DNA from: Rivularia sp. PCC 7116
GTDB lineage: Bacteria; Cyanobacteriota; Cyanobacteriia; Cyanobacteriales; Nostocaceae
Assembly (NCBI RefSeq): GCF_000316665.1
Contig: NC_019678.1
Span: forward strand, 5,456,001-5,520,000
Reading direction: 5' to 3'
Length of the DNA stretch: 64,000 bases
Below are positions 1 to 64,000 of the stretch, piece by piece. The position numbers and the translations under genes were made by a program. The notes beneath the pieces were generated by a model, which was not told the origin of the DNA, made no database searches, and was given only the letters and a program-made list of their open reading frames with translations. Each line of letters begins with the position of its first letter. Position 1 is the first letter of the stretch.

Positions 1-1165
1 GATTTAATTGACTTGGTATTAACAACTCAAGATGAGCCTACACGTTGGGTAGGAATTCAAAGTTTAGGAAAAATTGCTATTGGTAATGATTATGTTATTC
101 AAGCTTTGATTGAGCAGCTTGGTATTGTTCGCGTAGCAACTCGCAGGATAATAGCTCGGAGTTTAACGAAAATAGCAGTTGGAAACGAACAAGCTATTAC
201 GAGTTTGGTTAATTTAGCGCGAAATAATCCTGACGAAAAAACTCGTGATGCTATTGCCTATACTTTGGGTTATATCGGTAATGATAATTGGGATGCGGTC
301 AACTGTTTAATTTATCTCATACACAATAGTTGTGATGACTATACTCGTAGAGTTGCAGTTAAGAGTTTGGGAAGAATTTCGGATTGCAGCCAAGAGACGA
401 TTAATGCTTTGGTTGAAGCCATAAAGAAGACAGAAGATTACTACTCTTGTTTGGCAGCAGTATCGATTTTAGAAAAAATCGCAATCGGAAACAATCAGGC
501 GATCGCTAAATTAAAAAAGATATTTTTATCTGGAAATATTAATTACAGTAATCATCACAATCGCAAGTTAATTGCTCAAACTATTGCCAAAATTGCTGGC
601 TGAGAATAATCTTACTAAAGAAAATTTTTTTGTAGTTGCTGATGCTCTTGGTTATGTGAACGTAGTTAATTCAAGGGCAATCAAAACGTTAATTGAGTTA
701 TTGCGTAGTTATGAATATGCTGGGATAACAGTTGCTTCTAGTTTGGAGAAGATTGCTATTGGTAATAGGAAGGTAATTGCTGTTTTACTTAAACTGTTTC
801 CGGTAACAAGTGGTTGGAAGCGTGCTGCGATAATTGAGGGTTTGAGTACAATTGCTAGTGATAATCAAGTTGTTCTGAGTAATTTTATTGATTTAGCTTA
901 CAAAACTGTGAATTTAGATTAATGTCGTGCTGTAGCTAAGGCTTTGGGAGAAATGAAAGTTAGTAATGATTTTGCCGTGAATGCTTTAATTCATTTATTG
1001 CGGATTAACGATGATAATCATGTTTGGTGTTTTGCAACTGAAAATTTAGAAAAAAGTGGAATATCTGATTCATCTGCAATTGCTGCCATAACTGAAATTA
1101 TCCATAATTGCCAAGATGATTACTATAAAAGAAAATTGACTGCATTATTAAATAAAATAATTTAG
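1..1165 (+). pseudogene. HEAT-repeat protein, 3' remnant broken by a frameshift and an in-frame stop
   Basis: The reading frame is open at the window edge, so the N-terminus lies outside. Frame 1 runs to a TGA at 601-603 and encodes helical repeats of the type 'LGKIAIGNDYVIQALIEQL' and 'LEKIAIGNNQAIAKL', typical of cyanobacterial HEAT/PBS-lyase-like repeat proteins. The same pattern resumes in the second frame from about 600 ('SLEKIAIGNRKVIAVLLKLF'), meets TAA at 920-922, and continues in that frame to TAA at 1165 ('ALGEMKVSNDFAVNALIHLL'). About one helix seems to be missing at the frame change. Such repeats usually form the C-terminal part of large scaffold or NACHT-type proteins. The repeats stay recognisable past both lesions, so the damage is probably recent. 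A sequencing error could explain one lesion but less easily both. Confidence 0.75.
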
Positions 1166-1184
1166 AAAATAAATTTAAATAAAT

Positions 1185-1775
1185 CTATAAAAGAAATTCC
1201 GGGTCGCTCAATACTTCCTGCATCATTTCGTCAAAGGAACGATATCTATATATTCCGAATGCAGTTGAAAAACTACAAAACCAAACTTCCCATTCATCAT
1301 CTACAACAGTTATCTGAGGATTAAATAGAAAAATATAGCCCATATCCTCGCTACTAATTTCTAAAGCTGTTTGTAAATATTCTGGTCGAAAGTTGTAATC
1401 GGATTGCTCTTCCCCATAAACAAAATATTCTTCATCCGTTACTGGTTGATTCCAGGTTTCTATTAACTCGTCCACCCAATATTGATGGTCGGGAGCATAC
1501 CAAACAATATCTTCGGTTCCGCAAAATTCAAAACCATACTTTGATATAGGACGTATACCATTAGCAGTTTTGAGGAATTCTCGATAGGAACTGGGAAAAT
1601 TTACACCCAATCTAGATTCAGTTGCTGTTATTTGTTCTTCCGTTGCACCTGGATAACCCAAAGAACCAGATTCTAAAACTTCTGGGGGTAATTCTTCTTT
1701 TTCATAATCTTCCAAGAGTTCTATTCTTTGTCTGCTCCATTCCTGAATACGGTTTTCCCAATTAAAGTTTTTCAT
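1185..1775 (-). CDS. SMI1/KNR4 (SUKH) family protein
   Basis: This 196-residue protein matches the SMI1/KNR4 fold. The family core is visible as 'GATEEQITATESRLGVNFP' followed by 'SYREFLKTANGI', with a C-terminal acidic and aromatic half ('GYIFLFNPQITVVDDEWEVW'). In bacteria this superfamily includes immunity proteins against polymorphic toxins, and also solitary proteins of unknown role; no toxin gene lies beside it here. A TTG four codons upstream could also start translation, but the ATG at 1775 is preceded by GGGGAAA and gives the expected start, so I chose it. The gene is convergent with the broken HEAT gene. Family assignment is firm, function is not. Confidence 0.8.
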   Translation of the reverse strand: MKNFNWENRIQEWSRQRIELLEDYEKEELPPEVLESGSLGYPGATEEQITATESRLGVNFPSSYREFLKTANGIRPISKYGFEFCGTEDIVWYAPDHQYWVDELIETWNQPVTDEEYFVYGEEQSDYNFRPEYLQTALEISSEDMGYIFLFNPQITVVDDEWEVWFCSFSTAFGIYRYRSFDEMMQEVLSDPEFLL

Positions 1776-2054
1776 TATTTTCCCCAAATAGCTACGATTA
1801 TAAAAATAAACTACTTACTAGAGGGGCTTATATCTCTCTTTATTTCTTTCCTCTGCATTCTTCGTGTCTTCGTGGTTTTTTATAGGTAATCTTCTGCGAG
1901 AATAAAAGATGTTAGAAGAATAAAGACTCACAAGTATTAATTTAAACTTTAGTGTTGAATATAAAGCTGGATATTAACCAATAATTACACTGAAATTGCT
2001 TTATAAAGGTATAAAAATAATCTTTGTAATTCAAATCCCCCATGCCCTAATTAA

Positions 2055-4241
2055 ATGGATTTATTCGAGCAAAATTACCAAAACCAACTTTCCCAACAAG
2101 CACCTTTAGCTGCAAGAATGCGTCCGCGAACTCTTGATGAATTTATCGGACAGGAGCATATAATTGCACCGGGACGTTTGCTTCGTCGTGCAATTTCGGC
2201 TGACCAATTATCATCTTTAATCTTTTTTGGTCCTCCCGGTACTGGTAAAACAACTTTGGCTCGCATCATTGCTAATACAACCAAGGCGCATTTTATTTCT
2301 ATTAATGCTGTACTTGCTGGAGTGAAAGATATTCGCGATGCGATATCTACAGCAACGGATAAAAGGAAATATTACAATCAAAAAACTATTTTATTTGTCG
2401 ATGAGGTTCACCGTTTTAATAAATCTCAGCAAGATGCATTATTACCTCATGTGGAGAATGGTACGGTAATTTTAATTGGAGCAACTACCGAAAATCCTTA
2501 TTTTGAAGTTAATAAAGCTTTGGTGAGTCGTTCGCGGATTTTTCAATTGAAGCAGTTGGAAGAGAAAGACCTCAAAGCAATTGTATATCAAGCACTTCAA
2601 GATTGCGATCGCGGTTATGGTAAGTTAAATATTGATATCCATCAAGAAGCTCTTTCCCATCTAATTAATGTAGCGAATGGTGATGCTCGTTCTTTACTAA
2701 ATGCTTTGGAATTGGCTGTTGAAACAACTTCTAAGAATCAAAATCAAGTTATTGAAATAAGTTTACAAGTCGCAGAAGAATCAATTCAGCAACGAGCGGT
2801 ACTATACGACAAAGAAGGAGACGCTCACTTCGATACCATCAGCGCTTATATCAAAAGTATTCGCGGTTCAGATGCAGATGCGGCTTTATATTGGTTAGCC
2901 AAGATGATTTATGCGGGGGAAAATCCCCGGTTTATATTTCGGAGGTTGTTAATTCAAGCTAGTGAAGATATTGGTTTAGCAGATTCCCAAGCCATAGTAA
3001 TCGTAAATTCCTGCGCTCAAGCATTTGATAGGGTGGGAATGCCGGAAGGGAGATATCATTTAGCTCAAGCAACCTTATATTTAGCTAATGCTCCCAAGTC
3101 GAATAGCGTCATGGGATTTTTTGACGCTTTAGCTTCCGTGGAGAAGGAGAAAGAAAAGGAAATTCCCAATCATCTTAAAGATGCAAATCGGGATAGTAAA
3201 GGATTTGGGCATGGTGCTGGTTATTTATATCCCCATGCATATCGCGACCATTGGGTAGAACAGCAATATTTACCTCAAAGTTTGCAGGGGCAAGTTTTTT
3301 ATCAACCTGCCGATGTTGGTGAGGAAGCATTAATAAAAATTCAAGTTGAAAGGAGAAGGGAAGCACAGTTAGCAGCGATGGTTGAAGAGACGGTGGAAGT
3401 GTTGAGTTATGGGGAGAAGGATAAAGTTACAGATAATTGGTTGCAGAGAACTTTGGGAGAAGTAGGGGAGAATTTTAGTAAATTACGGGATAATTTATTT
3501 GAGATTGCGAATCCCCAGCGTCATCATTTAATTTTAGATTTGAACGCCAAGAGTGGATTATTAACTTGGGAAGCAGTAAGAAGAGTTCCCGAAGGTGGTG
3601 TTTATAGTTGGGTTAGGAATGAAAAAGATGCTCGTGCTTTAATTGAGCAAAGTAACGTACTTCCAGAATTAACACGTCCGATTGTCATTCATCCTTCATT
3701 ATCCGAAATACCTGACGAAGTTAAATTTGACAGGATTATTGGACGAAATGCTTTAGGGAAAGAAGTTGATAAATTAAAAAATATTTTTGATTTAGTAAAG
3801 TTGTTGAATCGAGATGGGAAAATTATTTTAGGGGAAACTATACCTCGTCGCAGTCAGAGATTGTATAACCTCTTGGATAAAACTTGGTTATCGGATAAAT
3901 TATTTAAGAAAATAGTTGCAGCAGAATCAGCTATATATTCCAACCCAGATGATGCAATGGTGAATTGGAATGTAGAAGACTTAGAAAAAATCTTTATTGA
4001 AGTAGGTTTAGAGGTAGAAATAACTCAACAGAAGAATTTGACTCAACTCTATATAACCGAAAACTTATTAAATCGTTGGTTTACAGCTTCGGAGAATGAA
4101 ACACGTCCAAGTTATATAAATCATCTTGAAAAAGAATTGACGAATCAAGAAATTGAAACCGTGAAAAGCTTGTTTTATGGGAAATTGAGCAATCGGGTAG
4201 TTGAGTGGGAAACAGCGATCGCTATTTTTTCTGTATCGTAA
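2055..4241 (+). CDS. rarA: RarA/MgsA-type AAA+ ATPase with a C-terminal methyltransferase-like extension
   Basis: The N-terminal ~440 residues are a replication-associated recombination ATPase of the RarA/WRNIP1 family, which acts on stalled replication forks and is related to clamp-loader subunits. Seen: the family start 'RPRTLDEFIGQEHI', Walker A GPPGTGKT (59-66), Walker B with DEVH near 116-119, sensor 1 'GATTENPYFEV', then the helical tetramerisation part ('RAVLYDKEGDAHFDTISAYI'). Usual RarA is about 440 residues; this one is 728. The extra ~280 residues include 'HHLILDLNAKSGLLTWEA', which resembles a degenerate SAM-methyltransferase nucleotide-binding fold without a clear glycine-rich motif I, so catalysis is doubtful. 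I believe such fusions recur in cyanobacteria, but cannot check. No operon partner is evident. Confidence 0.88.
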   Translation: MDLFEQNYQNQLSQQAPLAARMRPRTLDEFIGQEHIIAPGRLLRRAISADQLSSLIFFGPPGTGKTTLARIIANTTKAHFISINAVLAGVKDIRDAISTATDKRKYYNQKTILFVDEVHRFNKSQQDALLPHVENGTVILIGATTENPYFEVNKALVSRSRIFQLKQLEEKDLKAIVYQALQDCDRGYGKLNIDIHQEALSHLINVANGDARSLLNALELAVETTSKNQNQVIEISLQVAEESIQQRAVLYDKEGDAHFDTISAYIKSIRGSDADAALYWLAKMIYAGENPRFIFRRLLIQASEDIGLADSQAIVIVNSCAQAFDRVGMPEGRYHLAQATLYLANAPKSNSVMGFFDALASVEKEKEKEIPNHLKDANRDSKGFGHGAGYLYPHAYRDHWVEQQYLPQSLQGQVFYQPADVGEEALIKIQVERRREAQLAAMVEETVEVLSYGEKDKVTDNWLQRTLGEVGENFSKLRDNLFEIANPQRHHLILDLNAKSGLLTWEAVRRVPEGGVYSWVRNEKDARALIEQSNVLPELTRPIVIHPSLSEIPDEVKFDRIIGRNALGKEVDKLKNIFDLVKLLNRDGKIILGETIPRRSQRLYNLLDKTWLSDKLFKKIVAAESAIYSNPDDAMVNWNVEDLEKIFIEVGLEVEITQQKNLTQLYITENLLNRWFTASENETRPSYINHLEKELTNQEIETVKSLFYGKLSNRVVEWETAIAIFSVS

Positions 4242-4280
4242 TTTTGTATGTCGAGTTTATTTAGATATACATGGCTTTGG

Positions 4281-4799
4281 TCATGATTTATCAAGACAAA
4301 ACTTCGCTTTCACTTCCCCCAAAGGTAAATTCCAAAGTAATTCGGGTTCCCACGTATCTGGATTAAAATTAGTATTTTGTCCTCTTTGATAAGCTTTCCA
4401 CATTCTTTCTCTAGCTGAAGAGGTTTGATTGGGTAAGCGTTTACGAATCACTCTTAGTAATCCGACACCTATAAGTAAATTAAAAAATCCAAACTTTGCT
4501 CCTAATAGAAAAGCTTGTAATTCAGCTTCACCAATTGGACTGCTATCATAACCAGTTAAAACATGAACACCATCATGCAATTGTTTGCGACGGAAACCAG
4601 TAGTTAAAGGTTGTAAATTATTATTATCAAGAAAATCCGCCCAAGCTTTACCAAAAGTTCCTTGTTTACAACAACGTAATTCTTCTATTTTGACAATTTG
4701 AGGTACGCTTTGACCTTTGGTTTCAGAGAACTTATCTATAAGATTGAAAAAGCGTTGAGTGTTTGGTGTTTTAACAACTGACTTATCTTCTATTAACAT
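4281..4799 (-). CDS. Coq4-like protein
   Basis: The 172-residue protein carries the Coq4 metal-binding signature HDxxH-x11-E: H75, D76 and H79 in 'LHDGVHVLTGYDSSPIGEAE', with E91 at the correct spacing. In eukaryotes Coq4 organises coenzyme Q synthesis and has been linked to C1 decarboxylation and hydroxylation of the ring. Cyanobacteria make plastoquinone, so the role here is open; action on a quinone or another prenyl lipid is only an inference. The protein is shorter than most Coq4 proteins. It is convergent with rarA (about 40 bp between stop codons), and no quinone gene lies nearby. Confidence 0.7.
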   Translation of the reverse strand: MLIEDKSVVKTPNTQRFFNLIDKFSETKGQSVPQIVKIEELRCCKQGTFGKAWADFLDNNNLQPLTTGFRRKQLHDGVHVLTGYDSSPIGEAELQAFLLGAKFGFFNLLIGVGLLRVIRKRLPNQTSSARERMWKAYQRGQNTNFNPDTWEPELLWNLPLGEVKAKFCLDKS

Positions 4800-4893
4800 G
4801 ATTTTAAATCGCTGGTTTACTTGTTTTGATATCTAACATCATAAACAGCAAACCCCAACATACACATGAGGAGGAAGTCACGAATTCCTATTC

Positions 4894-5145
4894 CTACTCA
4901 TGACTTAAGTCATAGAGTATCTTCTTTTGTAATCGTTCAAAAACAACCTCACCATCTGTAATTCTTCCTTGTTCAATTTGTTCAGTTCCTACAGCAATTT
5001 TCTGACACAATTCTTCCAGTCTTCTTTCTCTTTCTTCTAAAAGCTGAAATGCTTCATTAATAATATCATCCACATTATTAAATTTCACCGTAGCCATCTG
5101 CTCTTGAATAAATTTCTCTTGCTCTGGTTTAAGTTGAATATTCAT
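4894..5145 (-). CDS. ParD-type antitoxin, apparently without a toxin
   Basis: An 83-residue protein of the ParD/CopG ribbon-helix-helix antitoxin type. The N-terminus 'MNIQLKPEQEKFIQEQMATV' gives the DNA-binding strand and helix, and the C-terminal segment 'QGRITDGEVVFERL' is the typical toxin-binding tail. The ATG at 5145 has an AAGG-type site about 8 bases upstream; an ATG five codons earlier is less well placed. A ParE toxin normally follows directly downstream. Here the next gene on that strand is the Coq4-like protein after 94 bp, and I find no ParE-like frame, so it looks solitary. Confidence 0.75.
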   Translation of the reverse strand: MNIQLKPEQEKFIQEQMATVKFNNVDDIINEAFQLLEERERRLEELCQKIAVGTEQIEQGRITDGEVVFERLQKKILYDLSHE

Positions 5146-5325
5146 CTCTTTTACCTTCATCTAACCAATACCATTATTTTAACTCCAGTAACTTCTATAA
5201 TTACCTTTCCAAACAAACCACCTCTCTCTTACCCTCTTTCCTCAGCATCCTCAGCGTCTCTGCGGTTTATCAAATCAACAATATTAAGGTAAGATCGGTA
5301 ACTTTCCTATCTATACTTCCCAATC

Positions 5326-6819
5326 ATGACAACCGGTATTTGGATATTAGGCGACCAACTATATTTAACCCAAGCAGCTTTACAAACTTGTAATAACTCC
5401 TCAAAAACACCAATTATCTTCATCGAATCCTATTCCCATATCAAAAAAATTAAATATCACAAACAAAAGTTGGTATTTATTTGGTCAGCAATGCGTCATT
5501 TTGCCGACGAATTGCGTCAACAAGGTTATTCAGTAACTTACGAAATAGCAGAAGATTTTCAAAATCCCCTGGAATCATGGATAAACGAAAATCAAATTGA
5601 CGAATTACAAATCATGTCTCCCAATGACAAACCTTTTCTACAAACAATCGAAAATTTAAAATTACCTTGCGATATTAACTTACTTCCCAACAATCAATTT
5701 TTATGGACTTCTGAAGATTTTCATAAATGGGCTAAAAATCGCAAGCGGTTGTTAATGGAAGACTTTTACAGAGAAGGAAGAAAGCGTTTCGATATTTTGA
5801 TGGAAGATGATAAACCCGTTGGCGGAAAATGGAATCTTGATAAGGAAAATCGCAAACCACCCAAAGGTAAATTAAATACTCCAGAGCCTTTATGGTTTGA
5901 AGCAGATAATATTACTCAAGAAGTAATTCAACAAGTTAATTCCCTTGATATCCCAACCTATGGAGAAGTTAAAGAATTTCGCTGGGGAGTAACTCGTTTA
6001 CAAGCATTAAAAGTATTAAAATATTTTATCGAAGTTCGTTTACCAGATTTTGGACCATATCAAGATGCGATGGTAACAGGAGAAGAAACAATGTGGCACG
6101 CTATGCTTTCTCCCTACATTAATATTGGTTTACTGCAACCCTTAGAAATAATTCAAGCAGCAGAGCAAGCTTATGAAGAAAATCAACTTGCATTAAATAG
6201 CGTTGAAGGTTTCATCCGTCAGGTGTTGGGATGGAGAGAATATATGCATGGAATTTATCATCATGTAGATGCTGATTATCCAGAGCAGAATTGGTTTGAA
6301 CATCATAAACCATTACCCGAATTCTTTTGGAATGGGGAAACCAAAATGAACTGTCTGCATCAAGTATTAACTCAGGTGATGGATACAGGTTATGCTCATC
6401 ATATTCAAAGATTGATGGTATTAAATAACTTTGGTTTAATTGCCGGAATATCACCGCAACAATTGGAAAACTGGTTTCATGCAGCATTTATAGACGCTTA
6501 CGACTGGGTAATGCAAACCAATGTTATAGGCATGGGGCAATATGCAGATGGTGGTTTACTCGCATCAAAACCTTATGCAGCATCAGCTAACTATATTAAT
6601 AAAATGAGCGATTATTGTAAAAGTTGTTATTACAAGCATTCAAAACGTACCGGAGAAAAAGCTTGTCCCTTCAACTTCTTATATTGGGATTTTTTAAATA
6701 GACATCGGGATAAATTGAAGAATGAGGGAAGGATGAATTTTATTTTGAGGAATCTTGATAAGATGTCTCCCGAAGAATTAGAAACCATTCATCAGCAAGC
6801 AGAAGAAATAATTGCATGA
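5326..6819 (+). CDS. Iron-sulfur bacterial cryptochrome/photolyase (FeS-BCP, PhrB type)
   Basis: A 497-residue protein of the photolyase-related family whose studied members bind FAD and a [4Fe-4S] cluster and repair (6-4) photoproducts. The N-terminal Rossmann-like half starts 'MTTGIWILGDQL' and contains 'VFIWSAMRHFADELRQQGY'. The FAD-binding helical half contains 'EGFIRQVLGWREYMHGIYH'. The four cluster cysteines appear to be C343, C431, C434 and C447, with C-x2-C and x12 spacing as in PhrB-type enzymes. Length agrees with the family. The substrate (6-4 product or another lesion) cannot be read from sequence. The stop overlaps the start of a small hydrophobic ORF. Confidence 0.9.
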   Translation: MTTGIWILGDQLYLTQAALQTCNNSSKTPIIFIESYSHIKKIKYHKQKLVFIWSAMRHFADELRQQGYSVTYEIAEDFQNPLESWINENQIDELQIMSPNDKPFLQTIENLKLPCDINLLPNNQFLWTSEDFHKWAKNRKRLLMEDFYREGRKRFDILMEDDKPVGGKWNLDKENRKPPKGKLNTPEPLWFEADNITQEVIQQVNSLDIPTYGEVKEFRWGVTRLQALKVLKYFIEVRLPDFGPYQDAMVTGEETMWHAMLSPYINIGLLQPLEIIQAAEQAYEENQLALNSVEGFIRQVLGWREYMHGIYHHVDADYPEQNWFEHHKPLPEFFWNGETKMNCLHQVLTQVMDTGYAHHIQRLMVLNNFGLIAGISPQQLENWFHAAFIDAYDWVMQTNVIGMGQYADGGLLASKPYAASANYINKMSDYCKSCYYKHSKRTGEKACPFNFLYWDFLNRHRDKLKNEGRMNFILRNLDKMSPEELETIHQQAEEIIA

Positions 6820-6911
6820 TTTATGGCTATTTATATAATCCATATTTAGCAGCTTTAGGTTTATTTACTATACAGGTTTATCTAATTCTGCTAGTTATCT
6901 TTTGGCTGTAA
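6816..6911 (+). CDS. Candidate 31-residue hydrophobic peptide overlapping the photolyase stop
   Basis: The ATG at 6816-6818 overlaps the photolyase TGA (ATGA), an arrangement typical of translational coupling. The frame encodes 31 residues, beginning 'MIYGYLYNPYLAALGLF' and ending 'LILLVIFWL', enough for one membrane helix. Size and character resemble single-helix subunits of photosynthetic complexes, but I do not recognise it as PetL, PetN, PsbM, PsbT or similar. There is no separate strong ribosome site. It may be a chance frame; conservation next to orthologous photolyase genes would decide. The rest of 6912-7213 shows no other gene. Confidence 0.3.
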   Translation: MIYGYLYNPYLAALGLFTIQVYLILLVIFWL

Positions 6912-7213
6912 ATTATGATTTCAAAATTAAGTGGCATATTCACATGAAAAATATAATTAAAAATAAACATCTGACAGCGACTTGAAATGATTTCAACTCA
7001 AACAAAGCGCGATCGCCTTTTTCTTTTCTGATGTTTTAATCTCTAATAGGGATTACAGCTAAATTCAACTTTACATATGACTCTTCCTCTCCCCCTCTGA
7101 TTATCCGCGCATTGACAGTATATCAACTGAAGAATTTTGCAATAATTGAAAAATAGGTCATCATATGTAAGTTCTCAAAGCACACCGAAGCAAAGCTAGA
7201 AAAAAATAATTTA

Positions 7214-7495
7214 ATGACACAATCAGAAAATATCCCCAAGCCAAGACCCAAACCACCAGTACCCAAAAAATTTCAACCAATAACGGTGGTAGATTGCAAT
7301 ACTGACAGCCCACGTATTTTTACACAATGCTATAAATGCGACCAACCCCTATTAATTCAAACTCACCACGATGGCACCGAACCAATAGACCATAGAGTCC
7401 AATGCCCCACTTGCGGAGGAATAGCATTTTTCGCCCACGCACCTCAAGTTACCGCTGTAATGCCATTAGGAGATGCATCTACATCTAATACTTAG
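7214..7495 (+). CDS. Small zinc-ribbon protein, conserved type of unknown function
   Basis: A 93-residue protein with two cysteine knuckles, C39-x2-C42 ('CYKC') and C64-x2-C67 ('CPTCGG'), which should bind one zinc ion. The N-terminus is rich in proline and lysine ('PKPRPKPPVPKKF'), and there is no signal peptide or membrane segment. The layout suggests a small adaptor or nucleic-acid-binding protein, but that is a guess. The gene stands alone and is followed by a good terminator at 7519-7550. Upstream the sequence is A-rich without a strong Shine-Dalgarno site. Confidence 0.6.
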   Translation: MTQSENIPKPRPKPPVPKKFQPITVVDCNTDSPRIFTQCYKCDQPLLIQTHHDGTEPIDHRVQCPTCGGIAFFAHAPQVTAVMPLGDASTSNT

Positions 7496-7518
7496 TCTTC
7501 TAGGTTAAACAAGAGTGT

Positions 7519-7550
7519 AAATGTCCCCTTCTCTAGGGGATATTTTTATT
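7519..7550 (+). terminator. Intrinsic terminator of the zinc-ribbon gene
   Basis: TCCCC and GGGGA form a short GC-rich stem around a seven-base loop, followed by a T-rich run. It lies 24 bp after the stop of the zinc-ribbon gene. Confidence 0.7.
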
Positions 7551-7604
7551 TTTTGATATTTAGGATAATAAGTATAGCTGAATACATTATTCTCAAAATA
7601 AAAA

Positions 7605-7642
7605 AAATCAGTAGCTTCATTGAATTGCAGAGCTACTGATTT
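7605..7642 (-). terminator. Strong hairpin, terminator for minus-strand transcription
   Basis: A perfect 12-bp inverted repeat (AAATCAGTAGCT / AGCTACTGATTT, 14-base loop). Read on the minus strand it is followed by eight T residues in the run TTTTTTTTATTTT, so it should stop leftward transcription, presumably from the small ORF at 7965-8066 or the hic locus. On the plus strand it lacks a T tract. Confidence 0.65.
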
Positions 7643-7964
7643 GGAAAGTAGTGTGTGTGAAGTGTGGAAATTTCGGTTGATTAAGGTTATCTAAATCACC
7701 AATTTAACTAGCATAACCGAAAATCTAATGAATGCGAAGTATTTTTTAAATAAAATTTTTATCGTAATTACTTAGAAGCTTGGATGTAGTCTATGAAGTA
7801 CATAAGCAACACCCTTCCAAGAAAAAGCAGAGACTGAATGAATGGGTAACAGGAAAATAAGTAGGTAGGCACGAAAAATTGTCGTTGGGTAAAGGCAGGG
7901 GGCAGAGGGCAGAGGGGAAAGGAGTTTGAGTCTTATTTACGTTTATTTACACAAGATTATTTTT

Positions 7965-8066
7965 TTACGCCGACTTACTTAGTTCTAAAATCTTATCAAG
8001 CAGGGGAGCGTAATCTAACTCTGCTAATGAATTAGTGTTTTCATCAAAGGTATGTTTTGATGCCAT
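7965..8066 (-). CDS. Candidate 33-residue peptide gene
   Basis: On the minus strand an ATG at 8066 follows an AAGGGGTGG-type ribosome site by about five bases and opens a 33-codon frame ending in TAA at 7965. The peptide begins 'MASKHTFDENTNSLAELDY' and ends 'LLDKILELSKSA': polar, acidic, likely helical at the C-terminus, with no cysteines and no signal peptide. I do not recognise the family. Good ribosome site, isolated position and a terminator about 320 bp downstream favour a real gene; the short length does not. The 7496-8319 gap holds otherwise only AT-rich DNA and a purine-rich stretch near 7895-7925. Confidence 0.4.
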   Translation of the reverse strand: MASKHTFDENTNSLAELDYAPLLDKILELSKSA

Positions 8067-8319
8067 AATGCCACCCCTTTTCAAAGTAAAATACTTAAAT
8101 TATCTCGAAATAACAGTTAAGACTGCCTTAACTTTTTTATGTTGAGATAAGTTCTATAGTATCAACGTACCACATGGGGTCTTTAATTGGAAAACTTCAA
8201 CAATATTTACTACGCTTTAGTAAAGACTATCTCTACAATGTAATTGAGTCAGAAATAATTTCTAAATATGCATTTCTATGTAGCAACGTGGTAAACAATT
8301 CAACTAATTTGATCGGTTA

Positions 8320-8538
8320 TTACTTATGACCTAAAAATTCATCAACCGTAATCCCAGTCTGACGAATCAAACTTCTTAGTAAACCAGGGGCTAATTCTTT
8401 ATGATTGGGAACTGATAAAGTAGGTTTTGAATCATGTCAGAGAATCATATGACTTCCGGTTTGATGGTCAAAAATGTAACCAAAAATTTCAAAGATTTTA
8501 ACAGCTTCCTTACCTGAAATATTTGATAAACGTCCCAT
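8320..8538 (-). pseudogene. hicA: hicA toxin gene with a premature stop codon
   Basis: The minus-strand frame starting directly after the hicB stop (TAAATG) encodes a recognisable HicA mRNA interferase: 'MGRLSNISGKEAVKIFE', then 'GSHMIL', which contains the catalytic histidine, and a C-terminus 'LIRQTGITVDEFLGHK'. HicA is normally 60-80 residues; this frame would give 72. Codon 34 is TGA (8437-8439) where the family usually has arginine, which a single CGA-to-TGA change explains. A product stopping there would lack the second half of the dsRBD-like fold and should be inactive. The rest of the frame is intact, so the loss looks recent. Confidence 0.85.
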
Positions 8539-8757
8539 TTATATTACAACCTCTCCAATAAAAGATTGAGATTCTTTCTTTTGGTAAGGTTTTCCATGTT
8601 TTTCTTGAACGTAAAGATATCCTTTAATCGCATCTTTGATATTTTCAACCGCTTCATCAAGGGTTTTACCTTGACTAACACAACCAGGAAGTTCGGGAAC
8701 TTCTGCTACATATCCTTGATATTCTGAATCAAATACAAAAATTACTTGAAATTTCAC
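8539..8757 (-). CDS. hicB: HicB-type antitoxin
   Basis: A 72-residue HicB-family protein with the partial RNase H-like fold: 'FDSEYQGYVAEVPELPGCVS' and 'GKTLDEAVENIKDAIKGYL'. HicB binds and neutralises HicA and often represses its own operon. Here no separate C-terminal DNA-binding domain is present. It precedes hicA, with the hicA ATG following the hicB TAA directly. Because the toxin is interrupted, the antitoxin may no longer be needed, unless it protects against another HicA elsewhere in the genome. Confidence 0.88.
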   Translation of the reverse strand: MKFQVIFVFDSEYQGYVAEVPELPGCVSQGKTLDEAVENIKDAIKGYLYVQEKHGKPYQKKESQSFIGEVVI

Positions 8758-8800
8758 TATTAATTAACCTTTAACACCAAACGCTTAGCATTTATAAATT

Positions 8801-9883
8801 CTACCTATTCCCCAACCTCACAGAAACCAACTCACTCGCTAACTCAATCGCAGCTTTCATACTAGTAGCGTCAGCGATTCCCTTACCCGCAATATCAAAA
8901 GCCGTTCCGTGGTCGGGAGATGTTCTAATAAAAGGTAAACCAATAGTAGTATTAACCGCTCGATCAAAAGCCATTAACTTTACCGGAATCAAACCCTGAT
9001 CGTGATAAAGCGCTAAATAACCATCCGCAGCACAAACATCGTTATTACCATACCAAGCTTGTCCCGGTTTTACCCACATCGTATCTGGAGGAATCAAACC
9101 TTGCAAAGTTAAGTTTGGACGCTTTTTCTTCTCCCCTTCCAACCAATCAATTAACCAATCCGCTTCCTCACGCCCCAACTGTCCCCTTTCTCCACTGTGG
9201 GGATTCAACCCCGCGATCGCAATAGTTCCGTTTTGAATTCCAAAGTCATTTTCCAAGCATTCCACCAGTAAATCTAACTTGGCACTCATCAATTCTGGTG
9301 TCAGCATTTTCGGAACATCACACAACGGTATATGTGTAGTAGCGAGTAAAGTCCGTAAAGTCCAATTAGTATGAGCAGAGCGAGCCACAAACAACATGCC
9401 AAACTTTTCTACACCAGCTTTCTGAGCTAAAAGTTCCGTTTGCCCCGGATAAACATGCCCCGCAGCCTTCCAAGCAGACTTCGCAATCGGTGCGGTAACT
9501 ATTCCATCAAAATCACCCGCAAGTGTCGCAGCAATAGCCCCTTCCATATAAGCAAAACTTGCCGCACCACTCGCCGCATTTTCCACGCCGATAGTAATTT
9601 TATCCTTAATATTATCCTCCAAACTCACATCTAAAATAGATAAGTCAGCCGGATTGGGTAAAAAATCTATATTTCCATTTGTCTTTAAGTTGGTATAATT
9701 TTCTAATAACAGGCTGCGGTTTCCAACTAGAGTCAAATCGCAGCCTTGACCGACATTAGAATCCGCCAAAGCCTTTAGTACAACTTCAGTTCCAATCCCT
9801 GCCGGGTCTCCCAAAGTAATCGCCAAACGCGGACGATGGTCTAAATCTGGAATAACTATTTCTTGATTTGATTGATACATCAC
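8801..9883 (-). CDS. pdxA: 4-hydroxythreonine-4-phosphate dehydrogenase
   Basis: PdxA oxidises 4-phosphohydroxy-L-threonine with NAD in the DXP-dependent route to pyridoxal 5'-phosphate. The start '[23 protein letters not shown]' is diagnostic. Other family blocks are '[12 protein letters not shown]' (a metal-ligand histidine region), '[15 protein letters not shown]' and '[19 protein letters not shown]'. At 360 residues it is about 20-30 longer than E. coli PdxA, mainly at the N-terminus; two adjacent ATG codons could start it. The gene stands between hicB and the petM region and seems to be its own unit. Confidence 0.95.
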
Positions 9884-9940
9884 AATAATTAGAAGTTAGG
9901 AACTAAGAGTCGGAATTTAATAATTTTAATTTCTTTTCAT

Positions 9941-9973
9941 TCCCAATTACCCATGTCCAATGCCCAATGCCCA
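9941..9973. repeat. Heptanucleotide repeat stretch
   Basis: Degenerate tandem copies of a CCCAATG-type heptamer between pdxA and petM. Similar stretches recur at many intergenic sites in this window and match the short tandemly repeated repetitive sequences known from filamentous cyanobacteria. Confidence 0.7.
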
Positions 9974-10029
9974 GTTAACAACCACTCTGGTACACTTAAC
10001 TTAATAATTAACTAATAAGGAGAACTCAA

Positions 10030-10137
10030 ATGGGCGGCGAAATGTTCAACGCAGCTATATTATCCTTCGGCTTAATCTTCATTGGTTGGGCTATAGGTGT
10101 TTTATTACTTAAAATTCAAGGTGCAGAACCAGAATAA
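10030..10137 (+). CDS. petM: Cytochrome b6f complex subunit PetM
   Basis: A 35-residue single-helix protein beginning '[17 protein letters not shown]' and ending '[11 protein letters not shown]', which agrees with PetM (subunit VII of the cytochrome b6f complex). It sits in the thylakoid membrane at the edge of the complex and affects its stability or function. The ATG is preceded by AAGGAG at good spacing. It lies upstream of ycf39 with about 170 bp between; I see no clear terminator, so read-through is possible. Confidence 0.92.
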
Positions 10138-10307
10138 AAAGTCATACTGAATACGCGGAAAAACGCCTCACTTATTGGCTAGAGACTTTTAAAGCAGTCT
10201 CAGCCAAACTTAGAAGGTTTAGTAACAGATTTATCTTCACTTTTGCTTAAAAAAACAATTCTGATAAAATTGTTTTCATAAAAGTTAACATTTTTTAATC
10301 AAACCTG

Positions 10308-11291
10308 ATGAAAATATTGATAGTAGGTGCCACCGGTACCTTGGGAAGACAGGTTGCTCGTAATGCCATTGATGCAGGTTATGAAGTACGGTGTCTAGTA
10401 AGAAGTTCTAGAAGAGCAGCATTTTTAAAGGAGTGGGGTGCAGAATTAGTGCGGGGAGACTTATGCTATCCCGAAACTCTAGAAGCAGCGATGGATGGTG
10501 TAAAAGCCGTAATTGACGCTTCAACTTCTCGTCCCACAGATTCACTGAGTATTAAGCAAGTAGATTGGGATGGAAAAGTTGCATTAATCAAAGCAGCAGC
10601 AGCAGCAGATATTGAACGTTTTATCTTTTTCTCCATATTAAATAATCAAGATTATCCAGAAGTGCCCTTAATGGAAATCAAGCGGTGTACGGAATTGTTT
10701 TTAGCAGAATCCGGCTTAAACTACACCGTTTTACAGTTAGCAGGCTTCATGCAGGGTTTGATTGGACAATACGGTATTCCAATATTAGAAGCACAGCCAG
10801 TATGGGTAACGGGAGATTCTTCACCCATCGCTTATATGGATACTCAAGATATTGCTAAATTTGCCATAAAAGCTCTTAAAACAGAAGAAACCGAGAATAA
10901 AACATTTCCAGTAGTAGGAACCCGTGCTTGGAGTGCCCAGGAAATTATCAACTTATGCGAGCGTTTATCCGGAAAAACAGCCAGAATCACCCGGATGCCT
11001 TTGGGCTTACTTCGTACTATTCGTAACACTCTGCGTTTCTTTCAATGGGGATGGAACGTATCCGATAGACTTTCTTTTACAGAAGTTTTAGCAAGCGGTA
11101 AGCCATTAGACGCTTCCATGGATGAGACATATAAAGCCTTCGACATAGATAAAAGCGAAATAACTACTTTAGAATCTTATTTGCAAGAATATTTCAATAG
11201 AATTACCAAAAAGCTTAGAGAACTAGATTATCAGCAAAATAAAGGCAAGAAAAAGAAAGAAAAAAGAACTCCTTTTAAGCAATCTTCTTAA
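10308..11291 (+). CDS. ycf39: Ycf39, NAD(P)-binding photosystem II assembly factor
   Basis: A 327-residue atypical short-chain dehydrogenase of the NmrA/Ycf39 (plant HCF244) type. The nucleotide-binding loop 'GATGTLGRQVARNA' stands at residues 7-20, followed by 'VRCLVRSSRRAAFLKEWGAE'. The segment 'SPIAYMDTQDIAKFAIKAL' is a family block. Ycf39 works with Hlip proteins in early photosystem II reaction-centre assembly, helping D1 synthesis and chlorophyll delivery. The C-terminus ends in a lysine-rich tail ('KGKKKKEKRTPF'). Position after petM supports a photosynthetic role. Confidence 0.93.
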   Translation: MKILIVGATGTLGRQVARNAIDAGYEVRCLVRSSRRAAFLKEWGAELVRGDLCYPETLEAAMDGVKAVIDASTSRPTDSLSIKQVDWDGKVALIKAAAAADIERFIFFSILNNQDYPEVPLMEIKRCTELFLAESGLNYTVLQLAGFMQGLIGQYGIPILEAQPVWVTGDSSPIAYMDTQDIAKFAIKALKTEETENKTFPVVGTRAWSAQEIINLCERLSGKTARITRMPLGLLRTIRNTLRFFQWGWNVSDRLSFTEVLASGKPLDASMDETYKAFDIDKSEITTLESYLQEYFNRITKKLRELDYQQNKGKKKKEKRTPFKQSS

Positions 11292-11296
11292 CGGCG

Positions 11297-11455
11297 ATTG
11301 GGCATAGGGGATGGGGCATTGGGAATTGGGCTTTGAATTAATAACTCCTACTTCCTCCCTTAATCAATTAGGCAATCTTCTGCCGGGAAGGGAGTAACTC
11401 CTGCCTATAAAAAAACTCTAATTTTCCTATGCCCCATGCCCAATGCCCTATGCCC
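11297..11455. repeat. Inverted arrays of heptamer repeats between ycf39 and nadK
   Basis: A purine-rich array of TTGGGCA-type heptamers (11297-11331) faces the complementary TGCCCAA-type array (11428-11455). The two could pair into a long imperfect hairpin after ycf39. The middle holds a smaller GCAATCTTCTGCCGGG-type segment. Confidence 0.6.
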
Positions 11456-11542
11456 GTTACAAACAAAGTATGTACTAGATACACATTTTGTGTAACTATA
11501 AATTTAATAAAAAAACGTTTCCTTTAATTTGGATATTTGAAC

Positions 11543-12460
11543 GTGCCGAAAGTAGGCATTATATACAATGACGAAAAGCCGATAGCAAATGACATTGCTG
11601 TCGAATTACAAGACAAATTCACCAATCTGGGTTGGGATGTATCTATCGCAACTGGTATTGGTGGAATTTTGGGTTATTCGACACCGCGCAGCCCTGTATG
11701 TCATACACCTATTGAAGGACTTACACCCCCTGGCTTTGATTCGTCTACAAAATTCGTTATAGTACTCGGTGGAGACGGTACGGTATTATCCGCGTCTAGG
11801 CAAGTTGCACCATCTAGAATACCGATGCTGGCAATAAATACCGGTCACATGGGTTTTTTGACAGAAGCTTATGTGAATCAATTACCATCAGCAATAGAGC
11901 AGGTTTTAGAGGGTAATTACGAAATTGAAGAACGAGCAATGCTCGCCGTCAAAGTGTTTCGCAAAGAGTCGGTACTCTGGGAAGCCTTGTGTCTAAATGA
12001 AATGGTATTGCATCGCGAACCTTTGACTTCCATGTGCCATTTTGAAATTGCAATTGGCGGTCATGCATCCGTGGATATAGCCGCAGATGGTATTATTGTC
12101 TCTACGCCAACGGGTTCCACTGCTTATTCTTTGAGTGCTGGGGGTCCCGTAGTCGCTCCTGGTGTGGCAGTATTACAGTTAGTACCTATTTGTCCCCATT
12201 CATTAGCATCAAGAGCATTAGTATTCCCCGATAGCGAACCAGTTAATATTCATCCGGTAAATGCAACTCAATTAGTAATGACAGTTGATGGTAATGGTGG
12301 GTGTTATGTATTTCCAGAAGACCGCGTCACAATAGAAAAATCAGATTATAGCGCCCGTTTTATTCGTCTGCAATCGCCAGAGTTCTTTAGAATTTTACGA
12401 GAAAAGTTAGGTTGGGGTTTACCTCATATTGCTAAACCAACCTCCGTAGAAATTCCTTGA
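11543..12460 (+). CDS. nadK: NAD kinase
   Basis: NadK phosphorylates NAD to NADP with ATP. The GGDGT signature is present in '[14 protein letters not shown]' about 75 residues from the start, followed by '[12 protein letters not shown]' and the binding segment '[20 protein letters not shown]'. Length (305 residues) is normal. I chose the GTG at 11543, giving '[13 protein letters not shown]', because cyanobacterial NadK proteins usually begin close to this motif; a TTG two codons earlier is possible. No good ribosome site precedes either. Two NadK types commonly occur in cyanobacteria, and the sequence alone does not tell which this is. Confidence 0.92.
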
Positions 12461-13123
12461 ACGATTCTTAGCGGCTTAAAGTAAAAATATTAATTCAAAA
12501 GTTGTAGAGGGAGTAGTAGTACTGCCTCTATAAAATCTTTATTCGGCGATGATTATAAAAACAATCTTAAAAATTTAGTATATTTCCATATGTTCGATTA
12601 AAACTTGGACGTGCTAAAACATTGTAGAAAAGGCAGTAAGTATAAAATAATTGTAATTAAAGCAACCATTACGATTATTTTGCGTCTTACTTTTCACTCA
12701 GATATAAAAAGTATCTGTTCGTAAAATCTAATCAGAAGTTCCGCTTTTTGAGTTTTACTATTCTCAAGGTGGCATTTAACGAAAACTAACGGCAAATTAA
12801 TTAATAGTGTAACTTTGTTTCCTGTTAAGCTAATGAATTCAAAGAAAGAAGATATTCTTATTCTTTTTTTTCAAATTGTCTGGGGCTTTCAATAAAGATT
12901 GTAGATTCTAGTTTAGTATAATTACGTAATTAGTTTGTAATTTTTGAATTTTATTCCTAAAATAAATTTGAATTTCAAACTTCAAACTTTCTACTTAAAC
13001 TTAAACCTAAAATCTCATATCAATCATATAAGGGGCTGCGCTAAATTGCCCCAACTCAGGAATATAATGGTGCATCTTTATAAAGAAATGGTATAAAATC
13101 GTAAATTTAAAATACTAAATCGA
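12461..13123. other. Long intergenic region between nadK and the nblR-like gene
   Basis: AT-rich DNA of about 660 bp without a convincing gene. Its right end carries a MITE-like element (13017-13094) ending about 30 bp before the response-regulator start, so the element could influence that gene's promoter. Confidence 0.5.
13017..13094 (+). mobile_element. MITE-like element, family A, copy 1
   Basis: A 78-bp element starting ATATCAATCATATAAG and ending AAAGAAATGGTAT, whose ends are imperfect inverted repeats of about 25 bp. The inner 'GCTGCGCTAAATTGCCC' and 'TGCATCTTTAT' parts recur in the same order at 22581-22696. No coding capacity. Confidence 0.6.
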
Positions 13124-13810
13124 ATGACTCTTGCTTACAACCCTTGTGTTTTAGTAATAGAAAGCGACGAAAAGCTTGCAAGTCAGCTTTCTTCAGATTT
13201 AAAAGAAATTGGCTACGAACCGATTTTAGCCTCAAATACAACCTCTGGTTTGCAACATAACCGCGATAAACAACCAGCTTTGATTGTTGTCGATAGAATG
13301 CTAGCCGGAGAATCGGGAATCTCCTTATGTAAAAATCTCAGAAGTAACGGCGTGTGTACTCCAGTACTGATGTTAATGGCAAGAGATTCAGTTGATGATA
13401 GAGCAGCTTGCTTAGAAGCAGGAGCCGATGATTATTTTCTCAAGCCTTACCGCTCCGAAAATTTCATGAATCTAGTTAAGCTGTATTTAAAACCCGATAC
13501 AGATACTTCAGAACAATTACGTTTCGGAGATTTAATTTTAGACTTAGCGACTCGTAGGGCTATAAATAACGAACGAGTCATTGATTTGACAATGAAGGAA
13601 TTTGAGCTGTTAAAGTACTTAATGGAACATCCTCGTGAAGTTTTAACTCGCGAGCAGATTCTGGAAAATGTCTGGGGCTATGACTTTATGGGTGAGTCAA
13701 ACGTCATTGAAGTTTATATCCGTTACTTGCGATTAAAAATAGAAGACGAAAGTCAAAAACGGTTAATTCAAACTGTACGCGGTGTCGGCTATGTATTAAG
13801 AGATTCTTAA
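13124..13810 (+). CDS. nblR: OmpR-family response regulator, NblR-like
   Basis: A 228-residue regulator: receiver domain (about 8-122) with the acceptor aspartate at D57 ('IVVDRMLAGESG') and K near 107 ('FLKPYR'), then an OmpR/PhoB winged helix ('MKEFELLKYLMEHPREVLTR', 'QTVRGVGYVL'). The receiver blocks 'CVLVIESDEKLASQLS' and 'PVLMLMARDSVDDRAACLE' resemble NblR, the regulator needed for phycobilisome degradation and survival under nutrient stress and high light in Synechococcus. RpaA or RpaB are less likely because of these blocks. Symbol confidence is lower than family confidence. It is monocistronic by appearance. Confidence 0.8.
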   Translation: MTLAYNPCVLVIESDEKLASQLSSDLKEIGYEPILASNTTSGLQHNRDKQPALIVVDRMLAGESGISLCKNLRSNGVCTPVLMLMARDSVDDRAACLEAGADDYFLKPYRSENFMNLVKLYLKPDTDTSEQLRFGDLILDLATRRAINNERVIDLTMKEFELLKYLMEHPREVLTREQILENVWGYDFMGESNVIEVYIRYLRLKIEDESQKRLIQTVRGVGYVLRDS

Positions 13811-14142
13811 TTTTAAGTTATCTAAATAATTTGTAGAAGCAAAGTGTTTCATCGCTAGTTGCTTCACAAACAGTTGCAGGTATTTATAGATTTTTTCCTG
13901 CCGGAGATAGCGTTTAAACCTTAAAAAAATCTGAATTTATATAGTCGGTTCAAATAAAAAACGCAGGATTAATATTAGTTAATTATATTGATTGATGATT
14001 TGTAGTAGTTAGAGCTTATAGTTCGGCTATCTCTAGTAACAAACGAGACACGGTTGCTGTAAATTCTTCATACTTCTATCAATTATTTGCTAGAATGCAA
14101 AACCTAAAATCAATCGAATTTGGAGTAATAATTAAAAATTTC

Positions 14143-14661
14143 ATGAAATATTATCGCTTATTATTGCCGATAACCCTAGGCATTTTACTGACAAGTTGTT
14201 TTCAACAGACACCAGCAAAATCTCCCGATATTACCGTATCTCAAAGTCCTCAAAGCGTGAATAACTTAGGTCAAGAACTACCAATTTCTGCTGTTGCAAC
14301 AATTCCCAACGGTACAAAAATTCAACTAGAGGTAGCCCGTACACCACAGCAACAAGCAATGGGATTAATGTACAGACAGGCTTTACCAGATAACCGAGGA
14401 ATGCTATTTGAATTTAATTCTCCTCAACCAGTTAGTTTTTGGATGAAAAATGTACCTGTTCCCTTAGATATGCTTTTTCTGCACAAAGGAATAGTCCAAT
14501 ATATTGCAAATTCTGCACCCCCCTGTACCAAAGCACCTTGCCCTACCTACGGACCAAGAACTCTTATCGATCAAGTAATTGAGTTGCGCTCTGGAAGAGC
14601 TGCGGAATTAGGATTAAAAAAAGGAGATAAGGTAATAATTAATTCAATTGAATCGCCATAA
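14143..14661 (+). CDS. DUF192 lipoprotein
   Basis: A 172-residue exported protein. The N-terminus 'MKYYRLLLPITLGILLTSC' is a lipoprotein signal with lipobox LTSC, which decides the start at 14143; an in-frame ATG 48 bp upstream would hide the signal behind 16 residues. The mature part is a complete DUF192 domain: 'VARTPQQQAMGLMYRQALPD', 'GMLFEFNSPQPVSFWMKNV', 'PLDMLFL', 'VIELRSGRAAELGLKKGD'. The family's function is unknown. It follows the response regulator by about 330 bp; that stretch holds nothing I recognise. Confidence 0.88.
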   Translation: MKYYRLLLPITLGILLTSCFQQTPAKSPDITVSQSPQSVNNLGQELPISAVATIPNGTKIQLEVARTPQQQAMGLMYRQALPDNRGMLFEFNSPQPVSFWMKNVPVPLDMLFLHKGIVQYIANSAPPCTKAPCPTYGPRTLIDQVIELRSGRAAELGLKKGDKVIINSIESP

Positions 14662-15183
14662 TTACTTAATAGGTGAATAGGATATATCTGCTTATATAGC
14701 TGAATAGGTATATATAGAATAGATTATTGATAAAAAAGTATCAATAGCAGTGGTATAAAAAGCGATTGTGATGTTAAGATTTGCATTGCAGCTAGTCAAT
14801 AGCCAACTCTTAGGTTAAAGTCAAGTAAAAATTTATAAGCGATCGCAAAAATCTTCCTTTTGGTGTACGTGTAAACAGTCGCTAATAAGGGAGTATAGCT
14901 ATGGAATCTTTGTTACAAGAAATGAAATTAGCTGTCATTACTTAAGTAGAAAGTATTAAACTTTTTAAAATTCAGCAAAGTGTTACTTGAGACTGTTGAC
15001 AATAAATCAAGCTAAAATATTTATTTCCCGTACATTCTCCTTTGTGAACCAGACATAGGACAAACTGTACTCAATGATTTAGTAAACAACTATGCGGTGA
15101 CAAATGAATTACTGGCTACTAGCTACGGATGCACAATGGACAGATATATAACAATAGACCCCACTGAAGGAGGTGAGATAAAA
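14662..15183. other. Intergenic region with a possible 14-codon leader frame
   Basis: The stretch contains a short frame at 14901-14945 (ATG to TAA, 'MESLLQEMKLAVIT') preceded by AAGGGAG at good spacing. It may be a leader peptide for the DUF2949 gene or chance. Otherwise the region is AT-rich, with GTATATATAG-type runs near 14710. Confidence 0.3.
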
Positions 15184-15375
15184 ATGACACAATCTACTTA
15201 TTCGCGACTGATTCGTTTTTTGCAAGACGATTTATCAATTTCTGCCGCTTCGCTAGCGGTAGCTTTGAGGCATAGCGAGCAAGATCCAGGTCCCCTACCA
15301 ATGATTCTGTGGCAGTATGGTTTGGTTACTTTAGAACAGTTAGAGCAAATTTACGATTGGTTGGAAACAGCATAG
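15184..15375 (+). CDS. DUF2949 family protein
   Basis: A 63-residue protein ('MTQSTYSRLIRFLQDDLSIS' to 'LPMILWQYGLVTLEQLEQIY') matching DUF2949, a small family that I know mainly from cyanobacteria and whose function is unknown. The start at 15184 is supported by the strong ribosome site AGGAGGTGAGATAAAA; a longer frame from 15097 has no such site. The family shares features with N-terminal helical segments of type II secretion ATPases, but no function follows from that. A strong terminator lies 90 bp downstream. Confidence 0.75.
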   Translation: MTQSTYSRLIRFLQDDLSISAASLAVALRHSEQDPGPLPMILWQYGLVTLEQLEQIYDWLETA

Positions 15376-15464
15376 ATGATGAGTAGTGCAATATGGAGAA
15401 TTGAAATATGTTGTTGCAAAGACTCCACTTTTTGCGAAAACTGATTCCACGTTTAGCGATATAC

Positions 15465-15512
15465 AAATTAAAAGAGCGAGTTGAATAATCAACTCGCTCT
15501 TTTAATTTTTGT
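15465..15512. terminator. Bidirectional intrinsic terminator
   Basis: A perfect 20-bp inverted repeat (AAATTAAAAGAGCGAGTTGA and its complement) with the four-base loop ATAA, followed by TTTTT on the plus strand and preceded by an A-rich stretch. It ends the DUF2949 transcript and could also stop leftward transcription. Confidence 0.85.
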
Positions 15513-15702
15513 AGTGTTTTCTTTATTAGTTGCAAAATTTATGCTTGCCTCTTAGTAAAATAATTTTTTTGCGATGACAATTAAATTTAATGGTATATTA
15601 AACATCTATTTTATTCTTGATGCTGTTTGTACAATGAAGACAGCAGCAAGGTAGTCTCAGGAAAACTGCTGTAGGGCAAAAAAATAATCTTAGTCATTGG
15701 TA

Positions 15703-15723
15703 CACCGCCGTAAAACGGCGGTG
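15703..15723. repeat. GC-rich palindrome in a 380-bp intergenic stretch
   Basis: CACCGCCG-TAAAA-CGGCGGTG forms a tight hairpin in AT-rich DNA. There is no T run on either side, so it is probably part of a palindromic repeat element and not a terminator. The rest of 15513-15893 holds no gene I can support. Confidence 0.5.
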
Positions 15724-15893
15724 CCTGCGATGAACGCATTCTGCGGTAACTTAGTTAAGCGATATAACGCTCTTCAAGCTTGACAATATGAAACTAGATT
15801 TTTATATGCTCTCACGGTAAATAACCTAAGACATAACTTAGGCGATGCTTTTATAATTTGTATTGCCCTACTAGCTGTTACGGTAACTTTTGA

Positions 15894-16145
15894 TTATTCA
15901 GAAGTTGCTACTTGTCCCGAATTAAGGTGGTTTATCGACCAACGATGGGAAACTTCCATAGAAGAAACTTGACAAACCTGCTCTAATTGCTTTTGTTGCA
16001 CGGCAGCTTTACGGAGAGTAATAATTAATTGATTTACCTGATTCCGTAAATTGGGATTTTGATTAACTGCTGTCATTGTTTGCCTTTCGAGCAATTGCAG
16101 TAATAATTCGTAATGTATGGGTGAAGGAAGAGGAATTTGCTCCAT
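15894..16145 (-). CDS. Small conserved-type cyanobacterial protein, function unknown
   Basis: An 83-residue protein starting 'MEQIPLPSPIHYELLLQLLE' with a helical, glutamine-rich middle ('LRKAAVQQKQLEQVCQV') and no signal peptide. The N-terminal motif reminds me of DUF5340, a cyanobacterial family of unknown function, but this is from memory and uncertain. It lies about 110 bp downstream of trpC on the same strand and may share its transcript. The last ~20 residues look less constrained. Confidence 0.6.
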   Translation of the reverse strand: MEQIPLPSPIHYELLLQLLERQTMTAVNQNPNLRNQVNQLIITLRKAAVQQKQLEQVCQVSSMEVSHRWSINHLNSGQVATSE

Positions 16146-16253
16146 GAAGTTAAAAAATATAGGTTGATGTTCGTTTGGCTCGACTCAAGATGTGTGATAC
16201 ATGAATTTTTACACAGCCAACAAGCTTATCGGTTGAAGTTGCGAAAAAGTTAG

Positions 16254-17144
16254 TTATGAAGATGTTGTAAACAGATTGGTAATAGCTAAAGCTGGATCTG
16301 GTTGTTTCACCAAAGATTCACCAATCAATACAGCAGATGCCCCACTCTGAGCGACTAAACTTAAATCGGATGGGGTATATAATCCCGATTCGCTCACAAC
16401 AAGAATATTGCGATCGTTTAATTGTTTATTTCTTGCCTGTAATAACTTACAAGTAGTTTGTAAGTCAACAGAAAAATCTTCTAAATTACGATTGTTGATA
16501 CCAATCAGGGAAACACCATCCAAAGCTAAAACCCTGTCAAGCTCTTCTAGAGTATGAACTTCAATCAAAGCAGTTAATTTTAAAGCCTTAGCGATTTTGA
16601 TGAAATATTGCAAATCTTTGTCGCTGAGTACTGCTGCAATCAGCAAAACTGCATCAGCACCGCGAATCCGTGCTAAATACATTTGGTAAGGATAAATAAT
16701 AAATTCCTTACACAGTAAAGGTAAATCGACAGCAGCCCTTACCTTGGATAGATTTTCAAAACTGCCTTGAAAAAACTTTTTATCTGTAAGTACCGAAAGG
16801 CAGCTAGCGCCACCTTTTTGATACTCAAGAGCAATTTGTACGGGGTCAAAATCTTCTCGTATAACTCCTTTACTGGGAGAAGCCTTTTTTACTTCTGCAA
16901 TTAAAGCTGGTTTTGTTTTGCCTTGACGTAGAGCAGCCAGAAAATCTTTACTGGGTGGAACATTCTTCACCTGACGCTGCAAATCCTGTAAAGATTGCTT
17001 TTCGCGCATTTGGTCAACTTCCGCTTCTTTATACCAAATAATTTCTTCCAAAATATTGCTTGGTTCGGCATCAGTAGCAGCAATTTGATACCGCAAAGAC
17101 ATTACGGCAATATCGGGATTGGGGGGACGACGACGGATTTGCAT
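16254..17144 (-). CDS. trpC: Indole-3-glycerol-phosphate synthase
   Basis: TrpC closes the indole ring from CdRP in tryptophan synthesis. The TIM-barrel motifs are clear: '[20 protein letters not shown]' with the catalytic lysine region, '[17 protein letters not shown]', '[17 protein letters not shown]', '[16 protein letters not shown]', '[12 protein letters not shown]' and '[17 protein letters not shown]'. I chose the ATG at 17144 ('[20 protein letters not shown]'); a longer frame to 17234 would translate repeat DNA upstream. The ~40-residue N-terminal extension beyond the usual ~255 is, from memory, typical of cyanobacterial TrpC. The gene follows lpdA on the same strand. Confidence 0.95.
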
Positions 17145-17150
17145 TGTTAT

Positions 17151-17200
17151 TTGGTAATTGGTAGTTGGTAATAGGGCATTGGGCATTGGGATTAGGGAAG
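17151..17200. repeat. Heptamer repeats before trpC
   Basis: Degenerate TTGGTAA and TTGGGCA heptamers lie directly upstream of the trpC start, inside the probable leader. A second kind, GTTAACTGTT-type, follows at about 17240-17275 next to the lpdA stop. Confidence 0.6.
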
Positions 17201-17264
17201 AGGGGGGAGATAGTTTTAACTGTTGACTCCTCACTCCTCACTGTTGACTGTTCGCTGTTAACTG

Positions 17265-18695
17265 TTAACTAACAGCAGCTCGCTTGTATGCTTCATCCAA
17301 AACTTCCGAAAGTGTTGGATGTGCGTGGACTAAATGAGCCAGGGAATTAACGCTTTGACGATTAGCGATCGCCGCACTTGCTTCGTGGATGATATCGGCT
17401 GCGTGAAGTCCGAAAATATGGACTCCCAACACTTCTCCAGTGTCTTTGCGGTATACAACCTTGGCGATTCCGTCGGCTTCTCCTTCAGCTAAAGCTTTGG
17501 AATTACCTTTGAAGTAACTTTTACTTACACCAACTTCAAAACCTTCAGCTTCAGCTTTTTCTTTAGCTTGCTCTTGAGTCATTCCCACATAGCTAATTTC
17601 TGGATGAGTAAATGCTGCTGCGGGAATACTGGAATAATCAATTTCCTTTGTTCTACCGCAAATGTTTTCGACAGCCGTAATACCTTGAGCCGAAGCAGCA
17701 TGAGCCAACATCATCTTGCCAGTAGCATCACCAATTGCCCATAAATGAGGTACTGGTTCCCCTTGACTTAATACAGCCATTGAGTCGTTTACTGGGATAA
17801 ACTTACGGCGATCGAGTTCAACGCTAACTGAATCCAAACCTATATTTTGCGTAGCTGGAATTCTTCCGGTAGCAACCAAACAAGCATCAACTTCCAACAC
17901 GTCAACATCTTCTTTAGTTTTAAAATCTGCTAATTCAATTATTACCGGCGAACCAGGGATAATTTTTTTAGCATATATTCCAGAATAAGTTTCAATATCG
18001 CGAGGGTTTATCAATACTCTTTCGGCAAGTTTAGCAATATCGCGGTCAAATCCCGGCATTAACTGCGGTAAAGCTTCTATCATGGTAATTTCGCAACCCA
18101 AAGCCGAATAAACATCGGAAAATTCCAAACCGATGTAGCCGCTACCGACAATTGCTACCCATTGCGGCAACCATTCCAATCTTACCGCTTGGTCGCTAGT
18201 AAATACGGTTTTACCGTCAACTTCAATCCCCGGTGGCACAAAAGGAACCGAACCGGTTGAGAGAATAATATCCTTAGCAGTAATAGTTTTTTCACCATTG
18301 GAGCTATCAACCGTAACCTTTTGTTTTCCGGCGATTTTACCCCAACCTTGAATAATATCAACACCCAAACGTTTGAGAGAATTAGTTAAATCTCCTTGAA
18401 TCTTTGCTACCAAATTATTGGCATGATTGGCGATATCCTCTCTTTCAAATCGAACATTATCAATTTGAATGCCCATAGACTTAAGATGGTAAGCATCGCG
18501 TAGCTCCCGCACTCTTCCGGAAGCTGCAAGTAAAGCCTTCGAGGGGATACAGCCACGATTAACGCAAGTCCCCCCCATATCACCAGCTTCAATAATTGCG
18601 GTTTTCAATCCGCAGCTAACGGCGTGTAAGGCAGCGCCATGTCCACCTACTCCAGCGCCTACAATCACCAAATCATAATCAAATGACTGACTCAC
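17265..18695 (-). CDS. lpdA: Dihydrolipoyl dehydrogenase (E3)
   Basis: A 476-residue FAD disulfide oxidoreductase that reoxidises lipoyl groups in the pyruvate dehydrogenase and glycine cleavage systems. Seen: FAD-binding '[16 protein letters not shown]', redox-active C44 and C49 in '[16 protein letters not shown]', NAD-binding '[16 protein letters not shown]', '[17 protein letters not shown]', and the C-terminal catalytic '[16 protein letters not shown]' with histidines 457/459 and E464. It fits lipoyl dehydrogenase better than glutathione or mercury reductase. The lpdA-trpC order gives a probable two-gene unit, though about 120 bp of repeat DNA lies between them. Confidence 0.95.
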
Positions 18696-18940
18696 CGTCT
18701 TATTACTCCGCTTGCTTTACCGTATCAATTCTTAACTGAGTGCAGCGATACTGCAAGTATTTTTTATTTTAGAGTTTTGCCAAACTTTATATTATAGTTT
18801 TTGCTCGCCGGGTGGTTAACAATAGCTTTGCGATTGTTTACAAGAACTATGAGTTAACGTAAATGTGTTCAGGAATACAAAGTTTGCCAAATAATGGTTG
18901 TTCGTAATTGGCATTAGTTAATATTAATAGTAATAAGTTA

Positions 18941-19121
18941 GTAGGTTGGGTTAAACGGAGTCCAACCCAACATTATCTTGAAAAGTAAACCAAATAATTG
19001 AAAACAATAGTTTTTATTCAAAAATATATCTCATCTAAAGCCACAATATTGATGTTGGGTTAGGTTGTATTCTCAATATTTTATACCTATAAATAATTAG
19101 TGCGCCTTTAACCCAACCTAC
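18941..19121. repeat. GTAGGTTGGGTT-type palindromic repeat, copy 1
   Basis: The segment begins GTAGGTTGGGTT and ends AACCCAACCTAC, with internal copies of AACCCAACA and TGTTGGGTT. A shorter relative lies at 47903-48000. It covers much of the lpdA to caspase-EAL intergenic region (18696-19127), where I see no gene. Confidence 0.65.
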
Positions 19122-19127
19122 CATTAC

Positions 19128-21389
19128 CTATTCTCCAGAAATCATTCTTTGAAGCTCTATATATTTTTCTTGACTGAGACGATAAACTTCTGGTTCGGGC
19201 TTACCAATAAGATGTCCTTGAACATAAGTGACACCAATTTCTTTCAATTGATATAAACTAATTGGAGTTTCTTCATCCACACCTTCAACAATCACATTGG
19301 GTGGATATAAATTATTAGCTTTAACTATTTGATGAACAAAATTAATAATTAAATAATTGGATTGGTGATGTAGAATTTCGCGGTCAATTTTGACGTGACA
19401 TGGGTTTAAACCTGCCAGTCGAGAAACAGAAGAATGACCAACTCCAAAATCATCAATGGCAAATCGAATGTTGAATTTGTGAACATATTCTAAAAGCTTA
19501 TTTTTGAAAAACAATAAAGGGTTATCCAGTCTGACACCATCATTAAAATTGGGCAATTCAGATTTTTCTGAGATTTCTAAAATTAAATTTCGTGGTGAAA
19601 TAATATTTTCTTCAATAACTTCTCTAACAGTTTCAAAATATGCCTCTTTAATTAATGATTCTGGATATACATTAACTGATAATGGGACAACATCACTAAG
19701 TCTTCTTTGTTTGGATTTTCTAGCTTGTTTATAGCTTTGTGCCGCAACTCTCAGAAAATATTGGTCTAATTCAAGTTTAAATTGAGAACCCCATAATTCA
19801 GCAGCTTGAAATAAATCCACGGGAGCAGTTAAGCTCTGGGTATCTCTGGCTAAAGCTTCCCAACCACTGATAAAAAATTCATTAACATCTATACAAATAA
19901 CGGGTTCAAAATAAACAACCATTTTTTGTAATCGTTCGCAAAATAGTTGAAACCGTCTGTCATATAGGGATTTAGAAACAAATTTAAAATCCTTTTTTAA
20001 AGCATCAATAATAGCTGCCTCTACAAACATAGGCTCTAATGATTCTTGAGTACTTTGATAAAAACTCGATAAAATTTTGCCGTATGCATCTCCAAGTAAG
20101 TATGAATCGCGAGGTAAACCGCAAACCACCATAATTTCAGCTTCCGGAGGCATTTTTAACGGTATAATCGCAAAAGTATTAGCATAATTATTTCCATACT
20201 CATTGATTTTGCATGTCCCATGATATGAGGGATTGAAAACTGATTCGTAAGAAATAATTGGGAAAATTGTGGTATTTAAGATATTGATATAAGCATTATG
20301 GTCTATATTATCTGCTAAATTGCTTTGCGATTTCACAACACAATTATCATCGCTGTCGTTTTTGAGTACGAATACAAAATCAGCCTCAGAAGCTTCTCTA
20401 ATAGATTCTAGTTTTTGAAATTCTAATGTCTCTGATAAAATATTTTCAGTATTTTGGATATTAGAAAAATATGATAGTTGATTAATTAAAATCTCAATAA
20501 ATGACTCAAACGTTTCTAAGAAGTTGGGTAGATAATCGAATTGCAACGAACAATCGTCATAATTTTGTTGTTGCTGCGTTCTTCCTAACTTTAACTCACC
20601 AAAATTTATCTGATTTCTAAGAAGCGAACAACTTGTTTGATGAGATGTATATACCTTAGACAACTGAATTTTACAGCCTTCTTCAAAAGCATAAATTTCA
20701 GGTTTAGTTTTAGGTGCAGTTTTCCGCATTCTCGTGCGAGTATATTCATGCAGTTCATCAACTGAAATCACACCATCGCCATCTATATCAGCTTTACCAT
20801 TTTCAATTCCTTCAACAAGAAAGCGCGTGTAAATAGAATGATTAGAAGCTTGCTCCTCAAAAGAGTATTGAGTAGAAGTAGAAGAAGTTAAAACTGCTCT
20901 TCCTTCTCCTCCCAACTGACTTTTAATATCTATATGCCCATCATTCTTTACAGTCATACCTCTAGCAAAAGCACCGCTAAAGCAACAATCAAGAATAATG
21001 ACTTGTCTCCTGGAAAAGCTTTTATCCATGACGTTATGCACAAAACTCGCAGGCACCGTACTTGAAGTAATTAATTGTCCGTTGGGATGCTTATAAGTTT
21101 GACTACTAGCTAAATAAAGATCGCCGTTGTCATCTTTGATGCCATGTCCTGAAAAATACAGCAATACCAAATCATCTTTCCCAGAGTTAGAGAAAATTTT
21201 CTCAATCTCCATACTCATATTTGGTATCTGTGGATTTTTTAATACCTTGATATTTTCTACGGGAAAATCACCCATACCTGGATGCTGCAAAACACGTTGC
21301 ATCGCATCAACATCCTTAAGGGCACCTGGCAGGGGATTCAACTCGTATTCATAATCGCTTACCCCAATCAGCAATGCCAATTTTTTCAT
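19128..21389 (-). CDS. Caspase-like protease / EF-hand / GAF-like / EAL phosphodiesterase fusion
   Basis: A 753-residue multidomain protein with no signal peptide. Residues 1-245 form a C14 caspase (orthocaspase) domain: 'KKLALLIGVSDYE', catalytic H82 in 'YFSGHG', and C136 in 'ILDCCFSG'. A canonical EF-hand loop sits at 201-212 ('DIDGDGVISVDE': D201, D203, D205, E212), which could make the protease calcium-dependent. Residues about 290-460 look like a GAF-type sensor (weak). Residues 485-745 are an EAL domain with apparently complete metal and catalytic residues: E511 of EAL, N573, E605, D646-D647, K667, E702 and Q724, so c-di-GMP hydrolysis is plausible. The gene stands alone. Proteolysis tied to c-di-GMP signalling is inference; the domain assignments, apart from GAF, are firm. 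Confidence 0.85.
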   Translation of the reverse strand: MKKLALLIGVSDYEYELNPLPGALKDVDAMQRVLQHPGMGDFPVENIKVLKNPQIPNMSMEIEKIFSNSGKDDLVLLYFSGHGIKDDNGDLYLASSQTYKHPNGQLITSSTVPASFVHNVMDKSFSRRQVIILDCCFSGAFARGMTVKNDGHIDIKSQLGGEGRAVLTSSTSTQYSFEEQASNHSIYTRFLVEGIENGKADIDGDGVISVDELHEYTRTRMRKTAPKTKPEIYAFEEGCKIQLSKVYTSHQTSCSLLRNQINFGELKLGRTQQQQNYDDCSLQFDYLPNFLETFESFIEILINQLSYFSNIQNTENILSETLEFQKLESIREASEADFVFVLKNDSDDNCVVKSQSNLADNIDHNAYINILNTTIFPIISYESVFNPSYHGTCKINEYGNNYANTFAIIPLKMPPEAEIMVVCGLPRDSYLLGDAYGKILSSFYQSTQESLEPMFVEAAIIDALKKDFKFVSKSLYDRRFQLFCERLQKMVVYFEPVICIDVNEFFISGWEALARDTQSLTAPVDLFQAAELWGSQFKLELDQYFLRVAAQSYKQARKSKQRRLSDVVPLSVNVYPESLIKEAYFETVREVIEENIISPRNLILEISEKSELPNFNDGVRLDNPLLFFKNKLLEYVHKFNIRFAIDDFGVGHSSVSRLAGLNPCHVKIDREILHHQSNYLIINFVHQIVKANNLYPPNVIVEGVDEETPISLYQLKEIGVTYVQGHLIGKPEPEVYRLSQEKYIELQRMISGE

Positions 21390-21931
21390 TCCTTTACCTA
21401 TACAGCTAATAAAATGTTTACGAAAAACTGATTTTAATTAATTTCAATTTTGAGCGCTTAAGAAATTACAGTCCCTAGACGTTAAGGTTGGCTAATCCGA
21501 ACATTAATTTTTGTTCGCATCTTGAGCATAACTTTTGCTTAACGTCATCATCACTATTACATAATTATTTTCAGTTCGATGTAATTTCAGTATTGCAAGC
21601 ACTAAATAATACATTTTTGATTGTAATTACATAGTGTTTTTGCATAAATCAAAGATTTTGTTAAAACTCAAAGCATCTCATCACAATTGGTTTTGCCGAA
21701 TTTCTACACTTAAAATGCATTGAATGTAAAAAAGTAGCTTGGTGATTAAAAATATGATTAGCCCCCCTTCCCCCAGAGGGATTTAGGGGGCTAATAAATA
21801 CAGGAAAAACAAATTCATATTTCAATTCAGCAACGCCAAAAAAATAACCCACGTATCTTACATACGTGGGATGAGATAAAGCTAAAACAAACTTTTAGCT
21901 TGAAATATTCAATATACATCTACTCTTAAAA
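21390..21931. other. Intergenic region between the fusion gene and tRNA-Ser
   Basis: AT-rich DNA probably holding the promoter of the caspase-EAL gene. It also contains a TTAGCCCCC...GGGGGCTAA hairpin at 21758-21794, of a repeat type common in cyanobacteria, and two hairpins just after the tRNA (21848-21870 and 21880-21901). A 63-codon frame here spans these hairpins and is not believable as a gene. Confidence 0.5.
21840..21870 (-). terminator. Terminator downstream of tRNA-Ser
   Basis: CCCACGTAT and ATACGTGGG form a nine-bp stem with a five-base loop. On the minus strand it is followed by TTATTTTTTT, so it should end the tRNA-Ser transcript. Confidence 0.75.
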
Positions 21932-22018
21932 CGGAGAGGGAGGGATTCGAACCCTCGTTACCCTTTCGGGTAAACAGCATTTCCAGTGCTGCGCCTTCAA
22001 CCACTCGGCCACCTCTCC
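21932..22018 (-). tRNA. tRNA-Ser (anticodon GGA)
   Basis: An 87-nt class II tRNA: acceptor GGAGAGG pairs with CCTCTCC, the anticodon loop is CTGGAAA (anticodon GGA), a long variable arm (TACCCGAAAGGGTA) marks serine, and the T loop contains GGTTCGAATCC. The discriminator base is G and CCA is not encoded. Confidence 0.97.
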
Positions 22019-22114
22019 AGGTGCCACAAGATGATATCTTACATTGAAATCAAATAAACTGCAATCCTTGAGAGAATAATTCTATAATTACCGAATCCAA
22101 AATCCGAAATCATC

Positions 22115-22483
22115 ATGTCCTCTACATACAAAGTCACAGTTCGAGATAGAGCCAAAGGCATAACCCACACCTTAGAAGTTCCCAGCGATCGCTACATTTT
22201 GCATAGCTTTGAGAAACAAGGAGTAGAGTTACCGTTTTCTTGTCGGAATGGTGCTTGTACCACTTGTGCCGTTAGAGTCATCAAGGGAAATATTTCTCAA
22301 CCCGAAGCTGTGGGATTATCCCCTCACCTACAAAGAAAAGGTTACGCTCTATTGTGCGTTAGTTACGCTTGTTCGGATTTAGAAGTCGAAACCCAAGACG
22401 AAGATGAAGTTTACGAACAGCAATTCGGACGTTATTTTGCCAAAGGTAGAGTTCGTGCAGGATTACCCCTTGAGGATGATTAA
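22115..22483 (+). CDS. Plant-type [2Fe-2S] ferredoxin with C-terminal extension, FdC2-like
   Basis: A 122-residue ferredoxin whose cluster ligands are C43, C48, C51 and C81 ('FSCRNGACTTCAVRVIKG' and 'ALLCVSYA'). Standard photosynthetic ferredoxins are about 97 residues; this one has an extra tail 'EVYEQQFGRYFAKGRVRAGL', which resembles the tail of plant FdC2-type ferredoxins as I recall them. That type seems to serve regulatory or biosynthetic electron transfer and not the main photosystem I route. The gene is alone, directly after tRNA-Ser on the opposite strand. Confidence 0.85.
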   Translation: MSSTYKVTVRDRAKGITHTLEVPSDRYILHSFEKQGVELPFSCRNGACTTCAVRVIKGNISQPEAVGLSPHLQRKGYALLCVSYACSDLEVETQDEDEVYEQQFGRYFAKGRVRAGLPLEDD

Positions 22484-22580
22484 TTAAGATGGGGAAGAGG
22501 AGCCACTGCGTTGCCTCGGTTTCCTCGGTTGTAGCAAGTGGCGTGGGGAAGATTAAATTATTATCAACTCCTAACTCCTA

Positions 22581-22696
22581 ATACCAATTCTGTATGAGGT
22601 TGCGCTAAATTGCCCGCAGCCTATAAGGCTGGGGCTATTCAAACAAAACCCATCTACATGGGCTATATTCGGCGCATCTTTATCAAGAAATGGTGT
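22581..22696 (+). mobile_element. MITE-like element, family A, copy 2
   Basis: A 116-bp element starting ATACCAATTCTGTATGAG and ending AAGAAATGGTGT with imperfect terminal inverted repeats of about 25 bp. It shares order and sequence with 13017-13094 but has a longer centre containing ATAAGGCTGGGGC. The ends resemble those of IS630-type elements (inference). It lies just upstream of the nuclease gene. Confidence 0.6.
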
Positions 22697-22731
22697 AACT
22701 CTTAACTCCTAACTATAAAATCCAAAATTGA

Positions 22732-23259
22732 ATGAAAAAAGCAGTCCTATTCCTCTGTTGCTTGTTGCTGTTGCTGGGATGCCAAGCCAAAGAAGATGAA
22801 TTTCAAGCGGGGATGGTGGAAATTAAAGTTGAACGGGTTGTCAACGGACAAACTTTAGAAGTGAAGGGTTTTCGCGAACAGCCTAATTTAATTTCTGAGG
22901 TACGTTTGACGGGTATTAGCTCTCCTCCCGTGCGTCAGCGCCCTTGGGGTGAAGCTTCTCGAAAACGTTTGAGAGAGTTAATCGAAGATAAATCATCCCC
23001 CGTTAGATTTGAGTTTGACGTAGAAGCCAAGGATAAATACGGACGAACCTTAGCTTACATATGGAAAGATAACACCTTAGTAAACGAACAATTAGTTAAA
23101 GAAGGACATGCAATATTTGTAGCGCGATCGCCTAACCATAAATACGATTCCCGCTTGGAACGCGCACAGCATTGGTCTAGACTTATGGGGGAAGGAATTT
23201 GGAACCCTGACAACCCCATGCGGCTCTCTCCCTCAGAGTTTCGTCGGGTTTATCGATGA
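22732..23259 (+). CDS. Staphylococcal-nuclease-like lipoprotein
   Basis: A 175-residue thermonuclease-family (SNase) protein. The N-terminus 'MKKAVLFLCCLLLLLGC' is a lipoprotein signal (lipobox LLGC), so the enzyme should face the periplasm or the outside. The SNase core is visible: 'VEIKVERVVNGQTLEV', 'VRLTGISSPPVRQRPWGEAS' with the expected arginine and glutamate, and 'DKYGRTLAYIW' with the second arginine. Calcium-dependent phosphodiester cleavage is the family activity. The usual first metal aspartate position reads NGQT instead of DGDT, so calcium binding may be altered. No partner gene is near. Confidence 0.88.
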   Translation: MKKAVLFLCCLLLLLGCQAKEDEFQAGMVEIKVERVVNGQTLEVKGFREQPNLISEVRLTGISSPPVRQRPWGEASRKRLRELIEDKSSPVRFEFDVEAKDKYGRTLAYIWKDNTLVNEQLVKEGHAIFVARSPNHKYDSRLERAQHWSRLMGEGIWNPDNPMRLSPSEFRRVYR

Positions 23260-23336
23260 ATGCGAATTGGTAATGGGTAATTGGTAATTGGTACCTCTAA
23301 ACCTATAACCTTTGACCTTTAACCTTTAACCTATTT

Positions 23337-24155
23337 ATGCCTGACTTACAAATTTTTCTCGATATTGCCACAGAAGCAGCGCTGGCTGGTGGTGCTGTTT
23401 TACAAAGTTATTTGGGTAAAGTTGAAGATAAAACTTCCGAAAAACGTCCTGGTGATTTGGTAACTGCTGCCGATAAAGCTTCCGAAGCTGTGGTTTTGGA
23501 AACTTTGCGTCGTCACGTTCCCGAACACGCTATCCTTGCCGAAGAATCTGGTAAATTAGGCAATCAAAATCAAGAATATCTTTGGGCTATTGACCCCTTG
23601 GATGGTACAACTAATTTTGCTCACGAATATCCGTTTTTTTCAGTTTCCGTTGGGCTGTTAATTAATGGCGTTCCCCAGGTTGGTGTAATTTACGACCCGT
23701 TTCGCAACGAACTATATCGTGCCGCTCAAGGGTTGGGAGCAAGCTGTAATCGTCGTCCTATAAGTGTTTCTAAAACTTCAGAATTAAATAAAAGTTTGCT
23801 GGTTACTGGTTTCGCATATGACCGTCGGGAAACTGACGATAACAACTATACGGAATTTTGTCATTTAACACATTTGACTCAAGGAGTAAGACGCGGTGGC
23901 TCTGCTGCATTGGATTTAGCTCATACAGCTTGCGGACGTTTGGATGGATATTGGGAAAGAGGACTTTCACCGTGGGATATTACTGCTGGGGTGATTATTT
24001 TACGGGAAGCTGGGGGAAAGGTGACGGCTTATGATGGTAGCGATTTCAAGATGGATTCGGGAAGACTTTTAGCTACTAATGGTTATATACATGAAAATTT
24101 GAGTCAGGAATTGGGGAGAGCGCATCAAGTTTGGAAAGTGGAGAAGAAAGGTTAG
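23337..24155 (+). CDS. Inositol monophosphatase family protein
   Basis: A 272-residue Mg-dependent sugar phosphatase. Family motifs: E70 in 'AILAEESG', 'WAIDPLDGTTNFAH' with D86 and D89, and 'GLSPWDITAGVIILREAGG' near the C-terminus. Likely substrates are inositol-1-phosphate, histidinol phosphate or similar; the sequence does not choose between them, and some cyanobacterial members act in histidine or sugar metabolism. The start 'MPDLQIFLDIATEAAL' has no strong ribosome site and is preceded by ACCTTTAACC-type repeats. The stop TAG overlaps the start of a palindromic repeat. Confidence 0.9.
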   Translation: MPDLQIFLDIATEAALAGGAVLQSYLGKVEDKTSEKRPGDLVTAADKASEAVVLETLRRHVPEHAILAEESGKLGNQNQEYLWAIDPLDGTTNFAHEYPFFSVSVGLLINGVPQVGVIYDPFRNELYRAAQGLGASCNRRPISVSKTSELNKSLLVTGFAYDRRETDDNNYTEFCHLTHLTQGVRRGGSAALDLAHTACGRLDGYWERGLSPWDITAGVIILREAGGKVTAYDGSDFKMDSGRLLATNGYIHENLSQELGRAHQVWKVEKKG

Positions 24156-24202
24156 TAGTTGCGCTTCAGCGCCAAATATGCTAAGTGCTGAAGCGCAACT
24201 AC
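24155..24202. repeat. GTAGTTGCGCT-type palindromic repeat, copy 1
   Basis: A 48-bp inverted repeat beginning GTAGTTGCGCTTCAGCGC and ending GCTGAAGCGCAACTAC. A near copy lies at 33113-33161 and a half copy near 27385. It starts at the last base of the phosphatase stop codon. Confidence 0.7.
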
Positions 24203-24275
24203 GAACCTCTAAATTATTTATTATTTATAAAAATATATTCCCCATTCCCTCTCAAATCCTAAATTACGGGAAAAA

Positions 24276-24899
24276 TTAAAGGTTTGTCGGAGTAACTAAC
24301 TGACCGAACTTCTTCAGAATTTGTAAAACAATATAAAGCTCTTTCGCAGAAGTAAACGGAGCAAACACTCGTGACAAATCGTACTTTGGTGTATTCTCTT
24401 GTACTACCTTGATAAACAAAATATCGTCCCCATTCGTCACCATCTCATATACAGGTAAATTGGAATTAGGATTTGCCATCAAATAAGCCAAAGCTTGCGG
24501 TACAGCAGTTAAAACTGACAAAGTAGTCTTTTTTGATTCCAGCACCATTACCCACAATCTATTTTGTAAAACCAAAACATCAATCCTTCCCCGCAAAATT
24601 TCTTCACCATCATCCACCAATAAATTAACTGATTCTTCAGCTTTAATACGAAACGGTGGATCGTAAAATCCAGAAGCTGCAATTAACGGGGAAACCAGCA
24701 GCAGCATAACCATTCCCTCCAGCAAATTCCCATCAGCACGATGATAAATATACCTGCGTCGCAGCACATCAAGGTTTTCTTTTTCCGTTTCGGTAATAGT
24801 TGGTAATTCCTCGCACCACTCTGGGAAAAACTGCTCATCTTCAATGCGAACAAATCCAAAACGGTTTTCTGCATCCGTGATGGCTTTGGTTTTTGTCAT
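24276..24899 (-). CDS. PD-(D/E)XK nuclease-like protein related to type I restriction R subunits
   Basis: A 207-residue protein with a nuclease-fold signature: D107 in 'LRGRIDVLVL' and E121-x-K123 in 'WVMVLESKKTTLSV', followed by 'AVPQALAYLMANPN'. This matches the N-terminal nuclease domain of HsdR-like proteins, but no helicase part follows and no hsdM or hsdS is nearby. Many cyanobacteria carry such stand-alone copies; their role is not clear to me and restriction is not shown. It convergently faces the phosphatase gene. A MITE-like element sits 30 bp upstream of its start. Confidence 0.7.
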   Translation of the reverse strand: MTKTKAITDAENRFGFVRIEDEQFFPEWCEELPTITETEKENLDVLRRRYIYHRADGNLLEGMVMLLLVSPLIAASGFYDPPFRIKAEESVNLLVDDGEEILRGRIDVLVLQNRLWVMVLESKKTTLSVLTAVPQALAYLMANPNSNLPVYEMVTNGDDILFIKVVQENTPKYDLSRVFAPFTSAKELYIVLQILKKFGQLVTPTNL

Positions 24900-24928
24900 A
24901 AAGGCTTTTCAATTATCTGTACTTGGCT

Positions 24929-24988
24929 GGTGCGTGACACTATAACCCTTATTATTACGTTCAAGTTTTAATTAAGTGTCACAGCACC
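24929..24988. mobile_element. MITE-like palindromic element, family B, copy 1
   Basis: A 60-bp element beginning GGTGCGTGACACT and ending AGTGTCACAGCACC, which are imperfect inverted repeats. The same 60-bp layout with high similarity occurs at 40930-40989, with shared flanks (CTACAA.AAAAATAT). It has no coding capacity. Confidence 0.65.
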
Positions 24989-25042
24989 CTACAATAAAAA
25001 TATATTTATTGGGAGCATCCCAAATGTGTAAAAACATAATTC

Positions 25043-25105
25043 GTCATTGCGAACGAAGTGAAGCAATCGCAAGGGTTGGGATTGCTTCACTTCGTTCGCA
25101 ATGAC
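25043..25105. repeat. Perfect 26-bp inverted repeat
   Basis: Arms at 25043-25068 and 25080-25105 (starting GTCATTGCGAACGAAG) are exactly complementary with an 11-bp loop. No T run follows, so a terminator role is unlikely. Similar GTCATTGCGA palindromes are scattered repeats in many bacteria. Confidence 0.75.
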
Positions 25106-25249
25106 ATTATCTTAATTTTCACAGATATCTAAAATAATCAAACCGGATTTCTATATAAACTCAATTTCTGAAAAACAAATTTTTATCGCTCCGCTTACCA
25201 AGGGTAAAGAATAAAAGAGCAAAGGGCAAAAGGGCTAGAGTATAAAGGG

Positions 25250-25447
25250 CTACTTAAGAGTCCTCCCAACGGCGCACACCACACGAAAACCGCCGTAGTA
25301 GTTGATGTAGTCGCGCTCCGCCCAAGGGTCGTAGTGGCGAGACGCGGAACGGCAGCTTCCAGGACCGTTGAACCAGGAACCGCCACGCAGCACCTGAAAA
25401 CGATTATCAATCAATGAATTGCGATGCTCTCCAAGGAGTTGCGACAG
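25250..25447 (-). pseudogene. Orphan C-terminal FGE/sulfatase-modifying-type fragment resembling a DGR variable region
   Basis: The minus-strand frame from an upstream stop to TAG at 25250 encodes 65 residues with no start codon. It contains 'NRFQVLRGGSWFNGPGSC', 'RSASRHYDPWAERDYI' and 'GGFRVVCAVGRTLK', the C-terminal end of a formylglycine-generating-enzyme-like C-type-lectin fold. A whole domain needs about 200 more residues, which are absent; upstream sequence is unrelated. The piece is strikingly GC-rich against its AT-rich neighbours. In cyanobacteria such endings are frequent targets of diversity-generating retroelements, with varied residues at positions like W-F-N, S-R-H-Y-D and D-Y-I-N-Y-Y here. 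No reverse transcriptase is in the window. Confidence 0.7.
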
Positions 25448-25826
25448 TTAAAGTTTTATGAATTACGGCTCAGAGAAGCTGCAATTTTCTGTATGAAGGT
25501 GCCAAAAATAATAGTATTTGTGGTTGAAAGTCAGCGCTGTTCGTTTTCTCCAAACGTCGGGAGACGTAGCAGTGCTACGTCTCTACAAATCTTCGGAATA
25601 AATGAACAAGGTTATTGTATTTCAGTCCTATTTATTTCACATCTATTCATAGGACTTTCGCTATTAGCTCGGGGTTTGCATTCCCCGTTAGGATTCCTCT
25701 AGTTCCCATGCTCCGCGTGGGAAGGTATTTTTAGAGGCTCTGCCTCTCAATCAACCGGGTAGGCAGAGCCTTCAGCCACTGCGTTACTAGCCAGAGACTA
25801 GTAACGAGAAATAACCCAATCTCTCG
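25448..25826. other. Repeat-rich intergenic stretch
   Basis: No credible gene. It holds a perfect palindrome at 25561-25583 (GAGACGTAGCA, one base, TGCTACGTCTC), an AGTCCTAT...ATAGGACT pair followed by GGGGTTTGCATTCCCC (about 25627-25695) that resembles the centre of the element at 59194-59423, and further small palindromes (CCCATGCTCCGCGTGGG, GGCTCTGCC...GGCAGAGCC). A 92-codon plus-strand frame runs through these repeats and looks spurious. Confidence 0.5.
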
Positions 25827-27086
25827 TCAACCCCGACGCAAAAACCTCACCGCAGCATCTTCCCGCTCAACATCTCTCCCGGTATATCGAACTCTATCAA
25901 TCCGTCTCCCTTTACCTTGATTGTCATACAAACTAATTACCCCACCACGATTCGATAACATTACCGGGCTTAATGGCTGTATCCTCACCGCTTCCCCCGG
26001 TTTCAAAATCCTTTGTTCTTCCTTCAAAACTGAATTTAGTTGTAATGGCTCATGTTTAGTATCCGATAATCTCCAACCTTCTAAATTCACTGCTTCCGAA
26101 GAAAGATTTATTATAGAAACCCATTCCGATGCTCGTTCATCACCTGACGGATTCACCATTGCAGCAGCAATAAAAATAGCAGCGTTATCAATAGCAACTG
26201 AATCTCTTAATTCACCTTTGGAAATCATTTCAGCAGGTGCATCAACTTCAATTCGTTCGGGAAATTGTTCGATATGAAGTTTTTCTTTCTTTTCGGGATT
26301 TTCGTTAAATAACAAAGGATTTTTTTCGTAAATCTCATCGTCAAATTCCAAACCCGTTAATCTTTCAATTTCGGTAATTGTCACCTGATAGGTTTGAAAA
26401 TTAAACAACTTATTACCTTGTTTATCTCGTAATGCTTCTTCATCCTGGAACATCAGAAAAGCACGGACATCAAGTTCGTTATTGTCTTTATTTACAAAGC
26501 AAACCACTTTAAAGAAAGCTGAAGGAATTAAAGCGGGTTCTCTTCCTTGTGGGGAAATAGTGCGAGGAAAATCTCCGTAAACTGGCCCGGTGAAAACGGT
26601 GATTTTACCATTACTATCTAACTTGAGATCGAATACCCAATTCTCTAAAGCTAGCCATTCATCTTGATTAAAATTCTCATGCTGTAGGGCTGCATTGGGA
26701 TAATAAAAAGTATCGTCGGAAGCTCGTTTGGCTTCTCTTTCTGTTTTTCCCCAAGCTAAACTACCTCTTCTCGCTAAATGTCCTCTATCCCAAGGATTGT
26801 TGCGATAGTAGTCGTTATCAAGTTGAAAATCGGCACCGATACGAGTATCAATATCCCAACCCCGTTTCCTTCGGACATTTTTAATCAAATTCTGGTCAAT
26901 ATTTACACAAGTGACAATAGTCGAACGTCGAACTCGATTGGTGATGATTGAGTAATTAATATAGTTAGCAAAAATATCATCTTCTAATAAAGAACTGCGG
27001 AGTACATCCCCTGCTAACGATGGAGCAAAGCTTGGTACGGGAAGATTAATCCCATTCCCTAAAAAATCGGGATTGTAGCCTGCCAT
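25827..27086 (-). CDS. DNA/RNA non-specific endonuclease with a C-terminal lamin-tail domain
   Basis: A 419-residue protein. Residues about 40-265 form a beta-beta-alpha-metal nuclease of the NucA/EndoG family, with the signature D100-R101-G102-H103 ('WDRGHLARR') and the metal asparagine region 'YYPNAALQHENFNQ'. Residues about 300-419 are a lamin-tail (LTD) immunoglobulin-like domain ('VNPSGDERASEWVSIINLSS', 'AVNLEGWRLSD', 'ILKPGEAVRI'). LTD domains often accompany secreted nucleases and may anchor or bind DNA. No signal peptide is visible, so location is open. No NuiA-type inhibitor gene is next to it. Confidence 0.88.
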   Translation of the reverse strand: MAGYNPDFLGNGINLPVPSFAPSLAGDVLRSSLLEDDIFANYINYSIITNRVRRSTIVTCVNIDQNLIKNVRRKRGWDIDTRIGADFQLDNDYYRNNPWDRGHLARRGSLAWGKTEREAKRASDDTFYYPNAALQHENFNQDEWLALENWVFDLKLDSNGKITVFTGPVYGDFPRTISPQGREPALIPSAFFKVVCFVNKDNNELDVRAFLMFQDEEALRDKQGNKLFNFQTYQVTITEIERLTGLEFDDEIYEKNPLLFNENPEKKEKLHIEQFPERIEVDAPAEMISKGELRDSVAIDNAAIFIAAAMVNPSGDERASEWVSIINLSSEAVNLEGWRLSDTKHEPLQLNSVLKEEQRILKPGEAVRIQPLSPVMLSNRGGVISLYDNQGKGRRIDRVRYTGRDVEREDAAVRFLRRG

Positions 27087-27825
27087 AATATTGTTGGGTA
27101 AATTTCACTCATAGTATGAATTAGAACTAGCAGGTTTTCAACTTTGATAACTAATAATTATTTAAGTTGTGTTATGGGAGTTGATTTGAATTTATATCTT
27201 CGGGTATTCTCTGCTAGCTTCCACAATCACCTTGTAAGCCGGAGGCTTTCTCACAGAGAAGTCAATTTCAAGGCTGATATACAAAGTCTGATAAATCAGA
27301 CTATAAAAAGCTTTTAGTGCGTTTTAACGTACTTTGCGTATGAGCCTCGGAATTGATTCCGAGGCGGTTTTAAAAGCCGAACTAAAGCGCAACTACAAAC
27401 AATGTTTTTCATCACTTCGGAATTCACGCAGATAAACTTATAGAAATCCCCGATTTATAAATATTTAGTGAAAAAATCTATAATTTTCTGTCAAGCAGCT
27501 TTTTTTCAAGTAAATAAAAAGTTCAATAAATTCAACTAGAAGTGTATATGATAAATGGTATCAATATGTTTGAATAATTTGTGAAAGGTTAAGTATTTAC
27601 TCTGAAAATATAAAATATTTAATTTGCTCAAACCTGTTGTTTTCTCTTAAAAATCAGCAGTAAAAACAGCTATCAACATAAAAACTACATTTTAGCGGCG
27701 ACGTTAACTAGTAACTGATACTGGTAAGGAATCAATAATTTACGGACAATCAACTACTGACAAACACCCAAGGTGTAGAAGTAAACTAGTAAGATTAATG
27801 TTTCTTTTAGTATAAAATTAGCCTT
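27087..27825. other. Long intergenic region before the dnaJ/TPR gene
   Basis: About 740 bp of AT-rich DNA without a gene I can support. It contains a GTAAGCCGGAGGCTTTCT repeat (about 27234-27251), which recurs inverted near 41290-41316, a MITE-like element (27271-27347), a CCTCGGAATTGATTCCGAGG palindrome (27345-27364) and a half copy of the GTAGTTGCGC repeat near 27385. Confidence 0.5.
27271..27347. mobile_element. MITE-like element, family C, copy 1
   Basis: A 77-bp element from AGGCTGATATACAAAGT to ACTTTGCGTATGAGCCT; the ends are inverted repeats matching at 14 of 17 positions. Inside is the palindrome AGTCTGATAAATCAGACT. A second copy lies at 41175-41250. Confidence 0.7.
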
Positions 27826-28770
27826 ATGTCTTTTCAAATAGAACGCGGTCTATTTAAGTATGACTTTATAGATTACCACGCAGTTTTATGCGTTCGAGTA
27901 GATGCAGATGCTTCCGAAATTCGCAAGCGCTACCTAAAAATTGCGCGTCGCTTGCATCCCGATAGCTGTGGAGCGGCTAACGATGATGAAAAGCGGTTAG
28001 CGAGCCAATTATTATCTAAGTTGGTAAATCCAGCTTACGAAAACCTTTATCAAGATAGGAATCGTGCCGAACATACTGCTGTTTTAGCGCAGGTAGGGAA
28101 ACGTTTGGCTCAAGATCCCTCTTCTGTGGAATTAACCACCGACAATGCCAGACAGCTCGCAGCTACCCCAAATTATGACAGCGCTTATAAAAACGCCATA
28201 TCTCAAGTATCCAAAATTCAATATAAAACATTAAAACAATCCCTAGAAGCGATCGCGCAAATCAGCGAGTTGAATTTAGTTTATTTGATGCGGAGTGCGG
28301 GTAAATCTTTAAAATCTCCATCAGCAACAAATGCTACACCTGCATCTCACACCAATACTGCGGTGGAAAATCATGCCGCACCGGCAAAACCTAAAGAAGA
28401 CCCAGTTTTTGCTGGTTATCTACGTCGTGCCCAAGAACTAATCGTCAAGAATCAATTATCACAAGCTCGGGTTGAATTGCAAGATGCTTTGAAGATGAAG
28501 CCAAATAGTAGCGAGTCCCATAGCTTGATTGGAGTGGTCTATATGAAGCAAAATCAAATTAAAATGGCAAAAATTCATTTTGACCGCGCTTTGCAATTAA
28601 ACCCCAAAGACGAAACAGCGTTGGAAGGGAAAACTAAAATTGATAAGTTTTTAAAGAAAACTTCACCCGGTGCCGGTAAAAAGAGTACTGTAAGTGCTGG
28701 TGCAAGTAAATCTGCAAAATCTGAAAGTGGCGGTTTATTTGGTGGATTGTTCGGTGGGAAGAAAAAATAA
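27826..28770 (+). CDS. DnaJ-domain protein with TPR repeats
   Basis: A 314-residue protein. Residues about 14-80 form a J domain with the HPD motif at 44-46 ('IARRLHPDSCGAA'), the part that stimulates DnaK ATPase. A central linker rich in alanine, threonine and proline follows (155-195). Residues about 200-270 carry tetratricopeptide units ('ARVELQDALKMKPNSSESHS', 'AKIHFDRALQLNPKDETALE'). The tail is basic with glycine and phenylalanine ('GGLFGGLFGGKKK'). It is probably a co-chaperone that brings clients to an Hsp70. The stop overlaps the hisZ start (TAATG), indicating translational coupling. Confidence 0.85.
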   Translation: MSFQIERGLFKYDFIDYHAVLCVRVDADASEIRKRYLKIARRLHPDSCGAANDDEKRLASQLLSKLVNPAYENLYQDRNRAEHTAVLAQVGKRLAQDPSSVELTTDNARQLAATPNYDSAYKNAISQVSKIQYKTLKQSLEAIAQISELNLVYLMRSAGKSLKSPSATNATPASHTNTAVENHAAPAKPKEDPVFAGYLRRAQELIVKNQLSQARVELQDALKMKPNSSESHSLIGVVYMKQNQIKMAKIHFDRALQLNPKDETALEGKTKIDKFLKKTSPGAGKKSTVSAGASKSAKSESGGLFGGLFGGKKK

Positions 28771-29984
28771 TGGTGTATCAACCTCCAGTAGGAGCCAGGG
28801 ATTTATTACCTTTAGATGTAGCTCAAAAACACTGGATTGAAGACAGGCTAGAACAAGTGTTTCAAGGCTGGGGTTACCACAGGATTATTACCTCAACTTT
28901 GGAGCGTATAGATACTTTAATGGCAGGAGGTGCAATTGAGCGCTCGACAGTAATTCAACTGCAAAACATCCAAGAAGAAGAATTGGGATTGCGTCCCGAA
29001 CTAACGGCTTCTATAGCTCGTGCTGCGGTAACGCGCATGTCCGGCGTTAATTATCCCCAAAGGCTTTACTACAATGCCAACGTCTTTGGAAGAGCGCCAG
29101 ATTCAAAACACAATGGTCAGCAAGAATTTTATCAGGCTGGAGTTGAGCTATTAGGTAGTGACGGCTTAGTAGCAGACGCTGAAGTATTGCTATTAGTAGC
29201 CGCTTGCTTGCAATCGCTCCAGCTACAGAATTGGCATTTAGTCGTGGGTGAAGCCGGAATTACTCGCTCTTTACTCAAAGCCTTTCCTGACGATTTACAG
29301 CATAAAATCCGCAGCGCTCTTGCCAACTTAGATCGGGTAGCTATAGACACTTTACCTTTAAGTGAAGAACTTCGCGATCGCGCCAAAATAATGTTAGATT
29401 TACGCGGCAAAAGTGCGGATGTGCTGCAAAAAATTAATACTTTAAATCTCGATGCCGAGCAGCAGGAAGCTGTCAACAACCTCAAAGCCTTAATAGAGTT
29501 GATAGAATCCCAGGGCAATTGTTCCCTTGTTCTTGACCTCAGCTTGATTCAAACTTTCGACTACTACACCGGAATTGTATTTGAAGTAGTTAGCGATATT
29601 GATAACCAAGCAAGAGTCATAGGGCTTGGCGGACGTTACGATAAATTATTAGGACTATATCATCCCCAAGGAAAAGACATACCCGGTACCGGCTTCGCCT
29701 TATTTATTGAAGATTTATACCATGTACTATCAACATCTGGGCAATTACCGCAAACACAATTAGCCAGCGACTGGTTAGTAGTGCCAGAAAATACCAGCGC
29801 GATCGCAGCAGCTTTTGCTTATGCAGAAAAACTGCGCTCCTCAACTCATTTAGTCACAGTAGAAATGGAATTAAGCTTCATAGATGCTCAAGCCATTCGC
29901 GAATACGCCAGCGACAGAAAAATCGCCCAAATTGCCTGGATAAAAGCCGACGGTTCTAAAAAAGTTGAATCAGTTAGCAGTTAA
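28770..29984 (+). CDS. hisZ: ATP phosphoribosyltransferase regulatory subunit
   Basis: A 404-residue paralogue of histidyl-tRNA synthetase. Together with the short HisG it catalyses and regulates the first step of histidine synthesis. Class II synthetase motifs are seen as 'ELGLRPELTASIARAAV', 'QQEFYQAGVELLGSDG' and 'VIGLGGRYDKLLGLYHPQG'. HisS-specific features such as the full C-terminal anticodon-binding domain are reduced, and 'MVYQPPVGARDLLPLDVA' is the usual cyanobacterial HisZ start, so I call hisZ and not hisS. The gene begins inside the stop of the DnaJ/TPR gene. Its last codons run into GTTAACA-type repeat DNA, which supplies the stop codon. Confidence 0.85.
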   Translation: MVYQPPVGARDLLPLDVAQKHWIEDRLEQVFQGWGYHRIITSTLERIDTLMAGGAIERSTVIQLQNIQEEELGLRPELTASIARAAVTRMSGVNYPQRLYYNANVFGRAPDSKHNGQQEFYQAGVELLGSDGLVADAEVLLLVAACLQSLQLQNWHLVVGEAGITRSLLKAFPDDLQHKIRSALANLDRVAIDTLPLSEELRDRAKIMLDLRGKSADVLQKINTLNLDAEQQEAVNNLKALIELIESQGNCSLVLDLSLIQTFDYYTGIVFEVVSDIDNQARVIGLGGRYDKLLGLYHPQGKDIPGTGFALFIEDLYHVLSTSGQLPQTQLASDWLVVPENTSAIAAAFAYAEKLRSSTHLVTVEMELSFIDAQAIREYASDRKIAQIAWIKADGSKKVESVSS

Positions 29985-30112
29985 CAAGTGAACAGTGAGC
30001 AGTGAGCAGTTGAAGATTTACAATTTACAATTGAACGCTAATCATCAAGCTGCAATTATTAACTGCTGTTCACTGTTGACTGATAACTGTTCACTGAAAA
30101 GAGAGGGGAAAC

Positions 30113-30340
30113 ATGGCACACACGATTGTTACTGATGTTTGTGAAGGAGTTGCAGATTGCGTGGATGCTTGTCCCGTAGCTTGTATTCATCCGGGACCTG
30201 GAAAAAACGTCAAAGGAACCGATTGGTTTTGGATTGATTTTGCCACCTGTATCGACTGCGGCATTTGTATTCAAGTTTGTCCCGTAGAAGGAGCAATTGT
30301 TCCAGAAGAACAGCCAGAATTACAAAAAACACCGCAGTAG
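30113..30340 (+). CDS. Small ferredoxin with two iron-sulfur clusters
   Basis: A 75-residue bacterial-type ferredoxin with eight cysteines: C10, C16, C20, C24 and C46, C49, C52, C56 ('CIDCGICIQVCPVEGAI'). The second set is a classical C-x2-C-x2-C-x3-C[P] motif; the first has a longer first gap (x5), as in seven-iron or alternative eight-iron proteins. It should carry low-potential electrons in the cytosol; partners are unknown. The ATG follows an AGAGGGGAAAC ribosome site. A terminator lies about 120 bp downstream. Confidence 0.9.
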   Translation: MAHTIVTDVCEGVADCVDACPVACIHPGPGKNVKGTDWFWIDFATCIDCGICIQVCPVEGAIVPEEQPELQKTPQ

Positions 30341-30398
30341 GAATGAGGGATGGGGAAGAGGGGGAGATAGGGAGACAAGGAGAAGAATCTTAAATTAT

Positions 30399-30450
30399 TC
30401 CCAATACCCAATGCCCAATCCCCCATGCCCAATTACCAATTACCCATCCA
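30399..30450. repeat. Heptamer repeats after the ferredoxin gene
   Basis: Tandem degenerate CCCAATG/CCCAATT heptamers between the ferredoxin stop and its terminator. Confidence 0.65.
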
Positions 30451-30458
30451 AAATAATT

Positions 30459-30491
30459 AATCCCCTCCGGAAAATTAACGTGGAGGGGATT
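30459..30491. terminator. Bidirectional terminator between ferredoxin and ycf66
   Basis: AATCCCCTCC and GGAGGGGATT form a ten-bp stem, followed by TTACTTTTACTT on the plus strand and AATTATTTT on the minus strand. It separates the convergent ferredoxin and ycf66 genes. Confidence 0.8.
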
Positions 30492-30544
30492 TACTTTTAC
30501 TTATATATTGATTTGACAACAAAAAGTAATGCAGGCTTATTTAC

Positions 30545-31270
30545 TCATTCTTTGGGTAGATCGCTTGGTGGGATTTTTTCTGGTGGTGCTTCTGCCGGAG
30601 GAGCAAGTTCGGCATCGGGAGCAATTTCTTCTACAGGAGGTATGGTTTTTTCTTCTGCATCTGCATTTTCAGCAGCTTTTAATAATTCTTCGGGTGGTGC
30701 TTCAGGTGGGATTACTTCTGGGATTTCTGTTGTAGTTGTGGTATCAGTATTATCAACAATTTGTACAGGTGCATCCGATACCGGAGTTTCTTCATCAATT
30801 GCGTCAGCCAAAGTTTTGCCAATTGTTGCAGCAGCAGTCTCTTCAGCGGTAGAAGTTGTAGTTGCAGGTTGTGTTGCAGTTGGGGTAGCCTTTTGCTTCT
30901 TGCCAGGTAAAATACCGCTTACAGCTTTAAATAATCCTCCCACTCGTTCTTGCAGCGAAATATTGTTTTTCACAGAACTTGTCACAGCTTCAGGGCTGGG
31001 TACCGGGGTTTGCTGCATTGCGGGAGTAACTTGACGACGCAGCGAAAAAGTTTGTAACCCGAACCAAAATAACAAAGTAACGGCTGCTAATTGCCCCAAG
31101 AAAAACCATCCACCGATACGCGGTGAAAAAAACCATAATACAAGGGCATAGAACAATCCGACACCGCTCCAATAAAAATCATTTTTGCGATGAACTTCAG
31201 GAAAAAAGAAAGCCGCTAAATAGATTGCTAAACTGCCAAAACCGACTATCAAAGCCAAAAGATGTGTCAT
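30545..31270 (-). CDS. ycf66: Ycf66 family membrane protein
   Basis: A 241-residue protein. The first ~85 residues carry three hydrophobic helices ('LLALIVGFGSLAIYLAAFFF', 'SGVGLFYALVLWFF', 'LGQLAAVTLLFWFGLQTF') with the Ycf66 block 'FPEVHRKNDFYWSGVG'. The rest is a long low-complexity tail rich in proline, alanine, threonine and glutamate, probably disordered. Ycf66 is found in cyanobacteria and some plastids; its function is unknown. The start at 31270 ('MTHLLALIVG') is chosen because a longer frame to 31375 would translate heptamer repeat DNA. Confidence 0.88.
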   Translation of the reverse strand: MTHLLALIVGFGSLAIYLAAFFFPEVHRKNDFYWSGVGLFYALVLWFFSPRIGGWFFLGQLAAVTLLFWFGLQTFSLRRQVTPAMQQTPVPSPEAVTSSVKNNISLQERVGGLFKAVSGILPGKKQKATPTATQPATTTSTAEETAAATIGKTLADAIDEETPVSDAPVQIVDNTDTTTTTEIPEVIPPEAPPEELLKAAENADAEEKTIPPVEEIAPDAELAPPAEAPPEKIPPSDLPKE

Positions 31271-31297
31271 AAGAATTTTGAGTTTTAGATTCTCAAA

Positions 31298-31333
31298 GGG
31301 AATAGGGTATGGGGCATTGGTAATTGGTAATTG
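31298..31333. repeat. Heptamer repeats upstream of ycf66
   Basis: GGGAATAGGGTATGGGGC-type degenerate heptamers followed by TTGGTAA units, directly upstream of the ycf66 start. Confidence 0.6.
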
Positions 31334-31575
31334 ATTCGATCTCCCCTTCTCTCCCCGTCCCCAATCCCCAATCAATTTATAGTAAATATTACAATTTAGC
31401 GAATTTGAGAAACAAATTGTTAATTAATATACAGATTAAAAATAATTATGTGTATCCATGATGCATTTTTAGTCTTTAAATAAAGTCTTAATGTCTTCTT
31501 TAGAAGTGAACCGAAAATCTCGGACTACCCTAAGAGATAAAAGAAAGGATTGGAAGAGTTAGCCAGAAAAAATTT

Positions 31576-33033
31576 ATGACACTACAAAGCTTTGGTGTGA
31601 TTGGATTAGCTGTTATGGGAGAAAATATCGCTCTTAACGTAGAGCGTAACGGCTTCCCGATCGCAGTTTATAACCGCTCGCGTGAAAAAACTGACGCGTT
31701 TATGGAAAAACGCGCCCAAGGTAGAAATGTGAAAGCAGCTTATACCTTGGAAGAGTTTGTGGGTTTATTAGAACGTCCCCGCAAAATTTTGGTAATGGTG
31801 AAAGCTGGCGGGCCAGTTGATAAGGTAATTGAACAACTCACACCTTTGTTAGATGAGGGTGACATCATTATCGACGGTGGTAACTCGCTTTATGAAGACA
31901 CCGAACGACGCACCCGCGAATTAGAACCAAAAGGTTTTCGCTTCATTGGCATGGGTGTAAGTGGTGGTGAAGAAGGTGCGCTCAACGGTCCTTCTTTGAT
32001 GCCTGGAGGTACCGAAAGTTCCTATGAGTATCTGTCCCCCATTCTCACCAAAATCGCGGCACAGGTTGATGACGGCCCTTGTGTTGCCTATTGCGGACCT
32101 GGTGGAGCCGGACATTATGTCAAAATGGTTCACAACGGTATTGAGTACGGCGATATGCAGTTGATTGCAGAAGCCTATGACTTAATGAAAAATGCCGCTG
32201 GGTTAGACCACAATCAATTACATGAAGTCTTTGCCGAGTGGAATAAGACTGATGAATTAAATTCATTCTTGATTGAAATTACTGCCGATATTTTTCCTTA
32301 TATTGACGAAGAAACCGGTTTACCTTTAGTAGATTTAATCGTAGACGCAGCCGGACAAAAAGGAACCGGACGCTGGACAGCAGTAGATGCACTTAATTTG
32401 GGTGTACCAATTCCTACCATTGGTGCAGCAGTAAATGCTCGAATTATGTCATCCTACAAGCAAGAAAGAGTAGCAGCATCCAAGGAAATTTCCGGCCCTA
32501 CTGGTAAATATAAAGGCGACACCAAGAAATTTGTGAACATGGTGCGCGATGCTCTCTACTGCTCTAAAATTTGTTCCTACGCTCAAGGAATGGCATTGTT
32601 GTATAAAGCTTCTAATGAGTTTAACTACAACTTGAATCTTGGTGAAATGGCGCGGATTTGGAAAGGTGGCTGTATCATTCGTGCAGGATTCTTGAACAAA
32701 ATCAAGAAAGCATTTGACGAAAATCCTTCACTTCCCAACTTGCTATTGGCTCCCGAATTCAAGCAAACAATTCTTGACAGACAAGAAGCTTGGCGTGAAA
32801 TCATCGTTGTAGCAGCTCAATTAGGAATAGCTGTTCCCGCATTCAGCGCTTCCTTGGATTACTTCGATAGCTACAGACGCGAGCGCTTGCCTCAAAACCT
32901 GACTCAAGCACAACGCGACTACTTCGGTGCCCATACTTATCAGCGTACCGACAAAGAAGGAGCATTCCACACCGCTTGGGTTCCCATCGATGAAGCGACT
33001 GTCAGCAACGAATCAGTAACAAAAATGGACTAG
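31576..33033 (+). CDS. gnd: 6-phosphogluconate dehydrogenase (decarboxylating)
   Basis: Gnd oxidises and decarboxylates 6-phosphogluconate to ribulose 5-phosphate with NADP in the oxidative pentose phosphate pathway, important for dark metabolism in cyanobacteria. The 485-residue protein has the nucleotide fold 'GVIGLAVMGENIALNVERNG' with 'YNRSREKTD', the substrate block 'FIGMGVSGGEEGALNGPSLM', catalytic lysine region 'GPGGAGHYVKMVHNGIEYGD' and the C-terminal 'QRDYFGAHTYQRTDKEGAFH'. Length is normal and it appears to be a single gene with its own terminator. Confidence 0.97.
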   Translation: MTLQSFGVIGLAVMGENIALNVERNGFPIAVYNRSREKTDAFMEKRAQGRNVKAAYTLEEFVGLLERPRKILVMVKAGGPVDKVIEQLTPLLDEGDIIIDGGNSLYEDTERRTRELEPKGFRFIGMGVSGGEEGALNGPSLMPGGTESSYEYLSPILTKIAAQVDDGPCVAYCGPGGAGHYVKMVHNGIEYGDMQLIAEAYDLMKNAAGLDHNQLHEVFAEWNKTDELNSFLIEITADIFPYIDEETGLPLVDLIVDAAGQKGTGRWTAVDALNLGVPIPTIGAAVNARIMSSYKQERVAASKEISGPTGKYKGDTKKFVNMVRDALYCSKICSYAQGMALLYKASNEFNYNLNLGEMARIWKGGCIIRAGFLNKIKKAFDENPSLPNLLLAPEFKQTILDRQEAWREIIVVAAQLGIAVPAFSASLDYFDSYRRERLPQNLTQAQRDYFGAHTYQRTDKEGAFHTAWVPIDEATVSNESVTKMD

Positions 33034-33068
33034 TTATTAATTAGTTTCAACTAATTTGTCATTTTATT

Positions 33069-33102
33069 AACCCGGTTTCTTTGAGAAATCGGGTTTCTTT
33101 TA
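33069..33102 (+). terminator. Terminator of gnd
   Basis: AACCCGGTTTC and GAAATCGGGTT pair around a short loop, followed by TCTTTTAT, 36 bp after the gnd stop. Confidence 0.8.
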
Positions 33103-33112
33103 TATAAGGTTT

Positions 33113-33161
33113 GTAGTTGCGCTGTCTTCGCCGAACATATTTGGCGCTGAAGCGCAACTAC
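33113..33161. repeat. GTAGTTGCGCT-type palindromic repeat, copy 2
   Basis: A 49-bp element with arms GTAGTTGCGCT and AGCGCAACTAC and a core related to that of 24155-24202. It lies just downstream of both gnd and the convergent kinase gene. Confidence 0.7.
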
Positions 33162-33174
33162 GAACAATTTTTAT

Positions 33175-34611
33175 TTATTCAATTTCAAAAGATTTAGTCA
33201 TTTCTTTGACAGTAGCAATAAACTTGTCATAATTTTCTTGCTCTGCTGTATAAGTCAAAATGTAAGCTTTATTACCTTTCAAAGTCCAAATTTGTAAATT
33301 TTTTAAATTCAAATTACTTTCTTCGTTTTTGGCAGTATAAATAATTTGAAAAGCTGGCTTGTATGCAAAAGTAGTCGGTTTAGTACTGATAATTTTGGCT
33401 GCGGATAATCGTTCGGTTATTTCTTTGGTAAAATCATCTTTTGACTGATTCAAACTTCCGGAATATTCTTCTACACTCAAAATCACTTTTTCTTGAAAAT
33501 TATCTTGTTCGCCGGATTCAGGAGATAAAAATGCAACCACTTCTTTTGTAATAAAATTATCTATATCTTGCCTTTGCCAATTTTGAGGAAATTTGATTGT
33601 GATTCCTAAATTTGATTTTTGGTAAGTAGAAAAATCTTCAATTCTATTGTTAGAGTTAAATATATTCGGTAATATAGCGATACTTGCAGCAATAACGCCT
33701 GCTATAGCAGAAGCAATTAAAATATTTTTAGTATTTTGTGTATTTTGCGGCTGATGCGTAACTAAAGTATCGGGTGCTTGATTAAATGTAGCTGTAGAAT
33801 TCAATAATGACTTTATTGCTTGCAAAGCTAACTGCGCCGTAGGATATCGCTGACGATAATCATAGCGAACCATTGTATTTAAAATATTCGCTAATTTAGG
33901 ATTGACATCAGTCAAATGCTGCCAAGAAACCTCACTCGTTTGAGCATCTGTCTGTATAGGAAATACTCCTGTTAATGCTTGAATTGCAATCATTCCTACA
34001 GCATAAATATCGCTACTAAAATGCGGTTTTCCATTCGACTGTTCGCTGGGCATATATCCAGGAGAACCTATAGCAATTGTTATTTTCGTTTGCCCTTGTG
34101 GATTAGCTATTTGAGTACTGACTTCTTTAACAGCACCAAAATCAATCAACACGATTTTACCGTCCGATTTGCGCCGTCGAATATTAGAAGGTTTGATATC
34201 CCGATGAATTTTTCCTTTCTGATGTACGAAACTTAAAACTTCTAAAATATCTTCTAAAAGTTCAATTACAAAGGTTTCACTTAATTGTTTTGTTGTACGT
34301 AATTCCTGACTTAAATCATGCCCTTCAATAAATTCTTGAACTAAATAAAACTTTTGACTTTCCTCAAAATGCGCTAGGAGTCGAGGAATTTGGTCATGAT
34401 TTCCTAATTTTTCTAAAGCTTCGGCTTCCCTATCAAATAAAACTTTGCCAGCATTTAAAGTATAAGGGTCTTTGGCTGCCGGTTCAAAAAGTTTGACTAC
34501 ACAGCGAGGATTCCCTGGGCGCTGTAAATCTTGGGCAATATAAGTAACCCCGAAGCCCCCTCTCCCCAATTCTTTAATAATTTGATAACGTCCGCTCAAT
34601 ATTTGATTCAT
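33175..34611 (-). CDS. Ser/Thr protein kinase with a PsbP-like extracytoplasmic domain
   Basis: A 478-residue membrane kinase. The N-terminal Hanks domain (about 8-270) is intact: 'GRGGFGVTY' loop, K40 in 'CVVKLF', H136-R137-D138 in 'HRDIKPSN', D157-F-G159. One membrane helix follows ('ILIASAIAGVIAASIAILP', about 300-320). The C-terminal ~150 residues ('YQKSNLGITIKFPQNWQ', 'AFLSPESGEQDNFQEKV', 'AYILTYTAEQENYDKF') resemble the PsbP/MOG1 fold and would face outside. It may sense an outside signal through this domain; ligand and targets are unknown. I chose ATG 34611 ('MNQILSGRYQII') over a TTG four codons earlier. Confidence 0.88.
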   Translation of the reverse strand: MNQILSGRYQIIKELGRGGFGVTYIAQDLQRPGNPRCVVKLFEPAAKDPYTLNAGKVLFDREAEALEKLGNHDQIPRLLAHFEESQKFYLVQEFIEGHDLSQELRTTKQLSETFVIELLEDILEVLSFVHQKGKIHRDIKPSNIRRRKSDGKIVLIDFGAVKEVSTQIANPQGQTKITIAIGSPGYMPSEQSNGKPHFSSDIYAVGMIAIQALTGVFPIQTDAQTSEVSWQHLTDVNPKLANILNTMVRYDYRQRYPTAQLALQAIKSLLNSTATFNQAPDTLVTHQPQNTQNTKNILIASAIAGVIAASIAILPNIFNSNNRIEDFSTYQKSNLGITIKFPQNWQRQDIDNFITKEVVAFLSPESGEQDNFQEKVILSVEEYSGSLNQSKDDFTKEITERLSAAKIISTKPTTFAYKPAFQIIYTAKNEESNLNLKNLQIWTLKGNKAYILTYTAEQENYDKFIATVKEMTKSFEIE

Positions 34612-34790
34612 AAAATTAACCAATTATCTTAAAATTTATATTGATAGATGTATATTTTTGCACAAAATTTTATATTCATGGATTTATAGATAAATACAGC
34701 GGATTATTGAAACGAATATCACGGATTAAACGAATTTCACTGATTTCACGGAATTAGTTATTACTAACAACCAACAACTAAGACTTAATT

Positions 34791-35990
34791 ATGAAAATTA
34801 GCCTTTGTATGATTGTCAAAGACGAAGAATCGACGCTATCTAAATGCTTGAGTAGCGCGAAAAAGTTTGTTAACGAAATAGTCATTTTAGACACTGGCTC
34901 AACCGATAAAACAGTAAAAATTGCCAAAGGGTATGGTGCTAAGATACATCATTTTGAATGGTGTAATGATTTTAGTGCAGCCCGCAATGAAGCTTTAAAA
35001 CATGTAACTGGGGATTGGGTTTTAATCTTAGATGCTGATGAAACTTTAGCACCAGAAATGATTCCTACAATCAGAGAAGCTGTACAAACAGAAGAATATC
35101 TACTCATAAATTTGGTACGCGAAGAAATTGGTGCGAGGCAATCTCCTTACTCTATGGTTTCGCGGCTGTTTCGCAACCATCCCGATATCCATTTTTCTCG
35201 TCCCTATCACGCTTTAGTTGATGATAGTGTTTCCGAAATTTTAGTAAAAGAGCCGCATTGGCAAATAGGTTATATACAAGGAATTGCAATTCTACATTCG
35301 GGTTATCAACAAAGCGAAATTTCTAATAAAAATAAATTAGAAAGAGCCAAAGTCGGAATGGAAGAGTTTTTCGCAAATAATCCCGATGATGCTTATATTT
35401 GTAGTAAGTTAGGAGCTTTATATATTGATTTAGGAAAAATAACTGAAAGTATTCAGTTACTATCCAAAGGAGTTTCTGTTGAAAGTGAAAATTCTGATAT
35501 TTTGTACGAACTTTATTACCATTTGGGTATAGCCTACAGTCGTTTAAAAAATTATCAGCAAGCCATCGCTCATTATCAAGCTGCAACTAAACTGCCGATT
35601 TATCCGATATTAAAATTGGGAGCATATAACAATCTTGGTAGCTTGTTGAAAGAAAAAGGAGATTTAAACGGTGCAAAAAAAGCTTACGAAACAACTTTAA
35701 AAATTGACCCTTCTTTTATTAGCGGATATTACAATTTAGGCATGACTTACAAAGCAATGGGTTTATTTAAAGATGCCATTGCAGCTTATGTCAAAGCCAT
35801 TGATTTAAATCCAAATTATGCTCAAGCTTATCAAAATTTAGGTGTAGTTTTGTTAAAAGCTGGTTATGTAGACGATAGTTTAACTGCCTTTAAAGAGGCT
35901 ATTGATTTACATGTGAAACAAAATAATCACTTTGCAGCAGAGCAGTTAAGAAAGGGTTTGAAAGATATGGGGTTGGAAGTTAAAAGTTAG
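34791..35990 (+). CDS. Family 2 glycosyltransferase with C-terminal TPR repeats
   Basis: A 399-residue protein. Residues 1-~185 are a GT-A glycosyltransferase: 'MKISLCMIVKDEESTLSKCL', 'IVILDTGSTDKTVKIAKGYG', and the metal-binding 'DWVLILDADETL'. Residues about 195-390 hold tetratricopeptide repeats ('YYNLGMTYKAMGLFKDAIAA', 'AYQNLGVVLLKAGYVDDSLT'). This arrangement matches SunS-like or TPR-linked transferases that modify proteins or peptides, but the acceptor is unknown; no peptide precursor lies nearby. No signal peptide or membrane segment. Confidence 0.88.
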   Translation: MKISLCMIVKDEESTLSKCLSSAKKFVNEIVILDTGSTDKTVKIAKGYGAKIHHFEWCNDFSAARNEALKHVTGDWVLILDADETLAPEMIPTIREAVQTEEYLLINLVREEIGARQSPYSMVSRLFRNHPDIHFSRPYHALVDDSVSEILVKEPHWQIGYIQGIAILHSGYQQSEISNKNKLERAKVGMEEFFANNPDDAYICSKLGALYIDLGKITESIQLLSKGVSVESENSDILYELYYHLGIAYSRLKNYQQAIAHYQAATKLPIYPILKLGAYNNLGSLLKEKGDLNGAKKAYETTLKIDPSFISGYYNLGMTYKAMGLFKDAIAAYVKAIDLNPNYAQAYQNLGVVLLKAGYVDDSLTAFKEAIDLHVKQNNHFAAEQLRKGLKDMGLEVKS

Positions 35991-36014
35991 GGGTTAGAAG
36001 TGATGAGAAGAATA

Positions 36015-36446
36015 TTAATTGGTTGTCACAAGTAATGATTGGAATTCGCGCCTATCTAAATCAAAATATAAAAGTACTTCTGCTTCTGTAACAAGACACA
36101 ATTGTCTATCAAAAGACCACTTTTCATGAACTCGCCAGCTTATTTCATAGTTATCAATTATATCTAGCAAATCTTCGATTTTTGTTGATTGCTTAATTGA
36201 CCAAATTTCTTTAGCTAACTGATTGGGTATTTGGGGACTATTATGATTAAGCGATATCTTGATTTGCTTTATGATTCGACAATCAAACGTTAATTCTAAA
36301 TCGCCATATTTATAAATATCAATATTGGGTTTGATTTGCGTGCTCAATTCTGGTTTACCTAGTATCTTGATAACATCTCTGATACAAATACCAATATGAA
36401 TTTTGCCTAATTTACCAGTTTTGAGAAAATCTTTTAAATTACACAT
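36015..36446 (-). CDS. Hypothetical protein
   Basis: A 143-residue soluble protein I do not recognise. The N-terminus 'GKLGKIHIGICIRDVIKILG' followed by 'KPELSTQIKPNIDIYKYGDL' recalls small proteins in which a 'V-I-LG-P' helix precedes a beta meander, as in some immunity-like families. The C-terminus 'VTEAEVLLYFDLDRREFQSL' is well structured by appearance. Codon use is like the neighbours. It is convergent with the glycosyltransferase gene (24 bp between stops). Confidence 0.6.
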   Translation of the reverse strand: MCNLKDFLKTGKLGKIHIGICIRDVIKILGKPELSTQIKPNIDIYKYGDLELTFDCRIIKQIKISLNHNSPQIPNQLAKEIWSIKQSTKIEDLLDIIDNYEISWRVHEKWSFDRQLCLVTEAEVLLYFDLDRREFQSLLVTTN

Positions 36447-36599
36447 TGATAAAATGTGAAAATATAGTATGTATTTATAAAATATAATTAAAAAATAAAA
36501 AAAAGATTTTTATTATTCAATTTTGCGTTAAACTTTGGGATTATAAGCCAATTTGAATAATCAAAAATTAAGAGTTTTACCGGAACAAGGGAAAGATAC

Positions 36600-37133
36600 T
36601 TATTTAACTTTTTTATATTCTCCAGAGATTTGTCTTACAAATCCTCTAATTTCACGCTTCCAACCACTTGGAACATAAAAATAGAAAGTTGTTGTGGATG
36701 TCGCAAAGCTTCCGTAACCAGTATTTCTATTAAAATCAAAAGACTCAACTAATGGCTCCTGTGAGGCTCCAGCACAAATATCGGTAGGACCAGTGCATGT
36801 AACTTTTACATGTTTAAAACTTATCCTACTTGATTGTTTTCCGTCCCATTTTATAGCACCTGAATAAGTTATTTTGAACTCTTCGGGGGTTCCTGAATTT
36901 AATGTAATAGTGTAAGGTTTATCAAAAGCTAAAAAGAAAGCCTGCTTGTTAATATCAATCACTCCAGTAATTTTGGGAGAAACGGGTTCTAAAGGATTCG
37001 ATACAGAATTTGTAATAACTGATTCAACAGTACCCTTTACAGGTAGCATTCTTACAGGTTCAGCTTTCAAACTAGAATGTGGTAGAAGCTGAAGTGTAAA
37101 CAGAGCAGTTAATAGGATTTTATTCATCTTCAT
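36600..37133 (-). CDS. Exported hypothetical protein
   Basis: A 177-residue protein with a signal peptide ('MKMNKILLTALFTLQLLP', probable cleavage after 'SSLKA'). The mature part is rich in beta strands and contains two cysteines in 'KVTCTGPTDICAGASQE', which may form a disulfide in the periplasm. It ends with an aromatic strand region ('TTTFYFYVPSGWKREIRGF'). I do not recognise the family. It lies downstream of the hydroxylase-reductase gene on the same strand with a gap of about 100 bp, so co-transcription is possible. Confidence 0.65.
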   Translation of the reverse strand: MKMNKILLTALFTLQLLPHSSLKAEPVRMLPVKGTVESVITNSVSNPLEPVSPKITGVIDINKQAFFLAFDKPYTITLNSGTPEEFKITYSGAIKWDGKQSSRISFKHVKVTCTGPTDICAGASQEPLVESFDFNRNTGYGSFATSTTTFYFYVPSGWKREIRGFVRQISGEYKKVK

Positions 37134-37235
37134 AATTTTGAGTATTTTTATTTACTAGTACTAGACTATATTTCTGTATTATTTTGCAATACAGGCGGGA
37201 TGTGCGGAACGTAGATTTAAAGGAATGGGGTTACT

Positions 37236-38759
37236 TTAAGCTGGTTTACTATTTCTGTTTTTGGCTGTGAATAACTCCTTGAAAAAGTCCACATAGCCAT
37301 CTACAAAAGCCTCAGAATTAATATTCTTTATTTTGAACTGTTCAAGACATAATTTAGCAAACTGTTTGAGGCTTTGAGGACCACAGATAAAACATTGAGG
37401 GTTAGCGGTTGAAGCAACAAAGTTTATAATATCTTCCTTTTCTAGACGGTTTTTACTACTAATAAAATGTTTAATTGTCAGATTACGAAAAGTTTTGCTG
37501 AGTTGATTGAGGTCATTGGCAAATATTATTGAATCTTCAGATTTATTAGAGTAGAACAGAGTTATTTTACTTCTTGGTTCTCTGTACAGAATTGTTTTGA
37601 TCGTAGAGTAAAGAGGTGTTATACCACTTCCTCCAGCAATCATTAGATAGTTTTTCTCGTTGTTGAGATTAGGCTCTACAAAAAAGTCTCCTGTTGGTAA
37701 TAATGCACCTACAGTATCTCCAATTTTGGCTGTATTAAAAAAGTGATGAGAAACTATTCCGTTTAATTTCACCGTAATTCTCAGGAATTTATCTTCGGTT
37801 GGTGAACTACTTAATGAAAACGACCTATCGTAATTTTTACCATTTACATTAACTCTAATATTCAAATACTGACCGGCATAATAATCATAAAAATCAGGGT
37901 TTAATGGTTCAAGATATATAGAACAACAGTCCGCAGTTTCGCCAATTATTTTAGTAATTTTAAGAGGTTGATATTTTGTATTATCTTTAATTACAACATT
38001 TTTTCGCTCGTGAATTTCGTTAAAAAGAGCATCAGTTTCTTTTAGTTCAGTACCAAAAAGCATATCCCATATCCTTAGCTGTAAACCATAATTACCGTTA
38101 TATTTTGTATGGTGTAAGTTATGGTTAGTGCTATTTATTAACAAATTTAGAGGAAATATCTTACTAAAAAATCTCGGATAAAATTCATAGCCTAGATGAG
38201 ATTTGATATTATTAAATGTTCCAATCCCTTGATTAATTCCCAGCGCAACAGTAGGAATAGGAAATATCAATACTAGTGGAATAATCCAAATAGTCAATAA
38301 TACAGACTCTAATAGATGAAAAGAGTTAGATGAGAAAGGATTAATATCTAAGCTTTGATGATGCACTGCGTGAATATATTTATAGATTTTAGGGTGGTGC
38401 AAAAACCTATGCGCCCAATAAAACCAAGCATCACCAACAAAGAAAATTAAAATAAATACGAAAATTGCATACGGTATTCCGTATTTACTTATATCGTTAT
38501 AAATTTCGATTTGTCCATTTTGTTGCATCATCATTACAAAAGAAGTTAATACAACACTTGACAATATAGCTAAAAACGAATTTTTTATCTCATCTGAGAT
38601 TTGACCAAATCCTGCTCTTTTAGATAATTGAATTCGTCTTTTGCTTAACTGTTTTGAAAATATTAGATTAACTAAAACATAAACAATACCTAGAATTAAC
38701 ATTGTTGAGAATAACGATGTCAAATAGCTTTGGATAAAGCCTATTATATTTTCTGTCAT
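37236..38759 (-). CDS. Membrane diiron hydroxylase/desaturase fused to a ferredoxin-reductase-type module
   Basis: A 507-residue fusion. Residues 1-~240 are a sterol desaturase/fatty acid hydroxylase-type membrane enzyme with histidine boxes HRFLHH (117-122), HAVHH (130-134) and HNLHH (213-217), and several membrane helices. Residues about 262-495 are an FNR-like flavin reductase: FAD motif RSFS (312-315), 'IVSHHFF', and NAD(P)-binding 'GGSGITP' (376-382), 'FICGP'. No C-terminal [2Fe-2S] domain follows, so electrons would pass from FAD to the diiron site directly or through a separate carrier. Hydroxylation or desaturation of a lipid, sterol-like or carotenoid substrate is plausible; the substrate is unknown. 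It follows a MarR-type regulator after 8 bp. Confidence 0.88.
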   Translation of the reverse strand: MTENIIGFIQSYLTSLFSTMLILGIVYVLVNLIFSKQLSKRRIQLSKRAGFGQISDEIKNSFLAILSSVVLTSFVMMMQQNGQIEIYNDISKYGIPYAIFVFILIFFVGDAWFYWAHRFLHHPKIYKYIHAVHHQSLDINPFSSNSFHLLESVLLTIWIIPLVLIFPIPTVALGINQGIGTFNNIKSHLGYEFYPRFFSKIFPLNLLINSTNHNLHHTKYNGNYGLQLRIWDMLFGTELKETDALFNEIHERKNVVIKDNTKYQPLKITKIIGETADCCSIYLEPLNPDFYDYYAGQYLNIRVNVNGKNYDRSFSLSSSPTEDKFLRITVKLNGIVSHHFFNTAKIGDTVGALLPTGDFFVEPNLNNEKNYLMIAGGSGITPLYSTIKTILYREPRSKITLFYSNKSEDSIIFANDLNQLSKTFRNLTIKHFISSKNRLEKEDIINFVASTANPQCFICGPQSLKQFAKLCLEQFKIKNINSEAFVDGYVDFFKELFTAKNRNSKPA

Positions 38760-38766
38760 ACTTCCT

Positions 38767-39201
38767 CTATTTCAATTGTTGTAAATAATTAAAGAACTGT
38801 TCGCCGTTTTTTGTTGGGAAAAAACTTTGGTTTGATTCAAAAAGTGTATTTGCCGATCGAATCAATACATCTAATCCTTTTTGAGTAATTTTTAGAGATT
38901 TGGCTCTAGAATCCGTTCCAGTTTCTCGAGTTATAAATTCCTTTTTCTCTAGTTTTTTCAGCACTTTTGAAACGCTCATAGCTGCAACACCTGTAAAGTT
39001 GGCAATATCTACTTGAGTTACTTCTTCTTGTTGATTAAGGAGTATAGATATTGATATCATCTGAAAAATTTCTGATTGGCTGATGTTATATGCTTCTAAT
39101 TGGGAATTCACATATTTTTCCCAATTATTAGCTTTTTGCCAGAATACGAACCCTGTAAACTCCCTCGGATCTGGTAAGTCTTTTGGTATTGATATACTCA
39201 T
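38767..39201 (-). CDS. MarR-family transcriptional regulator
   Basis: A 144-residue winged-helix regulator. The DNA-binding part 'TQVDIANFTGVAAMSVSKVL' and wing 'KKEFITRETGTDSRAKSLKI' are typical of MarR; the N- and C-terminal helices would dimerise. It is first in a probable operon with the hydroxylase-reductase (8 bp between). MarR proteins commonly respond to small aromatic or lipid-like ligands. A palindrome at 39213-39249 surrounding the likely -10 box suggests autoregulation of the pair. No obvious ribosome site precedes the ATG, so a short leader is possible. Confidence 0.88.
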   Translation of the reverse strand: MSISIPKDLPDPREFTGFVFWQKANNWEKYVNSQLEAYNISQSEIFQMISISILLNQQEEVTQVDIANFTGVAAMSVSKVLKKLEKKEFITRETGTDSRAKSLKITQKGLDVLIRSANTLFESNQSFFPTKNGEQFFNYLQQLK

Positions 39202-39212
39202 AAGCGCATTAC

Positions 39213-39249
39213 TTTAGTAGCTAGGTTTATTATAGCCTTGGCTACTAAA
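39213..39249 (-). promoter_or_regulatory. Promoter with palindromic operator of the MarR/hydroxylase unit
   Basis: Perfect half-sites TTTAGTAGC (39213-39221) and GCTACTAAA (39241-39249) are separated by 19 bp. On the minus strand a TATAAT box (39228-39233) lies between them, with TTGCAA 16 bp further upstream as a -35 candidate. A dimeric repressor at these half-sites would block RNA polymerase. The site is 12 bp before the MarR start codon. Confidence 0.7.
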
Positions 39250-39376
39250 TTTGCAAGCATTTTGATTTAAAACGATATAAGTAATATTTCCGGCAGGAGT
39301 TTCGATAGCTAGAAAAACAAAAAACAGTTACCAGCTATTTAACAACTGATAACTGCTCGCTATTAACTATTAACTG

Positions 39377-40549
39377 TCAATTCTTAACCGACTTTACAAA
39401 TGTCTCCAATCTATCCATGCCTTTTTCAATTGTTGCCATATCAGTAGCGTAAGATAAACGGATATTGTTATCAGCACCGAAGGCTACACCGGGAATTACT
39501 GCAACTTGATGCTCTTCTAATAAAGTTTTGCAGAAATCTAAGGATTTTAAGCCAGTTTGGCTGATGTCAGGAAATAAATAAAACGCACCATCAGGTTGAG
39601 CACAACTTAAACCGGGAATAGCGTTGATTCTTTCCAGCATGACTTTGCGACGTTTCGCGAAAGCTTGACGCATCTCCTCAACGCAATCTTGCGACTCTGA
39701 CAAAGCTGCGATCGCGCCATATTGAGCAAAGGTACAAACATTCGATGTACTATGCCCTTGCACGGTAGTTGCGGCTTTAATCAACTCTACAGGTGCAGCT
39801 AAATAACCCAAACGCCATCCCGTCATTGAGTAACCTTTTGCAAAACCGTTACTAACAATGGTACGAGCAAAAATTTCGTCGTTTAAAGAGCCAATACTCA
39901 GATGCTTTGCACCGTCGTAGAGGATTTTTTCATAAATCTCGTCGGAAACGACTAAAATATCTTTCTCAACAATAACTTCTGCTAAAGCTTTAATTTCTTC
40001 GGGTGTATACACCATTCCCGTAGGATTAGATGGTGAATTCAAAACGAATAATTTAGTCTTGGAAGTGATTGCACTTCTTAATATTTCTGGCTGAATTTTA
40101 TACCCATTTTTTGCGTCAGTCATGACAATTACCGGATTGCCACCAACTAACTTAACCATTTCCGGGTAGCTCACCCAGTAAGGTGCGGGAATAATTACCT
40201 CATCACCAGGTTCAATCAAAGCCTGCATCAAATTAAACAGAGAATGTTTTCCACCATTAGTAACAATGATGTTCTCTGCTTGATAATTCAGATTATTTTC
40301 CCTTCGTAACTTATCGGCAATAGCCCGCCTTAACTTGGGTTCCCCCGCCGCAGGACCATATTTTGTCTTACCTTCATCTAACGCCTTTTTTGCAGCAGCT
40401 TTAACATGGGCTGGAGAATCAAAATCCGGTTCTCCAGCGCTAAAACTACAAACATCAATCCCTTCCGCCTTCATCGCTTTCGCTTTCGCGGCGATCGCCA
40501 AAGTTAGAGAAGGCGATACCTGACTAATTCTTGCTGCCAGCTTCATCAT
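39377..40549 (-). CDS. aspC: Class I aspartate aminotransferase
   Basis: A 390-residue PLP enzyme of the aspartate/prephenate aminotransferase subgroup. Seen: '[20 protein letters not shown]', '[20 protein letters not shown]', '[13 protein letters not shown]', the PLP-lysine block '[20 protein letters not shown]' and the C-terminal arginine 'NNIRLSYA'. It exchanges amino groups between aspartate (or a related amino acid) and 2-oxoglutarate; a role in tyrosine or arogenate formation is possible. Either of two adjacent ATG codons can start it. It appears monocistronic. Confidence 0.93.
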
Positions 40550-40929
40550 TACTTCGCATTTCTTTGTTCTTTAAGAATATCCCATTATTCCTTAGTTAGG
40601 AGTTAAAAATTTTTATCCTTATCTACCCATTCCCAATGTTAGATGAATCACAAAAATGGGAAATTTCAAAACATGGCTAGTAAATCGGGGATAAAATGCT
40701 ACCTAACTTGTTTATTTCTATCAAACAAATTTTAAAAAGGAAAATTTAGATTTGGTACTCAGTATTTGATTTAGGTTATCTATATGGTAAGAAAGTTAAA
40801 ATCAAAAATATTAACAAAATAAATTTTTAGGCATATAAAAATAAAAATATTGCAGCAATTAGAAAGCTCTTCAGTTTATAGATGTAACTCAAAATCTCAG
40901 GACTTACGCAGTTGTCACAAAGCTTGGGT

Positions 40930-40989
40930 GGTGCGTGACACTACAAGCCTTATTACTACGTTGATAATCAGTCAAAGTGTCACAGCACC
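40930..40989. mobile_element. MITE-like palindromic element, family B, copy 2
   Basis: A 60-bp copy of the element at 24929-24988, with the same ends (GGTGCGTGACACT and AGTGTCACAGCACC) and a diverged centre. Equal length and conserved ends support a mobile or formerly mobile unit. Confidence 0.65.
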
Positions 40990-41174
40990 CTACAAGAAAA
41001 ATATGCTAGTTGCTGCCATTCCTAAATCTATTTCTCCCTCACTCTTCCCCCTCTACCCCCTCCCATCCTTACTCGTCAAAATTAATGAATGGGAGTAAGA
41101 ATCCATCGTGCAAGCAATTAACATACATCTTACATCTTGCACCATTTTCAACAACCGCCTTAGAATAAATTCTC

Positions 41175-41250
41175 AGGCTAATACACAAAGTCTGATAAAT
41201 CAGACTGGGTAGGGGTTTGAGTGCGTTTTAACGTATTTTGCATATGAGCC
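41175..41250. mobile_element. MITE-like element, family C, copy 2
   Basis: A 76-bp relative of 27271-27347 beginning AGGCTAATACACAAAGTCTG and ending TTTGCATATGAGCC, with the same internal palindrome and a diverged middle (GGGTAGGGG). Confidence 0.7.
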
Positions 41251-41672
41251 GATGAAATTTATTTCTCTGCGTTCCCAGGTCGCGTGCGGGCTAGAAAGCC
41301 TCCGGCTTACAAGGCAGGCATTAAGGCTTAACGACAATGGTGCAAGATATCAGATACATTCAACCTTTAACTCTTAACTTCCTCCTAACTGTTATTAGTG
41401 TAAAAATACTTACCTACAAAAAAATACATCTACGGACGTAGTGCGCGAGTAAAAAATAATGCTTATACTCTAAAAGATTGGAAATATTTTGTACTCAGTG
41501 CCTAGTAAGGCTTATGGGTAGATCGAAATATAAATCAATACGTATAAATCAGTACGACCGACCTAGTTACGCGAATCAATAAACGGCTTCAAAGCATTTA
41601 TTCGTAAGGAATTCCGGAAATCGAAGGTATTGTACGAAAACCTAAGTAATGGAGTGACTAAGTAACCAGCTC

Positions 41673-43475
41673 ATGACCAACTACATGATTGGAAAGGTAC
41701 TGCAAGAGCGTTACCAAATTGTCCAAAGCCTAGGTGCAGGGGTATTTGGACAGACATACATCTCAGTGGATATAGAAAATCCCAAACATCCCAAGTGCGT
41801 TGTTAAACAACTCAAGGTTACAAGTTTGCAGCCGAGTTTTTTACAAGATTTGAGACTACGTTTTCTTGCAGAGACTCGTACTCTCAAGCACTTGGGGCAC
41901 CACAAGCAAATTCCTCAATTAATTTCTTGTTTTGAAGAAAACGAGCGTTTCTATTTGGTACAAGAATTTATTGAAGGGCATTCTCTAAGTGCAGAATTGC
42001 CAATAAATAAAAATCCAAATTATTTTTGGAGTGAAAATGGTGTTATTCGCTTCTTGAAAGATGTTTTAAGCATTTTGCAATACGTTCATTCTCAAGGAGT
42101 GATTCATTGCGATGTCAAACCAGAAAATCTAATTCGACGTACCAGAGATGGAAAATTAGTATTAATTGATTTCGGCTCTATTCAACCAGTTGATTTTGGA
42201 ACAGAGGAAGTATTACCTATTTATTCGATTCCCGTTACATCATTAGGTTACATACCCCCAGAACAATTTATTGGACAAACCCAAATCAATAGCGATATTT
42301 ATGCTTTGGGAATGATTGCCATTCAGGCATTAACTGGTTTAACGCCACTTCAATTAAAAAAACACCCATCAAATGATGAAGTATTATGGCGCAGTAAAGA
42401 TACCGCAGTCAGCGATTACGTAGCTGCTGTAATCGGCAAAATGGTTCGCTACAACCATCAAGAACGTTTTCAAACAGCTTCAGATGTACTGCAAGCGCTT
42501 AAACAAATTCCCGTAGAGCCAGCTTCCCAAATTATTGATGCTGAGTATACCGTTTATTCAGATTCTGTAAAAAAGAACGACTATATAAGAAGCACCCGAA
42601 TATCAGAGAAAGCATCCGATTCCACTTCATCTCCTTTATTAACAGGAATGAAAGTTGGGTTAGCAGCAAATTCGATGATTATAGGATTTGGAGCTTATTC
42701 CTTAGTCAATCATTCTCCAGATTATTCTGAAGATCAAAAATTATCCGTCGCCCAAAACGAATTTCAATCTGGCGACTTGCAAGGTGCAATAGCTTTAGCA
42801 AAATCGATTCCTTCCCACAGCAACGTTTACCCAGAAGCTCAAGCAACAATCGGCGAATGGGAGCAAGAATGGCAAATTGCCGCCAATAAATACGAAGCAG
42901 CTAAATTAGCTCTCAAACAAAATCGGTGGGCAGATGTTTTCCTCAATACCGCTCAAACTCCTGATATTGCATATTGGAAAACCAGAACTGATGAATTAGT
43001 TAAGCAAGCACGGGCTTCTATTGAAATTCAGAAAGACGAATATCTAGCGAAAGCCTACGAAAAAGCAGCAGAAAAAGACTTTACTACAGCTCTATACTAT
43101 CTGCGTCAAATTCCCAAAGAATCTTCCGCCGATGAATTAATCCAGCAAAAATTAGCAGAATATGAGCAAAAGCAGATTGTAAGAGCAACTTACCTTTTAC
43201 AACAAGCTTATAATCAAGCCCAATTAGGTAAGTTTGACGCTGCAATTGATTATTTGCAAAAAGTACCTAAAGGTACACCAACTTACGCTAAAGCCCAATT
43301 AAAAGTTGCCGAATACAATAGCAAAAAGCGGTTTATCGCTAAATTAAACGAAGCGGCTGCATCCGAAATTCGGTCTAAGATTAACAATCGAGACTCATTT
43401 ATTCGTACCAACACTTCTACTAGAATTCAAGATTTTCAAATGGGAACCTATCTACATGAAATTAATATTCAGTAA
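41673..43475 (+). CDS. Ser/Thr protein kinase with a helical repeat C-terminus
   Basis: A 600-residue kinase. The Hanks domain spans about 10-280: 'LGAGVFGQTY', K45 in 'CVVKQLKV', catalytic loop 'HCDVKPENL' (H145, D147), D166-F-G168. HCD replaces the usual HRD, so activation-loop control may differ. A short hydrophobic segment ('GLAANSMIIGFGAYSLV', about 317-335) may cross the membrane. The rest is helical with repeated 'A-x-YLRQIPK' and 'AIDYLQKVPKGTPTYAKAQL' units, like TPR-type repeats. A second ATG at 41685 is also possible. It is followed by a terminator, separating it from the TAXI-like gene. Confidence 0.87.
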   Translation: MTNYMIGKVLQERYQIVQSLGAGVFGQTYISVDIENPKHPKCVVKQLKVTSLQPSFLQDLRLRFLAETRTLKHLGHHKQIPQLISCFEENERFYLVQEFIEGHSLSAELPINKNPNYFWSENGVIRFLKDVLSILQYVHSQGVIHCDVKPENLIRRTRDGKLVLIDFGSIQPVDFGTEEVLPIYSIPVTSLGYIPPEQFIGQTQINSDIYALGMIAIQALTGLTPLQLKKHPSNDEVLWRSKDTAVSDYVAAVIGKMVRYNHQERFQTASDVLQALKQIPVEPASQIIDAEYTVYSDSVKKNDYIRSTRISEKASDSTSSPLLTGMKVGLAANSMIIGFGAYSLVNHSPDYSEDQKLSVAQNEFQSGDLQGAIALAKSIPSHSNVYPEAQATIGEWEQEWQIAANKYEAAKLALKQNRWADVFLNTAQTPDIAYWKTRTDELVKQARASIEIQKDEYLAKAYEKAAEKDFTTALYYLRQIPKESSADELIQQKLAEYEQKQIVRATYLLQQAYNQAQLGKFDAAIDYLQKVPKGTPTYAKAQLKVAEYNSKKRFIAKLNEAAASEIRSKINNRDSFIRTNTSTRIQDFQMGTYLHEINIQ

Positions 43476-43594
43476 TAGGTAATCAATAATAAACAATGAT
43501 GATAGCTCTGGATAATATAGTTAATAATTAGCCATAATTTGCAGAAGCTATAGGAGCGATATTTTTTTAACTTCAATAATTTAGACAAAGATGT

Positions 43595-43627
43595 AAAGGT
43601 TAAGATGATTCTTGACCTTTATTTTTT
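43595..43627 (+). terminator. Terminator after the kinase gene
   Basis: AAAGGTTAAG and CTTGACCTTT form a ten-bp stem with one G-T pair, followed by ATTTTTT. The remaining 43476-43787 gap shows nothing else. Confidence 0.7.
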
Positions 43628-43787
43628 GGCTTTAAGTACAAATCGTTATGACTTCATTCATTAAAACCAAAGTCCTGAAAATGTAATCTAAATCTACAGG
43701 GTGATATTCGGATAACCAAAAGTTAAAATAATCTTAAATAAAATTTGTTATGAATTTATAAAAGAGTTATTAACACTTTTTATAAAA

Positions 43788-45464
43788 ATGCGAAATAGTA
43801 AAGAATATAGCGCCAGGGGAGTATTGAATTGGTTAAGAAAATTACCCAAGAACACAAAAATAATTAATACGCTGATTGTTTTAATCATTATATTATTTAG
43901 TTTTATATTTATATCTATAATTGGTATTCAAAGCTTTCAATATTTAAAATTAAATCTTGTTGGACAAAATTTAACTCTTGCTGCTGGAAGGACAGATGGG
44001 GAAAGCTATATACTTAGCAAAGCAATAGCGGAAGTTGTTAGAGATTACTATCCAAATATAAAAATCGATGTTAAAGAAACCGCTGGTGGCTTAGAAAATA
44101 TTCGTGGATTAGAAAGCGGGAAATTCGATTTAGCAACAGTACAAGCAGATGTCCGCGCTAATTCTTCTGTAAGTACAGTCGCAGCTTTATATAAAGACGT
44201 ATTTCAGTTAGTTGCCAGAGAAAATTCTGGAATCTGCCATTTCTTTGATATCAAAGATAAAAAAATAGCAATCATAGAAAATAGCGGCGAATTATTATCT
44301 TTTCAAAAAGTAGCAAAATATTATGGTTTGCAAGCAAATGAGGATTTTAATTTAATCTTGACGAAAGACAATAACGAAGCAAACAAAATGTTTCACGAAC
44401 AGCAAGTTGATGCTGTATTTAGAGTCAGAACTATTGGCAATAAAGAGATTTTTAAATTAGTCAAAAATAGCAACGGTAAGTTAGTTAAAATTGAACAAGC
44501 GAAGGCAATGAAAATTAATAACTTGACCTTCGAGTCAGTCAAAATACCTAAAGGAGCATATCAAAGTAGCAATCCGGCAGTGCCTAATACTAAAAACTTT
44601 CCTAGTGTAGGAGTAGAAAGGCTTTTATTAACTAACAAAAATATTAGTAACATTCTGATAAATAAGATTACAGGTATCCTTGAAGAACATCACCAAGAAA
44701 TATCTGAAAAAATTGCCGATAGAAATGAGTATATTAAACCATTAGTTGCGAGTATTACTCGACCAAAAAACATCAGCGGAACTGATATTCCTCCCCTTCA
44801 CCCCGGAACCCTAAATTTTTATCAGCAGAAAAAGCCTTCTTTTCTCCAAGAATATGCTGATTATATAGAATTAATTTGGACATTCATATTTTTTGTTGCT
44901 TCATCCTTATGGGCATTATTATCATGGTTGCAGAGAATACACAAAAATGAAGCAGATGAATATATTGATATAGCCATAGTATTAATGAGTAATGAGAAAA
45001 AAGAACTCAATCAAAAATTGAATGAGTTAGAAAATAATTTAGATAATATAGATAAACAATGGGTAAAAACTATCCTCAAACCAAAATTAGATCACCTTAA
45101 AAATAAAGACGATATCGAACTAAAACAAGATATACTAGATATCGTTTTTGAAAAAGCTGCTACAGCTTTAGATAAAGATAGTATCTCCCAAGAATCATTC
45201 CGCACTTTTAATCAAGCATACAAAATAGCAAGAGAAGCAATAGAAAGGCAGAAAACGCGGGAAAAACAAGAAATTTCTGCTACTTACATTGAAAAAGTCG
45301 TAACAATATTAATACATCAACACCAGGGTAATATTTTACCCCCAGAATTAAACGGAATTCTCAAAGAAGTAGCAGAAAAATTAATTCAAGGAGAAATTTC
45401 TCAAGAATCATTCCAGACTTTTCTACAAACTTACAAAACTACTAGAGATGCCTTTAAATGTTAA
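43788..45464 (+). CDS. TAXI-type solute-binding domain on a membrane anchor, with coiled-coil tail
   Basis: A 558-residue protein. A membrane helix near 28-50 ('INTLIVLIIILFSFIFISII') precedes a TAXI/NMT1-like periplasmic binding domain (about 62-320): 'LTLAAGRTDGESYILSKAIA', 'VKETAGGLENIRGLESGKFD', 'LATVQADVR'. A second helix ('LIWTFIFFVASSLWALLSWL', about 363-382) leads to a cytoplasmic helical, coiled-coil part (400-558) with an internal duplication ('SQESFRTFNQAYKIAREAIE' and 'SQESFQTFLQTYKTTRDAF'). No TRAP permease genes are near, so it looks like a receptor and not a transporter component. Ligand unknown. Confidence 0.8.
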   Translation: MRNSKEYSARGVLNWLRKLPKNTKIINTLIVLIIILFSFIFISIIGIQSFQYLKLNLVGQNLTLAAGRTDGESYILSKAIAEVVRDYYPNIKIDVKETAGGLENIRGLESGKFDLATVQADVRANSSVSTVAALYKDVFQLVARENSGICHFFDIKDKKIAIIENSGELLSFQKVAKYYGLQANEDFNLILTKDNNEANKMFHEQQVDAVFRVRTIGNKEIFKLVKNSNGKLVKIEQAKAMKINNLTFESVKIPKGAYQSSNPAVPNTKNFPSVGVERLLLTNKNISNILINKITGILEEHHQEISEKIADRNEYIKPLVASITRPKNISGTDIPPLHPGTLNFYQQKKPSFLQEYADYIELIWTFIFFVASSLWALLSWLQRIHKNEADEYIDIAIVLMSNEKKELNQKLNELENNLDNIDKQWVKTILKPKLDHLKNKDDIELKQDILDIVFEKAATALDKDSISQESFRTFNQAYKIAREAIERQKTREKQEISATYIEKVVTILIHQHQGNILPPELNGILKEVAEKLIQGEISQESFQTFLQTYKTTRDAFKC

Positions 45465-45539
45465 GTAGTAATTAGCAAGTAAAAAATAGGAATAAACACA
45501 CATAGATGATTCCTATAGAACTAACTCTCCAATGCCCTA

Positions 45540-46769
45540 TTACCTATTACCAATCGCTTCAATTGCAGCTTGTAGCGCGATCGCGACATGAGTCCAATGA
45601 GTTCCCCCCTGACAATAAGCTACAAATGGTTCTCTTAATGGTCCATCTGCGGAAAATTCTGAGGTGCTGCCTTCAATAAATGTCCCCCCAGCCATAACTA
45701 CTTTGCTTTCATATCCCGGCATTTCGTCGGGGATGGGATCGAGATAAGAACCTATAGGAGAATTCTGTTGTATCGCTTTGCAGAAGGCAATTAACTTTTC
45801 TGCCGAACCTAGTTTAATTGCTTGAATTACATCACCGCGAGGCGCAAAAGGTTTTGGGTTAACTGGATATCCTAATTTATCAAAAACATAACCAGTCAGA
45901 TGGGTGCCCTTCATCGCTTCCCCTACCATTTGTGGAGCTAAGAATAAACCCTGAAACAATAAGCGGAGTTGGTCAAATGTAGCACCACCTTCTTTGCCTA
46001 TACCCGGAGCCGTTAAACGACAAGCAGCAGCTTCTACTAAATCTTCCCTTCCCGCAATATAGCCCCCAGCATTGACTATGGTTCCTCCCGGATTTTTGAT
46101 TAAAGAACCGGCGATTAAGTCAGCACCAACATGAGTAGGTTCTTGAGTCTCGATAAACTCGCCATAGCAGTTATCAACAAAACAAACCGTGTTCGGATTT
46201 TGCTGCTTGACTAAACGAACAATTTTCTCTATGTCGGCAATTGATAGACTAGAGCGCCAGGAATAGCCGCAAGAACGTTGTATTAATACTAAACGAGTCT
46301 TATCCTCTATCCCATGACTTAAGGCTTGCCAATCTATTTTTCCCTCAGGAGTGAGATTCAATTGACGATAGCTTATGCCAAACTCAATAAGTGAACCTTG
46401 ATTTTTACCTCTTAAACCAATGACTTCCTCAAGAGTATCGTAAGGTGCCCCCGCAACTGCCAAAATTTCATCACCAGGACGCAAAACGCCAAACAAAGCA
46501 CAAGCGATTGCATGAGTACCAGAAACAAACTGTACCCTGACAATTGCAGCTTGCGACCCCATTATTTGGGCGAAAACCTTATCCAAAGTTTCCCTGCCCA
46601 AATCATCATGACCGTATCCGCTAACACCTGCGAAATGGTGCGCCCCTACACTATGATGGCGAAAGGCAGTCAGTACTCGTTGAAGATTTTGCTTGACCTT
46701 GTGGTCAATTCCAGAAAAAATCGTTAACAGTGCTTGTTCTGCTTCTTGCAGCTGTTCCAAGCTGTTCAT
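45540..46769 (-). CDS. Methionine gamma-lyase family PLP enzyme ('aluminum resistance' family)
   Basis: A 409-residue PLP-dependent protein of the Cys/Met-metabolism-like family often named aluminum resistance protein. Seen: 'HHSVGAHHFAGVSGYGHDDL', 'RVQFVSGTHAIACALFGVLR', 'CFVDNCYGEFIETQEPTHVG', and the PLP-lysine block 'DLIAGSLIKNPGGTIVNAGG'. The fold is certain; the substrate is not, since few members have been studied. The start at 46769 ('MNSLEQLQEAEQALL') is chosen because the upstream extension to 46844 lacks family character. It is divergent from desC with about 140 bp between. Confidence 0.9.
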   Translation of the reverse strand: MNSLEQLQEAEQALLTIFSGIDHKVKQNLQRVLTAFRHHSVGAHHFAGVSGYGHDDLGRETLDKVFAQIMGSQAAIVRVQFVSGTHAIACALFGVLRPGDEILAVAGAPYDTLEEVIGLRGKNQGSLIEFGISYRQLNLTPEGKIDWQALSHGIEDKTRLVLIQRSCGYSWRSSLSIADIEKIVRLVKQQNPNTVCFVDNCYGEFIETQEPTHVGADLIAGSLIKNPGGTIVNAGGYIAGREDLVEAAACRLTAPGIGKEGGATFDQLRLLFQGLFLAPQMVGEAMKGTHLTGYVFDKLGYPVNPKPFAPRGDVIQAIKLGSAEKLIAFCKAIQQNSPIGSYLDPIPDEMPGYESKVVMAGGTFIEGSTSEFSADGPLREPFVAYCQGGTHWTHVAIALQAAIEAIGNR

Positions 46770-46908
46770 TAGTAAAACCGTTCTCAAAATAATTATGCGG
46801 ATTGTGGCGCTATAGGCGCTACGCTTTGCGTGGTTTTCACGCAAAAAGCCCTGATACGGGCATAACGGACGCGCAGATTAGGCTAAACAATTCTATTCAG
46901 GTTACCGC

Positions 46909-47739
46909 ATGACAATTGCTACATCAAGAGATAAAGGACCATTAAATTGGTTGCACATTACATTTTTCGTAGGTTTGCATTTTGGAGTTTTGCTCGCACC
47001 ATTCCCAGCTTTTTTTAACTGGAAAGCTGTTGGTGTTGCTTTACTTTTGTACTGGGTGACTGGCGGCTTAGGTATTACTTTAGGATTTCACCGTCTTATA
47101 ACTCACCGCAGTTTTCAAACTCCTAAATGGCTGGAATATTTCCTCGCATTTTGCGGCACCCTTGCTTGTCAAGGTGGTCCCATTGCATGGGTGGGAATGC
47201 ATCGCATCCACCACTTACATTCCGATCAACCATTAGATCCCCACGATTCTAACAAAGGATTTTTCTGGAGTCATATGGGTTGGATGTTTCATCATTCTCC
47301 AGCTTTTGATGATGTTCCTCGTTTTACAAAAGACATCAAAGACGACCCATTTTATATATTCTTGGAAAAGAATATGCTGTTAATCCAAATAGCTCTAGGT
47401 GGGGTGCTATTAGCATTGGGTGGATGGTCTTTCGTAGTTTGGGGTGTTTTCGTTCGTCTTATTTTTGTATGGCACTGTACCTGGTTTGTCAATAGTGCAA
47501 CTCACAAATTCGGTTACCAAACCTACGATGCAAAAGACCACTCTACAAACTGCTGGTGGGTTGCTTTATTGACTTACGGTGAAGGCTGGCACAACAATCA
47601 CCATGCTTTTCAATATTCAGCCCGTCATGGGTTGCAATGGTGGGAAATTGACCTTACCTGGATGACTATTCAATTGCTACAATTCTTGGGTTTAGCGACA
47701 AATGTAAAACTCGCACCAGTCAAGCAATCATCAACATAA
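46909..47739 (+). CDS. desC: Delta-9 acyl-lipid desaturase
   Basis: A 276-residue membrane diiron desaturase that introduces the first double bond into stearoyl groups of membrane lipids, with electrons from ferredoxin. Histidine boxes: HRLITH (61-66), HRIHH (98-102) and HNNHH (228-232), plus hydrophobic pairs between them. This type has the 'GFHRLITHRSF' form of the acyl-CoA-like delta-9 group. It is the first of a desC-desA-desB series on the plus strand, but gaps of 700 and 250 bp and a terminator make separate transcripts likely. Temperature control is usual for such genes. Confidence 0.95.
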   Translation: MTIATSRDKGPLNWLHITFFVGLHFGVLLAPFPAFFNWKAVGVALLLYWVTGGLGITLGFHRLITHRSFQTPKWLEYFLAFCGTLACQGGPIAWVGMHRIHHLHSDQPLDPHDSNKGFFWSHMGWMFHHSPAFDDVPRFTKDIKDDPFYIFLEKNMLLIQIALGGVLLALGGWSFVVWGVFVRLIFVWHCTWFVNSATHKFGYQTYDAKDHSTNCWWVALLTYGEGWHNNHHAFQYSARHGLQWWEIDLTWMTIQLLQFLGLATNVKLAPVKQSST

Positions 47740-47794
47740 AATCATTTTGGATTTAGAGTTGTAGCCACAAAATCTAATAGTCTTCCACATTAAC

Positions 47795-47828
47795 CGTAGA
47801 GACGCTGATAGTAGCGTCTCTACGTTAT
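47795..47828 (+). terminator. Terminator after desC
   Basis: CGTAGAGACGCT and AGCGTCTCTACG form a perfect 12-bp stem with a six-base loop, followed by TTATTTTT. A related GAGACGTAGCA palindrome occurs at 25561-25583. Confidence 0.75.
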
Positions 47829-47902
47829 TTTTAATTGCACCTCACCCCGCCCTCCAGACACCCGTCTCCTTATCAAGCAATACGGTTCAGTTGAGATAAA
47901 TC

Positions 47903-48000
47903 GTAGGTTGGGTTGAACGAAGTGAAACCCAACAAACAGTTGATAATGTTGGGTTGTGCCTTCGGCACACCTACGGTGAACGTTCCTCAACCCAACCTAC
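47903..48000. repeat. GTAGGTTGGGTT-type palindromic repeat, copy 2
   Basis: A 98-bp version of the element at 18941-19121, from GTAGGTTGGGTT to AACCCAACCTAC, with an extra hairpin GTGCCTTCGGCAC inside. The 47740-48456 gap also has a C/T-rich run near 48205-48237; no other gene is seen. Confidence 0.65.
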
Positions 48001-48456
48001 ACTATTTCTAATTTTTAGGCTTAGGTGAACCGTATTACCCTATCAAGGAGAAGGGAAGAGAAATTATAAAAACAAATAACTATATAGCTTGTAAGTAATT
48101 AATTGTGAATTTGAAATAAATTTATTTTTCCCCGAACTATTGTAAAAAAGTTGCGTGTAGCATCTCTACAGGCTTGAAAGGAAACTAACAATTGATATTA
48201 CTTTCTCCCCCCTCTTCCCCCTCTCCCCCATCTTCCAAACAACCCCTAAAAGTTAATTTTATTTACCTCTACTTCAGAATTCTTACCGAAGCAATTAATC
48301 TTGAGATTGTTTGTTTTAGGAAAAAAATCGAGTTATTTGTTGCGGAAATGGGGTTAATAAATTGATATAATCCGAGACGCGAACGTTACGAAACTTCGCA
48401 AAAAGCGACTATGCTAGTTGCTTGTATGCGAATTGTTTTATTTATAAAATTCATTC

Positions 48457-49512
48457 ATGACAACATCAGCAGTAAACACAGACAATTCAAAGCCACTTTC
48501 ACTCGCTGACTCAAAACTAAAGCTGACAGACGTAATCAAAACTCTTCCTTCAGAGTGTTTTGAGTTAGATGCTCGTAAAGCTTGGTTTAGCGTTATTAGC
48601 AATGTTTTAGCCGTTGTTTTAGGCTATTTCTTTTTAGCGATCGCACCTTGGTATCTTTTACCGTTAGCGTGGATATATACGGGTACTGCTGCTACGGGAT
48701 TTTTTGTAATCGGACATGATTGCGCCCATCGTTCATTTGCCAAAAGTCGCTGGGTAAATGATATTGTGGGACATTTGTTTATGATGCCGCTGATTTACCC
48801 TTTCCACGGTTGGCGGATAAAACATAATTATCACCACGCTCATACTAATAAGCGCCTAGTAGACAACGCTTGGCAGCCTGTAGGTACTGATGTTTATGAA
48901 AACAGTGGAGTAGCTCTTCGTTGGGCTTTTAAAAGATTTTTGCACAACCGTTTGTGGTGGATAGGCTCAATCGTACATTGGGCGATGCACCATTTTAATT
49001 GGAATCAATACCGCAAGCAAGACCAAGCAGATGTCAAGCTTTCAGTGGCTGTAGTCGCTTTGTTTGCCGCTGTATGCTTCCCTACCCTAATTGCAACAAC
49101 TGGTATTTGGGGCTTTATTAAATTTTGGTTTATTCCTTGGATGGTATACCATTTTTGGATGAGTACTTTTACTTACATTCACCACACTGCTCCAGATATT
49201 GCTTTTGTTCCAGCTTCGGAGTGGGATGCACTAACAGCTCAACTATCAGGTACAGTTCACTGCAATTATCCTAAATGGGTAGAATTTTTGTGTCACGATA
49301 TCAACGTACACGTACCCCATCACATTTCAACCGCGATTCCTTCTTATAACTTGCGTATGGCTTATAAAAGCTTGCAAGAAAATTGGGGAAGCTACTTGTA
49401 TCCCGAATGTACCTTCTCTGTTTCTTTACTAAAGTATATTACCGACAGATGTCACTTATATACTCCAGAGAATGAATATATTTCCTTCAAGGATTATTAC
49501 GCACAGCAATAA
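48457..49512 (+). CDS. desA: Delta-12 acyl-lipid desaturase
   Basis: A 351-residue desaturase that adds the second double bond to oleoyl groups. Histidine boxes: HDCAH (87-91), HNYHH (123-127) and HVPHH in 'HDINVHVPHHISTAIPSYNL'. The N-terminus 'SLADSKLKLTDVIKTLPSEC' is family-like. Delta-12 and omega-3 enzymes are close relatives; the HDCAH/HNYHH pattern and order desC-desA-desB favour delta-12. A GGGGGTT hairpin (49545-49580) without a long T run lies between this gene and desB. Confidence 0.93.
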   Translation: MTTSAVNTDNSKPLSLADSKLKLTDVIKTLPSECFELDARKAWFSVISNVLAVVLGYFFLAIAPWYLLPLAWIYTGTAATGFFVIGHDCAHRSFAKSRWVNDIVGHLFMMPLIYPFHGWRIKHNYHHAHTNKRLVDNAWQPVGTDVYENSGVALRWAFKRFLHNRLWWIGSIVHWAMHHFNWNQYRKQDQADVKLSVAVVALFAAVCFPTLIATTGIWGFIKFWFIPWMVYHFWMSTFTYIHHTAPDIAFVPASEWDALTAQLSGTVHCNYPKWVEFLCHDINVHVPHHISTAIPSYNLRMAYKSLQENWGSYLYPECTFSVSLLKYITDRCHLYTPENEYISFKDYYAQQ

Positions 49513-49544
49513 TAAGTCCTAATTATTCGCGGGATTTATATCTT

Positions 49545-49580
49545 TAACCCCCAAAAGTTGAATCTAATTTAAGGGGGTTA
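49545..49580. terminator. Weak hairpin between desA and desB
   Basis: TAACCCCC and GGGGGTTA pair across a 20-base loop. No T run follows, so termination efficiency is doubtful; it may instead affect mRNA stability. Confidence 0.4.
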
Positions 49581-49758
49581 TACATAACCAAAATATAGTC
49601 ATGAATCAAGTAGAAGACTGTTTTATTAACCCATGACTAGTTGCTTATTAATGCGTCATTTTAAGAGCTTAGTCAAAAAAAATCAGTCTTTTATACCCGA
49701 GTATTTCACTGACTTTATTCGCTTGAAAAAGTTCACTTATATCCGATAACGTAACTCT

Positions 49759-50826
49759 GTGACATCTTCTACAGTTCGTATAGATAATACTCCTCATGGT
49801 GAATCATCTGAGGAAATAACCAAACTACCCTTTACCCTTGGGGATGTAAAAGCAGCAATTCCAGCAGAATGTTTTCAGCCTCAAGTTTGGAAATCTCTGC
49901 TTTTCTTCTTTAGAGACATCGCGATTATTGCTGGGCTTTATGCTCTAGCTCATTACTTAGACTCATGGTTATTCTTTCCGATTTTCTGGGTAATGCAAGG
50001 AACGATGTTCTGGGCTTTATTTGTAGTTGGACATGATTGCGGACATCAATCATTTTCTCGCCACAAATGGTTGAATGATTTGGTAGGACATTTATCTCAT
50101 ACACCGATACTGGTTCCCTATCATGGATGGCGTATAAGTCACCGAACTCACCATAAAAATACTGGTAGTTTGGAAAATGATGAAAGTTGGTATCCTATAT
50201 CGGAAAGAGCTTACAACCAAATGGATATAGTTGAAAAAGTCGGCAGACACTACCTGTTTTTACTGGCTTATCCGGTATATTTATTTAAACGCTCTCCAGG
50301 TAAAACAGGTTCTCACTTTTCACCCAAAAGCCCCTTATTTAAACCTTCGGAGAAATGGGACGTAATTACCAGTACCGTACTTTGGACTGCAATGGTTGGT
50401 TTACTGGCTTTCCTTACCTATGAATGGGGTTTCATGTGGTTGATCAAATACTATGCTGCACCATACATTGTATTTGTAATTTGGCTGGATTTGGTGACAT
50501 TTTTACATCACACCGAGCCTGGTATTCCTTGGTATCGCGAAGGAGAATGGACTTTTCTTAAAGGGGCGCTTTCTAGCGTGGATCGCGATTATGGTTTTAT
50601 CAATCATATTCACCACGATATCGGCACTCATGTTGCTCACCACATCTTCTTGAATATTCCTCATTACAACTTGAAGAAAGCAACTGAAGCGATTAAGCCA
50701 TTGTTGGGCGAATATTATCATAAAACTGACGAATCGATTTTGACTTCCCTTTGGAACTCTTTCAGAAAATGCCACTTTGTTCCAGATGAAGGGAAACGGG
50801 TTTATTACACCTCTTACATGAAATAG
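49759..50826 (+). CDS. desB: Omega-3 (delta-15) acyl-lipid desaturase
   Basis: A 355-residue desaturase that adds the omega-3 double bond to 18:2 and 18:3 acyl groups, usually induced in the cold. Histidine boxes: HDCGH (92-96), HRTHH (128-132) and HVAHH in 'HDIGTHVAHHIFLNIPHYNL'. The block 'FLHHTEPGIPWYREGEWTFL' is typical of the omega-3 type. The start codon is GTG at 49759 ('MTSSTVRIDN'), without a strong ribosome site. It is followed by a bidirectional terminator shared with convergent desD. Confidence 0.95.
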   Translation: MTSSTVRIDNTPHGESSEEITKLPFTLGDVKAAIPAECFQPQVWKSLLFFFRDIAIIAGLYALAHYLDSWLFFPIFWVMQGTMFWALFVVGHDCGHQSFSRHKWLNDLVGHLSHTPILVPYHGWRISHRTHHKNTGSLENDESWYPISERAYNQMDIVEKVGRHYLFLLAYPVYLFKRSPGKTGSHFSPKSPLFKPSEKWDVITSTVLWTAMVGLLAFLTYEWGFMWLIKYYAAPYIVFVIWLDLVTFLHHTEPGIPWYREGEWTFLKGALSSVDRDYGFINHIHHDIGTHVAHHIFLNIPHYNLKKATEAIKPLLGEYYHKTDESILTSLWNSFRKCHFVPDEGKRVYYTSYMK

Positions 50827-50919
50827 TTTGTAAGATTAGTTGGTTCCCAGTCTCTGGCTGGTAATCCCTGTAGTGAGGCATGTGTTCCCAGGCGGAGCCT
50901 AGGAACAAGAATTAGAATT

Positions 50920-50955
50920 AAAAAACCCGGTTTTTCCAAAAAACCGGGTTTTTTA
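50920..50955. terminator. Bidirectional terminator between desB and desD
   Basis: AAAAAACCCGGTTTTT and its complement form a near-perfect stem with a CC loop, with A and T runs on both sides. It serves both convergent genes. Confidence 0.9.
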
Positions 50956-50974
50956 ATATTGGCAATTCGATAAA

Positions 50975-52093
50975 TTAGGAAACTTGGGGTGTCACCGCAT
51001 TGATTTGAGGAGGATTACCCATTTTCTTTAACCAACCATAGTTAGCAGCAAGTGCCCCTTTAAAAGTTGGATATACATTGTATTGCACGTTGTACTCTTC
51101 ACAAACTTCTGCCAATATCGGAGCAATGTTTGGATAATGTATATGACAAACGTGGGGAAACAAATGATGTACCACTTGATAATTAAGTCCGCCGAGATAC
51201 CAGTTTAAAAACTTATTTTCCGGAGCAAAATCAACTGTCGTCTTAACTTGAACAATCGCCCATTCATCATCTACCGTATTCTCCGGTAAATTAGGTTCGA
51301 TAAACTCCGCCGGTTCAAGTACGTGAGCCAGCATAAAAACATTACAAATTATCACACCGTAAACCATATTTACGATAGATAATCCAATAATTACTTCTAT
51401 GGGACTGTATCCTAAAGCTAATGGAATACCGACATAAAGTCCCAACCAAACTAATTTTGCACCTATCAAAGTCGATAGTTCTAAGAAAGTTGGTTTTGGA
51501 ATATTATGCTCGTGGTATTTACGTTTAAATAAAATTAAATTAACATCAGCAATAGACCAATAAAATGGAATAAATGCATAGGCTATATTAATTAATAAAT
51601 GCTGAAATCGATGATAAGCTTTATGCTCTCTAGCAGGAGACATTCTTACTAAACCATCTCCATCAATTTCTACATCATGGTCTAATATATTAGTATAAGT
51701 ATGATGCAAAAAATTGTGGCGAAATTTCCACAAATAGCTGGAAAGACCTATGATAAAATCATAAGTTAAACCAAAAGTTGTATTAACCCATTTTTTACTA
51801 GAATAACCGCCGTGGTTGGCATCATGCCCTACACTAAAGCCAACACCAGCAAAACCCATACCCAACATAATACAGCCAAGGATTTTTATCCAAATTATTG
51901 GAGGAGAAAAAAGAATTAATATCCAGGAAAAAAATACCCATCCTAAGATAGTCGCACTTTTTAAGTACATGGGGGCATTATCTCTAGGAGTCAAATTTTT
52001 AGACTTGAAATAAGCATCAACTCGTTTATTTAATTCTTTTCTGAAGCCGATATTTTTGGCAAAAGTTACTCTCGCAGTTTGCGTTTGTGTCAT
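50975..52093 (-). CDS. desD: Delta-6 acyl-lipid desaturase
   Basis: A 372-residue front-end desaturase producing gamma-linolenic or stearidonic acyl groups. Histidine boxes: HDANH (90-94), HNFLHH (126-131), and the variant third box QVVHH in 'NYQVVHHLFPHVCHIHYP', in which glutamine replaces the first histidine as in front-end enzymes. There is no fused cytochrome b5 domain, as expected for cyanobacterial DesD. I chose ATG 52093 ('MTQTQTARVTFAKNIGF'); an extension to 52177 adds cysteine-rich residues without family character. With desA, desB and desC this predicts 18:4 lipids (inference). Confidence 0.94.
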   Translation of the reverse strand: MTQTQTARVTFAKNIGFRKELNKRVDAYFKSKNLTPRDNAPMYLKSATILGWVFFSWILILFSPPIIWIKILGCIMLGMGFAGVGFSVGHDANHGGYSSKKWVNTTFGLTYDFIIGLSSYLWKFRHNFLHHTYTNILDHDVEIDGDGLVRMSPAREHKAYHRFQHLLINIAYAFIPFYWSIADVNLILFKRKYHEHNIPKPTFLELSTLIGAKLVWLGLYVGIPLALGYSPIEVIIGLSIVNMVYGVIICNVFMLAHVLEPAEFIEPNLPENTVDDEWAIVQVKTTVDFAPENKFLNWYLGGLNYQVVHHLFPHVCHIHYPNIAPILAEVCEEYNVQYNVYPTFKGALAANYGWLKKMGNPPQINAVTPQVS

Positions 52094-52380
52094 GAAGTAC
52101 GTTTCAGGGTTAATTGAACATGAACAGCAAATTTCATGATTGCAGTACATCGTAACGGGCAATGATGCCAGCATCACAAGACTGTTGGTTTATTTGAAAA
52201 ATTGCCTAAGCACATCTTACACTCTGAACTCACAAAGTCCTAAAAATTCAGCTTTTTTAACCAATCATTAAACTAAATCGATTTGCTTTCTTTAGCTATA
52301 GCTTACGGATTAAAATTAAAGAAACTTTTAAGGGCTTTAGCATACATTTTCCTTACTGATTATCTTTTTTGAAAAGAATC

Positions 52381-53643
52381 TCAAAACCTGCCGTTTCCTT
52401 GAACAATATGTTTGAGAGTAGTCAAGCTTTCCAAACCAATTAATCCCCTGCGATGTCCTTTTTGATTAGACATTCCCAAAAATACAGCATCTCCCCATAA
52501 TGGATTGCGGCTAAAACGTGGGGAAGCATTGATGTACGTAGAAGCGCTGTTTACACCAAGAGCAAACTGCCTGCTTTCTTGATAAGATTCCGTCACAATA
52601 CAGTCAGCATGTCCGCTGCTGTGTCGATTAATCCAAGAAATTGCCGTATCCAAATTATCTACAAGTTTGAACGCAACCGTTTTAGTAAAATAAGGTGTTC
52701 CCCATTCCCTATCTTGCACCGGATGTAATTGAGGAAAAGATTCCCTTAACTCTTCATCTCCTTTAAGAACAAAACCTTTTTCCTGCAAACTTTTTAATAA
52801 AGTGCCCAACGAAGAGGATAAAGTTTGCCGATTAATTAATACCTTTTCAATAGCATTTACCGGATCGGGAGAACTAGCATGGCTCTCAATAATCATCCAG
52901 CGTACCATATCCACCAGGCTACCATTCGGCGACCAATATAAATAACAATTACCCATCGCCGATTTCAAAACTGGTGCAGTAGATTGACGTACTACTCGCT
53001 GAATTAAACTAGTGCGCCCGTAAGGAATCACTAAATTTAAATAATGCTCTTGAGTAACTAACTCTTGCATTGAAGTACCATGCTCTGCCGTTACTAATTC
53101 TATAGAGCCTACGGGTAATCCAGATTCAGTAACAGCAACCTGCAACACTTGTGCAATAGCCGCATTAGAATGACTTGCCTCCGTGCTTCCTTTGAGGATA
53201 ATGCTGTTGCCACTTTTGATACATAAACCTGCTGCAATGGCTCCTAATTCCGGAAATGCTTCATAAATAAATGCTATTACCCCCAGAGGTGTTGATTGGG
53301 AGTAACTTTGTTCTTCACCTAACTGGTAATCAGCAGTTCTCATTCGCCGCAGTGGATCTGATAATTCCTCCAACCGTTGCAAAATTTTCACCGTCGAATC
53401 CAAACGTTCCGGAGTTAATTTTAGCCAATCCAATACTAAGTCTGGTACCGCCATTTCTCGACAAGCTTCCAGATCCAAAGTATTTGCTTCTAAAATATCG
53501 TCAAACGAGCGTTCCAAAGCCTCAGCCATCGCCATCAAAGCGCGGCTACGTTGCGCTCCTTTAGTAATGCCTAGTTTTAGAGCAGCACCATGTGCGCGCT
53601 TCGCGGTCGCAATAGGTTGGGGGTTTTCAGCAAAAGCATCCAC
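52381..53643 (-). CDS. proA: Gamma-glutamyl phosphate reductase
   Basis: ProA reduces gamma-glutamyl phosphate to glutamate semialdehyde with NADPH in proline synthesis. The 420-residue protein shows 'PLGVIAFIYEAFPELGAIAA', 'CIKSGNSIILKGSTEASHSN', 'LVIPYGRTSLIQRVV', 'SHASSPDPVNAIEKVLINRQ' and the C-terminal 'RFSRNPLWGDAVFLGMSNQK'. The usual catalytic-cysteine region reads ASSPDPVNAIEK where most ProA have 'CNA-E'; serine or aspartate at this position suggests a variant, and cyanobacteria often have two ProA genes. This could be the divergent one. proB is not in the window. Confidence 0.88.
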   Translation of the reverse strand: MDAFAENPQPIATAKRAHGAALKLGITKGAQRSRALMAMAEALERSFDDILEANTLDLEACREMAVPDLVLDWLKLTPERLDSTVKILQRLEELSDPLRRMRTADYQLGEEQSYSQSTPLGVIAFIYEAFPELGAIAAGLCIKSGNSIILKGSTEASHSNAAIAQVLQVAVTESGLPVGSIELVTAEHGTSMQELVTQEHYLNLVIPYGRTSLIQRVVRQSTAPVLKSAMGNCYLYWSPNGSLVDMVRWMIIESHASSPDPVNAIEKVLINRQTLSSSLGTLLKSLQEKGFVLKGDEELRESFPQLHPVQDREWGTPYFTKTVAFKLVDNLDTAISWINRHSSGHADCIVTESYQESRQFALGVNSASTYINASPRFSRNPLWGDAVFLGMSNQKGHRRGLIGLESLTTLKHIVQGNGRF

Positions 53644-53659
53644 AGTAATAATCAGCGCC

Positions 53660-54067
53660 TTAACGTCTGTAGGTAAGCCAAACCATAAGTGCTGGCAAAA
53701 TAGCCAAAAGCACGGCTACAAGTGCCCAAGCAATAATGCCAGAACCACTCGCTAAACGCAATGCTAAAGGTAACCATATAATCACTAGCACGAAAATAAT
53801 ACCTAGCGCTACTGGTAAATAACTTTCTCCCAGACGCGGATGAACAACTTTCCATCCAGAACCCGTCCAGCGCCAAGCTCGTTTGTAGGGATAAGTAGTG
53901 GAAAGCTGCTCCAAAACGCGAGAATTTTCCTCTACCACGAATATCTGCTGACAGCGATCGCAGCCGAATGCTTCTGTCAGAGTAATCGGAATTAAGCGTC
54001 CTCGACGGCGACAAGGACACGGATACTCGTTGTTAAAATCAATTTTATCTGGCTTTTGTGGTTGCAC
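53660..54067 (-). CDS. Membrane protein with N-terminal zinc-binding motif, function unknown
   Basis: A 135-residue protein. The N-terminal half has four cysteines, C17-x-C19 and C36-x2-C39 ('YPCPCRRRGRL', 'FGCDRCQQIFVVEE'), likely a small zinc ribbon. Two membrane helices follow ('LPVALGIIFVLVIIWLPLAL' and 'WALVAVLLAILPALMVWL'). It lies 16 bp upstream of proA on the same strand, so they are probably co-transcribed, but no functional link is known to me. An overlapping frame on the same strand gives no recognisable protein. Confidence 0.7.
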   Translation of the reverse strand: MQPQKPDKIDFNNEYPCPCRRRGRLIPITLTEAFGCDRCQQIFVVEENSRVLEQLSTTYPYKRAWRWTGSGWKVVHPRLGESYLPVALGIIFVLVIIWLPLALRLASGSGIIAWALVAVLLAILPALMVWLTYRR

Positions 54068-54492
54068 TATACGGCTCTTTTCGACTTGAGCAAGTTTACT
54101 AATAGCAATTTTTTCTATATTCCCTTTAACTTATACTTCGGAGGAAACTGTTTGAAACAGCAATTCTCTCCTTATAAATAATTTAAAAGTATAAGCAGTT
54201 TATCCACTAAAATTTCTTTATATCATTAACCCTCGTTTGCGTTACTCTTTCTATATACATATTTTTTTATCAACTAAAAATAATTGTTGATAATTGCGGT
54301 TTATAAGCTTTACTCCGTGAAGGTCTTCAAGCTTTTCTTTTACCATCATCCAGTGTAGTGCATCCTACTAAAAACAGAACGTTTATTTTAAATATCCTTC
54401 TTATACATCAAAATTTTCCCATTTTTTTTCCAAAAAATAAAAGATGCAAGAAAATTAATTTCTCGCATCTTTTAAATTATTACATCTTCTAA
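54068..54492. other. Intergenic region with the tRNA-Gly terminator
   Basis: AT-rich DNA containing the promoter side of the zinc-ribbon gene and, at its right end, the hairpin that ends tRNA-Gly. No gene is seen. Confidence 0.5.
54439..54474 (-). terminator. Terminator downstream of tRNA-Gly
   Basis: AAAAGATGCAAGAAA and TTTCTCGCATCTTTT form a 15-bp stem with one mismatch; on the minus strand it is followed by TATTTTTTG. Confidence 0.75.
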
Positions 54493-54563
54493 GCGGGTGA
54501 CGCGATTCGAACGCGCGACATTCACCTTGGCAAGGTGACGCTCTACCACTGAGCTACACCCGC
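54493..54563 (-). tRNA. tRNA-Gly (anticodon GCC)
   Basis: A 71-nt tRNA with acceptor GCGGGTG pairing with CACCCGC, D arm GCTCAGTGGTAGAGC, anticodon loop TTGCCAA (GCC), and T loop GTTCGAATC. CCA is not encoded. Confidence 0.97.
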
Positions 54564-54628
54564 GTTTTATTGCTAAATATCAATATCTCATACGAGTTTG
54601 AAATTGTCAACCCCCTTTTTGAAAAAGA

Positions 54629-54660
54629 TGGGAATAGGGCATGGGGCATAGGGGATGGGG
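54629..54660. repeat. Heptamer repeats between tRNA-Gly and ribH
   Basis: GGGCATGGGGCATAGGGG-type degenerate heptamers. A complementary CCCATGCCCAATGCCC array follows at 54801-54830, so the two could pair across the interval as between ycf39 and nadK. Confidence 0.65.
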
Positions 54661-54830
54661 AGAGGGAGAGACAAGGGGAAGATGGTTACTCCTTTCCCGG
54701 TAGAAGATTACCGTTTGGGATTGAGGGAGAGAGTGAAGGAGAAGTTTTAATCGGAAATCTAAGAGCGGTTAGGGGGAGTATTAATTTCTAACTCTTTCAA
54801 TTACCAATTCCCCATGCCCAATGCCCAATC

Positions 54831-55412
54831 TTACGTTTTTTCTTCCGACTCTGCGGGTAAATTGTTTAAACTGGCACTTTTAAGAGAACCAGTTAAAGCG
54901 GTGGAATTAGAAGCATATTGTTGTTGATTAACATTAGGACGCAATTGACGCATCAAGCTAGCCATTTCTAAAGCGTTCATTGCATAATCCCAACCATGAT
55001 TGCTTTTAATTCCCGCTCTTTCCAAAGCTTGCTGCATGGTTTCGGTTGTTAAAACACCAAATATCACTGGTACACCAGTCTGAAAAGCAGCTGCGGAAAT
55101 TCCTTTGGCGACTTCTGCCGATACATAATCAAAATGGGGAGTTTGACCTTTAATTACTGCACCCAAACAAATTATTGCATCGTATTTACCAGAAAGCGCT
55201 AATTGTCTGGCTACTAACGGCACTTCAAAACTTCCAGGCACCCAGACATAATCAACTTGAGAGCCGTGGGGATTAGTATCGACACCGTGGCGCTTGAGAC
55301 AGTCTTGACAACCTTCCACCAACTTGGTGGTAACTAAATCATTAAATCTACCAATTACTAATGCAAAACGTAAGGGTTCCGTTTGAGCAAAAGTTCCCTC
55401 GAAAACAGCCAT
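54831..55412 (-). CDS. ribH: 6,7-dimethyl-8-ribityllumazine synthase
   Basis: RibH condenses 5-amino-6-ribitylaminouracil with dihydroxybutanone phosphate, the step before riboflavin. The 193-residue protein has '[19 protein letters not shown]', '[20 protein letters not shown]', '[20 protein letters not shown]' with the catalytic histidine, and '[20 protein letters not shown]'. The last ~35 residues extend beyond the usual ~155 and look unstructured. Two genes later on the same strand lies psbZ; I infer no functional tie beyond position. Confidence 0.95.
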
Positions 55413-55768
55413 AATTACCTCTTTATATAAGTTTGAATCAGCTATCAGTTACCAGTTACCAGTTAACTATCAACAGTGAACAGTATTTACCTAAAGGATA
55501 GGTTTGTCAGTTAACAGTAAACAGTAGTTTAAAGTAATAAGAACGGGTCTGTATTTCTTACGTATAATAAAAGCTCCGCGAGTTTTCGCATTGCTAACAA
55601 CTTTCATAATATAAATGAATAAGGTAAAACTTAATACACTATTTTCTTAATGACTCGTAATTGTTAAATGATAATTGGTAACTGAAAAAGAGCAGAAGAC
55701 TACCCACTTTACAAGCGGTATTCCTCTGCCCCTATGCTTAAAAATCGACGTATTGTTAAATCGGTGGC
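55413..55768. other. Intergenic region between ribH and psbZ
   Basis: GTTACCAGTTAAC-type and AACAGTGAACAG-type short repeats cover about 55440-55530. The rest is AT-rich; no gene or strong terminator is seen. A 63-codon frame overlapping the psbZ end is not credible. Confidence 0.4.
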
Positions 55769-55957
55769 TTAAACTACGAAAAAGTTTAAAACTCCGACTA
55801 TTACAACTAAAGCGAACCAAGCTCCGGAGCCAATCCAAAGGAATTTCTTAGATTCAACCCAGGTTTGAGGAGTTGCATAAGCAACGGGAACGCCAACTAC
55901 CATGACGAAAGATAAAGCGACTAAAGCTAATAAAGCAACTTGGAATATGATGGTCAT
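55769..55957 (-). CDS. psbZ: Photosystem II reaction centre protein Z
   Basis: A 62-residue protein with two membrane helices ('[20 protein letters not shown]' and '[19 protein letters not shown]'), joined by the typical '[20 protein letters not shown]' loop. PsbZ (Ycf9) stabilises photosystem II supercomplexes and the PsbK/Psb30 region. Full length, with an AGAGAAAAG ribosome region upstream. It probably forms its own transcript. Confidence 0.96.
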
Positions 55958-56388
55958 TTTTCTTTTCTCTTAGACAAATGGTTCTTAAAATCTATATTCT
56001 CTACAACTAATGTACAGTATTGGTGTTAGATTCCAGACACTCTAACAGTTTAGATTTTTTGCGCTACTCGCTGCAAGCAGATGAAAATTTTTGATATTTA
56101 TAGTACTTACGCAAACTCTATTTGTCATTGTAAGCCAAACGTCTCCCTCCGGGAGATAGCGAGTGAGGAAGTAAGGGAGAGATTTTGAAGGAAATCTGAG
56201 AGGATGATAGGAGTAATACTTTTAATTTTCCCCCGGTAGGGCGCTCCTAACAGAGACGCTTGGTTAACAGCATGTAATATCGATCGGCAAAATGCTGTAA
56301 ATCTATTGGAAGAATTATTTTGTAACAAACACTGGTGAATTGAGAATTATTCAACTATATTGTTTAAACTCTAATTTTATTGTCTTAA
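55958..56388. other. Intergenic region between psbZ and mscS
   Basis: It should hold the divergent promoters. From 56150 to 56240 runs a GTCTCCCTCCGGGAGATAGCG-type repeat followed by GGAAATCTGAGAGG; related words occur at 54735-54775. No gene is seen. Confidence 0.4.
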
Positions 56389-58176
56389 ATGAAAAGTTAT
56401 CGGCAATTACGAAATAAACAATATTTTGCGTTCTTAAAAAGGTTCCTTTATTTCGGTGCATCTATTACACTATGCTTTTTACTTAGTACTTTTTCCTTTT
56501 CACCAACTCAAGCTCAAGTTTCTAATCCGACTCCTACTGTAACTCCTGCTACTACTTCAATAAATAAATCAGCTTTAGTAGAACTTGGAGGAGAAGAACT
56601 TTTTAAAATACGTGCTGGAGTCGGAGCATTCTCTGCTGAAGAACGTGCTGAAGCGGTAAAGAATCGTATTCTGAAGCTAGCGGAAAACCCAACAAATGCG
56701 GTAGAAAAAATTAGAATAGATGACAAATTGCTAACTACTAATTTAACTTTTGAAAATCGCGTCATCTTAACTATAACAGATGCAGATGCTCGTGCTGCTG
56801 ACCAATCTCGACAAGAATTAGCTAGAAACTACCGAGAGAAAATACAAAAAGCAATAACTCAATACCGCATCCAACGCAGCCCAGATTATATTCGTCAAGG
56901 AATATTTAACAGTCTTATAGCAACGGCTCTTCTTGTAGGAACACTAATTTTATTTGCTGTAGTGTTTCCCTGGTTTTATCGGAATGTAGGTAATTTACAA
57001 AATAGCAGACTGCCAACAATCAGAATTCAAAATTTTGAACTTTTAGCAGCTACCAGAATTTCTCAAATTCTAATTTCTCTACTCAAATTACTCAGAGTTT
57101 TATTAACCTTGGGCGCATTAGTAATATACGTACCCTTGGTAATGAGTTTCTTTCCTTGGACGAGACAAATTAGTTTGCGGGTATTAAGATATTTTTTACA
57201 AGCAGCAGAACATTCTTGGGAAGGATTTCTCAGCTACTTACCGAATCTTTTTGCTCTTGGCATTATTCTTTTAATTACTTATTATTTAATTAAGTTCACC
57301 AGACACTTATTTACTTCTATAGGTAACGGGAATCTCAATATCCAAGGTTTTTACCCAGAATGGGCTGAACCTACTTTTAAATTATCGGCATTTTTAATTA
57401 TAATCCTGGCTGCAGTAATTGCTTTTCCTTATCTGCCAGGATTTGGTTCTCCAGCATTTCAAGGAATATCGCTGTTTTTAGGTTTGCTGTTATCTTTGGG
57501 TTCTAGCGTTGTAGTAGCCAATGTTGTTGCAGGAATTATTTTAATCTACACTCGCGCTTTTCAAATTGGAGACAGAATAAAAATTGGTGATGCAATTGGT
57601 GACGTAGTAGAAAAAACTTTATTTGTTACCCGCATTCGCACTGTAAAAAACGTGATGATTACTCTTCCTAATACCAGTGTTTTTACAAATCAAATAATTA
57701 ATTATACTGCTGCCGAATTGGACCCCAATCAAGCTCCTTTGATTTTACATACTACGGTAACTTTGGGTTATGACGTACCTTGGCGTAAAGTACATCAGGT
57801 ATTGGTTGATGCAGCAAAATCAACAACAAATCTTCTTTGCGAACCAGAGCCTTTTGTATTGCAAACCAGTTTAGATGACTTTTATGTTAGTTACGAATTG
57901 AATGCTTTTACTCACAATCCAAGTATTATGGCTCGCATTTATTCTGAACTGTATCAAAATATTCAGGATAAATGCAACGAAGCAGAAATTGAAATTCTTT
58001 CACCACATTATTCAGCCGTGCGAGACGGTAGTCAAATTACAATTCCAGAAGACTATCTTCCTAAGAATTATACGACACCCGGTTGGGGAATTTTTCCTCA
58101 AGGAACGATTCTAGATTTATTGAATAATAAAGCTCATAATTCAAGCCAAAATCAAACTAAAGAAAGTAAAGAGTAG
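56389..58176 (+). CDS. MscS-type mechanosensitive ion channel with large N-terminal part
   Basis: A 595-residue membrane protein. A signal peptide (about 1-43, ending 'FSPTQAQ') is followed by a periplasmic helical part (45-165), then membrane helices near 180-200, 230-260, 285-305, 330-350 and 355-390. The pore helix and MscS beta domain are seen as 'LGLLLSLGSSVVVANVVAGI', 'RAFQIGDRIKIGDAIGDVVE' and 'VMITLPNTSVFTNQIINYTA'. Such channels release solutes upon hypo-osmotic shock. The N-terminal half is unlike E. coli MscS and closer to YbdG/plant-type long members. No neighbour is linked. Confidence 0.9.
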   Translation: MKSYRQLRNKQYFAFLKRFLYFGASITLCFLLSTFSFSPTQAQVSNPTPTVTPATTSINKSALVELGGEELFKIRAGVGAFSAEERAEAVKNRILKLAENPTNAVEKIRIDDKLLTTNLTFENRVILTITDADARAADQSRQELARNYREKIQKAITQYRIQRSPDYIRQGIFNSLIATALLVGTLILFAVVFPWFYRNVGNLQNSRLPTIRIQNFELLAATRISQILISLLKLLRVLLTLGALVIYVPLVMSFFPWTRQISLRVLRYFLQAAEHSWEGFLSYLPNLFALGIILLITYYLIKFTRHLFTSIGNGNLNIQGFYPEWAEPTFKLSAFLIIILAAVIAFPYLPGFGSPAFQGISLFLGLLLSLGSSVVVANVVAGIILIYTRAFQIGDRIKIGDAIGDVVEKTLFVTRIRTVKNVMITLPNTSVFTNQIINYTAAELDPNQAPLILHTTVTLGYDVPWRKVHQVLVDAAKSTTNLLCEPEPFVLQTSLDDFYVSYELNAFTHNPSIMARIYSELYQNIQDKCNEAEIEILSPHYSAVRDGSQITIPEDYLPKNYTTPGWGIFPQGTILDLLNNKAHNSSQNQTKESKE

Positions 58177-58435
58177 AATACACTTTTACCTCACCCCGCC
58201 CGACTGGCACCCCTCTCCGCTATTTAGGAGAGGGAAAGATAACTGGGTTATTTGCCAATCTTCATACATTCAATATTCCGATACTCGTTACCGCACCCGT
58301 AAAGATATTAGTTTTATCTAATACGTCATAAATTATAATTTTTGCATAATTTTTACAGTGTATCCCTAGATATAAACAACAGACAAAAATTCAAATGAAT
58401 TAAGTCTATTCAGTTGTTTATACAAAGTAAATATT

Positions 58436-59151
58436 ATGTCTAACCAAATTAAAACGCTGCTAAAGTATTACTTTCACTTGGATTACTATTTGGAACCGCA
58501 CTACCTTTGTAGAGTGCAAATGCTACAACCAAAAAATACTCAGTAACGGCATGGATCGAGATTACTGGATGCGATGATGGTATTGCAGATAATACTTTGG
58601 AAGTTTACGGTACTGCTCGAATTAATGGACAACCAAAATGGAATATCCAACGAGGGCGAGCAGTTAAAAAAGAATGTGGTAACACAATTCAAATTCTGAA
58701 TAACTATGTTACTAACGATTCTAATTTTCTCTTGAATTTAGATTTGATGGATCGAGATAGTGGCAGTCGTGATGACAGAGTTGGCAGATTTTCTATTTCC
58801 AGCAAAATTTACAACACAAGACGTACATATCGATGGCGCAGTGGAGAAGGTGAAGCAAGCAAGCTCAATATCATTGTGAAGCCCCTTTCCCAAACTAAGA
58901 AGGAAATTCGTATCAGCGATGGAAACGAAAAGATTATCAAGAAAAATGGAGATTTTTGGGTAAATGGTCAATTTCTTGGTAATGGAGAATGGATTACTCC
59001 TACACGTTATGTTGTATTTGTGAAGCAGTGGGGTAACAGATGGTGGGTTGGAGAATTATCACGTCAAGGTATGCTCTCAACCACTGTTCTCTCCCAACGG
59101 GAAACCCTCTCCGTGAAGCCATCTCATCTCGAACGCTACGTATCTGAGTAG
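58436..59151 (+). pseudogene. Exported protein gene with a broken signal-peptide region
   Basis: The C-terminal 184 codons (58597-59151) are open, with beta-rich sequence ('YGTARINGQPKWNIQRGRAV', 'LLNLDLMDRDSGSRDDRVGR', 'FLGNGEWITPTRYVVFVKQW'). In the same frame upstream, 'VLLSLGLLFGTALPL' (58465-58509) is a clear signal-peptide core but ends at TAG (58510-58512), followed by 'SANATTKKYSVTAWIEITGC'. The likely start 'MSNQIKTLLK' (ATG 58436) is in another frame, one base off. So a frameshift and an amber codon separate start from mature protein. The protein family is unknown to me. An internal start could still give a cytoplasmic product. Confidence 0.65.
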
Positions 59152-59193
59152 TAATTGAACAGCAAATTAGGAATCTGATTGCACGGTAGTTAA

Positions 59194-59423
59194 AGTCTCT
59201 CTCCGGATACAGCTACCGTGTACACAAAAGTAGTTAAAACCATCGCCAGCCAGGGACTGCAAGTCCCTGTGTAATAGCAGAAGTCCTATAAATAGGACTA
59301 ACTATGATGTTTTATTTTGTCCATAATTTTTCAGTCGTCTTTAGACGACTTTAGCTATTAGACGGGGACTTATAGTCCCCGGCAGAGTTGTGTGTACACC
59401 GTAGCCATATCCGGAGATAGATT
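59194..59423. mobile_element. MITE-like element with ~31-bp inverted ends and nested palindromes
   Basis: The left end (from 59196, TCTCTCTCCGGATACAGCTA) and right end (to 59421, ending ATATCCGGAGATAGA) are complementary at most of 31 positions. The centre holds consecutive palindromes: CAGGGACTGCAAGTCCCTG, AGTCCTATAAATAGGACT, GTCGTCTTTAGACGAC and GGGGACTTATAGTCCCC. There is no coding capacity. Part of the centre resembles 25627-25695. Confidence 0.65.
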
Positions 59424-59549
59424 TAAAGAGATGTTTTAAATTACTCATGCAAAATATCGGGTTTTACAACTTCAGATGGAAGGGATAAATATGTAAATGT
59501 AATACACTCGACCAAGACATGCTGTATTACTAAATTACACATCTTTTTC

Positions 59550-60365
59550 ATGAAAGGCATAAGCGGAAAAAACGTTCTGGTTACGGGTGCAACTTCTGGA
59601 ATAGGTCAGTCAATTGCGGTCAGATTTGCTCAAGAAGGCGCGAATGTGGCAATTAACTATCGAAAAAGCCCTGAGGATGCCGAAGATACCGAAAAATTGA
59701 TTTATAAAGCCTGTACCGATGCCCGTTGCGGTTGCGATGGTAAAGAAATACTGGTACAAGCAGATGTATCAAAAGAATCTGATATTTTAGAAATGTTTGC
59801 CGAAGTTAAAAAGGAGTTTGGCGGACTTGATATTTTAATTAATAATGCAGGAATTCAAATAGCTGGTGAAGCACATAAAATTGAATTTGAAGAATTTGAA
59901 AAAGTAATTGACGTTAATTTAAAGGGTGCTTACTTATGCGCTCGCGAAGCAATTAAAATGTTTCTTGATGGAGGTAAAGGTGGAAGCATTATTAATGTTT
60001 CTAGCGTTCACCAAATTATTCCCAGACCTCAATATATAAGTTATTCAGTTAGTAAGGGTGGGATGCAAAATCTTACCCGTACTTTAGCTTTAGAATATGC
60101 TAGAAGAGGGATTCGAGTCAATGCGATCGCGCCCGGTGCCACTATCACCCCCATTAACGATGCTTGGACGGACGATCCAGACAAGAAGGCTAATGTAGAA
60201 AGTCATATACCAATGGGTAGAGCGGGTACTTCCGAAGAAATGGCTGCCGTCACAACTTTTCTATGTTCCGATGAAGCAGCTTACATCACCGGACAAACGC
60301 TATATATTGACGGTGGATTAACGCTTTATCCCGACTTTCTCGAACCTTGGTCTGGACAAGGTTAG
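59550..60365 (+). CDS. Short-chain dehydrogenase, glucose 1-dehydrogenase-like
   Basis: A 271-residue classical SDR. NAD(P)-binding TGATSGIG stands at residues 12-19, 'LDILINNAGIQIAG' follows, the catalytic serine and Y-x3-K are in 'NVSSVHQI' and 'YISYSVSKGG', and the C-terminus 'ITGQTLYIDGGLTLYPDFLE' is typical of glucose 1-dehydrogenase-like enzymes. An insert with four acidic and three cysteine residues ('KACTDARCGCDGKEILVQ', about 54-71) is unusual for the family and may bind metal or form a disulfide. The substrate is not fixed by sequence. Confidence 0.88.
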   Translation: MKGISGKNVLVTGATSGIGQSIAVRFAQEGANVAINYRKSPEDAEDTEKLIYKACTDARCGCDGKEILVQADVSKESDILEMFAEVKKEFGGLDILINNAGIQIAGEAHKIEFEEFEKVIDVNLKGAYLCAREAIKMFLDGGKGGSIINVSSVHQIIPRPQYISYSVSKGGMQNLTRTLALEYARRGIRVNAIAPGATITPINDAWTDDPDKKANVESHIPMGRAGTSEEMAAVTTFLCSDEAAYITGQTLYIDGGLTLYPDFLEPWSGQG

Positions 60366-60496
60366 GGAGATAAGGTAGAAGGGGAAGAGGGAGAAGAAAA
60401 TGATTGTCGAGTCCCAATCTAAAATCAGATAACTTCTAATTATTAACCTCTAACCTCTAACCTTTGACCTCCAATATTTTATTTTTAACTAATTAT

Positions 60497-62149
60497 ATGA
60501 TTCTTAAAAAATCAATTTGGCTGAATGCAGCTTTAAGCTGTTTTATAACTTGTGCTTTACCTATTTTTACGCCCAATCGTGCTGTAAGTGCGGAAAGGTT
60601 GAAGCTTTCTTTTGGAATAGTTGAAAGGTCGATTTCGGTTGATTCTTTAGAAAATTATGCCAAAACTGGTCAAGTAAATGATGAGTTAGCTACATATTTT
60701 AAATACGTTCCAAAAGAAAATAGAGGAGAATTAAGAGAAGCATTGCTTGCTCCCATTCCTTTAAATTCTGTTGAAGTTTCTCAATTTTTATATTCGCCTA
60801 TCGGAGAGAAACTTTTAGAAACTCTTTCGCAAATAGTTCAAAGCGAATTCCGCAATCGCGGACAAACCAATCGCAATAAATTTCGTCGCGGCAGTGGATT
60901 TTATGGAACTCGTTCGGCGTTAATTTTAGCGGCAAGGAAAAAAAATAATTTTAATATTATCAATATATTACGTAAATTCCCTTCTCAAACTATCTCAATC
61001 GATTTATTCCGTAGTTTAGAAATTGGATTACGAGCTAGAAATATTGTTAATCGAACTCAAAAAGCAGTTGCATTAATTAATGAGAAGTCTTTAAATAAAG
61101 CCAATAATCAAACTGTATCAAATAGTACTACCTCAAATGCATTACGAAAAGGAAATTTTACTTACCAAAAAGATAGCGTTACCCTGACGGATGTACGTCG
61201 TATCCGCAGTTTTCCCTTAGATATCTATTTACCCAGAACAAACAAACCCAGTCCAATAATTGTAATTTCTCATGGATTAGGTTCCGACCGCAGCAGTTTT
61301 GCTTATTTAGCTGAATACCTAGCTTCTAGGGGTTTTGTAGTAGCAGTACCAGAACATCCCGGCAGTAATGCTCAACAGCTACAAGCATTATTAGGAGGAA
61401 TTGCGGGTGAAGTAACTGAACCTAGGGAATTTGTTGACCGACCTTTAGACGTAAAATACGTATTGGATCACCTCGAACGTTTATCCAATTCTGATGCTGC
61501 ATATAAGGGACGTTTGAATATGGAACAAGTTGGGGTAATTGGGCAATCTTTTGGTGGCTATACGGCTTTAGCATTAGCAGGTGCTGAAATCAATTTCCCA
61601 CGGTTACAAGAGAATTGTCCGGTTGATGAAAACACTTTAAATGTGTCGCTATTGCTGCAATGTCAAGCATTAAATTTGCCAAAAATTGATTATAAGTTGT
61701 CAGATCCAAGAATTAAAGCAGCAGTGGCGATTAATCCAGTTGTTAGCAGCGTTTACGGCAAAGAAAACTTCAGCAAAATTAATATTCCAGTAATGATTGT
61801 AGCAGGAACCGCCGATACCGTTGCCCCTGCATATCCGGAACAAATTATACCTTTTACTTGGTTAACAAATCCAAATAAATATTTAGTATTAATGAACGGT
61901 GGTACTCACTTTTCAGCAATTGCAGAGTCACCTAATTCTTCAATTCCCGTACCCTCGCAAGTAATTGGTCCTTCTCCTAATTTAGCTCGCGATTATACAA
62001 ATTATTTAGCTTTAGCAATGTTCAAAACTTATGTCACAAATAATTCAGCTTTTCGCAGCTATTTAAATGCTAATTACATTAATTCTCTCGGTCAAGGTGA
62101 TTTATTTTTACGAGTAGTTAACGAACTCAGTAGTGATAATTTAAGGTAA
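60497..62149 (+). CDS. Exported alpha/beta hydrolase with DUF1400 domain
   Basis: A 550-residue protein. The signal peptide ('MILKKSIWLNAALSCFI', cleavage probably after 'AVSA') fixes the start at 60497; an upstream in-frame ATG at 60464 would hide it. A DUF1400 domain follows ('SFGIVERSISVDSLENYAKT', 'YFKYVPKENRGELREALLAP'). The hydrolase domain (about 225-530) has the nucleophile elbow 'GVIGQSFGGYTALALAGAE', the oxyanion part 'VISHGLGSDRSSFAYLAEYL' and the catalytic histidine near 'LMNGGTHFSAI'. It resembles PAF-acetylhydrolase or dienelactone hydrolase; lipid or ester cleavage in the periplasm is likely. Confidence 0.9.
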   Translation: MILKKSIWLNAALSCFITCALPIFTPNRAVSAERLKLSFGIVERSISVDSLENYAKTGQVNDELATYFKYVPKENRGELREALLAPIPLNSVEVSQFLYSPIGEKLLETLSQIVQSEFRNRGQTNRNKFRRGSGFYGTRSALILAARKKNNFNIINILRKFPSQTISIDLFRSLEIGLRARNIVNRTQKAVALINEKSLNKANNQTVSNSTTSNALRKGNFTYQKDSVTLTDVRRIRSFPLDIYLPRTNKPSPIIVISHGLGSDRSSFAYLAEYLASRGFVVAVPEHPGSNAQQLQALLGGIAGEVTEPREFVDRPLDVKYVLDHLERLSNSDAAYKGRLNMEQVGVIGQSFGGYTALALAGAEINFPRLQENCPVDENTLNVSLLLQCQALNLPKIDYKLSDPRIKAAVAINPVVSSVYGKENFSKINIPVMIVAGTADTVAPAYPEQIIPFTWLTNPNKYLVLMNGGTHFSAIAESPNSSIPVPSQVIGPSPNLARDYTNYLALAMFKTYVTNNSAFRSYLNANYINSLGQGDLFLRVVNELSSDNLR

Positions 62150-62360
62150 TTCAATAAAGGTGAGCAAAGAGGAGTAATTAAGGTTTTAATTATGAAATAA
62201 ATTTGACTATTTTTATTTATACTTTTATTATGTCAACGTTTTGGTGCGTTAGATAATGTAGAAAAACTTTTCATATTAATAGATAAATTTTCGTGCATCT
62301 AACACAACTTAAAAAAATATCGAACCAATTACCAATTACTAATTAACAATTACCAATTAT

Positions 62361-62936
62361 CTAATTAGTAAACTGCACCACTTTCTGTTCCAAAACCTGA
62401 ATAAAACCGACAGCAATTTGAATTAGCGGCCAAGCTATTAAACAAATGAAACCAGCTTTGCGTGTGGTAATATTTAAGGCTTGAGTGACTGCTATAATTA
62501 CAGCTAAAAGACTCCATAATGCTAAAATTAACTCTATGGGTCTTCCTAATAAAGGAATTAAAGTGAGAAAATTTAATACTTGAGGTGCATAGGCAAAACC
62601 AATGGGACTTAATAGATTTCTCAGTTTAACTGGTGTTGATTTTATCCATTCCCCTATCTTCCAAATGGTTAAAGTCCAAATATAATAACCAATAATTATC
62701 GAAAGTACATCAATTAAAAGCGCTAATAACAGTAAATATATTGAAGCTCGGTTAATTAATAATATAAATAGACTTCCGAAAGCATGAGAAACACCTGCCA
62801 AAATCACAATCGTTAAAGCTAATTGATTATTGAAAGGTGTATTGCAAGCGTCATCGTAAAGCTGTTCATTTAAAAGTAAAGCATTTTTTATTGTATATAA
62901 CAATTGCCATTTAGATCTATTTTGAGTTGGATTCAT
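62361..62936 (-). CDS. Yip1-domain membrane protein
   Basis: A 191-residue protein with five to six hydrophobic segments and the Yip1-type pattern 'SPIGFAYAPQVLNFLTLIP' followed by 'LILALWSLLAVIIAVTQALN'. Bacterial Yip1-family proteins are of unknown function; eukaryotic ones act in membrane trafficking. The N-terminus 'WQLLYTIKNALLLNEQLYDD' is cytoplasmic by charge. It is divergent from the unfinished gene at 63030, about 90 bp away. The preceding gap (62150-62360) has ACCAATTAC-type short repeats. Confidence 0.8.
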   Translation of the reverse strand: MNPTQNRSKWQLLYTIKNALLLNEQLYDDACNTPFNNQLALTIVILAGVSHAFGSLFILLINRASIYLLLLALLIDVLSIIIGYYIWTLTIWKIGEWIKSTPVKLRNLLSPIGFAYAPQVLNFLTLIPLLGRPIELILALWSLLAVIIAVTQALNITTRKAGFICLIAWPLIQIAVGFIQVLEQKVVQFTN

Positions 62937-63029
62937 TTGATTCCACTAGACGCTACCAGAAATTTGAATATAATCGAGTATTGATGAATATGCAATATTC
63001 AGTAGAAATATACTTGTTTATTATAGAAA

Positions 63030-64000
63030 ATGTTGAAAATTATCCAAAATATTTGGGAATGGCTGCGGGGAGAAACTTTAAAATTATTAATTTTTGCAGG
63101 TATATTATTAATTATTTGGGGAATTATTGCTCCCGTCGGTACTTTATCTTGGTGGTTAAGTACTGGTACTCAAGCTTTAGGATTAGATATAAATCCCACT
63201 CCTGATTTAATTAAAAATAATCATTTAGCTAAACCCGGAAATAAAAATTGTTACATCATCTTTCTACCCGGTGTCGGGGATTTCTCTGCTAATGAATTAA
63301 CTCAAGGAGAAGAAGTTTTTCTCAACCAATTAGCAACGCTGCATCCCCAATGTGCAATTGTAGACGATGTATTTCCCTACTCAGCAGCAAATAAAAGTTT
63401 GGGGGGACAGCGTTTTTTAGCTCCTGTATGGCGTTTTGCTTCTAAGGAACATGGCTGGTTGAAGAATGCAGATGTCTTAATTAAAATTCGTAACTTATGG
63501 CGTTTTGCTATTTCTGCCGATAATCGTTACGGTTCCGTTTATAACTTGGGAATTGCCAAAGCGATCGCCGAACGTATGAACGCTGCATCTTCGATAAATA
63601 CAGCATCTACACAACCTATCAAAATAATTCTTATCGGTACCAGCGGCGGAGCGCAAGTATCTTTAGGAGCAGTAGAATATTTATACAAGTGGTTAAATAC
63701 ACGGTTAATAGTCGTTTCAGTAGGTGGCAGTTTCGACGGTGAAACTGGTTTTAATCAAGTTGAAAAAGTATATCACCTGCGCGGTAGTCGAGATTGGGTT
63801 GAAGATGTTACCAAAATTATATTTGCAGACAGATGGTCTTGGATGGTAAATTCTCCTTTTATTCAAGCAGTAAGGCAGAAACGCTATCAAATAGTAGAAA
63901 CTGGCTCCCATACTCATGATGGTAAATATGGGTATTTTAGTACTGGGAAAATAGATAATACTCAAACAACTTATGTAGGCTTACTGTTAGAAAAAGTTGA
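63030..64000 (+). CDS. Membrane-anchored hydrolase-like protein, 3' end outside the window
   Basis: From ATG 63030 a frame stays open to the window end (323 codons). The N-terminus has one membrane helix ('LLIFAGILLIIWGIIAPVG', about 16-36). The following part starts 'CYIIFLPGVGDFSANELTQG', contains 'IKIILIGTSGGAQVSLGAVE' (a GTSGG elbow as in alpha/beta hydrolases) and 'VVSVGGSFDGETGF', with a histidine in 'ETGSHTHDG'. This suggests a serine-hydrolase fold facing one side of the membrane. I do not recognise the family. The gene is divergent from the Yip1-like gene. Confidence 0.75.
   Translation, partial: MLKIIQNIWEWLRGETLKLLIFAGILLIIWGIIAPVGTLSWWLSTGTQALGLDINPTPDLIKNNHLAKPGNKNCYIIFLPGVGDFSANELTQGEEVFLNQLATLHPQCAIVDDVFPYSAANKSLGGQRFLAPVWRFASKEHGWLKNADVLIKIRNLWRFAISADNRYGSVYNLGIAKAIAERMNAASSINTASTQPIKIILIGTSGGAQVSLGAVEYLYKWLNTRLIVVSVGGSFDGETGFNQVEKVYHLRGSRDWVEDVTKIIFADRWSWMVNSPFIQAVRQKRYQIVETGSHTHDGKYGYFSTGKIDNTQTTYVGLLLEKV

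Follow-up and report, generated by a model that had tools for sequence, protein, structure and literature searches.

The window analysed here is a stretch of 64,000 nt from Rivularia sp. PCC 7116 (NC_019678.1, positions 5,456,001-5,520,000; genome G000 in our numbering). A single uninterrupted ORF of 753 aa with an ATG start, located at 19128..21389 on the minus strand, encodes a caspase, a middle region and an EAL domain in one chain. Pfam places Peptidase_C14 (caspase) at residues 2-234 (20688..21386, minus strand; E=1.9e-24, 87.1 bits versus a cut-off of 21.4) and EAL at residues 487-731 (19197..19931, minus strand; E=2.1e-28, 99.7 bits versus a cut-off of 31.3). Both matches are well over cut-off, which bears out the claim of the initial annotation that a caspase and an EAL domain are present in one protein, and the residues that it had named (H82, C136, D201-E212, E511, N573, E605, D646, D647, K667, E702 and Q724) were correct at every position. 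The caspase His and Cys, H82 and C136, are encoded by minus-strand codons at 21144-21146 and 20982-20984, respectively, and the caspase domain also contains a single EF-hand-type calcium loop, DIDGDGVISVDE, at residues 201-212 (20754..20789, minus strand). Between the two Pfam domains lie a linker (residues 247-284; 20538..20651, minus strand), which is fast-evolving as judged by dN/dS and a candidate cleavage region, and a conserved middle region (residues 284-471; 19977..20540, minus strand), which has no family assignment and resembles GAF domains weakly.

Two neighbouring ORFs can be used as synteny markers. On the 3' side, an ORF that we take to resemble dihydrolipoyl dehydrogenase (17265..18695, minus strand) lies on the same strand as the fused gene, and is also found 3' of unfused EAL genes. 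On the 5' side, a presumably 2Fe-2S ferredoxin-like ORF (22115..22483, plus strand) has the opposite orientation, with a tRNA-Ser (GGA; 21931-22019, minus strand) between it and the start of the fused gene.

Full-length orthologues of the window protein are present in Rivularia sp. MS3 (89% identity) and in Calothrix parasitica NIES-267 (76% identity). Comparison of the window gene with these two orthologues gave dN/dS values of 0.08 and 0.10 for the caspase part, 0.14 and 0.17 for the middle region, 0.12 and 0.13 for the EAL part, and 0.57 and 0.42 for the linker. Purifying selection thus acts on the caspase, middle and EAL parts and is relaxed in the linker. Because full-length orthologues at 89% and 76% identity exist and the dN/dS values of the caspase and EAL parts are low, the fusion is not a chance event. 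A model of the full-length window protein, built from a three-row alignment, had a mean pLDDT of 34.8, too low for use.

The middle and EAL parts of the window protein together served as query for the distribution searches. Of the 217 genomes of the window's family, 51 gave a match (E<=1e-40). An order sample of 388 genomes yielded 11, ten from the same family and G188 from outside; a phylum sample (386 genomes) yielded five (E<=1e-35), all from the window's family and all also contained in the order sample. Among the eight same-genus genomes listed, three have the module and five do not. In the samples searched, the EAL subfamily is therefore almost confined to one cyanobacterial family. For further analysis, 51 loci were read: the one in G188 and one in each of 50 family genomes. 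G688, whose match carries an internal stop, was omitted, and so was a second place each in G730 and G706.

All EAL catalytic positions are preserved in these loci: E511, A512, L513, R515, N573, E605, E608, D646, D647, K667, E702 and Q724 are identical in 51/51. The best solved EAL chain by sequence similarity is 4y9o (E=9.7e-10). The window EAL scores 102.9 bits; the other five EAL matches in its genome score 214-267 bits. Judged by its sequence, it belongs to a diverged, catalytically complete subfamily for which c-di-GMP hydrolysis is predicted.

What stands in front of this module differs between loci. According to the alignment of the 51 loci, 21 (in 21 genomes) have a caspase resembling that of the window (type A), three a second kind of caspase with a DSCHSG motif and without calcium loop (type B; G675, G686 and G111), two a CHAT domain (G788 and G801; Pfam E=2e-8 and 1.5e-7) and one an EAD4 domain (G368; Pfam E=7.4e-18). 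The remaining 24 loci, of which two run into a contig end, showed no N-terminal domain, so such a domain is dispensable to the EAL module. The same fusion as in the window thus recurs in 21 genomes, and a general loss of catalytic residues, which would have spoken against the initial annotation, was not observed, as the full EAL set is accompanied by an intact caspase dyad in 20/21 type-A proteins. The possibility that the fusion is an artefact of misassembly, a frameshift or chance motif matches found no supporting point. It runs against the clean ORF, the type-A fusion in 21 genomes, the orthologues named above and the low dN/dS, and since full-length orthologues exist we regard it as refuted, with negligible residual probability.

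In the type-A fusions, the caspase His is kept in 21/21 and the Cys in 20/21; His and Cys are likewise kept in the 3/3 type-B and 2/2 CHAT proteins. The one deviating type-A protein (G759, locus L149) has Asn at the D134 position and Ser at the catalytic C136 position and retains the loop, and is by its sequence likely a pseudo-caspase still joined to a complete EAL domain. The loop of the window protein fits the canonical 12-residue EF-hand pattern D-x-D-x-D-G-x-I-x-x-x-E. D201, D205 and G206 are invariant in 21/21 type-A proteins, and positions 203 (D or N) and 212 (E or D) vary conservatively in the same 21/21. The pattern D-x-[DN]-x-D-G-x-[ILVM] was found in 21/21 type-A proteins and in 22/26 close caspases with other C-termini, and was absent from all 22 distant caspases and from all three type-B proteins. 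Pfam EF-hand models did not reach the cut-off in the window protein (best E=0.009, 15.9 bits versus 25.9), and we therefore speak of a calcium-type loop and not of an EF-hand domain; as the loop sits inside the Pfam C14 match, it does not form a separate domain either. The loop is thus a sequence marker of a caspase subfamily, whatever the fusion partner, with predicted calcium binding. Since it belongs to the subfamily regardless of partner, it is no argument for a link to the EAL domain. Of the EF-hand claimed initially, the canonical and conserved loop stands, whereas a Pfam-level EF-hand and a specific association with EAL do not.

K148 (20946-20948 in the window), shortly after the catalytic Cys, corresponds to a basic residue in 21/21 type-A proteins and is a candidate self-processing site, yet its conservation may be structural. 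Each of the 21 type-A linkers contains at least three K or R residues, and no basic linker position is fixed across them. These data bear on the idea that the caspase part is a scaffold, in other words a calcium-sensing regulator that changes EAL activity without any cleavage. The loop kept in all type-A fusions, the pseudo-caspase of G759 with its loop but Ser for Cys, and the linker without a fixed cleavage site would all agree with such a role, which we nevertheless consider highly improbable in view of the His and Cys retained in nearly all type-A, and in all type-B and CHAT proteins.

The middle region of the window protein (about 284-471) has no Pfam match. The label "GAF-like" given to it in the initial annotation is so far unconfirmed. 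When 35 of the 51 middle regions were compared with Pfam GAF, none matched at E<=1, with the reservation that few matches weaker than about 0.1 pass the HMMER filters. A middle-region profile compared by hhalign with 30 GAF domains of the window's genome gave a probability of 11% and a score of 24.9, a weak signal. Scores were 9.2-16.7 for eight column shuffles, 12.4 for the EAL profile and 14.0 for the caspase profile; with a slightly longer middle alignment, probability and score were 6.5% and 23.2. Weak matches to PDB sequences, mostly dUTPases (best E=0.099), were judged to be due to chance. A model of the middle region, again from a three-row alignment, reached a mean pLDDT of 36.8, too low for use.

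The flanking genes indicate how the different N-termini may have come about. A ferredoxin-like gene within 2 kb on the 5' side and on the opposite strand was found in 4/21 type-A loci (G000, G695, G795 and G799) and in 17/24 loci without detected N-terminal domain. Both flanks together surround a fused gene in G000, G795 and G799, and an unfused gene in G698, G715, G716, G719 and G804. As the same two flanks occur with and without the caspase, the caspase part has been gained or lost at one resident gene; the trees are unrooted and do not separate gain from loss. The EAL tree comprised 49 of the 51 rows (G689 and G678, cut by contig ends, were left out), and 48 of the 56 loci offered entered the caspase tree, beside 24 fused ones. 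In the tree of the 21 type-A and 24 close caspases, 17 EAL fusions cluster (93/94), and the Rivularia clade and G695 are found elsewhere. An AU test rejected a single clade of the 21 type-A EAL-fusion caspases (p=0.016; 21 versus 24 rows), although the test followed inspection of a first tree, and the caspase trees have a weak backbone. With the same reservation about the backbone, a single fusion event for all type-A proteins is disfavoured. The type-B caspases fall outside the clade that unites type A with the close caspases. Together with the AU result, this makes more than one caspase acquisition likely. Counting EAD4 and CHAT, the sequences suggest that pairing of the EAL module with N-terminal domains has likely occurred repeatedly. 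CHAT domains and caspases are members of one clan, and an ancient common origin of the CHAT fusions and the other fusions is therefore conceivable.

Remnants of a caspase were also sought upstream of the partnerless EAL genes, and none could be established. A tblastn search found nothing notable in eight loci. The sole strong match among 22 loci (G676, E=4e-10) was rejected because the alignment covers mainly linker, and a "YKIVLAL" look-alike in several relatives, situated in AT-rich sequence ahead of the probable start codon, was judged to be due to chance.

The variety of partners can be read in two ways. Caspase and EAL module might be promiscuous cassettes, the caspase joining many C-termini without specific coupling and the parts acting separately. 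The same caspase subfamily is indeed joined elsewhere to GUN4, Clp_N and TPR C-terminal partners, the EAL module has no detected partner in 24/51 loci, and caspases are numerous, with 2-15 matches in each of eight genomes. On the other hand, one EAL subfamily takes unlike partners that are mostly of protease type, both active sites are under purifying selection when fused, and of the six EAL and seven caspase matches in the genome of the window, just one EAL match is in frame with a caspase match. We consider mere promiscuity unlikely. Rather, the caspase-EAL pairing looks functional, since relatives of the EAL domain bear several unlike partners in the same place. As a separate observation, Calothrix parasitica has a second small caspase-like ORF (L002:2330-3049) about 3 kb from its fused gene, 22% identical to the caspase of the window (E=2e-7).

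Many caspases of the subfamily are directly preceded by a small gene, roughly 125 codons long. From 27 of these genes a profile was built, omitting the interrupted or partial L074, L030 and L023. With Pfam EACC1, nine of the 27 proteins give a match (best E=9.3e-5), with the next family three. The EACC1 matches are weak: of four proteins scanned one by one, two matched under the cut-off and the other two gave no match. The sequences show a Gly-rich hydrophobic stretch. We call these genes EACC1-like, and because they are usual upstream of the subfamily, they connect it with the EACC1-caspase conflict systems of the literature. Such a gene, or a remnant of one, lies directly upstream of 23/26 close caspases with other C-termini (20 uninterrupted), and beside none of the 22 distant caspases (about 1.5 kb of flank each). 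Among the EAL fusions it was found beside 8/21, intact in G803, G695, G751, G741, G743 and G697 and as a remnant in G729 and G730 (L131 and L132), where the last 27-30 profile positions alone match just upstream of the fused gene and the partner has apparently decayed. The other 13/21 fusions lack it. Fisher tests that ignore relatedness, and so offer no proof, gave p of about 0.0004-0.0005 for a lower frequency in EAL fusions than in other close caspases (6/21 versus 21/26, where the 21 include L074 with an internal stop and 20 are uninterrupted; or 8/21 versus 23/26 with remnants). In G220, an EAL gene without caspase has an EACC1-like gene on its 3' side. The window, L001 and L002 had no EACC1-like match at E<=0.01, and we therefore do not file the window gene as a member of System 4, the published EACC1-caspase system (Kaur et al. 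2020; PMC7159879). By analogy, it shares the kind of caspase and may work likewise. The one EACC1-like match in the window's genome (L187:6230-6622; G000:C1:3979250-3979618) has no adjoining caspase, and could therefore act in trans.

The distribution of EACC1-like genes also bears on the direction of control. In the main rival to the mechanism proposed below, control would run in reverse. The middle and EAL parts would be the sensor, of c-di-GMP or of another molecule bound by the middle region, and would switch the caspase on or off, which would make the protein a protease under c-di-GMP control. The shortage of EACC1-like genes beside EAL fusions, compared with the close caspases, looks as if the input had been swapped. 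Moreover, the module occurs alone or with several unlike N-terminal domains, as would be expected of a sensor common to several outputs, and the window EAL is diverged. Pure receptors of the EAL type often lack some of the catalytic residues, whereas all of them are kept in our 51/51 loci. The sensor might also be an active enzyme. Altogether we rate reverse control as rather unlikely, and still as the competitor to be taken most seriously.

The reading that we prefer, tentatively and at somewhat less than an even chance, is that of a caspase-gated c-di-GMP phosphodiesterase, in which we infer enzymatic activity, control by calcium, self-cleavage, the direction in which control runs, and the effect on the cell. 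The protein would be an orthocaspase of the EACC1-associated subfamily whose swappable C-terminal slot holds a phosphodiesterase module made of the middle and EAL parts. The caspase would be the trigger: a stress signal, probably including Ca2+ at loop 201-212, would order the active site, and the caspase would then cut its own chain behind a basic residue, either near K148 or within linker 247-284. Self-cleavage would alter or free the EAL part, and cellular c-di-GMP would fall. We propose a caspase trigger and an EAL effector because this order fits both the published autoproteolysis idea and the kept active sites. The initial annotation had already suggested a coupling of calcium-triggered proteolysis to c-di-GMP turnover, for example through autocleavage, and its interpretation is partly supported, by the conserved architecture and the retained catalytic residues. 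Several observations weigh against our preferred reading: the missing EACC1-like gene in the window and in 13/21 fusions, the weakness of the EACC1 matches, the 24/51 loci with a seemingly partnerless EAL module, the five same-genus genomes that have no module, the linker with no fixed basic residue, the Ser of G759, the divergence of the EAL domain, and the self-activation of MaOC1 without calcium.

A possible consequence is suggested by Anabaena PCC 7120, in which, according to one report (PMC13075795), cells that lose c-di-GMP shrink, stop growing and die, and filaments fragment. As c-di-GMP is essential there, a phosphodiesterase activated by proteolysis could decide the fate of the cell. 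In the extreme case, a calcium-triggered caspase would free the phosphodiesterase, c-di-GMP would drop under the threshold that is lethal in Anabaena, and the cell would stop or die for the benefit of the filament, perhaps in defence. We regard this cell-fate switch as distinctly improbable and as speculation beyond the gating itself. If it were true, the effector would be an emptied signal pool rather than a nuclease or a pore.

The caspase-EAL fusion joins two fields that are barely in contact, bacterial caspase-like proteases and c-di-GMP signalling. The triggers and targets of the former are largely unknown. If the coupling is real, an orthocaspase gains a measurable output, the c-di-GMP level, together with a candidate trigger, Ca2+, and the role of cyanobacterial caspases becomes directly testable. 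The finding also draws attention to pairs of EACC1-like genes and caspases among cyanobacteria, and to the conservation of a calcium-type loop within a protease group that has been described as calcium-independent.

The initial annotation knew of no described system of this kind. This view holds insofar as no analysis of an orthocaspase or caspase domain paired with an EAL domain was found in the literature searched, supplements being outside its scope, and nothing related to a link between metacaspases and c-di-GMP was found in the searched portions of that literature. It needs qualification in two respects. A census of 473 cyanobacterial orthocaspases lists EAL in two and GGDEF in one (PMC8283722), and a GGDEF-bearing orthocaspase is mentioned in another paper (PMC3501461). 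Furthermore, the paper on System 4 describes EACC1 as partner of a constant caspase with up to 50 different C-terminal domains, and puts forward the deployment of the effector by autoproteolysis as a hypothesis (PMC7159879); the EAL domain is not named in the main text of that paper. Within the literature searched, as far as the sources were available, the caspase-EAL pair has thus been counted in print and not analysed.

System 4 is prevalent in actinobacteria and sporadic in proteobacteria, according to the same paper (PMC7159879). Like System 4, the window's subfamily has a constant N-terminal caspase with interchangeable C-termini (GUN4, Clp_N and TPR, and EAL in the window), and many relatives of the window gene have a small EACC1-like gene directly 5'. 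Unlike System 4, the window copy lacks an adjoining EACC1-like gene, and its caspase has an EF-hand-type loop. EAD4 is described as an adaptor in the same network of conflict systems (PMC8195603). A link to effector-associated proteins with EAD4 (Kaur et al. 2020, 2021) is the EAL relative of G368, which is fused to EAD4, whereas the window protein has no EAD.

Orthocaspases are described in two papers as lacking p10 and as calcium-independent, MaOC1 being the tested case (PMC5756287, PMC7475262); this characterised orthocaspase self-activates without calcium (PMC7475262). In the literature searched, the combination of orthocaspase and EF-hand was found in one source alone, which mentions the motif for seven archaeal proteins (PMC6426788). 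The window protein resembles cyanobacterial orthocaspases in its Peptidase_C14 domain, its His-Cys dyad and the frequent presence of a C-terminal partner, and its subfamily differs from MaOC1, as reported there, in the conserved calcium-type loop. Finally, compared with EAL phosphodiesterases such as PA3825 and RocR in the PDB, the window EAL belongs to a diverged subfamily almost restricted, in the samples searched, to one cyanobacterial family and is partnered N-terminally by a protease-type domain, and it shares with them the sequence similarity to solved chains and the full catalytic set.
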